Assembly (NCBI RefSeq): GCF_009711975.1
Contig: NZ_VIKW01000002.1
Coordinates: forward strand, 270,307 to 328,895
Origin: Anabaena sp. UHCC 0204
Lineage (GTDB): Bacteria; Cyanobacteriota; Cyanobacteriia; Cyanobacteriales; Nostocaceae
Direction: 5' to 3'
DNA length: 58,589 bases
In this document: positions 1-58,589 of the stretch, one piece after another
Numbering within the stretch: the stretch's first letter is position 1
How the letters are laid out: each line of letters begins with the position of its first letter
Notes under the pieces: model-generated
What the model was told of the DNA's origin: nothing
Database searches by the model: none
Seen by the model: only the letters and a program-made list of their open reading frames with translations
Position numbers and translations under genes: made by a program

Positions 1-858
1 TTCCCACCCCAAAATTCCATATCTGAGATTGAAATTACAAATCACAAAGTTATCAGTACAGCCCCTACAATCAAGGAAGCAGGAAATCAAGAATCTGCTG
101 TTCACAATCTTCAACCCCAAAATTCCATATCTGAGATTGAAATTACCAATAACACAGTTATCAGTACAGCCCCTACAACCAGCAATAACACAAATTACAT
201 TATCCCTATTACCAACAAGCGTAAAAACCCTAATTTCTTTACCAAAGGTGATGAAGGTACAGAGGTGAGAATTTTACAACAACGCTTAAGAATCGCTGGT
301 TTTTATCATGGCAACCCGACTGGGGTTTTTGGTCCAATTACAGAAGAATCTGTCAAAAGATTCCAAAGGGCTTATAAATTAACAGTTGATGGTATTGCTG
401 GTAAGTCAACATTAGGTAAATTACCAGCGATTGATGCTGAGAATGGGACAACTGCTGCACAAAGATTAGATAATCGAGATACTCTCAGTTTAGGCGATCG
501 CGGTGAAGCCGTCAGAATTCTCCAAGAACAATTAATTAAGGCTGGATTTCTACAAAGTCAGTCCAATGGTTACTATGGTTCTAACACAGTTGATGCTGTC
601 ACTCGCTTTCAAAAACAGCAGCAGCTAGAAGCCAATGGCATGGCTGGACAAACTACCCGCTCTAAGTTGTATAATTTAGTCAGAAATTCCGCCAAAAGTG
701 ATTTTACTACTTTAGAAATCCAAAGACGATTACATGAAAAAGGTTTCTATAAAGGTCAAATCAACGGCATGATGGCAAATGATACCAAAAAAGCAATTAG
801 TCGCGCTCAGGAATTCTACGGTATCAGTCTTCAAGATATTAAAAACGGAAGTTTTTAA
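1..858 (+). CDS. Peptidoglycan-binding (PGB_1) repeat protein, 5' end outside window
   Basis: Frame 1 is open from the first base, so the gene starts upstream and this is its C-terminal 285 residues. The first part is a Thr/Asn/Ser-rich linker containing a 36-residue direct repeat. It is followed by three peptidoglycan-binding type 1 modules at about bases 247-423, 487-678 and 706-840. Each has the family pattern of a G-x-V-x-x-L-Q start, a G-Y/F-x-G middle and an F-Q-x-x-x-x-L end; the third is degenerate. The likely role is binding cell-wall glycan in the periplasm. It converges on furA, which matches the position of alr1690 beside furA in Anabaena sp. PCC 7120. A GTG at 265 could be read as a start, but the open frame upstream and the continuing repeat argue against it. 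Confidence 0.8.
   Translation, partial: FPPQNSISEIEITNHKVISTAPTIKEAGNQESAVHNLQPQNSISEIEITNNTVISTAPTTSNNTNYIIPITNKRKNPNFFTKGDEGTEVRILQQRLRIAGFYHGNPTGVFGPITEESVKRFQRAYKLTVDGIAGKSTLGKLPAIDAENGTTAAQRLDNRDTLSLGDRGEAVRILQEQLIKAGFLQSQSNGYYGSNTVDAVTRFQKQQQLEANGMAGQTTRSKLYNLVRNSAKSDFTTLEIQRRLHEKGFYKGQINGMMANDTKKAISRAQEFYGISLQDIKNGSF
7..182 (+). repeat. 108-bp direct repeat (36 codons) in linker of the peptidoglycan-binding gene
   Basis: Bases 7-74 recur at 115-182 with only a few mismatches. The period of 108 bp keeps the frame. Each copy encodes a segment containing PQNSISEIEITN and VISTAPT. This is a recent in-frame duplication in the low-complexity linker, and further copies may lie upstream of the window. 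Confidence 0.85.
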
Positions 859-954
859 CTCCCGCTTTCTCAATACACTTAGATTTTCGCACGACTTGAT
901 TCATCCTCCCAAATAATTGATAATTGTCCATTGTCAATTATCAATTGTCCATTG

Positions 955-1410
955 CTAAAGAGGCATTAACGCCCTTTGGCACTGAGGACAGACAGCATGA
1001 ATTGTCATTTGACAATCTAATAAATGGAATCCTTCTTTCTGTGCTGTTTTTGCCCCAATCTTTAAAATCGAGTCGTTTTTAAACTCAATAGTCGAGTTAC
1101 AACGCACACAAATTAGGTGATGGTGGTGATGGGGATAAGGCTGATTAATTTCATAATGCTTATGCCCTTCACCTAACTCTAATTCCCGTAGAATACCCAT
1201 CCTCGCCATTAACTTTAAAGTGCGATAGATAGTAGATAAACTAATCCCCTCACCGTCAGTCTCTAAGCGATGATATAGATCCTCAGCACTTAAATGTTCA
1301 CCTTGTGGAAGTTCTTGAAAAATATGTAGAATCGTTTCGCGCTGGGGAGTTAAACGCCAACCACGGTCGTTCAGTTCTGCTTTAAGTGAACCAGTTGTGT
1401 AGACAGTCAT
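955..1410 (-). CDS. furA: Ferric uptake regulator FurA
   Basis: Fur-family metal-sensing repressor that controls iron homeostasis and redox-linked genes in cyanobacteria. From the ATG at 1408-1410 the protein is 151 residues, the length I recall for Anabaena FurA. It has an N-terminal winged helix (WRLTPQRETILHIF, then ISLSTIYRTLKLM). The dimerisation and metal-binding part carries the HHHHH cluster and two CxxC motifs, C101-V-R-C104 and C141-P-Q-C144, plus C133. This cysteine set points to FurA rather than the Zur (FurB) or PerR (FurC) paralogues. A TTG six codons upstream would give 157 residues but is less likely. The gene lies 95 bp downstream of sigC on the same strand and converges on a peptidoglycan-binding gene, as in PCC 7120. 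Confidence 0.9.
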   Translation of the reverse strand: MTVYTTGSLKAELNDRGWRLTPQRETILHIFQELPQGEHLSAEDLYHRLETDGEGISLSTIYRTLKLMARMGILRELELGEGHKHYEINQPYPHHHHHLICVRCNSTIEFKNDSILKIGAKTAQKEGFHLLDCQMTIHAVCPQCQRALMPL

Positions 1411-1440
1411 ACTAATTTTTCTCAACAAAGCCCATTAATT

Positions 1441-1500
1441 GAGAATATAACAAATATTTGACCTGATTTGCAACAATCGTTGCTTCTTGACAATATTTGT
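1441..1500 (-). promoter_or_regulatory. AT-rich furA upstream region with palindromes, possible Fur boxes
   Basis: The 113 bp between sigC and furA contain a perfect palindrome CAAATATTTG at 1451-1460, a related CAATATTTG at 1491-1499, and an inverted repeat GCAAC-N4-GTTGC at 1470-1483. FurA is known to autoregulate and to bind AT-rich palindromic boxes. That these copies are its operators is an inference from position and composition only. Confidence 0.3.
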
Positions 1501-1523
1501 TAGTTATCAATTTTTAATTGTCT

Positions 1524-2771
1524 CTAAGTCAACGATTCTAGATAATCGCGGATCAGGTTGCGGCGCTTTGGCTGGCGGAGTTTTTGCAAAGCCTTTGATT
1601 CAATTTGTCTGACTCTTTCCCGTGATAGGTCCAGGGCGCGGCCAATTTCTGCTAAGGAGTAAGCATGACCATCGGACAAGCCGAAGCGCATCAGAATAAC
1701 ATCACGTTCCCGACTGGTTAAATCATCTAAAAGATTATGCAAATCTTTATGTAAAGATTCCCGCATTAACATTTCTTCGGGAGTAATGCAATCAGTTTCT
1801 AGTAATTCGCCTAATTCAGTATCTTTATCTTTGCCTACTTTAGTTTCCAAAGAAACAGAACGAGGAACTCTCAATAAGACTTCCCGGACTTGGGTAGGTG
1901 TCATATCTAACTCAATAGCCAGGTCTTCTAAAGTCGGTGTGCGACCTTTTTCTTGGGCAATTTTCCGTTGCGCCTTTTTAATTTTGTTGAGTTTTTCGGT
2001 AATATGGACAGGAAGGCGAATGGTGCGGCTAGAAGTAGCGATCGCTCGCGTAATGCCTTGACGAATCCACCAGTAAGCATAGGTACTAAAACGATAACCC
2101 TTAGTGGGATCAAATTTCTCTACTGCTCTTTCTAAACCTAAAGTCCCTTCTTGGACTAAATCTAGCAATTCCAAACCACGATTTTGATATTTCTTAGCGA
2201 CAGATACCACCAACCGCAAATTCGCTTTAATCATGTGCGATTTGGCTTGTAGTCCTTGAGTTTGAACTTGCTCTAGTTCTTCTACTGTTAAATTAGCAAT
2301 TTCTGCCCAGCGTTTTTTACCATTTGCTAAAGTAGGTTTAAGATCAGGAAGATTGACACCAGCAGTAGTCGCCCACCGTTCCAAAGAAGGGCGATGTCCT
2401 AATTCCGATGTTAAACGCTCCTGTACCTCAATTAACCGCAAATAAGGGACAATTACTTCATCTCCTTCTTTGGCAGCTAAACTCAACACTATTCGCATCT
2501 TTAAATAGCGTTGCACCTTTTGAGCTTCGGAAACTTCTTCATCTCGTCCTAATAAACGGACTCGACCGATTTCCTGAAGATATAACCGTACTAAGTCTGT
2601 ACTGCGTCGGTTATTTTGACCGCCTAAATCAGCTTCAACTGCGGACAGGTCTAAATCCGGTAAATCATCTACAGATAAATCATTTTCATCACCACTGATT
2701 TCCAGATCCAAAGGTGGGGTTGGATTTTGACCATCGTAAGTGGCATCTTTATAAAAGGATGTGGCTGGCAT
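1524..2771 (-). CDS. sigC: Group 2 RNA polymerase sigma factor SigC
   Basis: Sigma-70 family factor of 415 residues. Visible regions are 1.2 (DLVRLYLQEIGRVRLL), 2 (LRLVVSVAKKYQNRGLELLD, then YRFSTYAYWWIRQGITRAI), 3 (IRLPVHITEKLNKIKKAQR), and 4 with the C-terminal helix-turn-helix (SLAEIGRALDLSRERVRQIE). The acidic N-terminus is short, with no long region 1.1, as in group 2 factors. Assignment to SigC rests on the length and on the neighbouring furA: in Anabaena sp. PCC 7120 sigC (all1692) sits directly upstream of furA (all1691). SigC there is linked to early heterocyst differentiation and nutrient stress. The ATG start follows an intergenic region of about 600 bp likely to hold the promoter. 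Confidence 0.9.
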   Translation of the reverse strand: MPATSFYKDATYDGQNPTPPLDLEISGDENDLSVDDLPDLDLSAVEADLGGQNNRRSTDLVRLYLQEIGRVRLLGRDEEVSEAQKVQRYLKMRIVLSLAAKEGDEVIVPYLRLIEVQERLTSELGHRPSLERWATTAGVNLPDLKPTLANGKKRWAEIANLTVEELEQVQTQGLQAKSHMIKANLRLVVSVAKKYQNRGLELLDLVQEGTLGLERAVEKFDPTKGYRFSTYAYWWIRQGITRAIATSSRTIRLPVHITEKLNKIKKAQRKIAQEKGRTPTLEDLAIELDMTPTQVREVLLRVPRSVSLETKVGKDKDTELGELLETDCITPEEMLMRESLHKDLHNLLDDLTSRERDVILMRFGLSDGHAYSLAEIGRALDLSRERVRQIESKALQKLRQPKRRNLIRDYLESLT

Positions 2772-3376
2772 AATGTCTCAAATTGCTCCAGGTAACAATA
2801 GATTAGGGTCAGCTAAAATTACGGTCAGCTAATTAACTGTTGCTATTGTTCCCGTAATTCGTCATGAAATAACACGGTTTGGTGTTCGGCGTACAATTCT
2901 TTGCAAAACTTTGTACTAATGTAAGTAGACAGTAGGGAAAAAATAATTCAAAATTAAAAATAGAGCCTCCGGCTCTTGTACATTTTGACCGAGTTGATCA
3001 GTTCTAGTCGCTTTGTGATTGAACCAATAGCTATTCAAATCTCTAGCTCGACTTTTCATAAGGAGTTATGAGTCAACATTACCATTTTAGGGATATCGAC
3101 GGTTATTTTTTTAACTAATTTACAAACATACTACTAGTACGGAACAAGGATAAGTCAATAAAGCATTAAAAATAATCCAAAGCTTACGTAATCTGCTTTT
3201 TTAATTTTTAATTCTACCTTCCGGTACTGGTTATGATGATGTTTATAAACTACATAGTTATATTTACACGACTCAAAAGGTGATTTCCTGACGATTTGAT
3301 AAATTTTTCCTAGAGATTTTGCGGTGATGATCTAATTTGAATTGGACACCTTTCTCTATCAGCATTTCTCCCCTTG
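2772..3376. other. 605-bp intergenic region upstream of sigC
   Basis: No clear gene. It holds a tandem 10-mer GGTCAGCTAA (2807-2816 and 2823-2832), a small hairpin AGAGCC-TCC-GGCTCT (2962-2976), and a 16-codon ORF at 3068-3118 beginning MSQHYHFRD. That ORF has an AAGGAG only two bases before its ATG. The remainder is AT-rich. It probably carries the sigC promoter, reading left, and the 3' flank of gpsA. I could not assign -10/-35 elements reliably. Confidence 0.4.
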
Positions 3377-4342
3377 TTACCACATTTGTTCTGTAGAAAA
3401 GTTATCAAATTCGGGTTTGATATCTCGTAACATCAGTTGATCTAATGCTTGCTTAGGTGTAACTTCTCCTTCAAGTAGTCGGTAGACTTGCTCAGTAATA
3501 GGCATAGCAATACTCTGTTGTTGGGCAATTTCCATCAACACCCGACAAGTGTTTACACCTTCGGCTGTACCAGGAAGATTAGCCAGAACCCCTTGCAGTG
3601 TTTTTCCATTGGCTAATTGATAGCCAACTTGATAATTGCGACTTAAGGGGCTGTTGCAGGTTGCTAATAAATCTCCTAGACCCGATAAACCGTAAAATGT
3701 TTCCGTTTTCGCCCCTAAACAATTACCTATCCTCACCATTTCCGTTAATCCACGAGTGACTAAAGCGGCTTTGGCATTTGTTCCCAGGTGTAATCCATCA
3801 CATACACCAGCGGCGATCGCCATCACATTCTTGAGTGTTCCTCCTAATTCTACTCCCACAGGATCAGGGTTAGTATAAACACGAAAGCGACTCGAAGAAA
3901 ATACCAGTTGCACAGTTTGAGCAGCATTCGTATTTTTACTAGCTACTACCGTCGCTGCTGGTAACTCCTGGGCAATTTCTTGAGATAAATTCGGACCAGA
4001 TAAAACAACAACTGGAGAATCAGGAAAAGTTGCTTGCCAAATTTGCGAAGGTGTGTATGTAGTCTGTGGTTCTAGTCCCTTAGTTGCAGAGACAAAGATT
4101 GTCTGTGGGCAGACAGGAAAAGACTTTACCATAGAAGCTACATCTCTGACACCTTTCATGGAAATAGCCGACAAGACTATTTGGGCATTTTCTAATACAG
4201 TTTCTAGAGATAGCGATTCCTGACGTGACCATAGATGCACCTGATGGCCATTAATGGCTGCTAATTTTGCCAGGGCTGTACCCCAAGCACCTGCACCAAG
4301 AATAACGACAGATTTTGAATTTGGTGATTGGTGATTGGTCAT
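3377..4342 (-). CDS. gpsA: Glycerol-3-phosphate dehydrogenase [NAD(P)+]
   Basis: Reduces dihydroxyacetone phosphate to sn-glycerol 3-phosphate for membrane lipid synthesis. The Rossmann motif GAGAWGTALA is at the N-terminus. The family segments SATKGLEP, LSGPN and GTLKNVMAIAAGVCDGL follow, then the conserved Lys/Asp region of the C-terminal helical domain (LSGLGDLLATC). The segment between the Rossmann motif and the SAIS stretch is shorter than in E. coli GpsA. The frame extends 12 codons upstream to a TTG at 4378, but that stretch and the first residues of the chosen ATG start are encoded by heptamer repeats, so the exact start is uncertain. It lies just downstream of lipA on the same strand and is probably co-transcribed. 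Confidence 0.92.
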   Translation of the reverse strand: MTNHQSPNSKSVVILGAGAWGTALAKLAAINGHQVHLWSRQESLSLETVLENAQIVLSAISMKGVRDVASMVKSFPVCPQTIFVSATKGLEPQTTYTPSQIWQATFPDSPVVVLSGPNLSQEIAQELPAATVVASKNTNAAQTVQLVFSSSRFRVYTNPDPVGVELGGTLKNVMAIAAGVCDGLHLGTNAKAALVTRGLTEMVRIGNCLGAKTETFYGLSGLGDLLATCNSPLSRNYQVGYQLANGKTLQGVLANLPGTAEGVNTCRVLMEIAQQQSIAMPITEQVYRLLEGEVTPKQALDQLMLRDIKPEFDNFSTEQMW

Positions 4343-4357
4343 TGGTGATTGGTAACT
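4323..4357. repeat. GGTGATT-type heptamer repeat overlapping the gpsA 5' end
   Basis: Five heptamers in a row: GGTGATT twice, GGTCATT, GGTGATT, GGTAACT. On the minus strand they encode the N-terminal residues YQSPMTNHQSP of the longest gpsA frame. This is a short tandemly repeated repetitive sequence of the kind common in Nostocales. Confidence 0.85.
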
Positions 4358-4389
4358 GGGTAGAATAACCACGGACAACTGACAACGAA

Positions 4390-5259
4390 CTATCTTGGAT
4401 AACGTTTCATTAATTCTCTTACTTGTTCAGCATGATATGAGCTTCTTGTCAATGGAGAAGAAACAACTTGTAAAAATCCTAGTTCTTCTCCAAAAGCTTG
4501 CCAAGCTGCAAATTGGGCTGGTGTGATAAAGTCAGCTACCTGTAAGTGTTTTTGACTGGGTTGGAGATATTGCCCAATTGTTAAAATATCACAATCTACT
4601 GCGCGTAGGTCTTTCATGACTTGGCGAACTTCTGCATCTGTTTCACCCAAACCAACCATGATACCAGATTTGGTGTAAGTGCTAGGAGCAATTTGGCGAG
4701 AACGTTGTAATAATTCCAGCGTGCGATCGTAATTTCCTTGGGGACGCACACGGCGATATAAACGCGCAATAGTTTCTGTATTGTGGTTTAGTACCTCTGG
4801 TTTAGCTTGAAGAATTATCTCTAAAGCTTGCCAGTTACCGCATAAATCAGGAATTAATACTTCTATCGTCGTTCGAGGCGAAACATCGTGAATAGCGGTA
4901 ATACATTTAACAAACTGAGATGCTCCACCATCTGGTAAATCATCTCTATTAACAGAAGTAATCACGACGTGATTAAGCTGCATTCGCCGCACTGCTTCTG
5001 CTAGTCTTGTGGGTTCGGTGGGATCTAATGCTTGAGGTTTCTTTTCAAAATCAATATCACAGTAAGGACAAGCCCTAGTGCAAGCTGGCCCCATAATTAA
5101 AAATGTGGCAGTACCAGCATTAAAGCATTCGCCAATATTGGGACAGGAAGCCTCTTCACAAACGGTATTCAGGGCTAAATCCCGCAAAATTTCTTTAACG
5201 TTACCAACACGCTCCCATTGAGGTGCTTTTACCCGCAACCAGTCTGGTTTTACAGTCAC
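4390..5259 (-). CDS. lipA: Lipoyl synthase (radical SAM)
   Basis: Inserts two sulfur atoms into the octanoyl chain on lipoyl-carrier domains. The 289-residue protein has both Fe-S sites: the auxiliary cluster cysteines in [12 protein letters not shown] and the radical-SAM CxxxCxxC in [11 protein letters not shown]. Downstream are the LipA signatures [22 protein letters not shown] and [10 protein letters not shown], and a C-terminal SSYHAEQ. The end of the gene is 47 bp from the long gpsA frame start. Length and motifs are normal for a bacterial LipA. Cyanobacteria often have more than one copy; this window shows only one. Confidence 0.95.
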
Positions 5260-5384
5260 AGTCTATTTTTACCATTTTAGTTATACAAATCTAATCCTAG
5301 CAAGCAAAGACCTCTCTGGAAGATAGAAAATTTGTTATTTTATGTTGATTGTGATACTATGGGTTCATATTGCCATTTTTATGG

Positions 5385-5458
5385 CGGGATGTGGCGCAGC
5401 TTGGTAGCGCACTTCGTTCGGGACGAAGGGGCCGCTGGTTCGAATCCAGTCATCCCGA
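5385..5458 (+). tRNA. tRNA-Pro(CGG)
   Basis: The cloverleaf folds by eye. The acceptor CGGGATG pairs with CATCCCG, the D-stem GCGC pairs with GCGC, the anticodon stem CTTCG pairs with CGAAG around the loop TTCGGGA (anticodon CGG at 5419-5421), and the T-arm is GCTGG-TTCGAAT-CCAGT. The discriminator is A5458 and CCA is not encoded. A Tn7-like transposon end appears to begin five bases downstream. Confidence 0.95.
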
Positions 5459-5462
5459 TTGT

Positions 5463-5515
5463 TGTACATTCGCAAACTAAATGTCGCAGTTCGCAAATTA
5501 ATGTCGCAGTTGCTG
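5463..5515 (+). mobile_element. Putative end of a type V-K CRISPR-associated transposon (Tn7-like), downstream of tRNA-Pro
   Basis: The stretch starts with TGTACA (5463-5468), followed head to tail by two near-identical repeats at 5469-5489 and 5490-5509, the second being TTCGCAAATTAATGTCGC plus AG. To my knowledge, TGTACA termini followed by TnsB-binding repeats of this shape, placed just 3' of a tRNA gene, are typical of cyanobacterial type V-K CAST elements. No second end, no tnsB/tnsC/tniQ and no cas12k are visible in the window. It is therefore either a relic single end or one end of an element whose other parts have been lost. Confidence 0.55.
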
Positions 5516-5519
5516 TTTT

Positions 5520-5597
5520 TTGGATGAAGATAAAGCTGTGATTCCTCTGTGGTTAGATATTATTTATCAGGGGTTACAAGAAAAATTAACTTCTTAA
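5520..5597 (+). pseudogene. C-terminal fragment of an unidentified protein
   Basis: A short open stretch of 25 codons ending LDIIYQGLQEKLTS then TAA follows the transposon-like end directly. It has no start signal and looks like the tail of a larger gene whose front was replaced. I do not recognise the family. Confidence 0.25.
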
Positions 5598-5725
5598 ATA
5601 AAGTACAAAATATATAGTTTGCACAAAGAGACTACTATTATAGAATGATAGACTCGCTCCTAATTTAATGGAGGTACTTGATCAACAACTATTAGGCTTC
5701 CCTTAGTATTAGGAGGGATAGAACT

Positions 5726-8700
5726 ATGATTACATCATCTAGCTTAGATTGGAGAGAACAACTTGGACTGAGTGGAAGACGCTCACCAGAGTTTTTTCAT
5801 ACCCTTGAAGAAATTAATACAGGTAAACATTCTCTTCCACAGGCTCATATAATGCGTAGAGCATGGAAAGATTTAGAACTCAATGGTATTCTATGCGTCA
5901 ATAACGCACCCTATATTTATTTTAAAGAAGTTCCTAGTATAGATTTTGAGCAGATGCGTAGATTGCATCGCCAGATATGGAATCAAGGTATTGCTCCCTT
6001 ACTTGTAGTTATTAGTCCAACTAAAGTTCAAGTTTATTCTGGTCTTGCGCTTCCCGCAAAAGATGATCAAGATGTTTCCCAACAAAATCGTCTTGTCGAA
6101 ATTTTAGATCGGGTAGCTGATGAAATTGAACTTAAGCAATTTATCAGATCAATAGAACTCGGTGAATTGTTTAGAAAAAAACCGGAATCTTTTAAACCAG
6201 ATTTGCGTGTTGATCGCTATCTACTCAAAAATTTAGCGGCTGCACGTAATAGTTTATTGAAAGAAGAAACTAATAATACACTAGATATCAGGATTGTTAA
6301 TGCTCTGCTATGGCGCACAATATTTACCTGTTATCTCGTTGATAGAGAAATTATTGATCTTTCTTATTTTCATAAAATAGGTGCAACAGATTGTCACAGA
6401 CTAATTGATCTTTTGGAAAAAAATGAACCTCATCAATCAAAGCAACTTTTATATGCTTTGTTTGAACAACTTCAATGTGACTTTAATGGAGACTTGTTTG
6501 ATGGGGATATTCAATCAGAAAGTAAATTAATTCAAGACAGACATATTAACATATTAAAAAGTTTTCTTCGTGGTGATGATCTAAGTAGTGGTCAACTTTC
6601 GCTGGGGTTTTGGGCTTATGATTTTAGTGTTATACCTATTGAAACAATAAGTAGTATTTATGAAAACTTTCTTGAAACACAAGAAAAACGGGAAAGTGGC
6701 ATATATTACACACCAAGATTTTTAGCTGAGATAGTTCTTGATACAGCACTAAATGGATGGACTTCCTTACTAGAAAAGCGTTTTCTTGACCCGTCTTGTG
6801 GTTCAGGTATATTTCTAGTAGCGATTTTTAACCGATTAGCTGAAGAATGGCTTATCAAGCACAGAACTGTTAGGAATAACAATGATGAACTTGCACCAGC
6901 CCTAATTAATATTCTTCAGCAGAACCTTTTTGGTATAGATGCAGATTCTAGTGAAACCGCTTGTCGTATTGCAGCATTTAGCTTATATCTTGCCTTTCTA
7001 GATCAACTTGATCCTAGAGATATTCAGAAACTTCAAAAAAAGGGGAATGCACTTCCAAAATTAGTAGGTCATAACCTTCTTTGCAAAGATTTTTTTGAAA
7101 AAGATTTACCCATTCCTGTGGATGAATTTGACCTGATAGTAGGTAATCCACCTTGGGCAAAAGTAACAGGAAAACAAAAAAATCTTATGGAGCATTGGTG
7201 TGAACAAGAAAATCATACAATTGCCCAAAGACAATTAGCTTGTGGGTTTGTATGGAAAGCTCCGCAACACTTACGGGATGATGGACGTATTTGTTTTTTA
7301 CTTCCAGCAGGAGTTTTATTTAACCACCAAGATAAAGCACTAGACTTTCAAAAAGAGTGGTTATCAACATATACGATTGAGCAGGTAATTAATCTATCCG
7401 ATATGAGGTTTTACCTGTTTGATGGTGCTGATCGTCCTACACTTATTGTTAGGTATCGGAAAGAAAAACCTGATAGAAAAACTAGCAGTATTGACTATAT
7501 AACTCCTAAAACTGAATTGGAAACTATTCGGGCTGAAATTCTAGCTATTTCACCAGAAGACCAAACTAAGGTTAGACTGCGAGAAGTTCTATATGACCTT
7601 AGTAATGGTGAAGCTGCGCTAGTTTGGAAACAATCCTTTTGGGGAACCCCTAGAGACAGAAAATTTCTGGAAAGATTATCTGCACTACCACGACTAGATG
7701 ATTTAGTAGATACATTAAAAATAGCTGAGAGCAAGAGAGAAAAGCGGTGGTTGATGAGTCGAGGTTTTGAACCAGAAGGGGCTAGTGATAATCCTAATAA
7801 TGTTATATTATCACCTTGGTCTCGGAAAACATTATTCTTAGCTGCACGAAGTAATAATATTGATTTGATTGTCTTGGAATCTGATTGTACTTCTCTTGGT
7901 AATCGCTTTAAAAGGCTTCGTAGACTGCCAGATCAAAAAATATTTACGGCTCCACTTGTAATTGTAAGTAAAAGCCTGAAAGTAGCTTTTGCTGACTTTG
8001 ATGTTGTTTTTCAAGATGCACTTCGAGGTATTCATGGTAAACCAGAAGATACCGAAGTTCTTCTGTTCTTGGCTGTTGCTCTCAACTCTATTTTGGCAAA
8101 ATATTTCTTATTTCATACAGCATCTACTTGGGGAATTGAGCGCGGTGATATACGTGTCGCAGAACTACTTAAATTTCCATTTTTATTGCCAGAAATGACT
8201 CAAGATCCTTCTAGGTCAAAAGAAATTATTCATCAAGTTGCAGAGAAAATTAGAAATTTAAAAACCCAGATTAATCAAAACTTTTTGTTAAATCGTCAGC
8301 AGACAATACAAAATGAGAAAGATGAATTACTCAGATACATTTATGAGTATTATGATATTGATGTATATGAACAAATACTAATAGACGATACTATCAATAT
8401 TTCCATACCAAGCATCCAACCAAATCGAGGAACTTGGCCTATTCCTACATTAGTTAGGAGCGAATCAGAAGAACGGAAGGAGTATTTAAAACTTTTATGT
8501 AATGTACTTAATAATTGGGCGCGTAAAAGCCAGTATACTATAATCGGCAATATCATAATCTCTTTAAGTATGGGTGCAGCAATTATCGTTTTAGACAGAA
8601 AAATTAATGTAGAGCAAAGCTGGGCGAATATTGAGCAGAAATCAATAAAGGAATTAGATACTGTTCTCCAACGGATTATTCGTCTTTTACCGAATCAGCA

Positions 8701-8860
8701 AGGGAGTATCAGCTTATTGCGAAATCTCAAGGTTTTCGACCAAGATAAGTTATATATTTTTAAACCATTAGCTCGTCGGTTTTGGACTAAGACTTCTGCT
8801 TTAAATGATGCAGATGAAATAGCAGCAGCAATCCTCACTAGCAACTATAAGGAAAGCTGA
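5726..8860 (+). CDS. N6-adenine DNA methyltransferase, Eco57I/PglX-like
   Basis: 1044 residues. The methyltransferase core lies in the middle: motif X region SGIYYTPRFLAEIVLDTAL (about 324-342), AdoMet motif I DPSCGSG (355-361) and catalytic motif IV NPPW (474-477). This is the gamma-class layout of type IIG and type I adenine methylases. The N-terminal 300 residues resemble the helical and nuclease-like front of type IIG enzymes, but I see no convincing PD-(D/E)XK triad there. The C-terminal part should carry target recognition. A strong AGGAGG lies nine bases before the ATG. The stop codon overlaps the ATG of a small nuclease gene (TGATG), implying coupled translation and a restriction-modification or related defence pair. 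It sits just inside a CAST-like end and could be cargo. Confidence 0.8.
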   Translation: MITSSSLDWREQLGLSGRRSPEFFHTLEEINTGKHSLPQAHIMRRAWKDLELNGILCVNNAPYIYFKEVPSIDFEQMRRLHRQIWNQGIAPLLVVISPTKVQVYSGLALPAKDDQDVSQQNRLVEILDRVADEIELKQFIRSIELGELFRKKPESFKPDLRVDRYLLKNLAAARNSLLKEETNNTLDIRIVNALLWRTIFTCYLVDREIIDLSYFHKIGATDCHRLIDLLEKNEPHQSKQLLYALFEQLQCDFNGDLFDGDIQSESKLIQDRHINILKSFLRGDDLSSGQLSLGFWAYDFSVIPIETISSIYENFLETQEKRESGIYYTPRFLAEIVLDTALNGWTSLLEKRFLDPSCGSGIFLVAIFNRLAEEWLIKHRTVRNNNDELAPALINILQQNLFGIDADSSETACRIAAFSLYLAFLDQLDPRDIQKLQKKGNALPKLVGHNLLCKDFFEKDLPIPVDEFDLIVGNPPWAKVTGKQKNLMEHWCEQENHTIAQRQLACGFVWKAPQHLRDDGRICFLLPAGVLFNHQDKALDFQKEWLSTYTIEQVINLSDMRFYLFDGADRPTLIVRYRKEKPDRKTSSIDYITPKTELETIRAEILAISPEDQTKVRLREVLYDLSNGEAALVWKQSFWGTPRDRKFLERLSALPRLDDLVDTLKIAESKREKRWLMSRGFEPEGASDNPNNVILSPWSRKTLFLAARSNNIDLIVLESDCTSLGNRFKRLRRLPDQKIFTAPLVIVSKSLKVAFADFDVVFQDALRGIHGKPEDTEVLLFLAVALNSILAKYFLFHTASTWGIERGDIRVAELLKFPFLLPEMTQDPSRSKEIIHQVAEKIRNLKTQINQNFLLNRQQTIQNEKDELLRYIYEYYDIDVYEQILIDDTINISIPSIQPNRGTWPIPTLVRSESEERKEYLKLLCNVLNNWARKSQYTIIGNIIISLSMGAAIIVLDRKINVEQSWANIEQKSIKELDTVLQRIIRLLPNQQGSISLLRNLKVFDQDKLYIFKPLARRFWTKTSALNDADEIAAAILTSNYKES

Positions 8861-9498
8861 TGGCAATAATTGGTAATAGTAGTCTTTGGCAAGACACTTT
8901 CCCTGATTATCTTATTCCAGATATTCTTGATTTGGTATTATCTGCATGGCAAGTTTTTAGTAAACCTAAAATTGATGACCATGAAGTACCCATAACTAAG
9001 CGTTTTAGAGCTACTTTGATACAGCAAAAGGATTTGCGAAGATTACCCGTAAAGATTGACCGCGAAATCCCAGAGGATGACTTAGAATCTGGAACCGAAA
9101 AGGGGCGTATTGATCTGCTTTTTACATCAGTTGAAAGGTGCCGTGAAGATGTATATTTTTCTTTTGAATGTAAGCGACTAAATGTAATTTCCAAAGATGG
9201 AAAACGCGAATCTAAAGCAAAAGATTATGTGGTAGATGGAATGATGAGATACATCACATCACAATATGCTTCCGGGCTTCTCTGTGGAGGGATGATTGGT
9301 TACATTATGAATAGTGATTCAAAAACGGCTATCACAGCAGTGGATAGCCAAGTGAAGAACTTGTGTAAAGAACTGCGAATTAGTCCACCAACTGGTTTAT
9401 GTCAATCATCTCTCATACCAAATCATCCTCAAATAAAAGAAACTACACATATACTACCTCGTCAGTTTGTTATCCATCATGTATTTCTGCCATTATGA
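8860..9498 (+). CDS. Putative PD-(D/E)XK restriction endonuclease partner
   Basis: The 212-residue product is translated from an ATG overlapping the stop of the methyltransferase. Asp85 in GRIDLLF, followed by Glu103-Cys-Lys105 in FSFECKRL about 18 residues later, fits the D...ExK core of the PD-(D/E)XK nuclease fold. No other domain is apparent. The tight coupling suggests it is the cleavage subunit of the pair, or an accessory nuclease. I cannot name a restriction family or the recognition sequence. Decayed sequence begins right after its stop. Confidence 0.6.
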   Translation: MAIIGNSSLWQDTFPDYLIPDILDLVLSAWQVFSKPKIDDHEVPITKRFRATLIQQKDLRRLPVKIDREIPEDDLESGTEKGRIDLLFTSVERCREDVYFSFECKRLNVISKDGKRESKAKDYVVDGMMRYITSQYASGLLCGGMIGYIMNSDSKTAITAVDSQVKNLCKELRISPPTGLCQSSLIPNHPQIKETTHILPRQFVIHHVFLPL

Positions 9499-9507
9499 AT
9501 TAATGTT

Positions 9508-9627
9508 GTGCTAAAAAAAGTTGAGGTTAGAGATCAAATTTTCTCTGATAGTTTAGAAATTCGTAATCCTAGTTATTATCTTAAACCTACAGATGAATTT
9601 GAGCAACCAGGATCAAAAAATTCGTAA
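9508..9627 (+). pseudogene. Short ORF or gene tail, unidentified
   Basis: A 39-codon frame starts at a GTG ten bases after the nuclease stop and reads LKKVEVRDQIFSDSLEIRN and on to a TAA. It lacks a good ribosome site and has no recognised domain. It may be the displaced C-terminus of a lost gene. Confidence 0.2.
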
Positions 9628-9659
9628 CGAAAAATCTTAACTTTTTTAATGCTAAAAGA

Positions 9660-9919
9660 TTAATTATTACGTTCAAAAATAGAAAGATTAGAAGCAGCAG
9701 GCAGTTTTAAAACTTGTTTTTCCCAAATCTCCACAGTGCGCTGAAAATCCTCCGCAGAAAACTTTTCAAACCGATGTCAGGCACGAAAATGGTTATAAAC
9801 TTGCTCATCGTCTAATCTGTCAGTACCCACCAAAATATCACCGCAATTTCCAACTTATCAAAAATATCCCGAACTTCTGGAAGAGATGAAACATCTAATT
9901 CAATTGTAGTTATTTGTAC
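9660..9919 (-). pseudogene. Decayed gene with a frameshift and an internal stop, family unknown
   Basis: Reading leftward, one frame gives ITTIELDVSSLPEVRDIF and then shifts near base 9845 into GDILVGTDRLDDEQVYNHF, followed by an in-frame TGA. It continues as EKFSAEDFQRTVEIWEKQ and stops at 9660. The sequence is protein-like across both breaks, so this is a real gene that has been inactivated. I do not recognise the family. It marks a decaying stretch between the restriction-like genes and the epimerase. Confidence 0.45.
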
Positions 9920-9984
9920 AGGGGCGTATTGCAATACATCCCTACTCAGACTTAAAATTAAAAGTAACTTGTAATTTTTGACTA

Positions 9985-11103
9985 ATGACTAATCACAACC
10001 GAATTGGGATTATTTTAGGTACTCGTCCAGAAGCGATTAAACTAGCACCAGTGATTCAGGCGTTTCAACGTTCTCCAGATTTTGAATTGCAGGTAATTCT
10101 GACGGGACAACATCGAGAAATGGTTGAACAAGTAATGAAATTGTTCAAACTCAAAGCCGATTGGAATTTAGAGATTATGCAGCGTCAACAATCTCTCAAC
10201 GACATTACCTGTCGGAGTTTACAGGGTTTAGAAGCATTATTTCACGAACAAACATTAGATTTTGTGATTGTTCAAGGAGATACGACAACAGCTTTTGCGG
10301 CAACTTTGGCAGCTTTTTATCAAAAAATTCCTGTCGGTCATGTAGAAGCAGGTTTAAGAACCGATGATTTATTTAATCCTTTTCCAGAAGAAGCTAATAG
10401 AAGATTAATTTCCCAACTGACACAATTGCATTTTGCTCCGACTACTTTAGCAGTGGAAAACCTAGAACATTCTGGGGTATTGGGAGAAATTCACCTGACA
10501 GGAAATACAGTAATTGATGCTTTATTAAATGTAGCGGCAATTAAACCAGCTTGTGATATACCGGGTTTAGATTGGAGTAAATATAGGACAATATTGGCAA
10601 CAGTGCATAGACGGGAGAATTGGGGAGAACCATTGCAAGATATCGCGCAAAGTTTCTTGCAGATTTTAGAAAGATTTCCTGATACAGCCCTATTACTGCC
10701 ATTACATAGAAATCCCACCGTTAGAGAACCATTACAACAGTTATTAGGGAATCATCCCCGAATTTTTTTAACAGAACCCTTAGATTATGCTGAATTAGTG
10801 GGGGCTATCGAGCGATCGCATCTAATCTTAACTGATTCCGGTGGCTTACAAGAAGAAGCTCCCAGTCTTGGTAAACCTGTTTTAGTTCTCAGAGACACAA
10901 CAGAAAGGCCAGAAGCAGTCACCGCAGGGACAGCAAAACTCGTAGGAACACAAACTGAAAATATTGTCACAGCCGCTAGTGAACTACTCAGCAACCCAGC
11001 CGCTTATACTCAAATGGCCACTGCCATTAATCCTTTTGGCGATGGCCATGCAGCAGAACGCATCCTACAAATTGTTAAAAATTATTTAAATGGGCATCTT
11101 TGA
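9985..11103 (+). CDS. wecB: UDP-N-acetylglucosamine 2-epimerase (non-hydrolysing)
   Basis: Converts UDP-GlcNAc to UDP-ManNAc for surface polysaccharide synthesis. The 372-residue protein begins with the family signature GTRPEAIKLAPVI and contains QGDTTTAFA, VGHVEAGLRT, FPEEANRR, TVHRRENWG, and near the C-terminus LTDSGGLQEEAPSLGKPVLVLRDTTERPE split around the active-site region. Length and motifs are normal for the bacterial WecB/MnaA family. The gene stands alone on the plus strand after a region of pseudogenes and ends at a palindrome shared with the convergent downstream gene. Confidence 0.93.
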   Translation: MTNHNRIGIILGTRPEAIKLAPVIQAFQRSPDFELQVILTGQHREMVEQVMKLFKLKADWNLEIMQRQQSLNDITCRSLQGLEALFHEQTLDFVIVQGDTTTAFAATLAAFYQKIPVGHVEAGLRTDDLFNPFPEEANRRLISQLTQLHFAPTTLAVENLEHSGVLGEIHLTGNTVIDALLNVAAIKPACDIPGLDWSKYRTILATVHRRENWGEPLQDIAQSFLQILERFPDTALLLPLHRNPTVREPLQQLLGNHPRIFLTEPLDYAELVGAIERSHLILTDSGGLQEEAPSLGKPVLVLRDTTERPEAVTAGTAKLVGTQTENIVTAASELLSNPAAYTQMATAINPFGDGHAAERILQIVKNYLNGHL

Positions 11104-11112
11104 GAATTCTTG

Positions 11113-11138
11113 TAGAGACGTTCCATGGAACGTCTCTA
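11113..11138. terminator. Perfect 26-bp palindrome between convergent genes
   Basis: The half-site TAGAGACGTTCCA is followed immediately by its exact reverse complement. It sits 10 bp after the wecB stop and 15 bp before the stop of the convergent gene, so it could act as a bidirectional terminator. Related copies occur at 16972-16997 and 52350-52376, so it belongs to a dispersed palindromic repeat family. Confidence 0.55.
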
Positions 11139-11152
11139 TATTATTTACGCTC

Positions 11153-11764
11153 TTAAATACCTAAAGCTCTCCGAGTTTGAGGACCTACAGCACCATCTAC
11201 ACGCAGGCCGTTACGTCTTTGGAAATGACGAACTGCGTTAATGGTTCGTGAGCCGTAAACGCCATCAACTCTAATACCTAAAGCCCTTTGGATTTGTCTG
11301 ACTCGTTCACCTCTCGCGCCATACCCTACCGTGACTCTACCACCAACACCATATCCAGAACGATGTCTGCGGTAAGAACTGCCAGGAGAGTTACTAATCC
11401 ATCTTTCCGCAACATAGTAGCCTCGATAACGTCCCGAAGAAATTCTGGCAAATCCATGTCTAACACTGCCAGTTTCACCAATGTATGAACCATTACGTAC
11501 ACAAGCTACAGATGAATTTGCAGTGCTAGGTCCTCTACGAATATAAAGACAACTACCATTAGTTCTCGCATATTCAGCGGAAGCAAACTGCATTTGAGCA
11601 ACTGTAGCTAGTAATATAGTTACCCCAGCTAAAGTTAACCAAGCAGAAGATTTAAAAAGTTTCCGCCAATTAAATTGCAATTTAGGAATATCTAACTCAA
11701 AATTTCCATTTTTTTCTTCATCTTCTATATACATATAGGAATAAGCCAAATATTCCATAATCAC
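11153..11764 (-). CDS. Membrane-anchored SH3b / peptidoglycan-binding protein
   Basis: 203 residues. An N-terminal cytoplasmic stretch is followed by one hydrophobic segment (WLTLAGVTILLATVAQMQFA, about 40-60) ending in an AxA-like site. Next comes a bacterial SH3 domain (CLYIRRGPSTANSSVACV to YYVAERWI), a Gly/Arg/Tyr-rich linker, and a C-terminal PGB_1 module (ARGERVRQIQRALGIRVDG to VGPQTRRALGI). It probably binds cell wall in the periplasm, anchored by the segment or released after cleavage. The translation start is uncertain because the N-terminus before the hydrophobic segment is long. It converges with wecB. Confidence 0.8.
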   Translation of the reverse strand: MIMEYLAYSYMYIEDEEKNGNFELDIPKLQFNWRKLFKSSAWLTLAGVTILLATVAQMQFASAEYARTNGSCLYIRRGPSTANSSVACVRNGSYIGETGSVRHGFARISSGRYRGYYVAERWISNSPGSSYRRHRSGYGVGGRVTVGYGARGERVRQIQRALGIRVDGVYGSRTINAVRHFQRRNGLRVDGAVGPQTRRALGI

Positions 11765-11926
11765 CCGCTCCTTTATGTGAACTTTTGCAATACTTTCGTC
11801 TGGATTTAATCTCTATTGATTTTATACTTCTTCACTAAGATTAGTTAGCTGCTATATTCCGCCATTTGAACTGTCACATCAGGTATTTGTAATGAAATCA
11901 TCAATTACTCATGGTGGTTAGTAGTT

Positions 11927-12775
11927 TTAGTTTCCCAAACCATAAGAAGTGAGAAAACTATCGGCACGAATTGGACTACCATTACGCCAAATTTCTATTT
12001 TTTCTGTGCTAATTAAGTAGGAAAAACTGCCGTTATCTGCCCTATATCTGTTTTTGTTAACTTTCCAAGCGCGAAGTTTTAAAAGTTGACTTGGTTCTTG
12101 TTTCAATTTCCCCAGATAAAATAACTGACCATTTTCCTCACAAACTTTGATACTCGCTGTTGCTGTCTCCCCTGTCATAATGGTAGTACCATCACATTCA
12201 GTATTCTTACTTATAGGTAAAACTGGTTGTGAAATGGGGTTAACTGGTTGATTTACTGGTTTTTTTGCAACGGTTGAGGACGGTAATAAATTCAGAGGAT
12301 TACTAGCTAAACGACCATCTCCATAAAATTCAAAATGCAAATGAGGCGCAGTGCTATTACCTGTTGAACCCATTTCGGCGATAATTTGCCCTTGTTTGAC
12401 TAATTGACCTTTACTGACCAGTAGACGGCTATTGTGTCCATAAACAGTCAAACTATGATGAGGATGTTTAATTTCTATAAAATTACCCAATCCCCAATCA
12501 TCCCAACCAGCTTTCACCACCGTTCCCGCAGCAGCAGCTAAAATAGGAGTACCTTTTGCACCAGCAATATCAATTCCCTCATGTTGATATTTACGGAAAC
12601 CTTGAGAAAGAATGCCTTGAGTAGGCCAAATTAAGTTAGTAGTAGGTGCAGGTGTGGGGTTAATCAGAGAAACCGTCTGAGTCACCGCAGGGGAAATTTT
12701 TCCTAACGCTAGAGTGCAGGTGATTAAAGCTATCAAAGCATAATTACAAAATCGGTAAATATTAACTTTTTTCAT
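11927..12775 (-). CDS. M23 (LytM-type) metallopeptidase, secreted
   Basis: 282 residues with an N-terminal signal peptide (hydrophobic YALIALITCTLALG). The M23 domain is at about 50-160: zinc ligands lie in HEGIDIAG and in HLHFE, with the partner His in YGHNSRL and the conserved GSTGNSTAPH stretch. A Pro/Val-rich linker leads to a C-terminal domain of about 80 residues that I do not recognise. It probably cleaves peptide cross-links in peptidoglycan or activates amidases. Both zinc-ligand motifs are present, so it could be catalytic. It stands alone, upstream of the SH3b/PGB gene on the same strand. Confidence 0.88.
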   Translation of the reverse strand: MKKVNIYRFCNYALIALITCTLALGKISPAVTQTVSLINPTPAPTTNLIWPTQGILSQGFRKYQHEGIDIAGAKGTPILAAAAGTVVKAGWDDWGLGNFIEIKHPHHSLTVYGHNSRLLVSKGQLVKQGQIIAEMGSTGNSTAPHLHFEFYGDGRLASNPLNLLPSSTVAKKPVNQPVNPISQPVLPISKNTECDGTTIMTGETATASIKVCEENGQLFYLGKLKQEPSQLLKLRAWKVNKNRYRADNGSFSYLISTEKIEIWRNGSPIRADSFLTSYGLGN

Positions 12776-13019
12776 CAGTTTCTAGCCTAATAATTGCTAT
12801 AGCAGTGAAAAGGAAGTCAAAGCCGACTGCTTTAAATAGAGAAATGCTATAGTTATTTGCTATTTCAGCCGGAAATGTACTACATCAGGACAATCGGCTG
12901 GTTAAATTTACAACTAGTACCATAGGGCGGAATTAAAAATTAATAATTAAAAATTAAAAAAGCAGATGACACAAGCTTCTTGAGAGTTCTTAATGGTTGG
13001 TTGATTTACGCCGCAGTGT

Positions 13020-13132
13020 ACTAAGTAGGTGAACAGAAAAAATTAAAGGTATGTGAAGAAAAGTAAAATCGCTCAAAACTCTCTTCCTGTTCCCTTGCCC
13101 CAACGACAATTTTTAACGCCCACCTACTTAGT
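13020..13132. mobile_element. MITE-like element with 12-bp terminal inverted repeats
   Basis: ACTAAGTAGGTG at 13020-13031 is the exact reverse complement of CACCTACTTAGT at 13121-13132. The 113-bp span has no coding capacity. The termini look like those of a non-autonomous element, but a clean target duplication is not evident. Confidence 0.45.
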
Positions 13133-13159
13133 AGCTAAATTGAGGGATGAAAGCAAAGA

Positions 13160-13178
13160 GGGCGCAGACCCTGCGCCC
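13160..13178. repeat. GC-rich hairpin
   Basis: GGGCGCAG-ACC-CTGCGCCC forms an 8-bp perfect stem with a 3-base loop. It is unusually GC-rich for this DNA and lacks a T-run, so it is more likely part of a dispersed repeat than a terminator. Confidence 0.6.
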
Positions 13179-13277
13179 CTACGGGATTGATCATTAAAAG
13201 TAGGAGATTACTCATTTCTGAGAAATATTTCTTAAAATAGAGTTGGGGCATATTTGTAGGATTACCTAACTTTAGCC

Positions 13278-15155
13278 GTGACTCTATCTACTCAAACTCT
13301 ACCATTAGTTAAAAATCCTGAAAGACTAGAAAACCGTCTTGGGGAAATTCCCGCAGAACCGGGGGTTTATTTGATGCGGGATGGGAGCGATCGCCTAATA
13401 TATATAGGTAAATCTCGTAAATTGCGATCGCGTGTCCGTTCCTATTTCCGTGAATCTACTAATAAAACGGAACGCATCAATACGATGGTTAAATTGGTGA
13501 CAGAGATTGAATTCATTGTCACTGATACAGAAGCTGAAGCTTTAGCACTGGAAGCCAATTTAATTAAACAGCACCAGCCATATTTTAATGTCCTACTTAA
13601 GGATGATAAAAAATATCCCTATCTCTGCATTACTTGGTCGGAAGAATATCCGCGTATTTTTATTACCCGCAAACGTCAATTAGGGAAAGCAAAGGATAAA
13701 TATTACGGTCCCTATACAGATGCTGGCTTATTACGAGAAATTGTCCATATATGTAAACGCATTTTTCCCCAGCGACAAAGACCTCAACCCCTATTTAAAG
13801 ACCGTCCATGTTTAAATTATGATATTGGTCGCTGTCCTGGTGTTTGTCAAAAATTAGTTTCGGCTGAAGAATATAGGAAAATTGTCCAAAAAGTGGCGAT
13901 GGTTTTTCAAGGTAGAACTCAAGAACTAATTGATATTTTAACAGCACAAATGGCAGCGGCGGCAGAAGAGTTGAACTTTGAAAATGCAGCCAAAATTCGT
14001 GATCAAATTACTGGTTTAAAATCTCTGAATGCACAGCAAAAGGTATCTTTACCTGATGATACTGTATCACGAGATGCGATCGCTTTAGCTACAGATAATC
14101 AACACGCCCATATTCAATTATTCCAAATTCGTGCAGGTCAGTTAGTAGGAAGATTAGCTTTTATGGCTGACTCTCACGCTGAACCTGGCGCTATTTTACA
14201 ACGAGTTTTAGAAGAACATTACCAAAGTGCAGAAAGTGTAGAAATTCCGGCTGAGATTTTGGTACAACATGATTTACCAGATAGTGAAATTTTGGCGGAT
14301 GTTTTGACTGAACGCAAAGGCAGAAAAGTGACAATTTTAGCTCCTTTGCGACAAACTAAGGCAGAATTAATTGAAATGGTAGAACGAAATGCTCAATATG
14401 AATTGCAAAGAAACCAAAAATTGGGTGCAGTTAATCTACAATCTCTGGAAGATTTAGCTGCTATTCTTGATTTACCAGATTTACCTCACCGTATTGAAGG
14501 TTATGATATTTCTCATATTCAAGGTACTAATGCGGTAGGTTCTCAAGTTGTATTTATTGATGGTTTACCAGCAAAACAACATTACCGTCATTATAAAATT
14601 AAAAATCCTGATATTACTATCGGACATTCAGATGATTTTGCCAGTTTAGCGGAAGTTATTAATAGACGTTTTCGTAAATATATTGAAAATCCCCAATTAT
14701 TACGAGTGGGTAATTCTGATTGGCCTGACTTAATTATGATTGATGGTGGTAAAGGTCAATTATCTGCGGTTGTGGGTATTTTGCAAGAAATGAATTTATT
14801 AGCAGATTTGCGAGTTGTGAGTTTAGCAAAAAAGCGCGAAGAAATCTTTTTACCAGATTCTTCTCAACCTTTAAAAACAGATGCAGAACAACCGGGAGTA
14901 CAGTTGTTGCGACGGTTACGAGATGAAGCACATAGATTTGCTGTGAGTTTTCATCGTCAGCAAAGAAGTGATAAATTAAAGCGATCGCGTTTAGATGAAA
15001 TTCCCGGTTTAGGAAATAATCGGCAAAAGTTGCTATTAGCACATTTTCGTTCTATTGATTATATCCGTGAAGCTACACCTACACAATTAACTCAAGTTCC
15101 CGGAATTGGTTCACGGTTAGCGCAAGATATTTATGATTATTTTCATCCGGTATAA
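13278..15155 (+). CDS. uvrC: Excinuclease ABC subunit C
   Basis: Makes both incisions in nucleotide excision repair together with UvrB. 625 residues. The N-terminal GIY-YIG domain carries [19 protein letters not shown], the region around [13 protein letters not shown] holds the conserved cysteines, and a UVR motif for UvrB contact follows ([15 protein letters not shown]). The RNase H-like domain has [10 protein letters not shown] and [11 protein letters not shown], and a C-terminal helix-hairpin-helix pair has [13 protein letters not shown] and [13 protein letters not shown]. The start is GTG at 13278; the N-terminus aligns with the expected UvrC length. Several GCGATCGC octamers lie inside the gene. 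Confidence 0.96.
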
Positions 15156-15265
15156 AATATGCTCTATTTTTAATAATTTGGATATTTTTGATGGTCTAAA
15201 TCTTAATTAAATATAAAACTACAAATTTTGTGACTTTGATTACAGTTTTTCTCTGATGGTAACGG

Positions 15266-15469
15266 TTGAATACAAAAACGACCTATTTTTTAAACGAGGA
15301 AAAACAAGCCTATCTCAAGGATAAAGTGATAGGGATCACAAAAAAACAAAAAAGAAGTCACAGCCAAAGTAAATTTATATATCTAAAGCATGATGACAAA
15401 ATTATCAAATTTAGGATCATAAGAGAAAATAGGAACTTTCTTTGTATAAAGCTTGTTCACAATAATTAA
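15266..15469 (+). CDS. Small basic hypothetical protein
   Basis: A 67-codon frame from a TTG at 15266, giving a lysine-rich product (KDKVIGITKKQKRS, then KIIKFRII). It sits between uvrC and a small zinc-ribbon gene on the same strand. The start codon is weak and I do not recognise a family. The codon pattern is plausible, but it may be spurious or the remains of a longer gene. Confidence 0.3.
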   Translation: MNTKTTYFLNEEKQAYLKDKVIGITKKQKRSHSQSKFIYLKHDDKIIKFRIIRENRNFLCIKLVHNN

Positions 15470-15518
15470 CCATTTTTTTTCACTTTTTTTCAAAAATTAT
15501 TAATCCAGGGGTTTTAAA

Positions 15519-15698
15519 ATGCAAGTATCACAAAAAATTCACTGCCCAAATTGCGGTAGCGCGGCTGAACGTCACTACATTACGGATAGTCAAATTACAA
15601 GAACACAATGCCCTAGCTGTGATTACCTGATGATAACTTGCACTCGTACTGGTAAAGTTATTGAGGCTTATGCACCAGGTATTTACGCTAAAAGATAG
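15519..15698 (+). CDS. Small zinc-ribbon protein, 59 aa
   Basis: ATG at 15519 with AGGGG about eight bases upstream, ending TAG at 15698. The product begins MQVSQKIHCPNCGSAAERHY and has two CxxC pairs (CPNC, CPSC) spaced as in a zinc ribbon, plus a further Cys in ITCTRTGK. To my knowledge similar proteins of about 60 residues are widespread in filamentous cyanobacteria, sometimes mislabelled as PriA-like because of the ribbon. The function is unknown; nucleic-acid or protein binding is an inference from the fold. It is too short for a long-ORF threshold but well supported by its ribosome site and cysteine pattern. Confidence 0.75.
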   Translation: MQVSQKIHCPNCGSAAERHYITDSQITRTQCPSCDYLMITCTRTGKVIEAYAPGIYAKR

Positions 15699-15754
15699 GA
15701 AATAGGGGACTGAGAAGAATTAACATATTACCCTTCTTGCTTCTTACTCCTATT

Positions 15755-15826
15755 ACCTGTCACCTGTCACCTGTCACCTGTCACCTGTCACCTGTCACCT
15801 GTCACCTGTCACCTATTACCTATTAC
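15755..15826. repeat. ACCTGTC heptamer array abutting the rlmN stop codon
   Basis: Eight exact ACCTGTC units (15755-15810) are followed by two ACCTATT units and a partial one. On the minus strand the last unit supplies the TAA stop of rlmN (15823-15825). This is the reverse complement of the GGTGACA arrays seen at 29931 and 43988. Confidence 0.95.
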
Positions 15827-16893
15827 CTTTTAGTAGTTCTTAATTGTCCACAAGCAGCGTCAGCTTCTAAACCGCGAGAATAACGAACACTAACAGCAGT
15901 ATTTTGTTGTTGGAGAACGTTGACAAAAGTTTCGATTCTGTCGCGGTTTGGTCTTTTATAATCTACTTCTTCAATGGGATTGTAGGGAATCAAATTAACA
16001 TGACTTTGAAATCCCCGCAGCCGTTTTGATAGTTCTAAAGCGTGTTCTGGGAGATCATTTACCCCAGCGAGAAGAATGTATTCAAAACTAACTCTGCGTC
16101 CTGTTATTTCTACATATTCTCGACATTCGTCTAATAAGTCTTCAATGGGGTAGGGTTTAGCACTGGGAATGAGTTGTTCTCGTAGTGCTTGGTTTGGTGC
16201 GTGGAGACTGACAGCGAGGGTAATTTGTAATTGGTGTTCAGCTAGTTGACGAATGCGATCGCGGATACCTACAGTAGATAATGTCAGCGATCGCGCACCT
16301 ATGCCCATATCTTGATTAATAGATTTCAGCGCCAAAATCACATTTTCTGTATTCAACAATGGTTCACCCATTCCCATGAATACTACGTTACTAACTCGTT
16401 GTTTAAAATCCTCTTGGACAGTGAGAACTTGATCAACAATTTCCGCACGGGTAAGATTACGCTTATAACCACCTTTACCAGTAGCGCAGAAATCACAAGC
16501 CATGGGACAACCAACTTGTGTAGAAACACAGACAGTTAAGCGTTTATCACTGGGAATACCCACCGTTTCGACAATTTCCCCATCCGTCAATTTTAAAAGA
16601 TATTTAACTGTATCATCAGGGGCAACAGAGCGATAATGTAGAGATGAGCGGCCAATGGGAACATCTGCAAGTTCTAAACGCCAATTTTTCGGGAATGCAG
16701 AAATATCAGCGAGCGATCGCACACCCTTATTATAAATCCAATCATGCAATTGCTTACCCCGATAACTAGGTTGTCCCTGCTGCTGTACCCAAGCAGTTAA
16801 CTCCGTTACCGAAGCACCAAGCAGGGGGGGAAGAAGTTGAGATTTTTCGGAGTCGAGTAAATCTACTTGAGATACAAACGGCGTAGCAGACAT
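15823..16893 (-). CDS. rlmN: Dual-specificity RNA methyltransferase RlmN (23S rRNA A2503 / tRNA A37)
   Basis: Radical-SAM enzyme that methylates C2 of adenosine 2503 in 23S rRNA and A37 in some tRNAs. 356 residues. The Fe-S motif CxxxCxxC is in [19 protein letters not shown]. Other family segments are [27 protein letters not shown], and near the C-terminus [16 protein letters not shown] with the catalytic Cys. The N-terminal domain has [17 protein letters not shown]. Length is normal. The stop codon falls at the edge of a heptamer repeat array. The gene is transcribed away from the metallophosphoesterase gene located further upstream. Confidence 0.96.
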
Positions 16894-16971
16894 AAGAAAT
16901 CACAAATTAATTCTGAATTTCTATCTTACTATTTTTAATACTCAATTGGGGGAGTTACTGAAACCAAGATG

Positions 16972-16997
16972 TAGAGATTTTCCATGGAAAGTCTTTA
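16972..16997. repeat. Degenerate copy of the TAGAGACGTTCCA palindrome
   Basis: TAGAGATTTTCCATGGAAA followed by GTCTTTA resembles the perfect palindrome at 11113-11138, with a few changes. It sits just after the metallophosphoesterase stop (minus strand), where it may act as a weak terminator. Confidence 0.55.
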
Positions 16998-17011
16998 GAA
17001 AAGTTATAATT

Positions 17012-17842
17012 TCATCTTCCTGCTAACGTAATGATAGTAACTTCTGGTGGACAAAATAAGCGTCCTGGTAAATAAGTTCCCAAACCACGATTTACATATA
17101 ATTGATTATTTCCCACCTGATGTAAACCCTCTGACCATTGCCAATGACGTAATATAGCATGAGTTTGCCGTAAAAATGGCAACTTCCGCCGAATTTTCTT
17201 CGGTATTTTTTCCAGGATTTTGATATAATAAAGTATTGCCGGACCCAGACCAGGAATTACAATTTGTCCCCCATGAGTATGACCAGATAATTGTAAATCT
17301 ACACGCCAGTTTTTTAAAATTTCTGCTGTATCTGGATTATGGGATAACAAAAGCCGGGGTGTAGTTGAATCAAGTTGATTCATTATTAATTCTGGATTAA
17401 ATTCCCGTGAATAAAAATCGGCTAATCCCACTAGCGGTAATTTTTCTCCCAACGGGTAAGCAATTTGATTCCAAAGTACATTTATACCCGTATTTTTTAA
17501 AGCATTTGTAATTTCTAATCTAGAACTAGGATAATAAATATCATGATTTCCCAATACAGCATAGACACCGTAACGACTTTGGAGATTTTTCAGTTTTAAT
17601 GCTAATTGATGAATTGGTTTTGCTACTGTGTTAACATAGTCACCAGTTAAAATCACTAAATCTGGACTAGCTGCATTGCTAACGGCGATCGCTTCTGTTA
17701 ACATCTTTTCTGATAACCTCCCATTATCATAGTGAAAATCTGACATCTGTACCAGCTTAATACCATCTAAAGATGGAGGTAAATTGGCAATTTTCACTAT
17801 CACTTTTTCCGTACTCAAAGCCCCAGATAATAACCTGTGCAT
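17012..17842 (-). CDS. Metallophosphoesterase, YaeI/YkuE-like
   Basis: 276 residues of the calcineurin-like phosphoesterase superfamily. All metal-binding motifs are visible: DFH in QMSDFHYDNG, GDYV in LTGDYVN, GNHD in VLGNHDIYY, His in LLSHNPD, and GHTHGG in QLSGHTHGGQI. The spacing fits the small YaeI/YkuE group, members of which have been linked to lipid or UDP-sugar phosphoester cleavage. The substrate here cannot be read from sequence. There is no obvious transmembrane segment in the chosen frame, although many relatives carry one upstream. It is monocistronic by spacing. Confidence 0.85.
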   Translation of the reverse strand: MHRLLSGALSTEKVIVKIANLPPSLDGIKLVQMSDFHYDNGRLSEKMLTEAIAVSNAASPDLVILTGDYVNTVAKPIHQLALKLKNLQSRYGVYAVLGNHDIYYPSSRLEITNALKNTGINVLWNQIAYPLGEKLPLVGLADFYSREFNPELIMNQLDSTTPRLLLSHNPDTAEILKNWRVDLQLSGHTHGGQIVIPGLGPAILYYIKILEKIPKKIRRKLPFLRQTHAILRHWQWSEGLHQVGNNQLYVNRGLGTYLPGRLFCPPEVTIITLAGR

Positions 17843-18204
17843 AATATTATGAATATAATTGGTTTATTACAGTTCACTTAATTCTAGAACCTTAATTCTG
17901 TAGGTGGAATTGACACAAGTAAACCCAACATTTTATAGATTTTGTTTGGTTGCGCTGTCGCTTAACTGAACCGTATTTATTTATACCTTAACAGAAAATT
18001 CTCATATTAGTTGTATTCCAACAGTAATAACTCAAGTTGTTAGGTAATTGGTAATTGGTAATTGGTAATTGGTAATTGGTAATAAAATCTCATTCTTAAT
18101 CCTGTAAATCCTGATTCAGACAATTTCCCTTGATAAAATCTCACCCTTAATTCTGTAAATCCTTAAATCCTAATTTAGACAATTTCCCTAACTAGCAACT
18201 TACA
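17843..18204. repeat. Repeat-rich 362-bp intergenic region
   Basis: Holds six GGTAATT-type heptamers in a row (18043-18084) followed by an imperfect direct repeat. One copy at about 18085-18132 and a second at about 18135-18190 share AAAATCTCA, TCTGTAAATCC and GACAATTTCCC blocks. No gene is visible. Confidence 0.8.
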
Positions 18205-20373
18205 TTAATTATTCCAAAACTTAACTATTTGTCTCAGTTCTTCCATATCTAAATAATCATAAACAAACGCTTTTCTTAAAAGTGGATAAGGAATAAACTG
18301 ATCATACTTATTAATTTCCGGTGCTTCTGCTTCACTAACTAAATGTTCTGGAGAAATTCTTTGTTCACATAAAGACAAAATTTCTGGATAAACAGATTTA
18401 AATTTATCTTTTCCTAATTTTAAAATTAAATAATAGGGATTTACACCACCAATATTCCTAATTTCTAAAGATTCTCGACAAAAGGAATTTAACAATCTTT
18501 CCAAAGTCCGATAAGCTACTGTACCCAACCAAGGAAAAATACAGCATTTACCATTTTCTAATAACAAAATATTGTTTTTATCTAATTCATATTTTCTTGC
18601 TAATTCACAAACTGCATTTAACCTTTGTTGAGCATTTTTTTGTAAATAAGCATAGTTCTTATCCTCTAATAAAACCTGCCGCATTCTTTGTAAAATTTTA
18701 CTATGAATAATACCACCACCACCACGCCAATAAATAGTAGCTTTACCCTCAAATTGCTTAACAAGAATAGTTCTTTTTTTAAAATCAACTTCTAATACTT
18801 CCCAACTTTTACCGGCTAAAGAAAATTGACTACCCACCGCAGGAAGGATCACAATACTCCCAATTTCTGTTCCTCCATGTTTAACTTTATATTCTTGACT
18901 CTCAGCGAAAACTGCATAAAATTGAAATCTATTGACTATCTTTTCACCAGCTAAACCAATCATTAATTTACCTTGTTCAGTTTTTTGAAGATGATTAATA
19001 TCAATTAAATAACGTAATAATAATAAATAATCATCCTTAGCAAAATTAGCAAATGGTGAAAGTTGGAAAATTTCCTTAGCAAGTGCAGCCGGAGAAATTT
19101 CTCCTTTAGCCGCTAAAATACTCATAGTTTGATGATATAATAAACTTAAAGGATATTTAATCGGTTTTATTGGTTCAATCCAACGTTCTTCTAAATAAAG
19201 CTGAATAATTGCAATAGATTGTAAAAGTTGCCAAGGAATTTGTTCCGGTAAAGAAGCCTCTGATAATGGTTTTTCTTCTCCACAAATAAACCGCATATCA
19301 GCAGATTCACCTCTTCTCCCACTCCGTCCTAATCTTTGTAAAAAACTAGCAACAGATAAAGGTGATTCTAATTGAATAACTCTTTCTAACTCACCAATAT
19401 CTATGCCTAATTCCAGAGTTAAAGTTGCCGCAGTCACAGCCGGAGTATGAGGTTCACGCATAGCATTTTCCGCAGATTGTCGTAAACTAGCAGATATACT
19501 ACCATGATGAACATGATATATATCTGGAAATCCTTCTGTTTTGGCTATTTGACGCAATGAAGAAATAATAGATTCTGTTTGAGTGCGATTGTTAGCAAAT
19601 ATCAGACATTTACGAGATTTACTTAAATTAAAAATATAATTATCATAGTCTGATTCTTCAATTTCCTGATCAATATAAAAATGTTCTACAGCTAATTTCA
19701 CTTGGCGGTTTCCGGCTTCTAGCTTTGGCGTAATTACAGATTTATTTGTTCCTGAACTTAACCAAGATTCCGCCATTGAGTAATCACCAAGAGTTGCGGA
19801 TAAACCAATACGTCGAGGTTGAGTTTGAGTTAATTTTTCTAACCGCTGTAATTGACAAATAATTTGACAACCCCGTTCTGAACCCATGAAAGCATGAATT
19901 TCATCAATAATCACAAACTGCAAATTACCAAATAACCGAATAAGTTCCTGGTGTTTATTAATTAATAAACTTTCTAGAGATTCTGGAGTAATTTGGAGAA
20001 TACCTTGGGGATTTTTTAAAAGTTTGTGTTTACGACTTTGATTAATATCACCGTGCCAAGAACATACAGATATATCTGCGGTCTTTAGCAAATCGTTGAG
20101 GCGAGTAAATTGATCATTAATTAAAGCTTTAATAGGACTAATATACAATACATTTATCGTCCTTGTTGGCTTTTGATATAATAAGGTTAATATTGGTAAA
20201 AATGCTGCTTCCGTTTTTCCCGCAGCCGTAGCAGCCGCAATTAGTAAATGAGCATCCGTATTAAATATAACTTCACAAGCGGCAATTTGTACAGGTCTTA
20301 ATTCTGTCCAATTGTGAAGATAAATATATTCTTGAATAAAGGGTGCAAGTTGAGAAAATGTGTTGTTGTTCAT
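18205..20373 (-). CDS. Lhr-like superfamily 2 DEAD/DEAH helicase
   Basis: 722 residues. Walker A is AATAAGKT (about 47-54); motif Ib is TPESLES, motif II DEIHAFMG, motif III GLSATLGD, and motif VI QRLGRSGRRG. The C-terminal 300 residues resemble the winged-helix and beta-barrel parts of Lhr-type helicases, ending in a region I cannot name. It probably unwinds or remodels nucleic acid. In the genomes I know, helicases like this often sit with a DUF2791/BrxD-type ATPase and a TerB-domain protein. Here both partners are nearby on the same strand, separated from it by an opposing kinase gene. An individual DNA-repair role is also possible. Confidence 0.75.
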   Translation of the reverse strand: MNNNTFSQLAPFIQEYIYLHNWTELRPVQIAACEVIFNTDAHLLIAAATAAGKTEAAFLPILTLLYQKPTRTINVLYISPIKALINDQFTRLNDLLKTADISVCSWHGDINQSRKHKLLKNPQGILQITPESLESLLINKHQELIRLFGNLQFVIIDEIHAFMGSERGCQIICQLQRLEKLTQTQPRRIGLSATLGDYSMAESWLSSGTNKSVITPKLEAGNRQVKLAVEHFYIDQEIEESDYDNYIFNLSKSRKCLIFANNRTQTESIISSLRQIAKTEGFPDIYHVHHGSISASLRQSAENAMREPHTPAVTAATLTLELGIDIGELERVIQLESPLSVASFLQRLGRSGRRGESADMRFICGEEKPLSEASLPEQIPWQLLQSIAIIQLYLEERWIEPIKPIKYPLSLLYHQTMSILAAKGEISPAALAKEIFQLSPFANFAKDDYLLLLRYLIDINHLQKTEQGKLMIGLAGEKIVNRFQFYAVFAESQEYKVKHGGTEIGSIVILPAVGSQFSLAGKSWEVLEVDFKKRTILVKQFEGKATIYWRGGGGIIHSKILQRMRQVLLEDKNYAYLQKNAQQRLNAVCELARKYELDKNNILLLENGKCCIFPWLGTVAYRTLERLLNSFCRESLEIRNIGGVNPYYLILKLGKDKFKSVYPEILSLCEQRISPEHLVSEAEAPEINKYDQFIPYPLLRKAFVYDYLDMEELRQIVKFWNN

Positions 20374-20486
20374 AGCTATTGGAAACAGGCTGAAATTTAA
20401 ATTTGATTATTTGCTTGCGTAATATTACTGTGGCATAGGCAGAAGTAGTAAAATTATAAAAGTACCAAAGCTATACAGTCAGCGAT

Positions 20487-21884
20487 ATGACAAGTCAAAA
20501 TCCTGGGAACTCTGCAAAGGAAATATTATTGGAACGCTACGAGGTGCAGCAGCAACTCGGTAAAAAAGCAGGAAGACGAACTTTACTAACCCGTGATTTA
20601 CAAACGCAAGAACTGGTGGTAATTAAACTGCTATCATTTGATGATGACTTTCAATGGGATGACTTGAAACTGTTTGAACGGGAAGCAGAAACCCTCAAAG
20701 CAATTTCTCATCCAGCAATTCCCCACTATTTAGATTATTTTGAGTTAGATACACCTGAATATAAAGGATTTGCACTAATACAAAGTTATATTCCGGCTGA
20801 ATCTTTAGAAACACAAATAAAAGCAGGACGGAGTTTTAGCGAATCTGAGGTGAGAGAATTAGCAAAAGCAATTTTAAATATTCTCACCTATTTACATAAT
20901 CGTCAACCTCCTGTAATTCATCGTGATATCAAACCCAGTAACATCCTATTAACGAATCGTTCTGGTAATAGTGTTGGTGATGTTTATTTAGTAGATTTTG
21001 GTTCGGTGCAAACTATTGTCAGAAGCAATAGTACCATGACTGTTGTTGGTAGTTATGGATATATGCCACCAGAACAATTTAGTGGTAAAGCTACTCCTGC
21101 TTCTGATCTTTATGGTTTGGGTGCAACTTTAATTTATTTAATCACAGGTCAACACCCAGCCGATTTACCACAAGAAGACTTAATCATTAAATTTGAACAA
21201 GCGGCTAATGTTAGTCCTGGTTTTAGTAATTGGTTAAGGAAAATGACAGAACCTATGTTAAGTAGAAGATTGGGTTCTGCGGAAAAGGCTTTAAAAAGTT
21301 TAATTTTTTCCAAAAAGCAAATTCCCATTTCCGTAAAATCAGCTAATTTATATTTAGGAAAGCCTGTTGGTAGCAAAGTAATTTTAAATAAGGATGATGA
21401 TTTTATAGAAATTATTATTCCACCAGCTAGGGGATTTCCTATAGTATTAGTAATGTTGAAGTGGTATTTTCTCGCCAGTATATCACTTTCTTTTACTATA
21501 GCAATTGTACCTCTTTTGCATATGATGTTTGCACCTATTATAGCTCCACTTAATTTCCTGATATTATTATTAATAATATCTATTTGTTTATTTGGGAGGA
21601 AAAGAATTTATATCAATAAGAGACAAATCTCTTTGAGTCATGAATTATTTTCTATTAATCGTCATCAAATTCGTCCTAGTCTCAGAAAAAATATTATTCG
21701 CTTAGAAAGAACTAATATTTACCATAATAATGAGCCTCGTCCATGTTTAATTATCTGGGCAGGAATGCTAAAATATGAAATTTTCACGGGTAGAGATAAG
21801 GCTTTTGCTGTTACTACCATCGAGTTAGATTGGTTAGCTGAAGAACTTAGTAATTGGCTAGATTTACCAGTTATTAGAGAGTAA
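20487..21884 (+). CDS. Membrane-anchored Ser/Thr protein kinase
   Basis: 465 residues. The kinase domain spans about 18-290: ATP-binding Lys47 in VVIKLL, catalytic loop HRDIKPSN (Asp147), metal-binding DFG at 170-172, and MPPEQF in place of APE. The glycine-rich loop is degenerate (LGKKAGRRT lacks GxGxxG). Two hydrophobic segments at about 315-375 anchor the C-terminus, followed by a domain of about 90 residues with an RxxISLSHELFSI stretch that I do not recognise. It is transcribed against its neighbours and overlaps the 3' end of the P-loop ATPase gene by 11 bp. It may be an insertion between the helicase and ATPase genes, or a regulator of that module. Confidence 0.85.
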   Translation: MTSQNPGNSAKEILLERYEVQQQLGKKAGRRTLLTRDLQTQELVVIKLLSFDDDFQWDDLKLFEREAETLKAISHPAIPHYLDYFELDTPEYKGFALIQSYIPAESLETQIKAGRSFSESEVRELAKAILNILTYLHNRQPPVIHRDIKPSNILLTNRSGNSVGDVYLVDFGSVQTIVRSNSTMTVVGSYGYMPPEQFSGKATPASDLYGLGATLIYLITGQHPADLPQEDLIIKFEQAANVSPGFSNWLRKMTEPMLSRRLGSAEKALKSLIFSKKQIPISVKSANLYLGKPVGSKVILNKDDDFIEIIIPPARGFPIVLVMLKWYFLASISLSFTIAIVPLLHMMFAPIIAPLNFLILLLIISICLFGRKRIYINKRQISLSHELFSINRHQIRPSLRKNIIRLERTNIYHNNEPRPCLIIWAGMLKYEIFTGRDKAFAVTTIELDWLAEELSNWLDLPVIRE

Positions 21885-23202
21885 ATTCTGCGGCATCATT
21901 ATCATCTAAACTACTATCTTTTCCCGTAGCAGTGGGTTGGAATTTAGAACCATGAATTAATTCGGAAAATTTAATTTTCGGATTTTGATAGATCACATTC
22001 AAAACACTAATAAAATCTCGGATAATTTCCCCTGGTGTGAGTAAAGCTTCAGCACCCAAGCGAGTGATAATTTCTTGAATAAATTCCTCTAGTTGGGAAT
22101 TATTTAAAGTTTTGTCATAACCAAGATTAAGAGCATGAATTTCTGTCAATCGTTGTAGAAGTGTGAGAATTTCTGTTGCTGTGAGGGGGTTAAGGCGAAT
22201 AACTGGCCCCATATATTCCTGAACACCAGCTTGGGTAGAAAAACGGCTTTCTTTTGTGCGTCTGCGCCAAGCTTGGTCAGCAAAAAGCCCTCGATTTGGA
22301 TCTTCTAAAAACTTTGTTGTTCCCCCAATGAAAATACCTAAATTTTCGGCTTTACATTGCATAGTGTCGTTAAACATTGCCAAAAGCCGATTATAGTTTT
22401 TTTCACGGGTAACTGTTGGAGATATTTGGTACAAATTTACAGCTTCATCTAAGAAAATTAATATACCTTTATAGCCAATTTCAGCCACAAATTTAGCTAA
22501 TAATTTGATGTAATCATACCAACTATCATCGTCAATAATAACACGCACTCCTAATGCAGCTTTAGCTTCTGTTTTAGTATTAAATTCACCTCTTAACCAG
22601 CGCAAAGACGCATTTTTCAAATCATCATCATCTAGGCGATAACCGCGCCAATATGCAATTATTACACTACCAAAATCAAAGCCATGAACTAAGTCTTCAA
22701 TATATTGAATGACTTCTCTAATTTTGGTTTCTACTTTGTCATCAAAACCGTCATCATTGGGACGCATTCCTGTTTCTTGAGCTACTTCTTGCTGAATTTT
22801 ATTAATCCAACCTTCCAAAATAGAAATTAATGCTCCACCGTCAGGACGAGTTTTTGTAGCGAGATGACTCATTAATTCTCGATAGGTTGCTAAACCTTCG
22901 TTATGACTTCCTGCTAGTCGGTGTTGAGAGGATAAATCAGCGTCAGCAACGACAAATCCTTGCTCCATGGCGCGGTTACGAATCATTTGCAACATGAAGC
23001 TTTTTCCTGAGCCATAGTTGCCAATTATAAAGCGAAATGCAGTGACACCTTCTGCTATATCATTGAGATTTTGTAAAAGGCTATTAAGTTCTTGTTCTCT
23101 ACCTACTGCTATATGTTCAATTCCTATTCTAGGGACTACTCCAGCACTAAGAGAATTAATTAAAGCAGTGGATATTTTTTTTGAAAGTTTAAGTTTTGTC
23201 AT
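21874..23202 (-). CDS. BrxD-like P-loop ATPase (BREX ATP-binding / DUF2791 type)
   Basis: 442 residues. Walker A is in IIGNYGSGKSFMLQ (about 60-67). A Walker B-like stretch is GILIFLDEAVNLYQ, with the sensor-like FIGGTT and a basic AWRRRTKESRF patch downstream. The start VPRIGIEHIAVGREQELN and the WLRGE segment are the pattern I associate with the BrxD/DUF2791 family, which occurs in type 2 BREX and in stand-alone helicase/TerB islands. No PglZ or BrxC is present here, so this is not a complete BREX system. Its partners are probably the Lhr-like helicase downstream and the TerB-C protein upstream, all on the minus strand. Confidence 0.7.
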   Translation of the reverse strand: MTKLKLSKKISTALINSLSAGVVPRIGIEHIAVGREQELNSLLQNLNDIAEGVTAFRFIIGNYGSGKSFMLQMIRNRAMEQGFVVADADLSSQHRLAGSHNEGLATYRELMSHLATKTRPDGGALISILEGWINKIQQEVAQETGMRPNDDGFDDKVETKIREVIQYIEDLVHGFDFGSVIIAYWRGYRLDDDDLKNASLRWLRGEFNTKTEAKAALGVRVIIDDDSWYDYIKLLAKFVAEIGYKGILIFLDEAVNLYQISPTVTREKNYNRLLAMFNDTMQCKAENLGIFIGGTTKFLEDPNRGLFADQAWRRRTKESRFSTQAGVQEYMGPVIRLNPLTATEILTLLQRLTEIHALNLGYDKTLNNSQLEEFIQEIITRLGAEALLTPGEIIRDFISVLNVIYQNPKIKFSELIHGSKFQPTATGKDSSLDDNDAAEFTL

Positions 23203-23277
23203 GTAGTTTCAGGAATCAAGGAATTAAGGAGTCGTAGGGGCGTATCCCTGACGGGACTGGAAGCATCAGCATTCAGT

Positions 23278-23350
23278 GTAAGGGCGAAGCATTCGGAAAA
23301 TAAACTTGGGAAAAAACCGATAATTAATCACCCGAATGCTTCGCCCCTAC
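23278..23350. mobile_element. 73-bp MITE-like inverted-repeat element
   Basis: The ends GTAAGGGCGAAGCATTCGG and CCGAATGCTTCGCCCCTAC are near-perfect inverted repeats around an AT-rich centre. An element of the same 73-bp length and with the same termini lies inside mfd (47323-47395). A partial third copy of its right half follows at about 23355-23395. Confidence 0.7.
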
Positions 23351-23450
23351 TTGAAAAAAAACCGATAATTTATCGTCCGAATACTTCGCCATTACAGGAG
23401 TAGGAGGAAGGAGGAAGAATCAATAGTTTATTTCATAAGTATTTAGATTT

Positions 23451-24782
23451 TTAATTTTTGATTTCTGAATATTTGCTGATGATGGTTTTCACATTTAATA
23501 AATGTTCTTGAGCAATTTCGGGAATTTCGGTGTTGGTTTCGATGATTAATTCACCAATTGTATTATTGGCAATTTCATTAATAGCATCAATTAAAAGGTT
23601 GGGCATGGTAATATTGGCTTCGGCAATTTGTTTAATGGTAGCTTTAGGATTCTCTTGTTCCAAGATAGCTTGTAAGACTTGAATTTCCGAAGCTGGGAGA
23701 TTTTCTAAGAAATTATGCCACTCTGTGGGTAAATTGTCTAGATGTTGGTTTTCATGATCAACGAAATCTAATGGTTGTAGTAATTCATCAAAGGGAAATA
23801 AATCAATATTATCTTCATTGTCTTCTTCATTGCTTGTGGATAATGTTTCGGAATTAACTGTTTCTATTTGTTGGAGTAATTCCCAAACTTGATTTTGTAA
23901 CGAGTCTCTTTCATCTTGTAATAGGGAAATTTGGTTTTGTAGTTGATGACTTTCTGTTTGTTGGGCTAATGTTTTATTTTGTAAAGAATTAAGGGTATTC
24001 TCTAAATTTTCTTTTGTTGTAGTTGTTTGTGCTATTAACTCATGTTGTTTAGAGATTTTCAGTTCCTGATTTTGAGATTCTATTCTTAGTTCATAGAGTT
24101 TTTCTTCTAATTGAGGTTTGAGTCTTTCTAAAAGAATGACATCGTTTTCTAGTTCTTGTTTTTCTTTTTTAAGAACATCAATTTGAGGTTGTATTTGGTG
24201 AAGTTCGGCGCGGGATACATTGCAACTCAATTCTAATTTCCGTTTTTCGGAGATGAGATTATTACAATTATTATTCAGTTCTATATTACTATTTTCTAGG
24301 TTTGTAAATTCATTGGTGAGGTTATAAATTTCAGTTTCAATTTGCTTTTTTTGAGCAGCTAAATTACCTATATCTCGATGTAGACTGTCTCTTTGACTAC
24401 GACAATCACCAATTTGATTTTCTAGCTGTTGAGTTTCTGTATACAATAAATTTCTATATTCTTCTAATTGCTGCATTTCCCTAACAAGACGGGATTTTAA
24501 TCCTTCTATATCTCGGATACGTCTATGAAGAGAACCAATCATTCTCAGTTCATCAGTTCGGCGACGTTTCTCGACCAGAAATGCGGCTGAATATGTGGCT
24601 AGAACTGTAATTATTCCGGTTAAAAAGGCTTTAGGAAAATCCCAGTTGGGGACAAGACTTAAACCAAAACTTACACTAAATGCAGCTATTCCTAGCACGA
24701 TTCGATAACTAACTATTGTTGGTTGCACCTTGCTAGATTTTAGTGTAGTTAAGTTGTTAGAATTACTAGTAATTAAAGTCAT
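23451..24782 (-). CDS. Membrane coiled-coil protein with TerB-C-like C-terminal domain
   Basis: 443 residues. Two hydrophobic segments near the N-terminus (YRIVLGIAAFSVSFGLSLV, then AFLTGIITVLATYSAAFLV, about 27-70) are followed by a long coiled coil (about 85-305) rich in Glu, Gln, Leu and Asn. An acidic spacer leads to a C-terminal domain of about 80 residues. That domain (LPASEIQVLQAIL, MPNLLIDAINEIANNTIGE) matches my memory of the TerB-C domain found in tellurite-resistance-associated and helicase-linked stress systems. It probably scaffolds the module at the membrane. It lies upstream of the BrxD-like ATPase on the same strand, with a MITE between them. Confidence 0.6.
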   Translation of the reverse strand: MTLITSNSNNLTTLKSSKVQPTIVSYRIVLGIAAFSVSFGLSLVPNWDFPKAFLTGIITVLATYSAAFLVEKRRRTDELRMIGSLHRRIRDIEGLKSRLVREMQQLEEYRNLLYTETQQLENQIGDCRSQRDSLHRDIGNLAAQKKQIETEIYNLTNEFTNLENSNIELNNNCNNLISEKRKLELSCNVSRAELHQIQPQIDVLKKEKQELENDVILLERLKPQLEEKLYELRIESQNQELKISKQHELIAQTTTTKENLENTLNSLQNKTLAQQTESHQLQNQISLLQDERDSLQNQVWELLQQIETVNSETLSTSNEEDNEDNIDLFPFDELLQPLDFVDHENQHLDNLPTEWHNFLENLPASEIQVLQAILEQENPKATIKQIAEANITMPNLLIDAINEIANNTIGELIIETNTEIPEIAQEHLLNVKTIISKYSEIKN

Positions 24783-24852
24783 TATTCCTCACATTTTGTT
24801 TCGTAAGTATACAGTGATAATTATGGTTTCATTACATGGTAAATGATTGTAA

Positions 24853-26202
24853 TTATGACTCAGAAATGATATTGTTATTGTCGCCAAAAACGGCTAAATC
24901 TGCTTTTAAAAAGTCTACAAATTGTCTGGCGGTTCTGCCAGAACGTCCATTATGATGGGTTGCCCATTGTAAAGCTTTGAATTCTAAATCTTGGGGGGAA
25001 ATATTGATATTTGCTGCTAGGTGCTGGACTATTTGTAAATAGGTTTTTTGATCTGCTGCTTCAAAGGTTAATGTTAAACCAAAGCGATCGCTAAAAGATA
25101 ATTTTTCTTGCATTGTATCCCACCCATGAACTTCCTGATTATCCTTGGGATTTGGTCTATCAGTGAAATATTCCCGGATTAAGTGGCGACGGTTAGAAGT
25201 AGCATATACAACCACATTTTCGGGTCTGGCAGTTACATTTCCTTCTAAAACTACTTTCATTGCTTTAAAGGTATCATCATCTTCTTCAAAGGAAAGATCA
25301 TCTACAAAGATAATAAATTTCTGGGGAACTCCTCGCAACTGTTCGACAATTTTGGGTAAATCTGGCAACTCTGATTTAGACACTTCTATTAGGCGCAAGT
25401 TTCTATGACTGTACTCATTTAACAAGGCTTTAACTAAAGAAGACTTGCCTGAACCACGGCTACCATAAAGTAATACGTGCAGTGCTGTTTCTCCTGACAA
25501 TAAAAACTCTGTATTTTTTACTAAAGCATCTTTTTGCCACTCGTAACCTACTAGTGTAGACAGTTTCACGGAATCAGGATAGGCAATACCCACTAATTGC
25601 CCACTTTGCCAACGAAAAGCCGGATATTGGGCAAATAAACCAGTTCCATGTAGTTGATAATAAATGGCTAAATCTTCTACAGCATCACCCCAATTATCTA
25701 ACTGGGGAATAGATACCATTAAACCTGTCTCTATCCCTACTGCTTCTGGTTCTCGATACCAAACGACGGGAGAAATAGGTAAATGAGTAGCCATTTGTAC
25801 CCATTCGCTCAGAACTGCACTATTACATTCATACAAAGTTTGTAATATTTGTAAGTCATGTTTGACAGCAGCTACTAAAGCTGGGGGTAATTGACTAAAT
25901 TCCTGCTGTTGCGCCAATTTGGTAAACGGATTATCTGCAATCAGGATTTGTTTAATTAGGTATTCTTCCCAGGTTTGATGACTACTGGCTAAAGCTTGAA
26001 AATAACTACCATAAGCTTGGAGGCAATCCCGCCCATCTACATCAGCATAACGGATGGTTTGTAATAGGTTGAGAAAGGTGCTACCCACTTCACTTGCCAA
26101 GATAGATTGGTACAGTAAAAGGGAGGCAGCTTGGCGTTGCAGAAATTGAACTGTTGTATAAGATGTAGAATTTGCCGTAGGCATTGCTAGATGATCCATC
26201 AA
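24853..26202 (-). CDS. DUF815-family AAA+ ATPase
   Basis: 449 residues. The AAA core has Walker A in LYGSRGSGKSSLVKALL (about 245-253), a Walker B FIIFVDDLSFEED, sensor YATSNRRHL and an RSGRTARQF arginine patch near the end. This is the layout of DUF815 (COG2607) ATPases. The N-terminal 220 residues are helical with no named domain. The role is unknown; the family is widespread in cyanobacteria as a single-copy gene, so it may not belong to the neighbouring module even though it is on the same strand, 70 bp upstream. Start ATG at 26202; a second ATG lies one codon in. Confidence 0.8.
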   Translation of the reverse strand: MMDHLAMPTANSTSYTTVQFLQRQAASLLLYQSILASEVGSTFLNLLQTIRYADVDGRDCLQAYGSYFQALASSHQTWEEYLIKQILIADNPFTKLAQQQEFSQLPPALVAAVKHDLQILQTLYECNSAVLSEWVQMATHLPISPVVWYREPEAVGIETGLMVSIPQLDNWGDAVEDLAIYYQLHGTGLFAQYPAFRWQSGQLVGIAYPDSVKLSTLVGYEWQKDALVKNTEFLLSGETALHVLLYGSRGSGKSSLVKALLNEYSHRNLRLIEVSKSELPDLPKIVEQLRGVPQKFIIFVDDLSFEEDDDTFKAMKVVLEGNVTARPENVVVYATSNRRHLIREYFTDRPNPKDNQEVHGWDTMQEKLSFSDRFGLTLTFEAADQKTYLQIVQHLAANINISPQDLEFKALQWATHHNGRSGRTARQFVDFLKADLAVFGDNNNIISES

Positions 26203-26816
26203 TCAACTGGGTAAATTATCTCTCACCATGAATTTAAGTATAATGGTGACTTTTGACTATGGCATTTTTATCTTGGTTGGCAGGATTTTAGTCAAGTTTC
26301 GTTAGTACATTAATATTAATATAGAATGGTTATTTTCAGATAATAGTGAGTTAGAACACCCGTGAGCAGTAATTTAAAACTTATACCTACAGGAATACAA
26401 GTGTAGCGATTTATATATTAAAGTAGAGAGGATTGGGGATAGTAGTAAAATAATACTGATAACATTCAGGCTAAATTACTAACATACCCAGGGGAAACAT
26501 GGATCACTGACTACCATAAGTAACCATTGTTTCCGGTTGATATCTACTACCAATCATTTCTGGAACAGTAATGTTGTTATTCAAGGTGCAAAGCTCTACT
26601 ACAGATATTGTAAAGATTTTATAGTTTCTTCCGTAGACTAGAAAGTAAAAAAATAGCTAATATTGCCATTTTGGCAGGTCTTTCCGACACAAATGGGATA
26701 TTAGTAGATAGTAGCAAAAGTTCGTAAATTTTTTACCATTAACTAAGAACTGCTACAGCCATCTCAATCTTGACTGTGGTCATTCTTTAGCCATTTAAAT
26801 AACTAGGAAATAATTC
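26203..26816. other. 614-bp intergenic region between divergent DUF815 and kinase genes
   Basis: No gene found. The longest small frames are 25 codons (ATG at 26228) and 17 codons (ATG at 26571), neither with a clear ribosome site or a leader/core peptide pattern. The region should contain two divergent promoters. Only AGGAAA (about 26804) before the next gene is a usable signal. Confidence 0.4.
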
Positions 26817-28055
26817 ATGTTATCATCACTATCTTCTCAAAATGTTATCCAGTATCTGCAACAGGCAGGGCTGTGTAGCTCAGAAGATGGCGCTGCATAT
26901 AAATCTGTATTGCCAGAAAATAGCAATAAGAATTGGAATTTACTGGTAATGCTGGCAGATAATCGCCAACTGCTCATTAAACAAGAACGTAAAATTAATA
27001 GTGATCACAATTCCCACGAATTTTTTAATGAGTGGCTATTTCATCAGTTATTACAGAAATTTCCCGTAATTGGGAATATTGGCGCGATCGCTTCATCATT
27101 GCTGCACTTTGATGAGAAGAATTCTATCCTTGTACGGAGCTACTTAAGCGAATATCTGGAACTAGGAAAGTTTTATGATCACAGCAGTATTTTTCCTCCA
27201 GAAATAGCGATCGCTATTGGTACTACGTTAGCAGGATTACATCGAGCTACGTTTAATAAACGTGAGTATCGTGATTTTATGGCTACTGCTCCCGCAGGAG
27301 AGTTTCGCTATAATTTTTACAATCCTGCCCAAGGTATACCATCAATAACTCCAGAAACATTTGGAACAATTCCTACTGAGGCGCTACAATTTTATCGTCT
27401 TTATCAACAATACGAAAGTTTAGAATCGGCAATTGCTGATTTAGCTTACGAATGGAAACCTTGTTGTTTAACTCATAACGATTTACAGTTAAGCAATATT
27501 TTGGTTCATTCTCGATGGGAACAGCTAGATAACTGCTTAGTACGGCTGATTGACTGGGAAGCTTGCGCGTGGGGAGATCCGGCTTTTGATTTAGGAACTC
27601 TGTTAGCAAGTTATTTAAGAATTTGGCTTTCTAGTCTGATCGTTGATCCAACATTAGAGTTAGAAGAATCTTTGAATTCAGCCATGATTCCTCTAGAAAT
27701 CTTACAACCTTCAATCCTGGCTTTAATTCGGGCTTATCTTGATGCTTTTCCCATGATTTTAGAATATCATCGGGACTTCATTATGCGGGTAATTAAGTTT
27801 ACGGGTTTGGCATTAATTCAACAGATTCAAAACAGAATGGAATGCCAAAAATATTTTGATCATAGTCATGTGTGTATGTTCCAAATTGCTAAAAATTTAT
27901 TGATAATGCCAGAGCAATCTGTATTAACTATTTTTGGCATATCTGAATTAGAAATTTTCCAATCTGTCGCCAGACTTCAAAAACTTCCCCAGCCAGACAA
28001 GGAACAACAATTAGTCCGCCTTTATTACGAAAAAACTCGTCTGCGGGGTTGTTAA
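26817..28055 (+). CDS. APH-fold phosphotransferase, possible Ser/Thr kinase of a lyase pair
   Basis: 412 residues of the aminoglycoside/choline kinase-like fold. The catalytic loop is LTHNDLQLSNIL and the metal-binding motif is LIDWEACAWGDPAFDLG. The N-lobe has NRQLLIKQERK as the likely ATP-lysine site. It is followed 147 bp later by a HopA1-family gene on the same strand. APH-fold kinases paired with HopA1-like lyases act together on Ser/Thr in class V lanthipeptides (LxmK/LxmY) and thioamitides (TvaC/TvaD). The pairing suggests peptide or protein phosphorylation followed by elimination. A small-molecule kinase role cannot be excluded. Confidence 0.7.
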   Translation: MLSSLSSQNVIQYLQQAGLCSSEDGAAYKSVLPENSNKNWNLLVMLADNRQLLIKQERKINSDHNSHEFFNEWLFHQLLQKFPVIGNIGAIASSLLHFDEKNSILVRSYLSEYLELGKFYDHSSIFPPEIAIAIGTTLAGLHRATFNKREYRDFMATAPAGEFRYNFYNPAQGIPSITPETFGTIPTEALQFYRLYQQYESLESAIADLAYEWKPCCLTHNDLQLSNILVHSRWEQLDNCLVRLIDWEACAWGDPAFDLGTLLASYLRIWLSSLIVDPTLELEESLNSAMIPLEILQPSILALIRAYLDAFPMILEYHRDFIMRVIKFTGLALIQQIQNRMECQKYFDHSHVCMFQIAKNLLIMPEQSVLTIFGISELEIFQSVARLQKLPQPDKEQQLVRLYYEKTRLRGC

Positions 28056-28076
28056 CTAATATGGTTCTTTATGTTC

Positions 28077-28167
28077 AGGACTTACGCACAAGTCACGAAA
28101 GAACGAACCACGAAGGAACGAAGAACACGAAGAAAAGAGAGTTTCAGAGATATTTTGCGTAAGTCCT
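28077..28167. mobile_element. 91-bp MITE-like element (AGGACTTACGCA ends)
   Basis: AGGACTTACGCA at 28077-28088 and TGCGTAAGTCCT at 28156-28167 are perfect 12-bp inverted repeats. The centre is rich in ACGAA repeats and non-coding. It sits inside the kinase-HopA1 gene pair. I have seen the same termini in many cyanobacterial intergenic regions. Confidence 0.65.
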
Positions 28168-28202
28168 AATGTTTACATATATATTTTTCTGAAGTTTGAG
28201 GT

Positions 28203-29300
28203 GTGAATGTTTTGATGCTTGAAGACTCTACCAGCCAAATCGTAAATTCATTGTTCGATATTGCCAGTAATATCCAGATTGAACCTAATTTTTGTATTTA
28301 CCATCCTCATTATCAACCTTTTGCTTTACCCGCTACTGTGGCAAATAGGTTTCAACAAAATTCACCCTCTCTACAACAGAAGTATTTGAACATACTTCTG
28401 CGGAATTTCCTTTATGGTATTTATTATAATGGCTCACTGCAAACAGTTTTAGCAGCAAATAGTCATAATTATCAACCACAGCTAAATTCAATTGAAAATA
28501 ATAGCTTGGGTGTAGATGGAGATTTTTATGAACAACTGCATCATCATAATCATGGTACAGGCAATTATGAACCCAATTGGCAGGTTTTGAGAATTGAACC
28601 TGATGGGAGTATGGCAGTTATTAAAAATGGTTTAACATTATATATTGAGCCAGAATGTCATCTTAAATCCCGGAAAAAGTCTCCTAAAGTTGGGGAATTA
28701 ATAGCAATATGGATGCCTAAAAATCGCCTCCAAAATGGCTGTTATGTGGCAGTAAGTAATATGGGTGTAGAAAGCCAAAATCCCCCAGAACATACTGATT
28801 TGACAGTGGGACGGATTTATTTTAATGTGACATCAACGGGAGCGATCGCTCTCATGGATAGCTTAACAGAAGCATTAAATAACGCCAAAATTCCTTTTAG
28901 TTTTCAGGTTCTTTATAATCCCGCTGCCTATGGGCGTTATGATGCCGGTGTACTGCACTTTGAACGCCTAGACTATCCCACAATTCGGACTATTCTGCGA
29001 GAGATTTATCAACAACATCAAGCCCATTTTCAATCAGAAATACCCTTATTTACAAAATTTTTAGCACCGGGTTTAGGTTTAGCAGAAGAACCAAATCAAA
29101 AATTTGCCCCTCAAGAAAGCTTTGGCATGAACCGTTGTCAAATCGTGGCCAATGCCTTATTGGAAGCGTGGGATAAAGGTAAAAATGCCCTTGAAGAACG
29201 GATAGACATGATCAATCAACACTTTGCCCAACACCTGATTGACGTGCAGCATCCTTATCTTAATCCTGCCTCTAATGACATATATCAGCCGTTAAATTGA
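28203..29300 (+). CDS. HopA1-family protein, possible phospho-Ser/Thr lyase
   Basis: 365 residues. The C-terminal two thirds contain the segment order I associate with the HopA1 (type III effector) family: NWQVLRIEPDGSMAVIKNG, YIEPECHL, VGELIAIWMP, RIYFNVTSTGAIAL, and KIPFSFQVLYNP leading to RYDAGVLHFER. In class V lanthipeptide and thioamitide clusters, HopA1-like proteins remove phosphate from phospho-Ser/Thr to give dehydro-residues, working with an APH-fold kinase such as the one just upstream. Here the substrate is unknown. The frame starts at GTG 28203, just after GAGG; an ATG at 28215 with a longer spacing is an alternative. No type III secretion genes are visible. Confidence 0.65.
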   Translation: MNVLMLEDSTSQIVNSLFDIASNIQIEPNFCIYHPHYQPFALPATVANRFQQNSPSLQQKYLNILLRNFLYGIYYNGSLQTVLAANSHNYQPQLNSIENNSLGVDGDFYEQLHHHNHGTGNYEPNWQVLRIEPDGSMAVIKNGLTLYIEPECHLKSRKKSPKVGELIAIWMPKNRLQNGCYVAVSNMGVESQNPPEHTDLTVGRIYFNVTSTGAIALMDSLTEALNNAKIPFSFQVLYNPAAYGRYDAGVLHFERLDYPTIRTILREIYQQHQAHFQSEIPLFTKFLAPGLGLAEEPNQKFAPQESFGMNRCQIVANALLEAWDKGKNALEERIDMINQHFAQHLIDVQHPYLNPASNDIYQPLN

Positions 29301-29361
29301 TTTTTGAGAGATTTAATCATCCAGAAAGCGTTACCCTAGATCGTAAAGTTCAGGGATAATT

Positions 29362-29925
29362 ATGACACTGGAAGAAATAGCAGGGACGTTAGCAGAGTTA
29401 TTTAGTGCTGAAGTTGTAAAATCTATTGCCCCTGGATCTTGGCAAATCGAAACTGCTGATTTTCGCTTGTTGGTACTGCTTTCAGAAGATAATACATGGT
29501 TACGGATCTTACTGCCAATTATGCCTTTGCAAGAAGCTGAACCATTTTTAAAACAGGTTCTAGAGGCTAACTTTGATGACACCCAAGAAACTCGCTATGC
29601 TTTATATGATGGGGTAGTCTGGGGAGTATTTCAGCATAATAGCGGCACTTTGGTGAATGCGGATTTTGCAAATGCGATCGCTCGTCTAATTTCATTGTAT
29701 CAAGCAGGTGTCAATGATGTTTTCAATAATCTAGTAGAAACCCGTATCCGCGAAATTATTCAAGCTGCAAAACAACAGGGACAATCTCTAGAAGCAACTA
29801 TGCAGAATCTAGATCGTTTTTATGCAGAAGGATTATTAGGAGATATTGACCAAAATCCCCAGGGTAGAGAACAAGTTTTAGCAGCTTGGCGGCGACGATT
29901 AGAAAGTCTTTGGGGTGAACTGTAG
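29362..29925 (+). CDS. CesT/YbjN-like (type III chaperone-like) protein
   Basis: 187 residues. The N-terminal 115 residues look like an alternating beta/alpha fold (SWQIETADFRLLVLLSED, WLRILLPIMPLQEAEPFL, RYALYDGVVWGVFQHNS, DFANAIARLISLY) similar to CesT/YbjN-type chaperones. The C-terminal 70 residues are helical. It follows the HopA1-family gene by 61 bp on the same strand and may bind or stabilise that protein, as CesT-type chaperones do for effectors. This is a judgement from pattern only. A heptamer repeat array begins right after its stop. Confidence 0.4.
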   Translation: MTLEEIAGTLAELFSAEVVKSIAPGSWQIETADFRLLVLLSEDNTWLRILLPIMPLQEAEPFLKQVLEANFDDTQETRYALYDGVVWGVFQHNSGTLVNADFANAIARLISLYQAGVNDVFNNLVETRIREIIQAAKQQGQSLEATMQNLDRFYAEGLLGDIDQNPQGREQVLAAWRRRLESLWGEL

Positions 29926-29930
29926 TAATT

Positions 29931-29993
29931 AGGTGACAGGTGACAGGTGACAGGTGACAGGTAATAGGTGATAGGTGATAGGTGATAGGTAAT
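29931..29993. repeat. AGGTGAC/AGGTAAT heptamer array
   Basis: Nine heptamers: AGGTGAC four times, AGGTAAT, AGGTGAT three times, AGGTAAT. It lies directly after the CesT-like gene. The internal mix of variants shows how the arrays change unit by unit. Confidence 0.95.
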
Positions 29994-30175
29994 AGGTGGT
30001 GGAACGAACCTTTGGGCGTGCGGTGTCGGCAATTTGTCAGAGATGATGAGTTATAGACTGAAACATCTGAGAGCTTGATATAGCTGACTATGATCCGTAT
30101 TATAGTGAGGGGATTCGCATATAATTTGACTCCTCAAAACTTTCCTTTTCAAACATCCTCCAAGGAATCCAGAGC

Positions 30176-30673
30176 ATGACACTCGCACAACTCCAAACTC
30201 AAATCAAAGAAAAATTAGCCAAAATAGAAGAGCAGCAACAAGCATTATTAGATTCTCAAGAAGAATTATCTTTGCTTTTAGAGAAGGAAAAAATCATGCA
30301 ACAAGTAGCACATGAAAAAATCAAAGAAGCAGCACAGCTATTAAGAGCAGCACAAGCTAATTTAGACTGTACAACCGAGGAGATTCTAGATATTACTAAA
30401 TCAGAAATGATTAGTCCTGAAATAGAACCAGAAGTAGAAGATGAGTTTGATTTATTAGCACAATATAATCAAAAGGGTTTAATTTTAGGTTCTCTAGAAG
30501 TTGAGCTAGAAAAATCTGAATTTAGTATCACAGAAGGTCAAGAAGAATTGGTCAATGCCCTAACTGAAAAACTCGATGATTTTGAATTTGCTTTATCCCG
30601 TTTACCTCTAGAAGAAAGAGATTATGCCAGAGTAAAGCTTCAATCTATCATAGGTAATTTTGTCAATAAGTAG
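30176..30673 (+). CDS. Coiled-coil hypothetical protein
   Basis: 165 residues, very rich in Glu, Gln, Lys and Leu. Residues 1-75 form an almost continuous coiled coil (LQTQIKEKLAKIEEQQQAL and onward), then an acidic linker, then a second helical part ending LPLEERDYARVKLQSII. No signal peptide or transmembrane segment. The ATG follows a CAAGGAATCC-type ribosome site. Family unknown. It lies downstream of the kinase/HopA1/CesT-like set but is separated from it by a repeat array and about 250 bp, so a functional link is not shown. Confidence 0.65.
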   Translation: MTLAQLQTQIKEKLAKIEEQQQALLDSQEELSLLLEKEKIMQQVAHEKIKEAAQLLRAAQANLDCTTEEILDITKSEMISPEIEPEVEDEFDLLAQYNQKGLILGSLEVELEKSEFSITEGQEELVNALTEKLDDFEFALSRLPLEERDYARVKLQSIIGNFVNK

Positions 30674-30757
30674 GGATTGGTTAGATAATTGATAATTGAC
30701 AACGCTTAATAACCTAGATTTGAGACTATTTTTATCTCCTACTACTTCTGTGAATTT

Positions 30758-31150
30758 ATGGATATTATTGAAACTCTCAAAGCTGATTATGCTAAATTTC
30801 CTGCTAATCAAACTTACAGCATTTATGCAAAAGATGTTTATTTTCAAGATGCTGTTTTCAAGTTTCGGGGAATTGAGCTTTATAAATGGATGATTAAATT
30901 TATCCAGACCTTTTTTTTGAATCTACAAATGGATTTGCATAACATCCAACGTCAGGAAGAAATCATTAAAACTGAATGGACTCTGAGTTGGAATTCGCCA
31001 CTTCCTTGGAAACCGCGAATTTCTATTTCTGGTTGGAGTGAATTACGTCTGAATGTTGATAATTTAATTATTTCTCATATTGATTATTGGCACTGTTCAT
31101 CCTTAGACGTAATGAAGCAGCATTTCATTTCCTCGAAAAACCAATCATAA
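30758..31150 (+). CDS. DUF2358 domain protein
   Basis: 130 residues of the DUF2358 type, an NTF2-like/SnoaL-shaped family found in cyanobacteria and plastids. Visible family features are the start [23 protein letters not shown], the [18 protein letters not shown] segment, and [20 protein letters not shown]. Function unknown; likely soluble. The ATG at 30758 overlaps no other good frame. It lies 44 bp upstream of the Get3/ArsA-type gene on the same strand and is possibly co-transcribed with it. Confidence 0.8.
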
Positions 31151-31193
31151 TGTAAATAAATGTAAACAAACTTCAGGCAAGAAGGAATCATCC

Positions 31194-32381
31194 ATGCGAG
31201 TAATTTTAATGACAGGGAAAGGTGGTGTGGGTAAAACCTCCGTTGCCGCAGCCACTGGACTTCGTTGTGCAGAACTTGGCTATCGGACATTAGTTTTAAG
31301 TACAGACCCCGCCCACTCCCTTGCAGATAGCTTTGATATCGAGTTAGGACATGACTCTCGCCTAGTTCGTCCTAATTTGTGGGGTGCAGAATTAGACGCT
31401 CTCCAAGAATTAGAAGGTAATTGGGGGGCTGTGAAACGCTACATTACCCAAGTTCTCCAAGCTAGAGGTTTAGATGGCATACAAGCGGAAGAACTAGCAA
31501 TTTTACCAGGTATGGATGAAATTTTCGGCTTGGTGAGAATGAAACGTCATTATGATGAAGGGGAATATGATGTTTTAATTATTGATTCAGCCCCCACGGG
31601 AACAGCATTACGACTGTTAAGTTTGCCTGAAGTTGGCGGCTGGTATATGCGCCGTTTTTACAAACCTTTCCAAAATATTTCCGTTGCTTTGAGACCACTG
31701 GTAGAACCTTTTTTCAAACCCATTGCTGGGTTTTCTTTACCAGATAAAGAAGTAATGGACGCACCTTATGAATTTTATGAGCAAATTGAAGCTTTGGAAA
31801 AAGTTTTAACTGATAATACTCAAACCTCAGTGCGTCTAGTTACCAACCCCGAAAAAATGGTAATTAAAGAATCTCTCCGCGCTCATGCTTATCTCAGTTT
31901 GTATAATGTAGCCACAGATTTAATTATTGCTAACAGAATTATTCCCCAAGAAGTAACAGATCCATTTTTCCAACGCTGGAAGGAAAATCAAGAACAATAC
32001 CGTCAAGAAATTCATGCTAATTTCTTGCCTCTGCCAGTCAAGGAAGTACCCTTGTATTCTGAAGAATTGTGTGGTTTAGCAGCTTTAGAAAGGTTGAAAG
32101 AAACCCTGTACAAAGACGAAGATCCAACTCAGATTTATTATAAAGAAACCACAATTAGGATTGTTCAAGATAACAACCAATACTGTTTGGAATTGTATTT
32201 ACCCAATATTCCCAAAAGTCAAGTTCAACTGAGTAAAACTGGAGATGAATTAAATATTACTATTGGTAATCATCGCCGTAATTTGGTATTACCTCAAGCT
32301 TTAGCAGCATTGCAACCAGCAGGAGCAAAAATGGAAGATGATTATCTGAAAATTCGCTTTGCTGAAAGTACGGGAGTTTAA
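31194..32381 (+). CDS. Get3/ArsA-family ATPase with small-heat-shock-like tail
   Basis: 395 residues. The deviant Walker [10 protein letters not shown] is at 8-16; switch regions [12 protein letters not shown] and [12 protein letters not shown] follow, with a nucleotide-contact VTNPEKM. The fold is that of the TRC40/Get3/ArsA group. The single ATPase domain and lack of an arsenite operon point to a Get3-like client-handling role rather than arsenic export. The last 80 residues ([18 protein letters not shown] to LKIRFAES) form a beta-rich alpha-crystallin/HSP20-like domain, a fusion known for plant and cyanobacterial Get3 relatives. Strong terminator downstream. Confidence 0.85.
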
Positions 32382-32414
32382 TTCTTAGAAAAGGTGAAAT
32401 CTATCTAAACTTTG

Positions 32415-32447
32415 AGATCCCCGACTTATTTAATCAGTCGGGGATCT
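32415..32447 (+). terminator. Intrinsic terminator after the Get3/ArsA-type gene
   Basis: GATCCCCGACT (32416-32426) pairs perfectly with AGTCGGGGATC (32436-32446) across a 9-base loop and is followed by TTGTTATCTTG. An 11-bp GC-rich stem right after the gene end is a good terminator; the T-run is modest. Confidence 0.8.
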
Positions 32448-32573
32448 TGTTATCTTGTGATGTTGATAAACTGTATAACAGTATTTCTACTGAAGACAAG
32501 CCGGAGAGGAAAGTCTGAAAATATCTTTATTCAGATTGTATAATATTAAGCAGAAATCTATTATTTTTATATT

Positions 32574-35348
32574 ATGAAAAATATCACTGACATACCCACA
32601 CTAAATTTAGGAACTGGTATGGCTCAAGAAACTTTACTCCGTCGGATTACACATAGTATCCGTCAGTCATTAGAATTAGAAGATATTATTACAGCAACTA
32701 CCGCTGAAGTACGTTCCTTGTTGGGAACTGACCGAGTGATGATTTATAGGTTTAATGGAGATCAAAGTGGACAGGTAATTGCTGAGTCAATTTATGAAAA
32801 TCGTTTACCATCTTTACTGGGGTTAAATTTTCCCGCTGATGATATTCCCCTCCATGCGAGGGAAATGTTCATTCAATCACGGGTGCGTTCTGTCGTCAAT
32901 GTGGATTCTCAGCAAATTGGTCAGAGTTCTGTATCAAATTTAGCAAGAGAAGATAATAGATATGAAGATATTTATTACCGTCCTGTAGATCCATGCCACG
33001 TAGAATATTTAACAGCAATGGGGGTAAAATCTTCTGTAGTTGCGCCGATTATTCATGAAGATCAACTGTGGGGTTTGTTGGTATCTCATCATTCCCAAGC
33101 CCGTGAAGTTGTCGAGTATGAACTAGACGCAATGCAGATGGTAGTTGAACAGTTATCTGTAGCGATCGCTCACAGTAATCTCCTCGCCCAAACCCGCGCC
33201 AGAGCCGAACGAGAAGCCATTGTTAACCGCATTGCCACCCTCCTCCATTCCCTCCCTACCATAGTCTTAGAACCGGCTTTAGAAGCAGCGGTAACTGCCT
33301 TTCATGGCGTAGGAGGGAGATTGTGTCTGAGAGATAATGCCTTCGATCTCATTCACAGCACCTTTAAAAGTTTACCAGAATGTTTAATCCCTGGCAGCGA
33401 TCGCATCCGTGTTTATACTTATGGACAACAGCCAGTAATTCCTGAATCTAATATCTATCCATTATTAGAGCAGTATAGTGTTTGGCAGGAACATTATAAA
33501 ACAGGTAAATATGATGTTTGGGCAATTGATGATATTTATCAAAACCCCAATTTACGCATTGTTCAACTAGCTTTTAAACCGACAAAAATTCGCAGCATTT
33601 TAATGATTCCCCTCCATTATCGCCAGCAATTAGTCGGATATTTAAGTATTTTTCGTAATGAAATAGATACAGAAACCCTTTGGGCTGGTCAATTTGATCC
33701 TGATAATAGACAACTTTATCCTCGATTATCTTTTGAAATTTGGCGGGAATCTAAACATGGACAACCTCAAAATTGGACTCATGAAGAAATAGAATTAGCC
33801 ACAGATATTAGTAAACATTTTGCTTCCGCTATTCAACAATATGAACTTTATCAACAGGTACAGGGATTTAATGATAGTTTAGAAAAACAAGTTCAAAAAC
33901 GCACCTTAGAAATGCGAAGAACTGGAGAACAACAACAAGCTGTATTTGGAGTTATCAACAAAATTAGAGAATCTCTGGATACAAATACTATTTTTCAAAC
34001 GACGACAAAAGAAGTTTGTCAATTAATTAAAGCAGATCGGGTTTCTGTTTATCGTTTTAGTGCTGATTGGGGTGGAGAATTTGTTGGGGATTTTGAAGCC
34101 GCTAGTCCTAATTGGTTTAATGAATCTAAACTTGGTATTAATACCATTTGGAATGACACCTATTTACAAGATACAGAAGGTGGACGTTATCGTTATAACG
34201 AAACATTTGCTGTAGATGACATCTACAAAATGGGATTTGCACCCTGTCATGTTGATAATTTAGAACAGTTTCAAATTCATGCTTTTGTATTAGCTCCTAT
34301 TTTTGTCGGTAAAAAACTTTGGGGTTTACTTTGTAGCTATCAACATTCTGGACCCCGGCAATGGAAAGAGACAGAAATTAACTTTATTAGTCAAATTGCT
34401 GGACAACTTGGGGTAGCAATTCAACAAGCTAACCTCTTAATAAAAACTCAACAACAAGCTGAAGAAATAACCCATGCCCTGCATAATTTACAAGCTACCC
34501 AAGCCCAACTAATTCAAACTGAAAAAATGTCTTCTTTGGGTCAATTAGTAGCTGGGGTTGCCCATGAAATCAATAATCCAGTTAACTTTATTTGTGGCAA
34601 CCTCGTTCATATTAATGAATACTCAGAGGATTTGATGAAGATTCTCAATCTTTACCAACAAGAATTATCTGAACCTAGTGATGAGATTTTGGAAGCATCA
34701 GAAGAAATAGATTTAGAATTTCTCATGGAAGACTTTCCAAAAACATTGTCTTCCATGAAAGTTGGAGTTGATAGAATTCGGCAAATTGTTCTATCTTTAC
34801 GGAGTTTCTCCCGTCTTGATGAAGCAGAAATGAAAGATGTCAATATCCATGAAGGTATAGATAGCACCTTATTAATTTTACAACATCGTCTCAAAGCCAG
34901 ACCAGAAAATAAAGGCATTGAAGTAATTAAAGAATATGGCAATTTACCACTAGTTGATTGTTATGCTGGACAGCTAAATCAAGTATTTATGAATGTTCTG
35001 AGTAATGCAATTGATGCGTTAGAAAATTATCGAGTCCCAGAATCAGAAACGCCTCATCATTGTCAAATTACTATCAAAACTAGGGTAGGAGAAGTCAACA
35101 ATATCAAAACTGCCATTATTACTATTGCTGATAATGGACCAGGAATGGTTGGAGGTTTAGCATCTAGAGTATTTGACCCATTTTTTACTACCAAACCAGT
35201 GGGCAAAGGTACTGGTTTAGGGCTATCAATTAGTTACCAAATTGTCGTAGAAAAACACTCTGGTATTTTGAAATGTAATTCACAACCAGGAATAGGTACA
35301 GAATTCTGGATAGAAATTCCCATTAAACAAATCATTAAAGAAGGTTAA
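32574..35348 (+). CDS. Multi-GAF sensor histidine kinase with two cyanobacteriochrome-type Cys-His motifs
   Basis: 924 residues. GAF1 (about 22-205) contains the phytochrome-like ADDIPLHAREMF segment and the bilin-site pattern PCHVEYL (Cys141-His142). A second GAF/PHY-like region spans about 215-425, followed by a short coiled coil. GAF3 (about 455-622) has APCHVDNLEQF (Cys558-His559), the pattern seen in cyanobacteriochromes. The kinase part has the phospho-acceptor His664 in GVAHEINNPV, the N-box NVLSNAIDAL, G1 DNGPGM and G2 GKGTGLGLS. It is probably a soluble light- or redox-sensing kinase. Whether both GAF domains bind bilin cannot be told from sequence. No response regulator is adjacent. 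Confidence 0.85.
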   Translation: MKNITDIPTLNLGTGMAQETLLRRITHSIRQSLELEDIITATTAEVRSLLGTDRVMIYRFNGDQSGQVIAESIYENRLPSLLGLNFPADDIPLHAREMFIQSRVRSVVNVDSQQIGQSSVSNLAREDNRYEDIYYRPVDPCHVEYLTAMGVKSSVVAPIIHEDQLWGLLVSHHSQAREVVEYELDAMQMVVEQLSVAIAHSNLLAQTRARAEREAIVNRIATLLHSLPTIVLEPALEAAVTAFHGVGGRLCLRDNAFDLIHSTFKSLPECLIPGSDRIRVYTYGQQPVIPESNIYPLLEQYSVWQEHYKTGKYDVWAIDDIYQNPNLRIVQLAFKPTKIRSILMIPLHYRQQLVGYLSIFRNEIDTETLWAGQFDPDNRQLYPRLSFEIWRESKHGQPQNWTHEEIELATDISKHFASAIQQYELYQQVQGFNDSLEKQVQKRTLEMRRTGEQQQAVFGVINKIRESLDTNTIFQTTTKEVCQLIKADRVSVYRFSADWGGEFVGDFEAASPNWFNESKLGINTIWNDTYLQDTEGGRYRYNETFAVDDIYKMGFAPCHVDNLEQFQIHAFVLAPIFVGKKLWGLLCSYQHSGPRQWKETEINFISQIAGQLGVAIQQANLLIKTQQQAEEITHALHNLQATQAQLIQTEKMSSLGQLVAGVAHEINNPVNFICGNLVHINEYSEDLMKILNLYQQELSEPSDEILEASEEIDLEFLMEDFPKTLSSMKVGVDRIRQIVLSLRSFSRLDEAEMKDVNIHEGIDSTLLILQHRLKARPENKGIEVIKEYGNLPLVDCYAGQLNQVFMNVLSNAIDALENYRVPESETPHHCQITIKTRVGEVNNIKTAIITIADNGPGMVGGLASRVFDPFFTTKPVGKGTGLGLSISYQIVVEKHSGILKCNSQPGIGTEFWIEIPIKQIIKEG

Positions 35349-35362
35349 GAGATTTAGGATTG

Positions 35363-35497
35363 CTATAGAACCCATTTGACATCTTATAAGGTTCTGAATT
35401 AAGGTACTCCTGAGCATCTACAATTCAATGCTAATGGCGTATTCCAGCAACCTGACTGATGCAGAATGGGAAATTTTTTGTCAAATGGGTTCTATAG
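35363..35497 (+). mobile_element. 135-bp MITE derived from an IS5-family element
   Basis: Perfect 19-bp terminal inverted repeats CTATAGAACCCATTTGACA and its complement at 35479-35497 bound the element. Inside, ATG at 35434 begins MAYSSNLTDAEWEIF, the usual N-terminus of an IS5-type (IS1031-like) transposase, then runs into the right terminal repeat and stops at 35502. It is therefore an internally deleted IS copy. It sits between the histidine kinase gene and an orphan gene. Confidence 0.85.
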
Positions 35498-35564
35498 ATT
35501 AATTGTTCTCTCTTTTTCGCAGTGCCTTCTCTAACCAGCTTCAAAGGACTAATCACATTTTTAA

Positions 35565-36191
35565 TTAACTATCTGCCCCTAATTCCTCTTTAAATAGCGT
35601 CCTAACTTCCCTAGTATTAAAATACCTATCCAGTATCTTATAAGGCTCTGCATAGCCTTTAGTCTGCTTGCAGAATACAGAATAAGCAATATTCTCATTA
35701 AATCTAAAGCCTAAAATCACATCTTTTTTAAACATATCCTTCTCGGCTTCAAACATGATTATGCTTTTGGGATGCTGATTAATTAAATCTTTGCTCTCAG
35801 AAATTAAATATTCCTTTGCTTTCTCAACGTTCAACCAGAACATCCTTGTTAAACCTACGTTCCAACATCCTATTTTAACTCTATTAAATTCATTATTGGA
35901 ATGCTTATAAGAATACTCAAAAATATTACCTTTGGCTATATCTTTCCTATTGGTTTTGAAAAGCTGTACACAATAATCTTCAGCATCAAAAATGAAATTA
36001 TAATGAATGAAATTATTAGCTGATTCTAACGGCTCAATACATTCTATTTCTTGCAGTTTCCGTTTTTTGTACTCTTTTTTACTGCTTTCTAGATATTCTA
36101 TTAATTGCTTTTTAGCTTCATAGAAATATTTATCAAAGTTACCAACCTCTAGAGGAAAATTAACCAAATCTCTGATAATATACTCTTTCAT
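35565..36191 (-). CDS. Hypothetical protein, 208 aa
   Basis: Soluble, charged protein with no signal peptide or membrane segment. The ATG at 36191 has a good ribosome site (GGAG five bases upstream on the minus strand). Aromatic-rich stretches such as FIHYNFIFDAEDYCVQLF and VKIGCWNVGLTRMFWLN suggest a beta-sheet core, flanked by Lys-rich helices. I do not recognise the family. It was probably the second gene of a small operon whose first gene is now truncated, since the preceding frame ends just within its ribosome site. Confidence 0.55.
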   Translation of the reverse strand: MKEYIIRDLVNFPLEVGNFDKYFYEAKKQLIEYLESSKKEYKKRKLQEIECIEPLESANNFIHYNFIFDAEDYCVQLFKTNRKDIAKGNIFEYSYKHSNNEFNRVKIGCWNVGLTRMFWLNVEKAKEYLISESKDLINQHPKSIIMFEAEKDMFKKDVILGFRFNENIAYSVFCKQTKGYAEPYKILDRYFNTREVRTLFKEELGADS

Positions 36192-36192
36192 T

Positions 36193-36444
36193 TTATTCTC
36201 CTAAACTTCTAATCAGTTGCTTGTTTTGACGGGCTAAAAATAGGCATTCATCAGCCTTGTGAGTGTTGCCAAGCCGTTGAAAAGCCCCGCTAGATGATTC
36301 AAATAATTGACCATTGTTTCTTCGATTTTGATGCGCTATAGCAATCCTAAATGAGATGTGTTCGCAAAGCGTACCGTAGGTATCACATCTATTCCTTCTC
36401 TTCCTCTGCGAACTCTGCGTCTGGAGCGGTATGGCTAACGCCAC
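36193..36444 (-). pseudogene. Truncated gene: C-terminal fragment with repeat-derived 5' part
   Basis: 83 codons. The last 38 residues (LFESSSGAFQRLGNTHKAD onward, ending SLGE) look like a genuine helical C-terminus, and the stop overlaps the ribosome site of the next gene. The first half of the frame lies in a dispersed repeat and does not look like protein. The original gene seems to have lost its front when the repeat entered. Confidence 0.45.
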
Positions 36445-36456
36445 GCTTCGCTATCG
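36431..36456. repeat. Dispersed 26-bp repeat (ATGGCTAACGCCACGCT core)
   Basis: The sequence starting ATGGCTAACGCCACGCT and ending CGCTATCG recurs at 44653-44678 with a single mismatch. It is part of longer cyanobacterial repeat units at both places. Confidence 0.8.
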
Positions 36457-36526
36457 TTAAAAAAAATCCGTTCATAATTCCAATAGGACTGCTATATTCA
36501 CCTTCAAAATATCTCCAAGATATAAG

Positions 36527-36547
36527 GTTGGGTTAAGAAAACCCAAC
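36527..36547 (-). terminator. Hairpin after the DUF2330 gene
   Basis: GTTGGGTT (36527-36534) pairs with AACCCAAC (36540-36547) across a 5-base loop, 12 bp beyond the stop of the minus-strand DUF2330 gene. There is no strong T-run on that strand, so it is a weak terminator candidate. Confidence 0.4.
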
Positions 36548-36559
36548 TTTGCAGTATTG

Positions 36560-37930
36560 CTACATACCCAACCAAGCTAAGAAATTATCCCACCAAGAAG
36601 TAGAAAGATTTTCTCCAGAAAATTGCATTTTTTGGCGAATATTTTGAATATTCCAGTTAGTGAGTCTAGCTAGAGTTTGGGCTTCTTTTTCAAATCGCTG
36701 GTTTAAAGAACTTTTGTATTTTTTCCCCGCACTACATTGAAGATTTCCTGTAAATGGGTGTTGTAAAACATAACGTCCTTGAAAAGATTCCCTCTGGGAA
36801 GTTGCTTGAAACATCAAATCTTCGGGAAACTTATTTCTGCTATAGCGGACGTGTAACCGAGTAATAAAAACACCACTACTAGGGAAACGAGAACGAAAAC
36901 CGGGAGATATTGGTCTATCACTATTATTATCCAACCAAAAAACACCCGCTTGTTTTAATTCTTCATTATTTAATGGTTCAGTAGAACAAGGATCACAACT
37001 ACTCATATCCCAAGCATATTCTAAAAATCCAACTTTTTTATCTTCTTTGGTGTAGGAAGTTTGGAATAAAGATTTATAAAAATCACCAAATTCATTCTTC
37101 ACAAAAACAGGAATGTTCATATTTGAAGGAACTTTAACAGTGCGATAATTAGTAATTTCTGCCTGTCCTTGGGGTGAGAGAATATAAACAATTAAATCCT
37201 GTTCCTTAGTAGCATTAATCATTCCTAAACGAATCGGTAACATAAACTTAGGTGATTCGTAGGAAATTTGTAAAGGACGCAGTAATTGATAACCTGATTC
37301 GGCAAATTTATCTAAGTTGACTTTAGCAACAAAGAATTTCATGGAAGAACGAATATAGGGTTTAAGTAATTCTTTTGCCCCTTTAGGAATTTTATAACCA
37401 TTGCGATTTAGCCAAATTTCTAGTCCACCAGATTCCTTCGCACTGAGGATGACAATATCATATTCACCAACATTAAATTTGGCTTCAACAGTCACTCCTA
37501 AACTGCTATCTTTCTCCATTTCATTAGCTACACCTCTCATTCTTACTGCTGCTGATGGTACTGGCATACGTGACATCATTTGTTCTGGGGCGCAGGGGTC
37601 AGAATCGAAATATTCAACTAATCTGGGGGCGCTAAAAGCATCTAGTTTCTCAATAATTTTTGGTTCAGCAACATGAACTTGTTCTTTTTTCAATACGCTA
37701 GGAACAGGAATCACAACTGCAAAATCTTTAACTTCACCTTGAAAATCATTAGCCATTGTTAAAACGGTGCGATTTCCATCTCTGGCAATTACGACTTGTG
37801 AAGCTTGGTTATATAGTTTTGCATCAGCTTTAGCTACATAAAAACCACAAAAAGCCCAAGCTGTAGGTGCAAAACACAGCACCGCCAAAAGTGCAGATAT
37901 TAAGGGCATGAATAGGCGAAATAGTTGCAT
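36560..37930 (-). CDS. DUF2330 exported protein
   Basis: 456 residues with a clear signal peptide (FMPLISALLAVLCFAPTAWAF, cleavage after AWA). The mature part shows DUF2330 features: CGFYVAKADAKLYNQASQVVIARDG just after the signal peptide, DFAVVIPVPSVL, the cysteines in SDPCAPEQM, and a later SSCDPCSTEPL CxxC. A C-terminal segment of about 100 residues contains FSGENLSTSW. It probably works in the periplasm or outer envelope. It lies nine bases downstream of an RnfD-like membrane gene on the same strand, so the two form an operon and may act in one redox or export process. Function unknown. Confidence 0.8.
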   Translation of the reverse strand: MQLFRLFMPLISALLAVLCFAPTAWAFCGFYVAKADAKLYNQASQVVIARDGNRTVLTMANDFQGEVKDFAVVIPVPSVLKKEQVHVAEPKIIEKLDAFSAPRLVEYFDSDPCAPEQMMSRMPVPSAAVRMRGVANEMEKDSSLGVTVEAKFNVGEYDIVILSAKESGGLEIWLNRNGYKIPKGAKELLKPYIRSSMKFFVAKVNLDKFAESGYQLLRPLQISYESPKFMLPIRLGMINATKEQDLIVYILSPQGQAEITNYRTVKVPSNMNIPVFVKNEFGDFYKSLFQTSYTKEDKKVGFLEYAWDMSSCDPCSTEPLNNEELKQAGVFWLDNNSDRPISPGFRSRFPSSGVFITRLHVRYSRNKFPEDLMFQATSQRESFQGRYVLQHPFTGNLQCSAGKKYKSSLNQRFEKEAQTLARLTNWNIQNIRQKMQFSGENLSTSWWDNFLAWLGM

Positions 37931-37939
37931 TTTAATTCC

Positions 37940-38797
37940 TTAATTGATGATAGTTAATTGGTGAGTTTCTGCTTGATTATTCCAGTAAAATCTAGGTTTA
38001 ACCCAGAATTTATCTAAGAAAATAGTCAATGGGGCAAGGGCAAATAAAGCCCAAAATACAGCAGTGGGTATAAAGAAATAATTCCGCAAAATAAACGTTA
38101 AGAAAGCAATAGATATTGCCCAAATAATTCGACTCATCGGGGCGTTAGGAATTGACCGGGGATCTGTCACCATAAAGAGAGCAAATAACAGGAAAGATCC
38201 ACTCATTAAATGATGGAAATAAACATCCCAAGTCCAACCTAACCACATATTTCTGATGGCTGCTAAGAGGGAATAAGCACCTAAAAAAGCGGCAGTAGTA
38301 TCCCAACGACCAACACGCTGTAAAATCATGCCTCCAGTCCCTGCAAATAACAACGCATACCACCATTCTTCCCCCCATTGTCCTGGTGTAACCCAAGCAT
38401 CATTAGTAAGGGTAAGAACAGCAATAATGCCAAAATTGGCAGGGTTGAAGAAATGCTTTTCCCCAGATTGGAAAATAAATTTACTCGCTATGGCTGCAAA
38501 TCCAGCTAAGGCCATTGTTGTCCAATGATCTGCGCGTAATAGTAAACTCAGTCCCAGAGAGGTAATTAAAGGACTACGGAGATTAATTACTTCTGGGGAT
38601 TTGGTGAGCAATGAGAAGATGATTTGAGTTATGATGCAGGAGGCGATCGCCACACCAATCAGTTCTGGGTGTAGTGTCCAGTCTCGTGTTCCAATTCCCA
38701 AAATCAGAAATAAACTCAGAAACAGAATTTGATAATCTCGAATATCTTTGAACAACATCATCTTGAGTCCAGGGATTACCCGCAGATTTTTTCCCAA
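37940..38797 (-). CDS. RnfD/NqrB-like multi-pass membrane protein
   Basis: 285 residues with eight or more hydrophobic segments. The order NLRSPLITSLGLSLLLRA, FFNPANFGIIAVL and LMSGSFLLFALFMVTDPRS matches the RnfD/NqrB family of the Rnf/Nqr ion-translocating complexes. The SGAT motif that carries covalent FMN in canonical RnfD is not visible, and no other rnf gene is nearby, so this is a stand-alone cyanobacterial relative. It precedes the DUF2330 gene by nine bases. The true start may be the MMLFKDIRDYQ methionine 12 codons in, which lies directly before the membrane part. Confidence 0.7.
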   Translation of the reverse strand: MGKNLRVIPGLKMMLFKDIRDYQILFLSLFLILGIGTRDWTLHPELIGVAIASCIITQIIFSLLTKSPEVINLRSPLITSLGLSLLLRADHWTTMALAGFAAIASKFIFQSGEKHFFNPANFGIIAVLTLTNDAWVTPGQWGEEWWYALLFAGTGGMILQRVGRWDTTAAFLGAYSLLAAIRNMWLGWTWDVYFHHLMSGSFLLFALFMVTDPRSIPNAPMSRIIWAISIAFLTFILRNYFFIPTAVFWALFALAPLTIFLDKFWVKPRFYWNNQAETHQLTIIN

Positions 38798-38862
38798 TTT
38801 AAACCAGTGTGATCATAAATTAGGTTGTTGTTACAGTTTTTGTTACAAATTTATTTTTAATA

Positions 38863-39540
38863 ATGGAATTTGCTCCCCTATTTCCCTTTGTTTATCGGCT
38901 TCTCCAACCCACTTTTCCCCATTGTCTATGGGGTGGAAACTCAAGCAGCAAGAGTATCTCCTTGACTTTTGATGATGGACCTCATCCCCAATACACACCC
39001 CAAGTATTAGCGGTTTTAAAACGTTACAATATTACCGCTAGTTTTTTCTGGTTAGGAAATTGTGTAAATCGGTTTCCAGAAATTGCGAAAACAGTCAGCG
39101 AAGAAGGACATTGGATTGGGTTACATGGTTATGAACATGATTCTTTTCCTCTGCTTTCCCCAACGCAACTACAACAAAGTTTAGAAAAAACTCAAGTTGC
39201 TATTTACAATGCTTGTAATTTACCACCTGAATTAGTGCGAGATGTGCGTCCTCCTAATGGGTTTTTCACACCGGGAACATTAAAGTTATTTCAAAGGTGG
39301 AATTATCGTCCAGTTATGTGGAGTGTAGTTCCTGAAGATTGGGTTCTTCCTGGTGTAAATGTTGTCGTAGAACGAGTGATGAAGCAAGTTAAAAACGGTT
39401 CGTTAATTGTGTTACATGATGGTTATTTTGGGGGGAAAGATGTGGCAGAAACTATTAATATTTTAATTCCCCAATTATTAAAACAAGGGTATAATTTTGT
39501 GACTGTTGATAGTTTATGGAAATATGATCAAAAAATATAG
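38863..39540 (+). CDS. NodB-type polysaccharide deacetylase
   Basis: 225 residues of carbohydrate esterase family 4. Motif 1 is SLTFDDGPHP with the catalytic and metal Asp pair, motif 2 is HGYEHDSF, motif 3 is RDVRPPNGFF, and motif 5 is LIVLHDGY. The fold is complete. In bacteria such enzymes remove N-acetyl groups from peptidoglycan, chitin-like or exopolysaccharide chains. There is no clear signal peptide in this frame, although the N-terminus is hydrophobic (APLFPFVYRLL). It is divergently transcribed from the RnfD-like gene. Confidence 0.88.
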   Translation: MEFAPLFPFVYRLLQPTFPHCLWGGNSSSKSISLTFDDGPHPQYTPQVLAVLKRYNITASFFWLGNCVNRFPEIAKTVSEEGHWIGLHGYEHDSFPLLSPTQLQQSLEKTQVAIYNACNLPPELVRDVRPPNGFFTPGTLKLFQRWNYRPVMWSVVPEDWVLPGVNVVVERVMKQVKNGSLIVLHDGYFGGKDVAETINILIPQLLKQGYNFVTVDSLWKYDQKI

Positions 39541-39555
39541 TTTATTTACCTGCAA

Positions 39556-41757
39556 TTAATCATTATTTTTCTCTAAAATACTGTAAGCTTCATTTACTAA
39601 CCTCATCTTTTCTTGAACTTGTTTTTGCATTTGTGGTTGATTAACAAATAAATCAGGATGCCATTTTTTTACTAATGTTTTATAAGCTTGTTTCACTTCC
39701 AGAAAAGAAGCACTAGGTTGTAACCCTAAAACTCTATAAGCGTAAGTAATTTTATCTTTTTGTGCTGGTGTTTTGGGCTGATTTTGTGACTTTTGATTTG
39801 CACCAGGTGATTTCATATTAGCTTTTATTTGCGCTATTTCTTGTTCAATTTCCCAAGCCCGAAATTTTGCTTCTACCTCAGCAGGGTTTGGTGGTGGGGT
39901 ATAAACTTGCTGACGCAGTGGTTCTACTTTGGGAGGAGTATTTCCCTGACGTGGTGATTCTACCTTTCTGTCTGGATTTCGATGAGTATTTTCTTTTGGA
40001 GGTGGATAAAATTGTTGTTTGGGGATTTGAGAATTTGTAGATTTAGGTTGATTTTGATAAGGTGGATATTTACTGGTGATATTCGCTTTTTGTAACTCTC
40101 CTAATAACTGATTAAATTGATTTTGCAATTTTTGTAAATTTTCCCTTTGTTGAGTAATTTCCACTGGTTCTTGACTAACTTCAAAGTAAATTACTTTTCC
40201 TGATTTCTTTTCATATTCAGCTAAAATAGATAAACCTTGACTACTAAAACTAGATAAATATTTTTCAGCCGCAGCTATACAAATTTTGGCAACTTGTTGA
40301 TTATAAGAATCTTTAGCTGATTGTTCATCCTGTTTTTGTAAGTTTTTATTTAAAATATAAGAAATACTTCCCACCACAGCAGCGCCGACTGGACCACCCA
40401 ATAACCAACCAATACCACCACCAACAGCTAGAGAACCTGGTTCAGTTAAATCATTTGAATTATTTTGTTTTTCAGGTAAAGTTAATTGAGGTGGATGAGG
40501 AAAAGGAATTTTTAAATCTTCTGGACGTTCTGATTTAAAAAAATTATAAGCTTGATATAGCCATTTCATTACAGAGTTTTGTAATTCTGTCAAGTCTTTT
40601 TTAAAAGTGCCTGTTTGCCAAGAGTGCAAATTATTTTCAGCAAGTGCAACTGCAACATCAGCTTGGTATTTCTTGAGTAAATTAGGTAAAGATAACCAAG
40701 TTTCTAATTCATAAATACTGGTTTTAAAACCTTGGTAAATTAGATTTTGAGCTTTTTTATTAATTTCTATTTTAGCATTTTCTTTATCATCAAAAGTTTT
40801 AATTGTTTGAGAAGAATTAGAAATTTTATCAAAAAATAAAGCTTGCAATTGAGAAGATACAGTTTGTACCCTTGGTAAACGCACATTACTAGAATTTTGC
40901 TGTAAAATTCCAACTAGATTTTGCAAAGCAGTTTCAAAAGCTGCTAAACCACTACTATTTGCAAGTGCAACATCACCTTTTAATCTAGCGCGTAAAGCAG
41001 GTAAAGCATCAACTCGATATAAATTACTAAAACCTGGAGGTAAATCAGCGCGAAAACTTTCAGCTACAAATAGTAAGCGATTTTGGACTTGTTTCTGTTC
41101 TTCTGGTTCGAGTAAATTGAGAAAATTTGCTACAAAAATAACAGTTTTAATATTCCTATCTAATAACCAATCGCGGAGATTTTCTCTTTCTCCTAAAGTC
41201 ATTAGTTTCCTTGCATCTAATAATTGAATAACTAAATCTGTACCTAATAACCGATCTTTTACTAAATTATCTTGTGCTTCTCTATCATTAGTTCCAGGTA
41301 AATCAACAAATTCTATTCCTGTTTCTAAAAAAGGATGGGGACAAAAAACTTCGACAGACGCAACATCTTTTCGCATCTGTCTATTGTCGTCTAAAATGGC
41401 AAATTGTTGTAAAACTTCTGTACCACTGCGATAGATTTCTGTACCATCTATTAACATAATCCGAGTGCGGACAGTTGTACCATATTTAACGGTAATTGCT
41501 GCACCTGTTGTGGGGATTAAATCAATGGGTAAAGTCCGATTTCCTAAGATTGCATTTAGTAAAGTTGACTTACCATGATTAAAAGGTCCAAATACTGCAA
41601 TTTGAAAATTAGGATTAGCTAAATGATGACAAATAGAAGTGATATCTTGATGTAGTTGGGAATTCCGATCTAAATTCAAGATTCTACAAGTAGATTTTAA
41701 AGTGTCTGTTAATTCCTGATAACGTTGATATTTTTGTTGCATGATCTTATTTGTCAA
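39556..41757 (-). CDS. Dynamin-like GTPase fused to a C-terminal J-domain
   Basis: 733 residues. The N-terminal GTPase has the P-loop GPFNHGKS (57-64), the switch Thr region LIPTTGAAI and DLPGTND. The middle is helical, with a hydrophobic Gly-rich segment (GGGIGWLLGGPVGAAVVGSI, about 455-480) that may insert in membrane. A Pro/Gln-rich linker (about 560-665) leads to a complete J-domain (about 671-733) with the HPD motif at about 700-702 in VKKWHPDLF. The J-domain could recruit a DnaK/Hsp70. It lies 117 bp downstream of a BDLP gene on the same strand. A dynamin-J fusion is unusual. Confidence 0.85.
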   Translation of the reverse strand: MTNKIMQQKYQRYQELTDTLKSTCRILNLDRNSQLHQDITSICHHLANPNFQIAVFGPFNHGKSTLLNAILGNRTLPIDLIPTTGAAITVKYGTTVRTRIMLIDGTEIYRSGTEVLQQFAILDDNRQMRKDVASVEVFCPHPFLETGIEFVDLPGTNDREAQDNLVKDRLLGTDLVIQLLDARKLMTLGERENLRDWLLDRNIKTVIFVANFLNLLEPEEQKQVQNRLLFVAESFRADLPPGFSNLYRVDALPALRARLKGDVALANSSGLAAFETALQNLVGILQQNSSNVRLPRVQTVSSQLQALFFDKISNSSQTIKTFDDKENAKIEINKKAQNLIYQGFKTSIYELETWLSLPNLLKKYQADVAVALAENNLHSWQTGTFKKDLTELQNSVMKWLYQAYNFFKSERPEDLKIPFPHPPQLTLPEKQNNSNDLTEPGSLAVGGGIGWLLGGPVGAAVVGSISYILNKNLQKQDEQSAKDSYNQQVAKICIAAAEKYLSSFSSQGLSILAEYEKKSGKVIYFEVSQEPVEITQQRENLQKLQNQFNQLLGELQKANITSKYPPYQNQPKSTNSQIPKQQFYPPPKENTHRNPDRKVESPRQGNTPPKVEPLRQQVYTPPPNPAEVEAKFRAWEIEQEIAQIKANMKSPGANQKSQNQPKTPAQKDKITYAYRVLGLQPSASFLEVKQAYKTLVKKWHPDLFVNQPQMQKQVQEKMRLVNEAYSILEKNND

Positions 41758-41838
41758 CTACATTTTAGTAATACTCTTATTTCTCCATTTTCTTCTTACT
41801 TTGCGCCTCTGCGTCTCTGCGTGAGAAAAAAATCTGGT

Positions 41839-41864
41839 GTTGGGTTTCCTTGCGTCAACCCAAC
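41839..41864 (-). terminator. Hairpin between the two dynamin genes
   Basis: GTTGGGTT (41839-41846) pairs with AACCCAAC (41857-41864). It lies just after the BDLP stop on the minus strand. The same GTTGGGTT stem occurs at 36527 and 49928, so it is a dispersed repeat that may double as a terminator. Confidence 0.4.
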
Positions 41865-41874
41865 CTACTTTTAA

Positions 41875-43956
41875 TTAGCTGTAATAAGCTAATAAGTTGC
41901 TGTAAGCAGTTTCGATTTTTTGCAATTGTTCGATGATGTTTTCTTGTAAATTTTTAAAGCGTTTAAATTCACTTTCTCGATTAATTTCTCGTGTTTTTTT
42001 CTGTTGGAGGAGATTATCTAATTCCGATTTTCGAGAAGCAATATCATCATTAATCCGCTGACTTACTTCTTTTTCATAAGTAGTAAAACATTCTTTTACC
42101 GCATCATAAACAATGGGTGCTTGTTCGTTTGCTACTTGGGGAAGATATTTTACTAACTCTTTTTTTGTAGTTTTAACTAACTCTTTCCTAGCTTGATCTG
42201 CTTGGAGAATTCCTACTCCCAAACCTAACAAAGCAAAACCAATTGGACCGAGAAAAATACCTGTAACTGCGGTAATTATTCCCCCAACACCAATAACAGT
42301 AAAGTAGTTTAAGAGAATGTTTTTCCAATCAAAACCTGCACCAGCTAAAGCGACACCAGCTAAGTTACCTCTAGATAAAGATAATAAACCCATTGCCCAT
42401 TTTGCCCAACCAGGAGAGTTATCATCTTCTGTGGTAGAATGGGTATTCACATTCACTTTTTGTCCAGTTAATTTTTCGGTGATTTGGTTAGTTACTTGAT
42501 TGTAAGAAGCACCATATTGTGCAGCAGAGTTAGATAATTCTTTAAATGCTGTATTCATGTCTTTTTCAGCAGTTAAAGTCCATGCGGAAAATTTATCTGT
42601 GATATATTGTTCAAAGGCTTTTTGGAGTGCGTTGTTAAAAGCGTCTCGTTTTCCACTACTTAAGAAATCGAACAAATTTAATTCTGGTTGATAGCGCAAG
42701 AAATCATTTTCAAAGGTATTTCCTAAGTTTAAAACATAGCTACGAAAAGATTCAGATATGCTTCGTGCTTGAGAATCACTCGTGTTGATGATTTCCTTTT
42801 GGAATTGATCACGGATATGATTGAGTTTAGTAAATTCAGGTTCAACAGAATCAATACGTTTTTTTAATTCATCTACATCTTGATCTAGTAAGGGAATCCG
42901 TCTGTCAATGGCTTCACAGGTATGGTTTACAGCTTGTCTAGCTAAGGTTCTGACTTGACGCAATTCAGCGATCGCTCTTTCCCTCGTCAGAAAGGTATTT
43001 AATGCCCCCATAAACTCTGGAAAACCTGTTTTACTCAAGTCAGCTTGGGGATTTTTTAATCTGCGTCTTAGTGCTTGAATTGAAGATAGTTCAAAGACTC
43101 TTTCATCATATATATCTTGTCCATCTACATAACAATACTCGGCTAAATTGGCTTTAAATACTTGTCGGAGTCTCGTTTCTGCTGATGTTAATTCTTCGAT
43201 ATCATCAGGATCAATTAATGATTCTTTTACCTGATCCCAAGCATTAACTAAGAAGAAAACTGATAAACCCCGTCCTTTGATATAATTCTCTAAATAACGT
43301 CTTTCACCTAATGTACAAGGTTGAGAAGCCCGCATCACAAATAGAATTGCATGACAGTTATTCACATATCCTAAAGATAATTCATTTCGGGCTTCTGTAT
43401 CATTCAAACCTGGACTATCAACGATTTCAATGCCCTTTTCTAGTAAAGTTAAAGGATACTCAACTACAGCATAATCAACATCAGGAAATGCTTGTTTTTG
43501 TTCCTGTTCTAACTTTTTTGCTTCGGCTGGATCTATGGTATATTTATATTTAAAGCTTTGAAAGTCTAGCTGTTGGGGACTTTTGCCATCATTGAAGTGA
43601 ATAGTAACTTTTTTTTCTGCCCCATAGCGGAGGATTGTTAATACTGCTGTACAGGGATTTACATCACTGGGTAATAAGTTCTCACCAATTAAAGCGTTGA
43701 GAAATGTACTTTTCCCCCGTTTCATGTCGCCTAAAACTAAAAGCCGGAAGACACCATTTTTGAGATTTTTACTAGCGGCTGTAATGTCTTCAATATCTCT
43801 TGTTAAACTCAGTTTACCAGATGAGTTATCTCCAGCTAATTCGGCTTGATTAATGGTATCGGCGATTTTACTTAAACAAATAGAAATTTCTGAACGAACT
43901 TGAGAAACCCGTTCTAAATCATTGATAAATTTATCAGTTCCAACTTGATAATTCAT
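41875..43956 (-). CDS. Bacterial dynamin-like protein (BDLP)
   Basis: 693 residues, very like the structurally known Nostoc punctiforme BDLP as I remember it. The P-loop is GDMKRGKS (76-83), the switch region SDVNPCTAVL, G3 DSPGLND, and the G4-like region VNAWDQ. Long helical neck and trunk segments follow. The membrane-inserting paddle is the hydrophobic stretch NYFTVIGVGGIITAVTGIFL and beyond (about 545-590). The protein should assemble on and reshape membranes on GTP binding. It is followed by a second dynamin, as in other bacteria where dynamins occur as pairs. A heptamer repeat array lies just upstream of the ATG. Confidence 0.93.
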   Translation of the reverse strand: MNYQVGTDKFINDLERVSQVRSEISICLSKIADTINQAELAGDNSSGKLSLTRDIEDITAASKNLKNGVFRLLVLGDMKRGKSTFLNALIGENLLPSDVNPCTAVLTILRYGAEKKVTIHFNDGKSPQQLDFQSFKYKYTIDPAEAKKLEQEQKQAFPDVDYAVVEYPLTLLEKGIEIVDSPGLNDTEARNELSLGYVNNCHAILFVMRASQPCTLGERRYLENYIKGRGLSVFFLVNAWDQVKESLIDPDDIEELTSAETRLRQVFKANLAEYCYVDGQDIYDERVFELSSIQALRRRLKNPQADLSKTGFPEFMGALNTFLTRERAIAELRQVRTLARQAVNHTCEAIDRRIPLLDQDVDELKKRIDSVEPEFTKLNHIRDQFQKEIINTSDSQARSISESFRSYVLNLGNTFENDFLRYQPELNLFDFLSSGKRDAFNNALQKAFEQYITDKFSAWTLTAEKDMNTAFKELSNSAAQYGASYNQVTNQITEKLTGQKVNVNTHSTTEDDNSPGWAKWAMGLLSLSRGNLAGVALAGAGFDWKNILLNYFTVIGVGGIITAVTGIFLGPIGFALLGLGVGILQADQARKELVKTTKKELVKYLPQVANEQAPIVYDAVKECFTTYEKEVSQRINDDIASRKSELDNLLQQKKTREINRESEFKRFKNLQENIIEQLQKIETAYSNLLAYYS

Positions 43957-43987
43957 GGTAATTCTTTAAGAAGGTGACAGGGAAGAA

Positions 43988-44106
43988 GGTGACAGGTGAC
44001 AGGTGACAGGTGACAGGTGACAGGTGACAGGTGACAGGTGACAGGTGACAGGTAACAGGTGACAGAGAAGAAGTAAGAAGGAAGAAGGAAGAAGGAAGAA
44101 GGAAGG
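43988..44106. repeat. GGTGACA heptamer array followed by a GGAAGAA heptamer tract
   Basis: Nine GGTGACA units, one GGTAACA and one more GGTGACA (43988-44064), then about four GGAAGAA units (about 44078-44106). Both parts have a 7-base period. It occupies the upstream region of the BDLP gene, 32 bp from its ATG. Confidence 0.93.
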
Positions 44107-44233
44107 ATTAGAAGAAGATCAGAATATTCTTGAATCTGGGTTATTAAGCATTGTCCATTATTAATTATCAACCTTGAATAGAGATTAAAAACGTGAATTG
44201 ATGAAGTTTTTAGATTTGGTTAACAAGGGTTAT

Positions 44234-44536
44234 TTAAGGTTTTTTGAATTTTGATTCTAGGAAGAGTTTATAAACTAGAAAAACCAAAGCCCCAAAAATA
44301 ACAATTCCTGCTAAAGCTGAAGCTACTCTGACAGCAACTAAAGTTGCAACAGCTAGTCCAAAAAACTTACCACCGAGAATTAATTTTTTCAGCCAAGGTT
44401 TTTGAGATGGTTCTGGTTGATGTTTCTGGGTTTGATAAAAAGGTGCATCAATAGCATGGATTTGATCATCCATTTCTTGCAGTCGCTTTTCTACCTGACG
44501 TTGAATGTCTTGATTATGTTCATGAGGAGATTTCAT
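44234..44536 (-). CDS. Small membrane protein, 100 aa
   Basis: An N-terminal helical, charged part (QRQVEKRLQEMDDQIHAID) is followed by two closely spaced hydrophobic segments (FFGLAVATLVAVRVASALAG, then IVIFGALVFLVYKLFL) and a basic tail. ATG at 44536. It resembles the short DUF-type proteins common in cyanobacteria with a cytoplasmic coil and a membrane hairpin, but I cannot name the family. It lies between the BDLP and CorC-type genes on the same strand; a link to membrane remodelling is only a guess. Confidence 0.65.
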   Translation of the reverse strand: MKSPHEHNQDIQRQVEKRLQEMDDQIHAIDAPFYQTQKHQPEPSQKPWLKKLILGGKFFGLAVATLVAVRVASALAGIVIFGALVFLVYKLFLESKFKKP

Positions 44537-44611
44537 TAGCGTCTACCTTGGTTAAGACATTTGTGATAGTAACAAAAAAATGTTCTCAGAGGATGTTGGA
44601 AAAGCTTCTCT

Positions 44612-44705
44612 GGGCGACTAGAAGTCGCGGCTACACAGACAAAACCCACACTATGGCTAACGCCACGCTACGCTATCGACAAGCTCAGTGACCGCCTTCG
44701 TGGGT
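44612..44705. repeat. Dispersed repeat block upstream of the small membrane protein
   Basis: Contains GGGCGACTAGAAGTCGC (44612-44628), the same end as the 164-bp element at 57631-57794, joined to the 26-bp repeat also found at 36431. It looks like a mosaic of partial repeats. Confidence 0.65.
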
Positions 44706-44830
44706 TCAAAAGTCCATTTTTGTGGATTTTGTTTGTGTAGTAGAGATTGATCATTGCCGGAAAGTTTTCTTTTCCAACTGTTATCTTCAATGTTTTGTGA
44801 TTGCTTTTCGGAAATTAGGGGATTATTCCC

Positions 44831-46141
44831 TTACTCATTATGACTTACCTTGGGTGCAACTAACACTTTATCAACTCGGTTTCCATCCATGTCCATAACT
44901 TCAAAACGCATACCATCCCATTCAAAATGATCTGCGGCTGTGGGAATGCGCCCTAAATGGGTGATGACAAAACCGCCTAATGTTTGATAATTTCCTCTTT
45001 CCTGAGTTTCTAACTCTTCCATACCAAAAAGTTCTAAAAACTCTTCTATTCCTAACATTCCATCTACTAACCAAGAACCATCTTCTCTTTGTACAGCGTG
45101 GGGTTCGTCTTGTCCTGGTTCTGCGGGAACATCACCGACGATTTCACTCATAATATCATTAAGAGTGACTAATCCTTGAATTACGCCGTATTCATCTACG
45201 ACTAAGGCCATGTGAGTAACGGTTTGTTTAAATAATTCTAAGACTTTTAAACCGCGGGTACTTTCGGGGACAAATACGGGTTGACGTAATCCAAGAGTTA
45301 AGTCTAAGGGTTCGTTGCGTAAACTTCTCGCTAATAAATCGGTGACAGGAATGATACCAAGGACATTATCCAATCCTTCTTGACAAACGGGATATCGAGA
45401 ATAGGCGCTTTCCATCATTTTGTAGCGGTTTTCTTCGGAAGAGTCGTCTAAGTCTAACCAAACTATATCAGGGCGGGGTGTCATTAAGTAGGTGACAGGG
45501 CGATCGCCTAACCGGAAAACTCTTTCTACCATGTCCTGTTCGGCTTCTTCAAATGTTCCGGCTTCCGTCCCTTGTTCGATTAAAATTTTAATTTCTTCTT
45601 CTGTGACTTGGGGTTCAGTAGAAGGTGTAATTCCCAAAATCCGTAATACTAAGTCTGTAGATGCACTTAAAAGATAAACTATAGGAGAAGCTAGTTTAGC
45701 TAAAGCACTCATAGGTATAGCTACCAAAGCGGCTACTCTTTCGGGGTTGTTTAAAGCGAGGCGTTTGGGGACAAGTTCACCGACAATCAGGGAAAGATAG
45801 GTAATAATTAAAACCACTATCCCTACAGCGATCGCATGACTATAATTGGCTAAAGTGGGGATTGGCTTAATATACTCTTCTAGTCTTTTGGCAATGGTAG
45901 CACCGCCGAAGACACCATTGAGGATATTAATGAGTGTAATTCCCACCTGAACAATAGACAAAAAATGGTTGGGAGATTCTGCTAATCTCAATGCAGCATT
46001 GGCGTTGACATCTCCTTGATTGGCTAACTGCTGTAGTCTGACTTTCCGGGCTGAGACTACGGCCATTTCAGACATGGAAAATATCCCATTCGCTAAAATT
46101 AGCACCAAAATCGTTAAAATTTCAAAACTGATGGAAGACAT
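44831..46141 (-). CDS. HlyC/CorC (CNNM)-family membrane protein
   Basis: 436 residues. The N-terminal DUF21/CNNM transmembrane domain spans about 1-190 with four hydrophobic segments and the conserved VGELVPKRLALNNPE. A CBS pair follows (about 205-335: VTYLMTPRPDIVWLD, then MALVVDEYGVIQGLVTLNDI), and a C-terminal CorC_HlyC domain with GFVITHLGRIP. Members are linked to Mg/Co or Na transport. The name hemolysin in databases is historical. The layout is complete. It stands alone, divergent from mfd. Confidence 0.92.
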   Translation of the reverse strand: MSSISFEILTILVLILANGIFSMSEMAVVSARKVRLQQLANQGDVNANAALRLAESPNHFLSIVQVGITLINILNGVFGGATIAKRLEEYIKPIPTLANYSHAIAVGIVVLIITYLSLIVGELVPKRLALNNPERVAALVAIPMSALAKLASPIVYLLSASTDLVLRILGITPSTEPQVTEEEIKILIEQGTEAGTFEEAEQDMVERVFRLGDRPVTYLMTPRPDIVWLDLDDSSEENRYKMMESAYSRYPVCQEGLDNVLGIIPVTDLLARSLRNEPLDLTLGLRQPVFVPESTRGLKVLELFKQTVTHMALVVDEYGVIQGLVTLNDIMSEIVGDVPAEPGQDEPHAVQREDGSWLVDGMLGIEEFLELFGMEELETQERGNYQTLGGFVITHLGRIPTAADHFEWDGMRFEVMDMDGNRVDKVLVAPKVSHNE

Positions 46142-46386
46142 TTTTAAAATTGTCGCTATAAAGAGTAGATGTATCTGGGGATGAAAATTCAGCCGATATT
46201 AATTATTTCCTTAGTATCTAATATTTAAGGTGATTCTCTAAATACTTTGAATATACACAAAGTAGTAGTTAAGCTTGATTCTTTCCCATTCATCGTCAAG
46301 AGTGGGGTTAAAACTTTTAAAATGGTTGATATAAACTGCTTCTAGATTTTTGTATCTACAACGATTTCCAATTTAGCGTAAAACTT

Positions 46387-49300
46387 ATGGCCTTTTCTTC
46401 CATTGTGCGTGCTTTGGCGCGATCGCCTCTCACCGCAGAACTTATTACTAAACTCAACAAACAACAGGAATTGCGGTTAAATGGTATTTCTCGTCTCCCC
46501 AAGGGAATGGTCGCTTCAGCATTAGCAAACTATGAAGATCAGAATTTATGTGTGATCTGTGCCACTCTGGAGGAAGCTGGCCGAGTTTTCGCCCAAATGG
46601 AAGCAATGGGGTGGAAAACTGTCCATTTTTACCCCACTTCTGAAGCTTCTCCTTATGAACCTTTTGACCCTGAAAATGAACTCAGTTGGGGTCAAATGCA
46701 AGTTTTGGCTGATTTGGTCAGTTGTCAGTCGTCAGTTGTCAGTGGTCAGTTGTCAAAACAAAAAACTGCCATAATTGCGACTGTGGGGGCGTTGCAGCCA
46801 CATTTACCACCACCGGAGGCGTTTAAATCATTTTGTGTGACTTTGGAAAAGGGGATGGAATTTGATTTAGATGGGTTTGGCGAAAAAATCACGATTTTGG
46901 GTTATGAACGAGTTCCTTTGGTGGAAACAGAAGGACAATGGAGTAGACGGGGGGATATTGTGGATGTGTTTCCGGTATCTTCCGAGTTGCCTGTGCGTTT
47001 AGAGTGGTTTGGAGACGAAATTGAACAAATTCGGGAATTTGACCCCTCTACGCAACGTTCTGCCCTGGATAAGGTGGAAAAAATCACCCTCACCCCCACC
47101 AGTTTTTCACCAATTATCAACACAGCACTTACAGAAAATGTAGAAAAGTTCAATGGAACGTCTCTAGAAGAAGGAAGTCGGCGGTTTTTGGGGTTGGCTT
47201 TTGCAAAACCTGCTTCATTGCTGGACTATTTACCAAAAAATACTCTTGTTGCTATTGATGAACCAGAACAATGTTATGCTCATAGCGATCGCTGGGTAGA
47301 AAATGCTGAAAGTCAATGGTCCGTAGGGGCGAAGCATTGGGAAGATCAATTATCGGTGGTTGTAAAAAATAGTTCTCCAAATGCTTCGCCCGTACATTTG
47401 TCATTTGCATTAACTAAGATTCATCGGTCTTTTGATGAGTGTATAGGGGAAATTGGGAATTTTAAAAAGTTATATTTATCGGAATTGTCGGAAGAAAATA
47501 CTGGACTGAATTTAGCTAGTAGACCTTTACCTGTCACACCTCATCAATTTGCTAAATTAGCGGAGACAATTAGACAAGAACGCGATCGCAATTTTGCAGT
47601 TTGGATAATTTCTGCTCAACCTTCCCGTTCTGTTTCTCTTCTCCAAGAACATGATTGTCCTGCTCAATTTATCCCCAATCCCCGCGATTTCCAAGCTATT
47701 GATAAACTGCAAATTAATCATATCCCAATAGCTCTTAAATATTCCGGTTTAGCAGAATTAGAAGGTTTTATTTTACCTTCTTACCGTTTGGTTATTGTCA
47801 CCGATAGAGAATTTTATGGACAACATTCTTTAGCTAATTTTGGCTATGTCCGTAAACGTCGTCAAGCGACATCTAAACAAGTAGATCCTAATAAATTACG
47901 TCAGGGAGATTATGTTGTTCATCGTAGTCATGGTATTGGTAAATTTGTCAAGTTAGAAAGTTTAACAATTAATGATGAAACCCGTGATTATTTAGTTGTA
48001 CAATATGCAGATGGTTTATTAAGAGTTGCTGCTGATCAAGTTGGTTCTTTATCCCGGTTTAGGACTAATGTAGATAAACCCCCAGAACTGCATAAAATGA
48101 CCGGAAAAGCTTGGGATAATACTAAGAATAAAGTCCGAAAAGCGATTAAAAAACTAGCCGTAGACTTGTTAAAATTGTATGCAGCGCGATCGCAACAAGA
48201 AGGTTTTTCTTATCCCACAGATATGCCTTGGCAACAAGAAATGGAAGATTCTTTCCCCTATCAACCTACCACAGATCAGCTAAAAGCGGTACAAGATGTG
48301 AAACGGGATATGGAAAGTGAAAGACCGATGGATCGGTTAGTATGTGGAGATGTGGGTTTTGGGAAAACAGAAGTAGCAATTAGGGCGATTTTTAAAGCTG
48401 TCACCGCAGGAAAGCAAGTTGCACTTTTAGCACCAACGACGATTTTAACTCAACAACATTATCACACAATTAAAGAACGTTTTGCCCCTTATCCTGTGAA
48501 TGTCGGTTTACTCAATCGGTTTCGTAGTGCTGAAGAAAAACGCAATATTCAAAAACGCCTTGCAACTGGAGAATTAGATATAGTTGTGGGGACACATCAA
48601 TTATTAGGCAAAAGTGTCCAATTTAAAGATTTAGGACTTTTAGTAATTGATGAAGAACAAAGATTTGGAGTTAATCAAAAGGAAAAAATCAAAAGTCTAA
48701 AAACGCAAGTTGATGTTTTAACTCTTTCTGCAACTCCTATTCCCAGAACCTTATATATGTCTTTATCTGGAATTCGGGAAATGAGTTTAATTACCACTCC
48801 ACCTCCCACTAGAAGACCAATCCAAACCCATCTCGCACCTTTAAACCCCGACATTGTCAGAAGTGCAATTCGTCAAGAATTAGATCGGGGTGGACAAGTT
48901 TTTTATGTAGTACCGCGAGTAGATGGAATTGAAGAAACCACTGCAAATTTGCGGGAAATGGTACCAGGAGGAAGATTTGCGATCGCCCATGGTCAAATGG
49001 ACGAAAGCGAGTTAGAATCAACCATGCTCACTTTCGGAAATAATGACGCTGACATTCTTGTTTGTACAACAATTATTGAATCTGGTTTAGATATTCCCAG
49101 AGTTAATACAATTTTAATTGAAGATGCTCATCGTTTTGGTTTATCTCAATTATATCAATTACGGGGTCGTGTAGGACGTGCCGGTATTCAAGCTCACGCA
49201 TGGTTATTTTACCCCAAACAACGAGAATTATCTGATGCAGCTAGACAAAGATTAAGAGCAATTCAAGAATTTACTCAACTCGGTTCTGGATATCAATTAG

Positions 49301-49911
49301 CAATGCGAGATATGGAAATTCGCGGTGTAGGAAACTTGCTAGGTGCAGAACAATCTGGTCAAATGGATGCAATCGGATTTGATTTGTATATGGAAATGTT
49401 AGAAGAAGCAATTCGAGAAATTAGAGGTCAAGAAATACCCAAAGTTGAAGATACTCAAGTTGACCTTAATCTCACCGCATTTATTCCTTCTACTTACATT
49501 ACTGATCTTGATCAAAAAATGAGTGCATATCGCGCTGTTGCCACTGCAAAATCAAAATATGAATTAAAACAAATTGCTGCTGAATGGACTGATAGATATG
49601 GTGCTATCCCAGTTCCCGCAAATCAATTATTGCGAGTGATGGAATTAAAACAATTAGCCAAAAATCTCGGATTTAGCCGTATTAAACCAGAGAATAAACA
49701 ACACATTGTTTTAGAAACACCAATGGAAGAACCAGCTTGGAATTTATTAGCAGAAAAACTAACTTCCAACATGAAAACAAGATTTGTTTATTCTCCTGGA
49801 AAAGTGACAGCAAGAGGTTTAGGAGTATTCAAAGCAGATCAACAATTGCAGACTTTAATCGAAACTTTCATCAAAATGCAAGGGGCAATTTCAGAAACTA
49901 CTGGAGTTTAA
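46387..49911 (+). CDS. mfd: Transcription-repair coupling factor Mfd
   Basis: Removes RNA polymerase stalled at lesions and recruits UvrA. 1174 residues. The N-terminal UvrB-like part has [23 protein letters not shown] as its hallmark. The RNAP-interacting CarD/TRCF domain includes [14 protein letters not shown]. Helicase motifs are [14 protein letters not shown] (I), DEEQRFGV (II), [12 protein letters not shown] (III) and [10 protein letters not shown] (VI), with a TRCF C-terminal domain. Two stretches in the N-terminal half come from repeats: residues about 111-123 from a 14-base tandem repeat, and about 313-337 from a 73-bp inverted-repeat element. Both keep the frame, so the protein is probably still made. 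A hairpin follows the stop. Confidence 0.95.
46717..46755. repeat. In-frame 14-bp tandem repeat inside mfd
   Basis: GTCAGTTGTCAGTC, GTCAGTTGTCAGTG and a truncated third unit GTCAGTTGTCA give 39 bases (13 codons), encoding a Ser/Val/Gln-rich insert ([13 protein letters not shown]). The unit is two heptamers long. Confidence 0.85.
47323..47395. mobile_element. 73-bp MITE-like element in-frame inside mfd
   Basis: The left end GTAGGGGCGAAGCATT and right end AATGCTTCGCCCGTAC are inverted repeats with one mismatch. Length and termini match the intergenic element at 23278-23350, and the internal AATTATCGG block is shared with its reverse complement. The stretch encodes a peptide including [13 protein letters not shown] and SSPNASPV. 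Confidence 0.75.
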
Positions 49912-49927
49912 TTTCGTAGCGACAGCG

Positions 49928-49960
49928 CAACCCAACAACAATATTAATCATGTTGGGTTG
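49928..49960 (+). terminator. Hairpin after mfd
   Basis: CAACCCAACA (49928-49937) pairs with TGTTGGGTTG (49951-49960) across a 13-base loop, 17 bases after the mfd stop. There is no T-run, so termination would be weak or factor-dependent. Confidence 0.45.
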
Positions 49961-50047
49961 ACGGAAGGAAACTCAACCTACATCTGGGAGAATATAATTG
50001 GAGAGTAATAGCATGAGTCAATGGCTGATAATTAAAGGAATACAGAC

Positions 50048-51439
50048 ATGAAAATTAAAGTCAAAAATCTTGGTGCTTTACGAGAAGCCGAATTTACTCT
50101 TGGTGACTTGACGATCATTTGTGGTGGCAACAATACCGGAAAAACTTACGCAACTTATGCCTTATTTGGCTTTTTATATACTTGGCGACGAATGCTTTCG
50201 ATTCAAATCAACAATGATAAAATCGAGAAACTTCTCGCTGACGGAGTAATTCATCTTGATATACAAGAATATGTCAAAAAAACTGAGCAAATTATAACTA
50301 AAGCCTGTCACAGTTATACTCAGGAATTACCGAAAATTTTTGCAGCACCAACTGACAAATTTAAACAAACTGAGTTTAATATCAGCCTAGAAATAAAAAA
50401 TGAGAATATTAATTTAGCAAGCAAATTTGATCTGACAATGAGAGCAGCTAATGCAGAACTTTTTTCAATTACCAAAAGTGAAGAAAATACAGAATTAGTT
50501 GTTACTCTCCTTGTGGAAAAAGACAAGGTAAAAATCCCTGCTGAAATCATTGAGCGTATAATTTCTGATGCCATAAAAGACATTATTTTTGATCAATTTT
50601 TTCCTCGTCCTTTTATTGCTAGTGCCGAACGAACTGGTGCGGCTATTTTTCGCAAAGAATTGAATTTTGCAAAAAATCGTTTACTAGAAGAAATGGGTCA
50701 AGCTGACAAAAATCTTGATACAATGGAACTTCTACTTAAAGAGTATGATGATTATGCTCTACCGATAAAAACGAATGTAGATTTTACTCGTAAACTTGAA
50801 ACCATTATTAAAAAAAATAGTTTCATTACTGATAAATATCCTGATGTACTGGCTGATTTTACTGATATTATTGGTGGTGAATATACCGTCACCCGCAACG
50901 ATGAGCTTTATTATGTGCCGAAGGGTAAACGGGTTAAACTTTCTATGGATGAAAGTTCTAGTGCCGTGCGTTCTTTATTAGATATCGGCTTTTATCTAAG
51001 ACATGAAGCTCAACATGGTGATTTATTGATGGTAGATGAACCTGAATTAAATCTACACCCTGAAAATCAACGCCGAGTTGCACGGCTTTTTGCTCGATTG
51101 GTAAACCTTGGTATTAAAGTTTTTATCACTACCCACAGTGATTACATTATTAAAGAACTGAATATCCTGATCATGCTTAATCATGATAAACTTCATCTCA
51201 AGCGAATTGCTGAACAAGAAGGTTATCGGACAGAAGAACTGATTGCTGCTGAAAAAATCAAAGTTTATATTGCGGAAGAAGCAGATATAAAACTAGAGGG
51301 AAACACAAGAAAAACTAAATGTCAAACTCTTACACCCGCCGATATAAACCCAGAATTGGGTATTGAAGCTCGGAGTTTTGATACAACTATCGAAACGATG
51401 AACCGGATTCAGGAAGCAATTGTTTGGGGTGAGGAGTAA
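50048..51439 (+). CDS. AAA15/OLD-like ATPase of a two-gene module
   Basis: 463 residues with an ABC/SMC-type ATPase head. Walker A is GGNNTGKT (26-33), the signature-like region LSMDESSSAVRSLLDI (about 298-313), Walker B LLMVDEPELNLHPENQ (about 326-341), and the switch His in ITTHSDYI (363). A long helical and beta insertion (about 50-290) separates them. The stop overlaps the ATG of a PD-(D/E)XK nuclease-like gene, so the two are translated together. ATPase/effector pairs of this shape are typical of phage-defence systems such as PARIS, AbiL and Septu, but the partner here is neither DUF4435 nor HNH. An OLD-like nuclease TOPRIM domain is not seen. Confidence 0.75.
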   Translation: MKIKVKNLGALREAEFTLGDLTIICGGNNTGKTYATYALFGFLYTWRRMLSIQINNDKIEKLLADGVIHLDIQEYVKKTEQIITKACHSYTQELPKIFAAPTDKFKQTEFNISLEIKNENINLASKFDLTMRAANAELFSITKSEENTELVVTLLVEKDKVKIPAEIIERIISDAIKDIIFDQFFPRPFIASAERTGAAIFRKELNFAKNRLLEEMGQADKNLDTMELLLKEYDDYALPIKTNVDFTRKLETIIKKNSFITDKYPDVLADFTDIIGGEYTVTRNDELYYVPKGKRVKLSMDESSSAVRSLLDIGFYLRHEAQHGDLLMVDEPELNLHPENQRRVARLFARLVNLGIKVFITTHSDYIIKELNILIMLNHDKLHLKRIAEQEGYRTEELIAAEKIKVYIAEEADIKLEGNTRKTKCQTLTPADINPELGIEARSFDTTIETMNRIQEAIVWGEE

Positions 51440-51999
51440 TGTCTGATATTGCTATCTTGAAAGAAATGATAAAAGAAACCGCTACAGTATCATTAGAAAA
51501 TGATCTCTACGGACGCAATAAAGTCATCCTCAAAGAGCCTAAACCTCCCAATTACTATGTAACTATTTATGGGATGCCTAATGATGATGATGTCATAATT
51601 ATCAATGCAGATGAATTTAAGTCACCTGATACGATTTTTAAAGGAAATAGTGGTGAATGCAAACGTGCCGACTTTATTATCATTGCTAATACTGTTAAGA
51701 AAAAGGTAATTCTCTGTATTGAAATGAAGGCGAGTAAAGGAGGATCAATGAGAGATATTATTGCACAACTTAAAGGAGCAGAGTGTTTTGTCGCCTATTG
51801 TCGGCAAATTGGTCAGTCATTTTGGAATCATCAAAATTTTCTCAAAGATTACGAGTGGCGATTTATAAGTACCAAAAATATTACGCAAAAAACAAAGACA
51901 CGTTTTGACCCTAATCAAAACTTGGTTTCAGAATTAAAAATACTAACGAAAAAAGGCTCATCTTTTCAATTTAATGATTTAGTTTATTGTCAAAAATAA
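51439..51999 (+). CDS. Small PD-(D/E)XK nuclease-like partner of the AAA15 ATPase
   Basis: 186 residues. The core motif is well formed: Asp78 in CKRADFIII, Glu95-Met-Lys97 in LCIEMKAS after a beta strand, and Gln110 in IIAQLKGA, the usual D...ExK...Q layout of the PD-(D/E)XK fold. The N-terminal 70 residues have no named domain. It is translated from an ATG that overlaps the ATPase stop by one base (TAATG). As the likely effector it may cut DNA or RNA once the ATPase senses infection. I do not recognise it as a named defence family. Confidence 0.6.
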   Translation: MSDIAILKEMIKETATVSLENDLYGRNKVILKEPKPPNYYVTIYGMPNDDDVIIINADEFKSPDTIFKGNSGECKRADFIIIANTVKKKVILCIEMKASKGGSMRDIIAQLKGAECFVAYCRQIGQSFWNHQNFLKDYEWRFISTKNITQKTKTRFDPNQNLVSELKILTKKGSSFQFNDLVYCQK

Positions 52000-52490
52000 T
52001 CGTAATAATAGCTATGTAGTGAAGTACATTTAATTAAAGGGAATTATAGAAGCATATAGAAATACTATTTAGGGAATTTATCAAGATTTACAGACATTAG
52101 TGAAAAATTAAGATTTATCCATTTTGGCTTTTCCTGATGTGAATATTAATGTGAGTTAAATATTTTAAATTCATCTTTTTTAAAATTTCCTATAAAAACT
52201 TTACAGTTGCAATACAAACTGTTACTTCAGCGTACTTAGTTGCTGTAGAGACATTCCATAGGTGAGGATTCTCGGCTCTACAAAATTTATTTGGCACACC
52301 CTCAAAAAGAAATGGTGTAAGTCCCATTAGATATTGTTATCTATGCAGGTAGAGACGTTACAGGGAAACGTCTCTACAATTCTGGATTCTGCTGTGTTTC
52401 CGACTTCTCTAAGCTACCAAGAATCTGCTATGCTACAGAAATTGACTTTGCATAAGCATTAGTTCAAAGTTGAATTCTTAACTATTAAAA
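52000..52490. other. 491-bp intergenic region with palindromes and a possible gene remnant
   Basis: At about 52078-52160 a broken frame reads GIYQDLQTLVKN, a stop, then DLSILAFPDVNINVS and another stop, which may be the tail of a lost gene. A TGTAGAG/CTCTACA inverted repeat lies at 52244-52282 and a TAGAGACGTT/AACGTCTCTA hairpin at 52350-52376, both from the palindrome family at 11113. No intact gene is visible. Confidence 0.45.
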
Positions 52491-53834
52491 ATGTCATCTA
52501 AAATTATACTCACCATCACACAGGGTAAACTGTCTGGAAAACAATATATTTTTGCATCTCGCAGTACCTGTATCATTGGCAGAAACGATGATTGCAACTT
52601 GCAAATAGCGGATAAAGTTGATATGACTATTTCCCGCTATCACTGCTTACTTGATATTAACCCTCCAGATATTCGGGTGCGAGATTTAGGAAGTTTAAAC
52701 GGTACTTTTGTCAACGGTAAAAAAATTGGACAAAGACAACGAGAACAACCAGCAAAAGAAGCTGTAAAATTAAACTTTCCTGAATATAATTTACAAGACG
52801 GTGATCAAATTAAGTTAGGCGATATTCTGTTTAAAATTGGTGTAGAAGCAGAACCACAATTAGACAAAACTCCAGATGTATCTATTGAGGAAAAAAATAC
52901 AAAACCCAACTTTTTGAAGATTGTCAAAAATCTGCTAGATTTAGCTAAAAATGGTAATCCTGAACTGCAATCTCTGTCTGGATACCGTCTAATTAAATCA
53001 TTAGGTAAAGGTGGGTTTGGTGCGGTCTTTTTAGTCCAGCATATTCAAAGCAATAGATTTTTCGCACTGAAGATCATGTTACCTGCGGTTGTCAGTCAAG
53101 AACAGGCTGTAAAAATGTTTCTAAAAGAAACAGAAAATACAAAAACTCTAAATCATCCTCATATCATCCAATTATTAGATTATGGCTTTGCAGAAAATGT
53201 CTTCTTTTTTATTATGGAATATTGTGAAGATGGGAATGTTTGGGATTTAATGCAAAGATCAGGATGGCGTTTATCTGTTGATATTGCTGTAGATATAACT
53301 TTGCAAATTCTTGATGGTTTGATCTATGCCCATGAAGTGGATCTTCCCTACATGAAATTATCTGATGGTAGTCTCCTGAAAGGTAAAGGTTTAATTCACC
53401 AAGATATAAAACCAAATAATATTTTTATCACAGAAGATGATGATAAAATAGTAGTGAAAGTTGGAGATTATGCTTTATCTAAAGCTTTTGATTTAGCTGG
53501 ATTAAGTGGACAAACTTTAACAGAAACAAAGATGGGAACACCTGCATTTATGCCTCGTCAACAGGTACTAAATTTTCAAAACGCATTACCAGAAGTTGAT
53601 ATATGGGCAACAGCAGCTTGTTTATATAATATGTTAACAGGATATTTCCCCCGAAATTTTACAGGTGATCCTTGGTTATCAGTTTTACAAAATAATCCAA
53701 TACCTATCAGTCAGCGTGATCATAATATTCCCAAAAAGTTAGCACAAGTGATAGATTTAGCTTTAAAGGAAAAACCGCAAATTTATTTTCAAACAGCAGC
53801 AGAGTTTAAAGAAGCTTTGTTAAAGTGTATATAA
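52491..53834 (+). CDS. FHA-domain Ser/Thr protein kinase
   Basis: 447 residues. The N-terminal FHA domain (about 5-117) carries the phosphothreonine-binding pattern IIGRNDD, TISRYH and LGSLNGTFVNG. The kinase domain begins at about 163: glycine-rich GKGGFG (172-177), Lys194 in ALKIM, catalytic loop HQDIKPNN (Asp305) and DYA in place of DFG (Asp326 retained). The activation segment has MGTPAFMPRQQ instead of APE. All key catalytic residues are present but the loop signatures are non-standard. No membrane segment. The FHA domain may bind autophosphorylated forms or a partner. It is followed 31 bases later by an AllA-like gene on the same strand. Confidence 0.88.
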   Translation: MSSKIILTITQGKLSGKQYIFASRSTCIIGRNDDCNLQIADKVDMTISRYHCLLDINPPDIRVRDLGSLNGTFVNGKKIGQRQREQPAKEAVKLNFPEYNLQDGDQIKLGDILFKIGVEAEPQLDKTPDVSIEEKNTKPNFLKIVKNLLDLAKNGNPELQSLSGYRLIKSLGKGGFGAVFLVQHIQSNRFFALKIMLPAVVSQEQAVKMFLKETENTKTLNHPHIIQLLDYGFAENVFFFIMEYCEDGNVWDLMQRSGWRLSVDIAVDITLQILDGLIYAHEVDLPYMKLSDGSLLKGKGLIHQDIKPNNIFITEDDDKIVVKVGDYALSKAFDLAGLSGQTLTETKMGTPAFMPRQQVLNFQNALPEVDIWATAACLYNMLTGYFPRNFTGDPWLSVLQNNPIPISQRDHNIPKKLAQVIDLALKEKPQIYFQTAAEFKEALLKCI

Positions 53835-53865
53835 TCAAGTTCTCAGAATATCTAGTCACGAAGTT

Positions 53866-54369
53866 ATGAACGCACTACCAACAATCCAACAATTACAGTC
53901 TCAATTAATCACACCAGAAAATTTTCAGCCTTATGGACAGGTAATATATGCGAGTGTAGATGGTAAGAATTTTGATCAAGAAGATGCACAGTTAAATTTA
54001 CAAAATGGTATTCCCCGTTTTTATATTATGCGGCTGCATGAAAAAGGACGGCAATTTCACAGCATTACCCGTCATATCAAATGTACTCAATGTTTAGGTT
54101 CTTTGGATGGTAAAGAGTGGTTCATGGCAGTTTGTCCACCTGAGAATGAAATTGATGAACCTGTATTATCAAAAATTGCTGCTTTTCGGATTCCGGGAAA
54201 TTGTTTTATTAAATTAGAAACGGGAACTTGGCACGCAGGACCATATTTTGATCATGAGTCTGATGAGTTTATAGATTTCTACAATTTAGAACTGAGTGAT
54301 ACAAATGTAGAAGATCATTTCACTCATGATTTTCTCAAAAGTCATAATTTGTCTTTTGAGATGATTTAA
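53866..54369 (+). CDS. Ureidoglycolate lyase (AllA)-family protein
   Basis: 167 residues with the AllA cupin-like fold. Recognisable segments are ITPENFQPYGQVI at the start, FHSITRHIKCTQCLGSLDG with the metal-site His, and IKLETGTWHAGPYF with the second His. The enzyme splits ureidoglycolate into glyoxylate and urea in allantoin breakdown. No other purine-degradation gene is near, so the actual substrate is not certain. It lies 31 bases after the FHA kinase and could share its transcript. Confidence 0.8.
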   Translation: MNALPTIQQLQSQLITPENFQPYGQVIYASVDGKNFDQEDAQLNLQNGIPRFYIMRLHEKGRQFHSITRHIKCTQCLGSLDGKEWFMAVCPPENEIDEPVLSKIAAFRIPGNCFIKLETGTWHAGPYFDHESDEFIDFYNLELSDTNVEDHFTHDFLKSHNLSFEMI

Positions 54370-54388
54370 AAGTCTCATTCACTTTTAA

Positions 54389-54805
54389 CTAATTACTCAT
54401 TACCCATGAAGTTTGAATGATTTTTTTTAGTGAAGTTTCTTTTACCAATTTAGCTGCTTGGTTAACTTCTAACCATTGTCTTTCTCTTTGAGTCGCTTCT
54501 GGCCAATCTTCTAAGACTTTTTCTACAGGTAATAAAAACAAATTAACTTCATAAGTATTACCCCGTTTCCGATACTTATAATTACCCAGTTTTTCGGTTG
54601 TAACTCTACCTAAAACTCCTGCTTCTTCCCATGCTTCCTTTGCTGCTGAATCATGGGGACTCATTCCTTTACAAAGTCCCCCTTTAGGAATCACCCAACC
54701 TTGACGACTACGAGTAGTGATCAATAAAACTTCAATTTTCCCATCTTGTATTCGGTAGGGAATAACTCCCGATTGTTGCATAATTTTAGAGGTTTTGCGA
54801 GTCAT
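54389..54805 (-). CDS. Nudix hydrolase, DIPP-like
   Basis: 138 residues. The Nudix box is GGLCKGMSPHDSAAKEAWEE followed by AGV: it keeps the core EAWEEAG and has GMS where many members have GES, as in the diphosphoinositol-polyphosphate/diadenosine-polyphosphate (DIPP) type. The N-terminus SGVIPYRIQDGKIEVLLITT is the expected first strand pair. Likely cleaves a nucleoside diphosphate-linked compound; the substrate is not predictable. It converges with the AllA-like gene. Confidence 0.88.
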   Translation of the reverse strand: MTRKTSKIMQQSGVIPYRIQDGKIEVLLITTRSRQGWVIPKGGLCKGMSPHDSAAKEAWEEAGVLGRVTTEKLGNYKYRKRGNTYEVNLFLLPVEKVLEDWPEATQRERQWLEVNQAAKLVKETSLKKIIQTSWVMSN

Positions 54806-55029
54806 GGTGTAGATTCCTTGTTAATTAGGGTTTGCGATTTTAAACTTATAGTCTCAGATTAACAAAACCTATCTTAGTAATCTTGACTATAAATTCATTG
54901 TCCTTTAGTAACTCTTTCACTGATTTAACTGCTACTTCCGTATAATATTTGACTAAATTTTGATGATTTTGCTCCTAAATATTTCCTTTCTCAGAAACAT
55001 ACTATTTTTGTCCCAAAAAATATATACTT

Positions 55030-55473
55030 ATGCAACCAAACCAGCAAATATTTTGGTTAATTGAACCTCAACGTAAACCATCACAACATATTATAGCTGG
55101 TGGTTTTATCTTACCAGATGGACAGGTAGCGATCGCTCGAAGTTCACCCTATTCTAGTCATGCTACTTTCCCTTGTATCCAATCTTTTCAAGAACTTCAA
55201 CAGAAAAGAGGTAGAAACATCATCTTTGGTGAAAACTCACTCGATGATTATCATCTGCAAAGTTTTAAACTGGTGAGGAAAAAAGATATGACAGGCATCA
55301 GCGGAATTGGTATAGTTGCTGTAGGATGTCACTTTCAAGGTTTTGGTGATATCGCTGTCATGCAATGGCTAACTCAACCAGCTTCAACAGCTTGGTATAC
55401 AGGAGGATGGGAACAAATTGAACTAATTCATGGACATAAAGGTAAGACTCACATTGTGATGGATTTGATTTAA
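55030..55473 (+). CDS. Hypothetical protein, 147 aa
   Basis: Soluble protein of unknown family. It begins MQPNQQIFWLIEPQRKPS and has a Gly-rich beta pattern (GISGIGIVAVGCHFQGFGDIA) towards the middle. Clear ATG but a weak ribosome site. It precedes an NAD(P)-binding SDR gene by 57 bases on the same strand. I find no recognisable catalytic motif or membrane segment. The coding pattern, with a HIP1-like GCGATCGCT inside, supports it as a real gene. Confidence 0.6.
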   Translation: MQPNQQIFWLIEPQRKPSQHIIAGGFILPDGQVAIARSSPYSSHATFPCIQSFQELQQKRGRNIIFGENSLDDYHLQSFKLVRKKDMTGISGIGIVAVGCHFQGFGDIAVMQWLTQPASTAWYTGGWEQIELIHGHKGKTHIVMDLI

Positions 55474-55529
55474 AATTAACAGAATTAGTCCCTATTTAAT
55501 TAAAGAATCATTAAAGAATATTTGAAATT

Positions 55530-56348
55530 ATGAATACCATTGAAAATTCTCCCGAAAATGTCATCTTAGTTATCGGTTCTACTGGTGGAGTCGGACAGCT
55601 TGTAGTTGCTAAACTATTAGAAAAAGGCTTACCAGTTCGCATTCTCACACGAGATGCAGAAAAAGCTACAAAAATGTTTAATGACAAAGTAGAAATTGCG
55701 ATTGGTAATATCTGCGAACCCAGCACTCTCACAGCCGCAATGGCAAATATTACCGCTATTATTTGTTGTACAGGAACTAGTGCTTTTCCTTCCGATAGAT
55801 GGGAATTTTATCAAACCCCTAACATCATCGAATTAGGAATGGCTTTATTTAATCCCCAATTCCTAGAAGATAAAGCCAAAAATACCCCTACTAAAGTTGA
55901 TACTCAAGGTGTAATTAATCTCATCACAGTAGCACCACAAAACTTAACCCGTTTCGTGCTTGTTTCTTCCTGTGGTATTCTTCGCAAACAGCAATTTCCT
56001 TTTACAATTCTCAACCTTTTCGGTGTGCTTGATGCTAAAGAAAAAGGAGAACAAGCTATTATCAATTCTGGACTACCTTATACTATCATTCGTCCAGGAC
56101 GTTTAACTGATGGTCCTTATACATCCTATGATCTCAATACCCTTCTCCAAGCCACAACTCAAGGTAAATTAAACGTCGTCTTAGTTACAGGGGACACACT
56201 TTCAGGTGATACTAGCCGCATTGATGTTGCAGCAAGTTGTGTAGAAAGTTTATTTTATGAAAGTTGTGTTAATAAAGTTTTTGAAATAGTGAATCAAGGT
56301 GATAGACAGACTACAATTAATTGGCAAAATCTTTTTTCACAACTATAA
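55530..56348 (+). CDS. Atypical SDR (NmrA/SDR_a5-like) NAD(P)-binding protein
   Basis: 272 residues. The Rossmann motif is VIGSTGGVGQLVV (GxxGxxG), followed by VRILTRDAEKA as the NADP-binding region and GNICEPSTLTAAM, and later LVSSCGILRK and GLPYTIIRPGRLTDGPY (the YTIIRPG hallmark). Such atypical SDRs include chaperone-like NmrA and plastid TIC62-type proteins as well as epimerases; the YxxxK catalytic pair is not visible. The gene ends just before a secreted thioredoxin-like protein gene on the same strand. Confidence 0.85.
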   Translation: MNTIENSPENVILVIGSTGGVGQLVVAKLLEKGLPVRILTRDAEKATKMFNDKVEIAIGNICEPSTLTAAMANITAIICCTGTSAFPSDRWEFYQTPNIIELGMALFNPQFLEDKAKNTPTKVDTQGVINLITVAPQNLTRFVLVSSCGILRKQQFPFTILNLFGVLDAKEKGEQAIINSGLPYTIIRPGRLTDGPYTSYDLNTLLQATTQGKLNVVLVTGDTLSGDTSRIDVAASCVESLFYESCVNKVFEIVNQGDRQTTINWQNLFSQL

Positions 56349-56365
56349 AAAATCAAGTAAAAACC

Positions 56366-57622
56366 ATGAAAATTACTAATTTACAAATTCCCTTTTTTTT
56401 AATTCTGGCTAGTTTTGTTTTCTCACAACCAGGTTATAGCCAAAATCCCGTTTTAAATGAAGAAGTTACAAAATTAAGAACGCAAGGACAAACAGGATTA
56501 CAAACATTTCTCAAATCCTATCTTAATAACTTAACATCCCCACCTTCACCACAAATTAAAACAGCCTTAGACCAATTGTGTCAACAGCGAGATTGTTATG
56601 CTTCCAAATTATATTGGTACACAGATTTAGAACAAGCTAAAACCGCTGCTAAAATTAGTGGTAAACCAATTCTTTCATTGCGATTATTAGGGAGATTAGA
56701 TACAGACCTCAGTTGTGCTAATAGCCGATTTTTTAGAGTAGCATTATATCCAAATCAGGAAATTTCTCAACAATTAAGAGAAAATTTTATCTTACATTGG
56801 CAAACAGTTCGTCCTGTTCCTAAAGTAACAATTGATTTTGGTGACGGACGCAAATTAGAAAGGACAATTACAGGTAATAGTATTCATTATATTTTAGATA
56901 GTTCTGGTCGTCCTATTGATGCTATTCCTGGACTTTATGGACCAAAAGCCTTTCTCAAACAACTCCAACAAGCGCAAATAATAGCTAAAGATTTGGGTAA
57001 ACAAAATGGTGAAAAATACACCAATTTATTACAGCAATATCATCAACGCCGTCTTGATCATATTCAAAATCAATGGAGAACAGATTTATCAAAGTTGGGG
57101 ATTCAATCTCCACCTCGTTTAATAGAACCCACAAATAATTCTAGTTCATTTCCTAGTGCAGCAATAGCAGGTTCTTTAGCAGTTTCTAAGTCTGTTGTCG
57201 AAAGACCAATTCTTAATTCTATTCAACCAGAAATATCAAACACTTCTTCAGAAATTCTTGATCAAGCAACTTGGAATAGATTAGCGAGACTATATCAAAA
57301 TGATGCTAAACTCGATAGAAATAGCATTGCTTTAATTGCAGATAAAAAGCTACCAAATACAACAGATAAAAATGATTTATCTCAAGTAATTCGTAATTTT
57401 GAAACTGTCATGGCTTTAGATACCGTTAGAAATGAATATATGTTACATAGACAAATTCATCAATGGTTTATAGACGAAAAGCCAACATCAGATGTTAATC
57501 AACTGAATGAAAAAGTTTATGCTGAATTGTTTTTAACTCCTAGTTCTGATCCTTGGTTAGGATTAGTTAATAATGATACTTATAGTGCGATCGATAATGG
57601 TGGAATTGTTGAGAAAAATTAG
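56366..57622 (+). CDS. Secreted thioredoxin-like hypothetical protein
   Basis: The ATG at 56366 is preferred over an in-frame ATG at 56321, because the latter overlaps the SDR gene and puts 15 residues before the signal peptide. From 56366 the product starts with a signal peptide (LQIPFFLILASFVFSQPGYSQ). The mature part has a thioredoxin-like region (LYWYTDLEQAKTAAKISGKP to LDSSGRPIDAIPGLYG). There is no CxxC: the cysteines nearby are in CQQRDCYAS and DLSCANS. A helical C-terminal part follows. Periplasmic or exported, role unknown. Confidence 0.65.
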   Translation: MKITNLQIPFFLILASFVFSQPGYSQNPVLNEEVTKLRTQGQTGLQTFLKSYLNNLTSPPSPQIKTALDQLCQQRDCYASKLYWYTDLEQAKTAAKISGKPILSLRLLGRLDTDLSCANSRFFRVALYPNQEISQQLRENFILHWQTVRPVPKVTIDFGDGRKLERTITGNSIHYILDSSGRPIDAIPGLYGPKAFLKQLQQAQIIAKDLGKQNGEKYTNLLQQYHQRRLDHIQNQWRTDLSKLGIQSPPRLIEPTNNSSSFPSAAIAGSLAVSKSVVERPILNSIQPEISNTSSEILDQATWNRLARLYQNDAKLDRNSIALIADKKLPNTTDKNDLSQVIRNFETVMALDTVRNEYMLHRQIHQWFIDEKPTSDVNQLNEKVYAELFLTPSSDPWLGLVNNDTYSAIDNGGIVEKN

Positions 57623-57630
57623 TTTTAAAA

Positions 57631-57794
57631 GGGCGACTAGAAGTCGCTACTACACTACTACACAAGCAAAGTCCACCTGCGTGGACTAAAGGCTTTAACC
57701 CACGCAGGTGGGTTTTATCTTTGTAGTCTTTTCAAGCATCCTCTTAACCCACGTAGGTGGGTTTTGTCTTTGTAGCCGCGACTTCCAGTCGCCC
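57631..57794. mobile_element. 164-bp MITE-like inverted-repeat element
   Basis: GGGCGACTAGAAGTCGC (57631-57647) and GCGACTTCCAGTCGCCC (57778-57794) are inverted repeats with one mismatch. The interior has two copies of a block with AACCCACG, AGGTGGGTTTT and TCTTTGTAG. Part of the same element is at 44612. No coding capacity. Confidence 0.7.
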
Positions 57795-57807
57795 GACGGG
57801 TAATAAA

Positions 57808-58263
57808 TTAGACAAACTTAAAAGAATCTAGTCTTCCTAGAACAGTCATATCTTCATCATCTAATTCTACGGGAATACCACTGCGAATTAGTTCCGAAAA
57901 ATCCTCATTAGGAATCATAATTGTCAAAGCGTAAAGACGAGTTTCACCAGTATTTCTAATCAAATGTGTACCTGTCGGTGGCACTAACAAACTATCTCCA
58001 GCGTTGATATCTACTTGTTTACCATCACAAATTGCAATTCCTTCTCCTTTGAGGATAAAAAACATTTCTACAGCCCATTGATGGCGATTTGGTGGTGTTT
58101 GTCCACCTACATCAAATATTTCCACACAACAAGTTAAAGAAGTATTCGCACTGCTGGAATCAAAGATAATTGCTAATCGGTTAGAATTATGGGGACTAAT
58201 CCGATAAGCTTGATAATCTTTGGGAGATTTGATAATGGGAATTACACAGCTAGTAGCGTACAT
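57808..58263 (-). CDS. Cupin-domain protein
   Basis: Start at the ATG at 58263, giving 151 residues. The longer frame up to 58356 runs through a GGTAATT heptamer repeat (encoding YQLPIT) and is unlikely to be translated. The cupin core is clear: PNRHQWAVEMFFILKGEGIA has the first motif, with His and Glu placed as metal ligands, and GDSLLVPPTGTHLIRNTGE the second. Likely a small metal-binding protein or enzyme; the substrate is unknown. It lies upstream of a partial isochorismatase-like gene's end on the same strand. Confidence 0.82.
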   Translation of the reverse strand: MYATSCVIPIIKSPKDYQAYRISPHNSNRLAIIFDSSSANTSLTCCVEIFDVGGQTPPNRHQWAVEMFFILKGEGIAICDGKQVDINAGDSLLVPPTGTHLIRNTGETRLYALTIMIPNEDFSELIRSGIPVELDDEDMTVLGRLDSFKFV

Positions 58264-58264
58264 A

Positions 58265-58291
58265 TTGGTAATGGGTAATTGGTAATTGGTG
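58265..58291. repeat. GGTAATT heptamer repeat overlapping the extended cupin frame
   Basis: Units GGTAATG, GGTAATT, GGTAATT and GGTG lie immediately upstream of the cupin ATG. It creates an artificial N-terminal extension in the open frame. Confidence 0.85.
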
Positions 58292-58374
58292 TTTTCTACT
58301 TCAATTAAATTACAGCAGATAACTGAGGTACGAAATATAAATTCAAAGCCAGACACTATTCCTGACTTCTACTG

Positions 58375-58589
58375 TTAATTATTAATCGCCGTTACAATTG
58401 CTGACGAATCTGTTACAAAACCGAAACATTGTTTCACATTATATAAAGTTGCTAACCAACAATATTCCGGTGAGGTTGTAGCCGTACAATCTTTGACTAA
58501 AATACAGTCATATCCTAAAAAATTGGCATCACACAAAGTTGATAAAACACATTGATCAGCATTTACACCAGCAAAGAATAGTGTAGTTA
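58375..58589 (-). CDS. Isochorismatase-family hydrolase, N-terminus outside window
   Basis: The last 71 residues are readable from the window edge to the TAA at 58375-58377. They contain FAGVNADQCVLSTLCDANFL with the catalytic Cys of cysteine hydrolases, then GYDCILVKDCTATTSPEYC. This is the C-terminal half of an isochorismatase-like enzyme, such as a nicotinamidase or biuret/N-carbamoyl hydrolase relative. It is on the same strand as the cupin gene and 112 bp upstream of its start. Confidence 0.8.
   Translation of the reverse strand, partial: TTLFFAGVNADQCVLSTLCDANFLGYDCILVKDCTATTSPEYCWLATLYNVKQCFGFVTDSSAIVTAINN

What the first reader, a model, noticed from the sequence alone, without database searches (positions are those of the whole stretch)
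26817..29925. APH-fold kinase, HopA1-family protein and CesT-like protein: a possible cyanobacterial dehydration module
An APH-fold kinase followed by a HopA1-family protein is the arrangement of kinase/lyase pairs that dehydrate Ser/Thr in class V lanthipeptides and thioamitides. Here a third gene with a type III chaperone-like fold follows, yet there is no cyclase, exporter or precursor peptide nearby. The set may modify a protein, or a peptide encoded elsewhere, which would be new biology.
Basis: partly seen in the sequence, partly recalled or inferred. Interest (0 to 1): 0.75.

Follow-up and report, generated by a model that had tools for sequence, protein, structure and literature searches.

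The report
Conserved kinase paired with silenced lyase
Most members of one cyanobacterial family carry a single gene pair descended from a peptide-dehydrating machine, but its second enzyme has lost the key catalytic lysine, so the pair probably adds phosphates and leaves them in place instead of turning them into dehydrated residues.

Summary
The kinase and HopA1-family genes are real; the three-gene module is not. The third gene follows HopA1 in none of 63 other loci and occurs in genomes lacking HopA1. The pair belongs to an orphan clade: one kinase copy in 187 of 192 sampled family genomes, dN/dS about 0.15. In 110 of 110 distinct window-type HopA1 proteins the catalytic lysine (CaoY K219) is Q, H, E or Y; it is K in the 28 other proteins of the same tree, including this genome's second copy, which sits in a peptide cluster with an exporter. 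Kinase catalytic residues are kept. Published CaoY K219A with CaoK gives only phosphorylated peptide. Best reading: a LanK/LanY-derived complex that phosphorylates Ser/Thr without elimination. The substrate is unknown: no leader peptide in 141 loci (42 of 10 kb or more), and none genome-wide in 26 of 35 genomes with this pair alone. The kinase has a clade-specific tail ending RLRGC. In other cyanobacteria, 12 degenerate-lyase loci keep an intact kinase; the 11 with a detected precursor have Arg-rich or Ser-rich, non-hydrophobic cores, hinting at phosphopeptides. Their Ser/Thr fraction, however, is not raised overall. Nothing was tested experimentally; both structure models failed.

The parts
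26664..26676 (+). TGCCATTTTGGCA inverted repeat, conserved promoter element 153 nt before the kinase start
   Evidence: core GCCATTTTGGC exact in 33 and one base off in 6 of 39 distinct upstream regions; exactly one copy of the 13-mer in the own genome
26697..26713 (+). second conserved promoter block GATATTAGTAGATAGTA, more variable than the first
   Evidence: mean column identity 0.89 over the 20-nt block starting at -120, across 39 upstream regions; several loci differ at more than one base
26817..28055 (+). LanK-like APH-fold kinase (412 aa); K55, E72, H220, D222, N227, D246, D258 present
   Evidence: Pfam/NCBIfam; residue survey; 187 of 192 family genomes
28011..28052 (+). clade-specific conserved C-terminal block of the kinase, residues 399-412, ending TRLRGC
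   Evidence: terminal Cys in 109 of 111, L409 in 111 of 111 window-type kinases; absent from 16 of 16 cluster-type kinases; one pattern hit per genome in 6 genomes
28203..29300 (+). HopA1/LanY-family protein (365 aa), predicted inactive lyase
   Evidence: PF17914 5.8e-62; residue survey
28302..28304 (+). codon of H34 (kept; equivalence to CaoY H57 is assumed, not shown)
   Evidence: H in 138 of 138
28812..28814 (+). codon of R204, aligned to CaoY R187 / LxmY R189
   Evidence: R in 87 of 110 window-type, 28 of 28 others; alignment to LxmY
28905..28907 (+). codon of Q235, at the catalytic-lysine position (CaoY K219 / LxmY K221)
   Evidence: Q94, H7, E7, Y2, K0 of 110 window-type; K in 28 of 28 others
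28935..28937 (+). codon of R245, aligned to CaoY R229 (phosphate side), kept
   Evidence: R in 109 of 110
28956..28958 (+). codon of H252, at the CaoY Y236 position (Tyr lost here)
   Evidence: Y in 53 of 110 window-type, 28 of 28 others

Best explanation
The two genes encode a LanK/LanY-type heterodimer derived from a class V-like peptide dehydratase. The kinase is active and phosphorylates Ser/Thr. The HopA1 subunit keeps its phosphate-side residues (R245, probably H34) but has lost the base that removes the alpha-proton (K to Q/H/E/Y) and often the assisting Tyr and Arg, so the phosphate stays on. The pseudo-lyase then acts as partner, substrate clamp or phospho-site holder. Shown here: family membership, residue losses, conservation, absence of leader-type precursors. 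Inferred: complex formation, activity and substrate. The conserved kinase tail is probably a docking or regulatory element.
For: Base lysine absent in 110 of 110 distinct window-type proteins, which form one clade, and present in the 28 others; with groups set by locus and not by residue, 0 of 38 versus 17 of 17. Position fixed by profile alignment to LxmY (9dk1_B, 1.6e-8); LxmY's R-32-K, K-10-R, K-17-Y spacings (counted by hand) equal those of CaoY's published residue numbers; the window has 31, 10 and 17. CaoY K219A with CaoK yields only phosphorylated CaoA (PMC9486802 section 6). Kinase K55/H220/N227 in 111 of 111, D222 in 110, D246 in 105. Median dN/dS 0.146-0.165 for the two genes, below the cluster-type 0.22. 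One kinase copy in 187 of 192 genomes. Kinase and HopA1 distances correlate, r 0.89 over 98 loci. Elsewhere 12 of 12 degenerate-lyase systems keep the seven kinase residues, and the 11 with a detected precursor have non-hydrophobic cores, against hydrophobic cores in 29 intact-lyase loci.
Against: No activity was measured and no substrate found. One genome (G015) keeps the kinase and tail without this HopA1. Six of 111 kinases lack D246 and one lacks D222. Ser/Thr content of the precursor cores does not differ between degenerate and intact lyase loci (medians 0.21 and 0.20, p 0.39), so the core pattern supports 'not dehydrated' better than 'heavily phosphorylated'. APH-fold kinases often act on small molecules (recalled). 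AlphaFold models were too poor to see the active site (pLDDT 42 and 46). The r of 0.89 is expected from shared descent and has no control.
Confidence: 0.5

Rival explanations
1. The kinase phosphorylates a small molecule or cofactor precursor, and the HopA1 protein is a structural partner; the neighbouring phylloquinone genes may hint at the pathway.
For: The APH fold also matches choline-kinase families. In 17 of 37 distinct loci with a gene of 80 aa or more downstream, that gene is a same-strand thioesterase; menE is present in 18 and menF in 16 of 39 distinct loci (names checked in one locus).
Against: Closest curated model is LxmK, a peptide kinase. The men linkage is absent in the window and in about half of the loci (some on short contigs), so it may be mere position.
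Confidence: 0.18
2. The lyase is still active with another residue as base, so Ser/Thr are dehydrated by a variant mechanism.
For: H34 and R245 are kept; H or Y replaces Lys in 9 of 110; clade-specific conserved residues exist, such as P133 and R175.
Against: 94 of 110 have Q, a poor base; Tyr and Arg are also lost in many; no clade-specific conserved Lys or His appears.
Confidence: 0.13
3. The pair assists the genome's own Family 1A-type peptide cluster in trans.
For: The own genome has such a cluster.
Against: 26 of 35 genomes with one HopA1 have no Family 1A leader at E 0.01, yet all 35 keep the window-type kinase.
Confidence: 0.08
4. A decaying paralogue with no present function.
For: Catalytic residues lost; one HopA1 loss in the genus.
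Against: dN/dS about 0.15, near-universal retention, conserved tail and promoter.
Confidence: 0.05
5. One reading: kinase, HopA1 and a CesT-like chaperone form one dehydration module.
For: Adjacency in this window only.
Against: Third gene unlinked elsewhere and present without HopA1; lyase base missing.
Confidence: 0.02

Closest known systems
Class V lanthipeptide dehydratase CaoK/CaoY and LxmK/LxmY
   Same: Adjacent APH-fold kinase and HopA1-family partner; kinase catalytic residues; the carbonyl-side and phosphate-side Arg are kept in the window copy
   Different: Catalytic Lys is Q and Tyr is H; no precursor or exporter found nearby; extra C-terminal tail on the kinase
Cyanobacterial Family 1A HopA1/phosphotransferase peptide clusters (PMC8153245, passages read)
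   Same: Same enzyme families; a cluster matching their description exists in this genome on another contig
   Different: No leader peptide in 141 window-type loci; no PpiC, HlyD or C39 exporter cluster seen in the fetched window-type stretches; inactive-looking lyase
Thioamitide kinase/HopA1 pair TsaC/TsaD
   Same: Kinase plus HopA1 partner, required there for Thr dehydration (PMC8153245, passages)
   Different: No precursor found; lyase base missing (YcaO/TfuA partners were not searched for)
Pseudomonas HopA1 effector (named only; nothing fetched)
   Same: Shares the PF17914 domain
   Different: Context and target not examined here

Membership tests
Class V lanthipeptide dehydratase (LanK/LanY) | adjacent APH-fold kinase and HopA1-family protein | tested here: met
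Class V lanthipeptide dehydratase (LanK/LanY) | kinase catalytic residues intact | tested here: met
   window copy has K55, E72, H220, D222, N227, D246
Class V lanthipeptide dehydratase (LanK/LanY) | lyase base Lys (CaoY K219) | tested here: not met
   Q235 in window; 0 of 110 in clade
Class V lanthipeptide dehydratase (LanK/LanY) | score above curated LxmK cut-off | tested here: not met
   70 bits against 315
Class V lanthipeptide dehydratase (LanK/LanY) | precursor peptide with leader nearby | tested here: not met
   0 of 141 window-type loci, 42 of them 10 kb or longer; window start sites; only Family-1A-type leaders were modelled
Class V lanthipeptide dehydratase (LanK/LanY) | Ser/Thr dehydration activity | not testable with these tools
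   needs enzyme assay
Cyanobacterial Family 1A peptide cluster | GG-leader peptides and exporter genes | tested here: not met
   absent at the window pair; present at the second pair on contig C7
Three-gene module with type III chaperone-like protein | third gene conserved with the pair | tested here: not met
   0 of 63 other loci; present in HopA1-less genomes
Three-gene module with type III chaperone-like protein | third protein has a CesT-like fold | not tested
   no fold predicted; sequence searches gave nothing significant
HopA1 injected effector | type III secretion context | not tested
   not searched for

The most novel reading that the evidence does not exclude
A peptide-dehydratase pair has been converted, once in the ancestor of this Nostocaceae-type family and apparently several more times in other cyanobacteria, into a phosphate-writing machine: active kinase plus phospho-binding pseudo-lyase. 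In the other lineages it would make an undescribed kind of secreted phosphopeptide with Arg-rich or Ser-rich, non-hydrophobic cores; in the window lineage it became a single-copy core cellular kinase complex, possibly acting on its own conserved tail, whose T-x4-C end has the spacing of the ring-forming Thr8 and Cys13 of thiostreptamide S4.
Probability: 0.32. Interest if true: 0.82.

Novelty: new variant of a known kind. Interest (0 to 1): 0.68.

Why it matters
If true, a natural-product dehydratase was rewired into a phosphorylating complex that nearly every sampled genome of this family keeps, giving a natural counterpart of the K219A enzyme made in the laboratory. The related pattern in other cyanobacteria would predict peptide natural products that carry phosphates instead of dehydrated residues, and it tells genome miners that a HopA1/kinase pair alone does not mean lanthipeptide chemistry.

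Tried and rejected
Three-gene module: rejected. AlphaFold of HopA1 and kinase from shallow alignments: pLDDT 42 and 46, so no fold search was run. Kinase profile against PDB sequences: no hit at 1e-4. An Arg-rich leader-type ORF of the own genome's second cluster (L003:15236-15463) as substrate: found in 7 of 43 genomes, only one of these (E 0.099) among the 35 with one HopA1, so rejected. Tail motif as a shared protein tag: one hit in each of 6 genomes, each at the kinase end (in G090 judged by its place just before HopA1). Promoter palindrome as a regulon marker: one copy in the own genome; 36 sites in 14 genomes, of which I looked at the 30 with a locus and saw no common downstream gene by eye apart from the kinase. 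NtcA-like pattern upstream in 10 of 39 regions, LexA-like in 3, a full HetR site in none, at simple-pattern level. Rfam on 26100-29950: nothing. PADLOC on the pair and third gene: nothing.

Limits: HopA1 sequences were reduced from 192 to 138 and kinases from 162 to 127 by identity of the last 250 residues, after length filters. The 15 stretches were chosen partly because they held fused or degenerate enzymes. Four of the 21 leaders in the profile came from degenerate loci. Of 34 intact-lyase loci (repeats included) two had no leader hit, L070 and L093; L070 has Nif11-type peptides instead. Only 42 of the 141 window-type loci are 10 kb or longer. Residue assignment in the degenerate proteins outside the clade rests on alignments at 29-49% identity. 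Mann-Whitney values are not corrected for shared descent. The tree was rooted by me on L213.
Full report
WHAT IS THERE. The window holds an APH-fold kinase (26817-28055) followed after 147 nt by a HopA1-family gene (28203-29300). The best curated match of the kinase is LxmK, the class V lanthipeptide kinase, at 70 bits, far below that model's cut-off of 315. It follows HopA1 in none of the other 63 loci I scanned. It occurs in 31 of 41 genomes, including seven without HopA1, one of these weakly (E 6e-4). In three of eight fetched neighbourhoods it sits beside the ArsA gene, one of them in a genome without HopA1.

TWO KINDS OF PAIR. The own genome has two HopA1 genes. The second, on contig C7, sits with small ORFs (one with a clear Family-1A-type leader), PpiC, HlyD and a C39-peptidase ABC exporter, which matches the cyanobacterial Family 1A clusters of PMC8153245 (passages read). 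The window pair is different. Window-type kinases (E at most 1e-135) occur once per genome in 187 of 192 sampled family genomes and all 56 genera; four of the five without are G044, G073, G114 and G134, and the fifth, G161, is 54% complete. Among 388 genomes of the class, every listed match of 58% identity or more is in this family. Named relatives are Anabaena, Nostoc, Dolichospermum and others. HopA1 of either kind is in 190 of 192.

THE LYASE HAS LOST ITS BASE. CaoY uses K219 and Y236 for deprotonation, R187 for the carbonyl side and R229 (with H57) for the phosphate; K219A with CaoK leaves only phosphorylated CaoA, and R187A nearly abolishes elimination (PMC9486802, abstract, passages and section 6 read). 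Profile alignment to LxmY (9dk1_B, E 1.6e-8) covers this part and places the window's R204, Q235, R245 and H252 at these positions; the K-10-R and K-17-Y spacings are identical, and the R to K spacing is 31 instead of 32 (counted by hand). 9dk1 is the LxmKY crystal structure (PMC12141560, passages read). H34 as the counterpart of H57 is my assumption. With groups set by locus, Lys is present in 0 of 38 window-type and 17 of 17 cluster-type proteins. In the wider set of 138 distinct proteins, the 110 without Lys form exactly one clade (support 0.85; the next node, 0.997, adds one protein with Lys): Q94, H7, E7, Y2. The 28 others all have Lys. R204 is kept in 87 of 110 and Tyr in 53 of 110, while H34 is kept in 110 and R245 in 109.

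THE KINASE IS KEPT AND HAS GAINED A TAIL. K55, H220 and N227 are invariant in 111 window-type kinases; D222 is in 110 and D246 in 105. Median dN/dS is 0.146 for HopA1 and 0.165 for the kinase in near relatives, against 0.22 for cluster-type copies. Window-type kinases carry a C-terminal extension: L409 in 111, R410 in 110, C412 in 109 and T407 in 101 of 111, absent from 16 of 16 cluster-type kinases. The coding pattern of the last six residues occurs once per genome in six genomes; the six matches differ at third positions, so the protein is what is conserved. The T-x4-C spacing equals that of Thr8 and Cys13 in thiostreptamide S4 (PMC8153245 passages); seven clade members have Pro for Thr, which speaks against a required modified Thr.

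NO PRECURSOR. A leader profile found no candidate in 141 window-type loci, of which 42 are 10 kb or longer, and none below E 3 in the window. Genome-wide at E 0.01, 8 of 8 genomes with more than one HopA1 have Family 1A leaders, but 26 of 35 genomes with one HopA1 have none; all 35 have the window-type kinase. The pair is therefore kept where no Family 1A peptide was found. Peptides with other leaders were not modelled.

POSITION AND CONTROL. In 39 distinct window-type loci (short contigs included) the divergent DUF815 ATPase and TerB_C genes are found in 27 and the thioesterase in 22; menE is in 18 and menF in 16 (names checked in one locus). The promoter carries a palindrome core GCCATTTTGGC, exact in 33 and one base off in 6 of 39 distinct upstream regions, and a second, more variable block at -120. 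One genome (G015) has lost this HopA1 and kept the kinase with its tail.

THE PATTERN ELSEWHERE. Of 19 HopA1 proteins aligned from 20 further loci (one of them from the window's family), 13 have the intact residues and 6 do not. Adding stretches chosen for fused or degenerate enzymes gives 12 distinct degenerate loci; nine are single kinase-HopA1 ORFs. Pfam on five of these finds HopA1 above cut-off in all five and APH at or above cut-off in four. All 12 keep the seven kinase residues. Eleven have one detected precursor each; the twelfth lies at a contig end. Mean hydrophobic fraction of the core is 0.00-0.16 in these and 0.35-0.71 in 29 intact loci with precursors; Arg+Lys is 0.08-0.59 against 0.02-0.16. 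The one with low Arg is mostly Ser. Against a simple phosphopeptide story, Ser/Thr content is the same in both groups (medians 0.21 and 0.20, p 0.39). The core chemistry thus changes together with the lyase, but the number of target residues does not rise.

NOVELTY. Searches for HopA1 with cyanobacteria, Nostoc/Anabaena, phosphopeptides and class V lanthipeptides listed no paper whose title or abstract start describes a lyase-dead HopA1 clade or such phosphopeptides; only the listed papers were seen and only open-access papers are held. Supplementary data of PMC8153245, whose text speaks of 1,340 HopA1 proteins, could not be read here and may contain this clade without comment.

VERDICT. Ordinary as a gene pair, unusual as a system: a family-wide, single-copy kinase with a silenced lyase. 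The kinase-only reading is my best (0.5). Activity and substrate remain unknown.

Noticed in passing
L217, L218, L219, L220, L221, L222, L223, L224, L225, L201, L206 (unnamed cyanobacterial genomes): Kinase/HopA1 systems with degenerate lyase residues next to one Family-1A-type leader peptide with an Arg-rich or Ser-rich, non-hydrophobic core, most with exporter genes; possible phosphopeptide natural products.
   Followed up: partly
window 18205-24782: Genes matching the PADLOC Shango models SngC (7.8e-249), SngB (5.6e-177) and, weakly, SngA (1.8e-17), with a Ser/Thr-kinase-like ORF (20487-21884, named by eye) between SngC and SngB.
   Followed up: no
window 26664-26676: TGCCATTTTGGCA palindrome in the kinase promoter, single copy in this genome; some sites in larger genomes are also followed by GGTTTTT.
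   Followed up: partly
L069 (genome G015): Window-type HopA1 is gone with no remnant better than E 0.5, while the kinase with its tail and the downstream thioesterase remain.
   Followed up: partly
L070, L082, L083, L089, L090: HopA1 clusters with Nif11-type leader peptides and a radical SAM-like protein (both named by eye), most also with Family 1A-type peptides.
   Followed up: no
L003:15236-15463: Small ORF whose GG is followed by a run of Arg in the own genome's second cluster; hardly found in genomes with one HopA1.
   Followed up: yes
kinase residue 249: The residue after DWE is Arg in 15 of 16 cluster-type kinases, Ala in 35 of 39 window-type kinases and Lys in 12 of 12 degenerate-lyase kinases, a possible marker of product type.
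   Followed up: no
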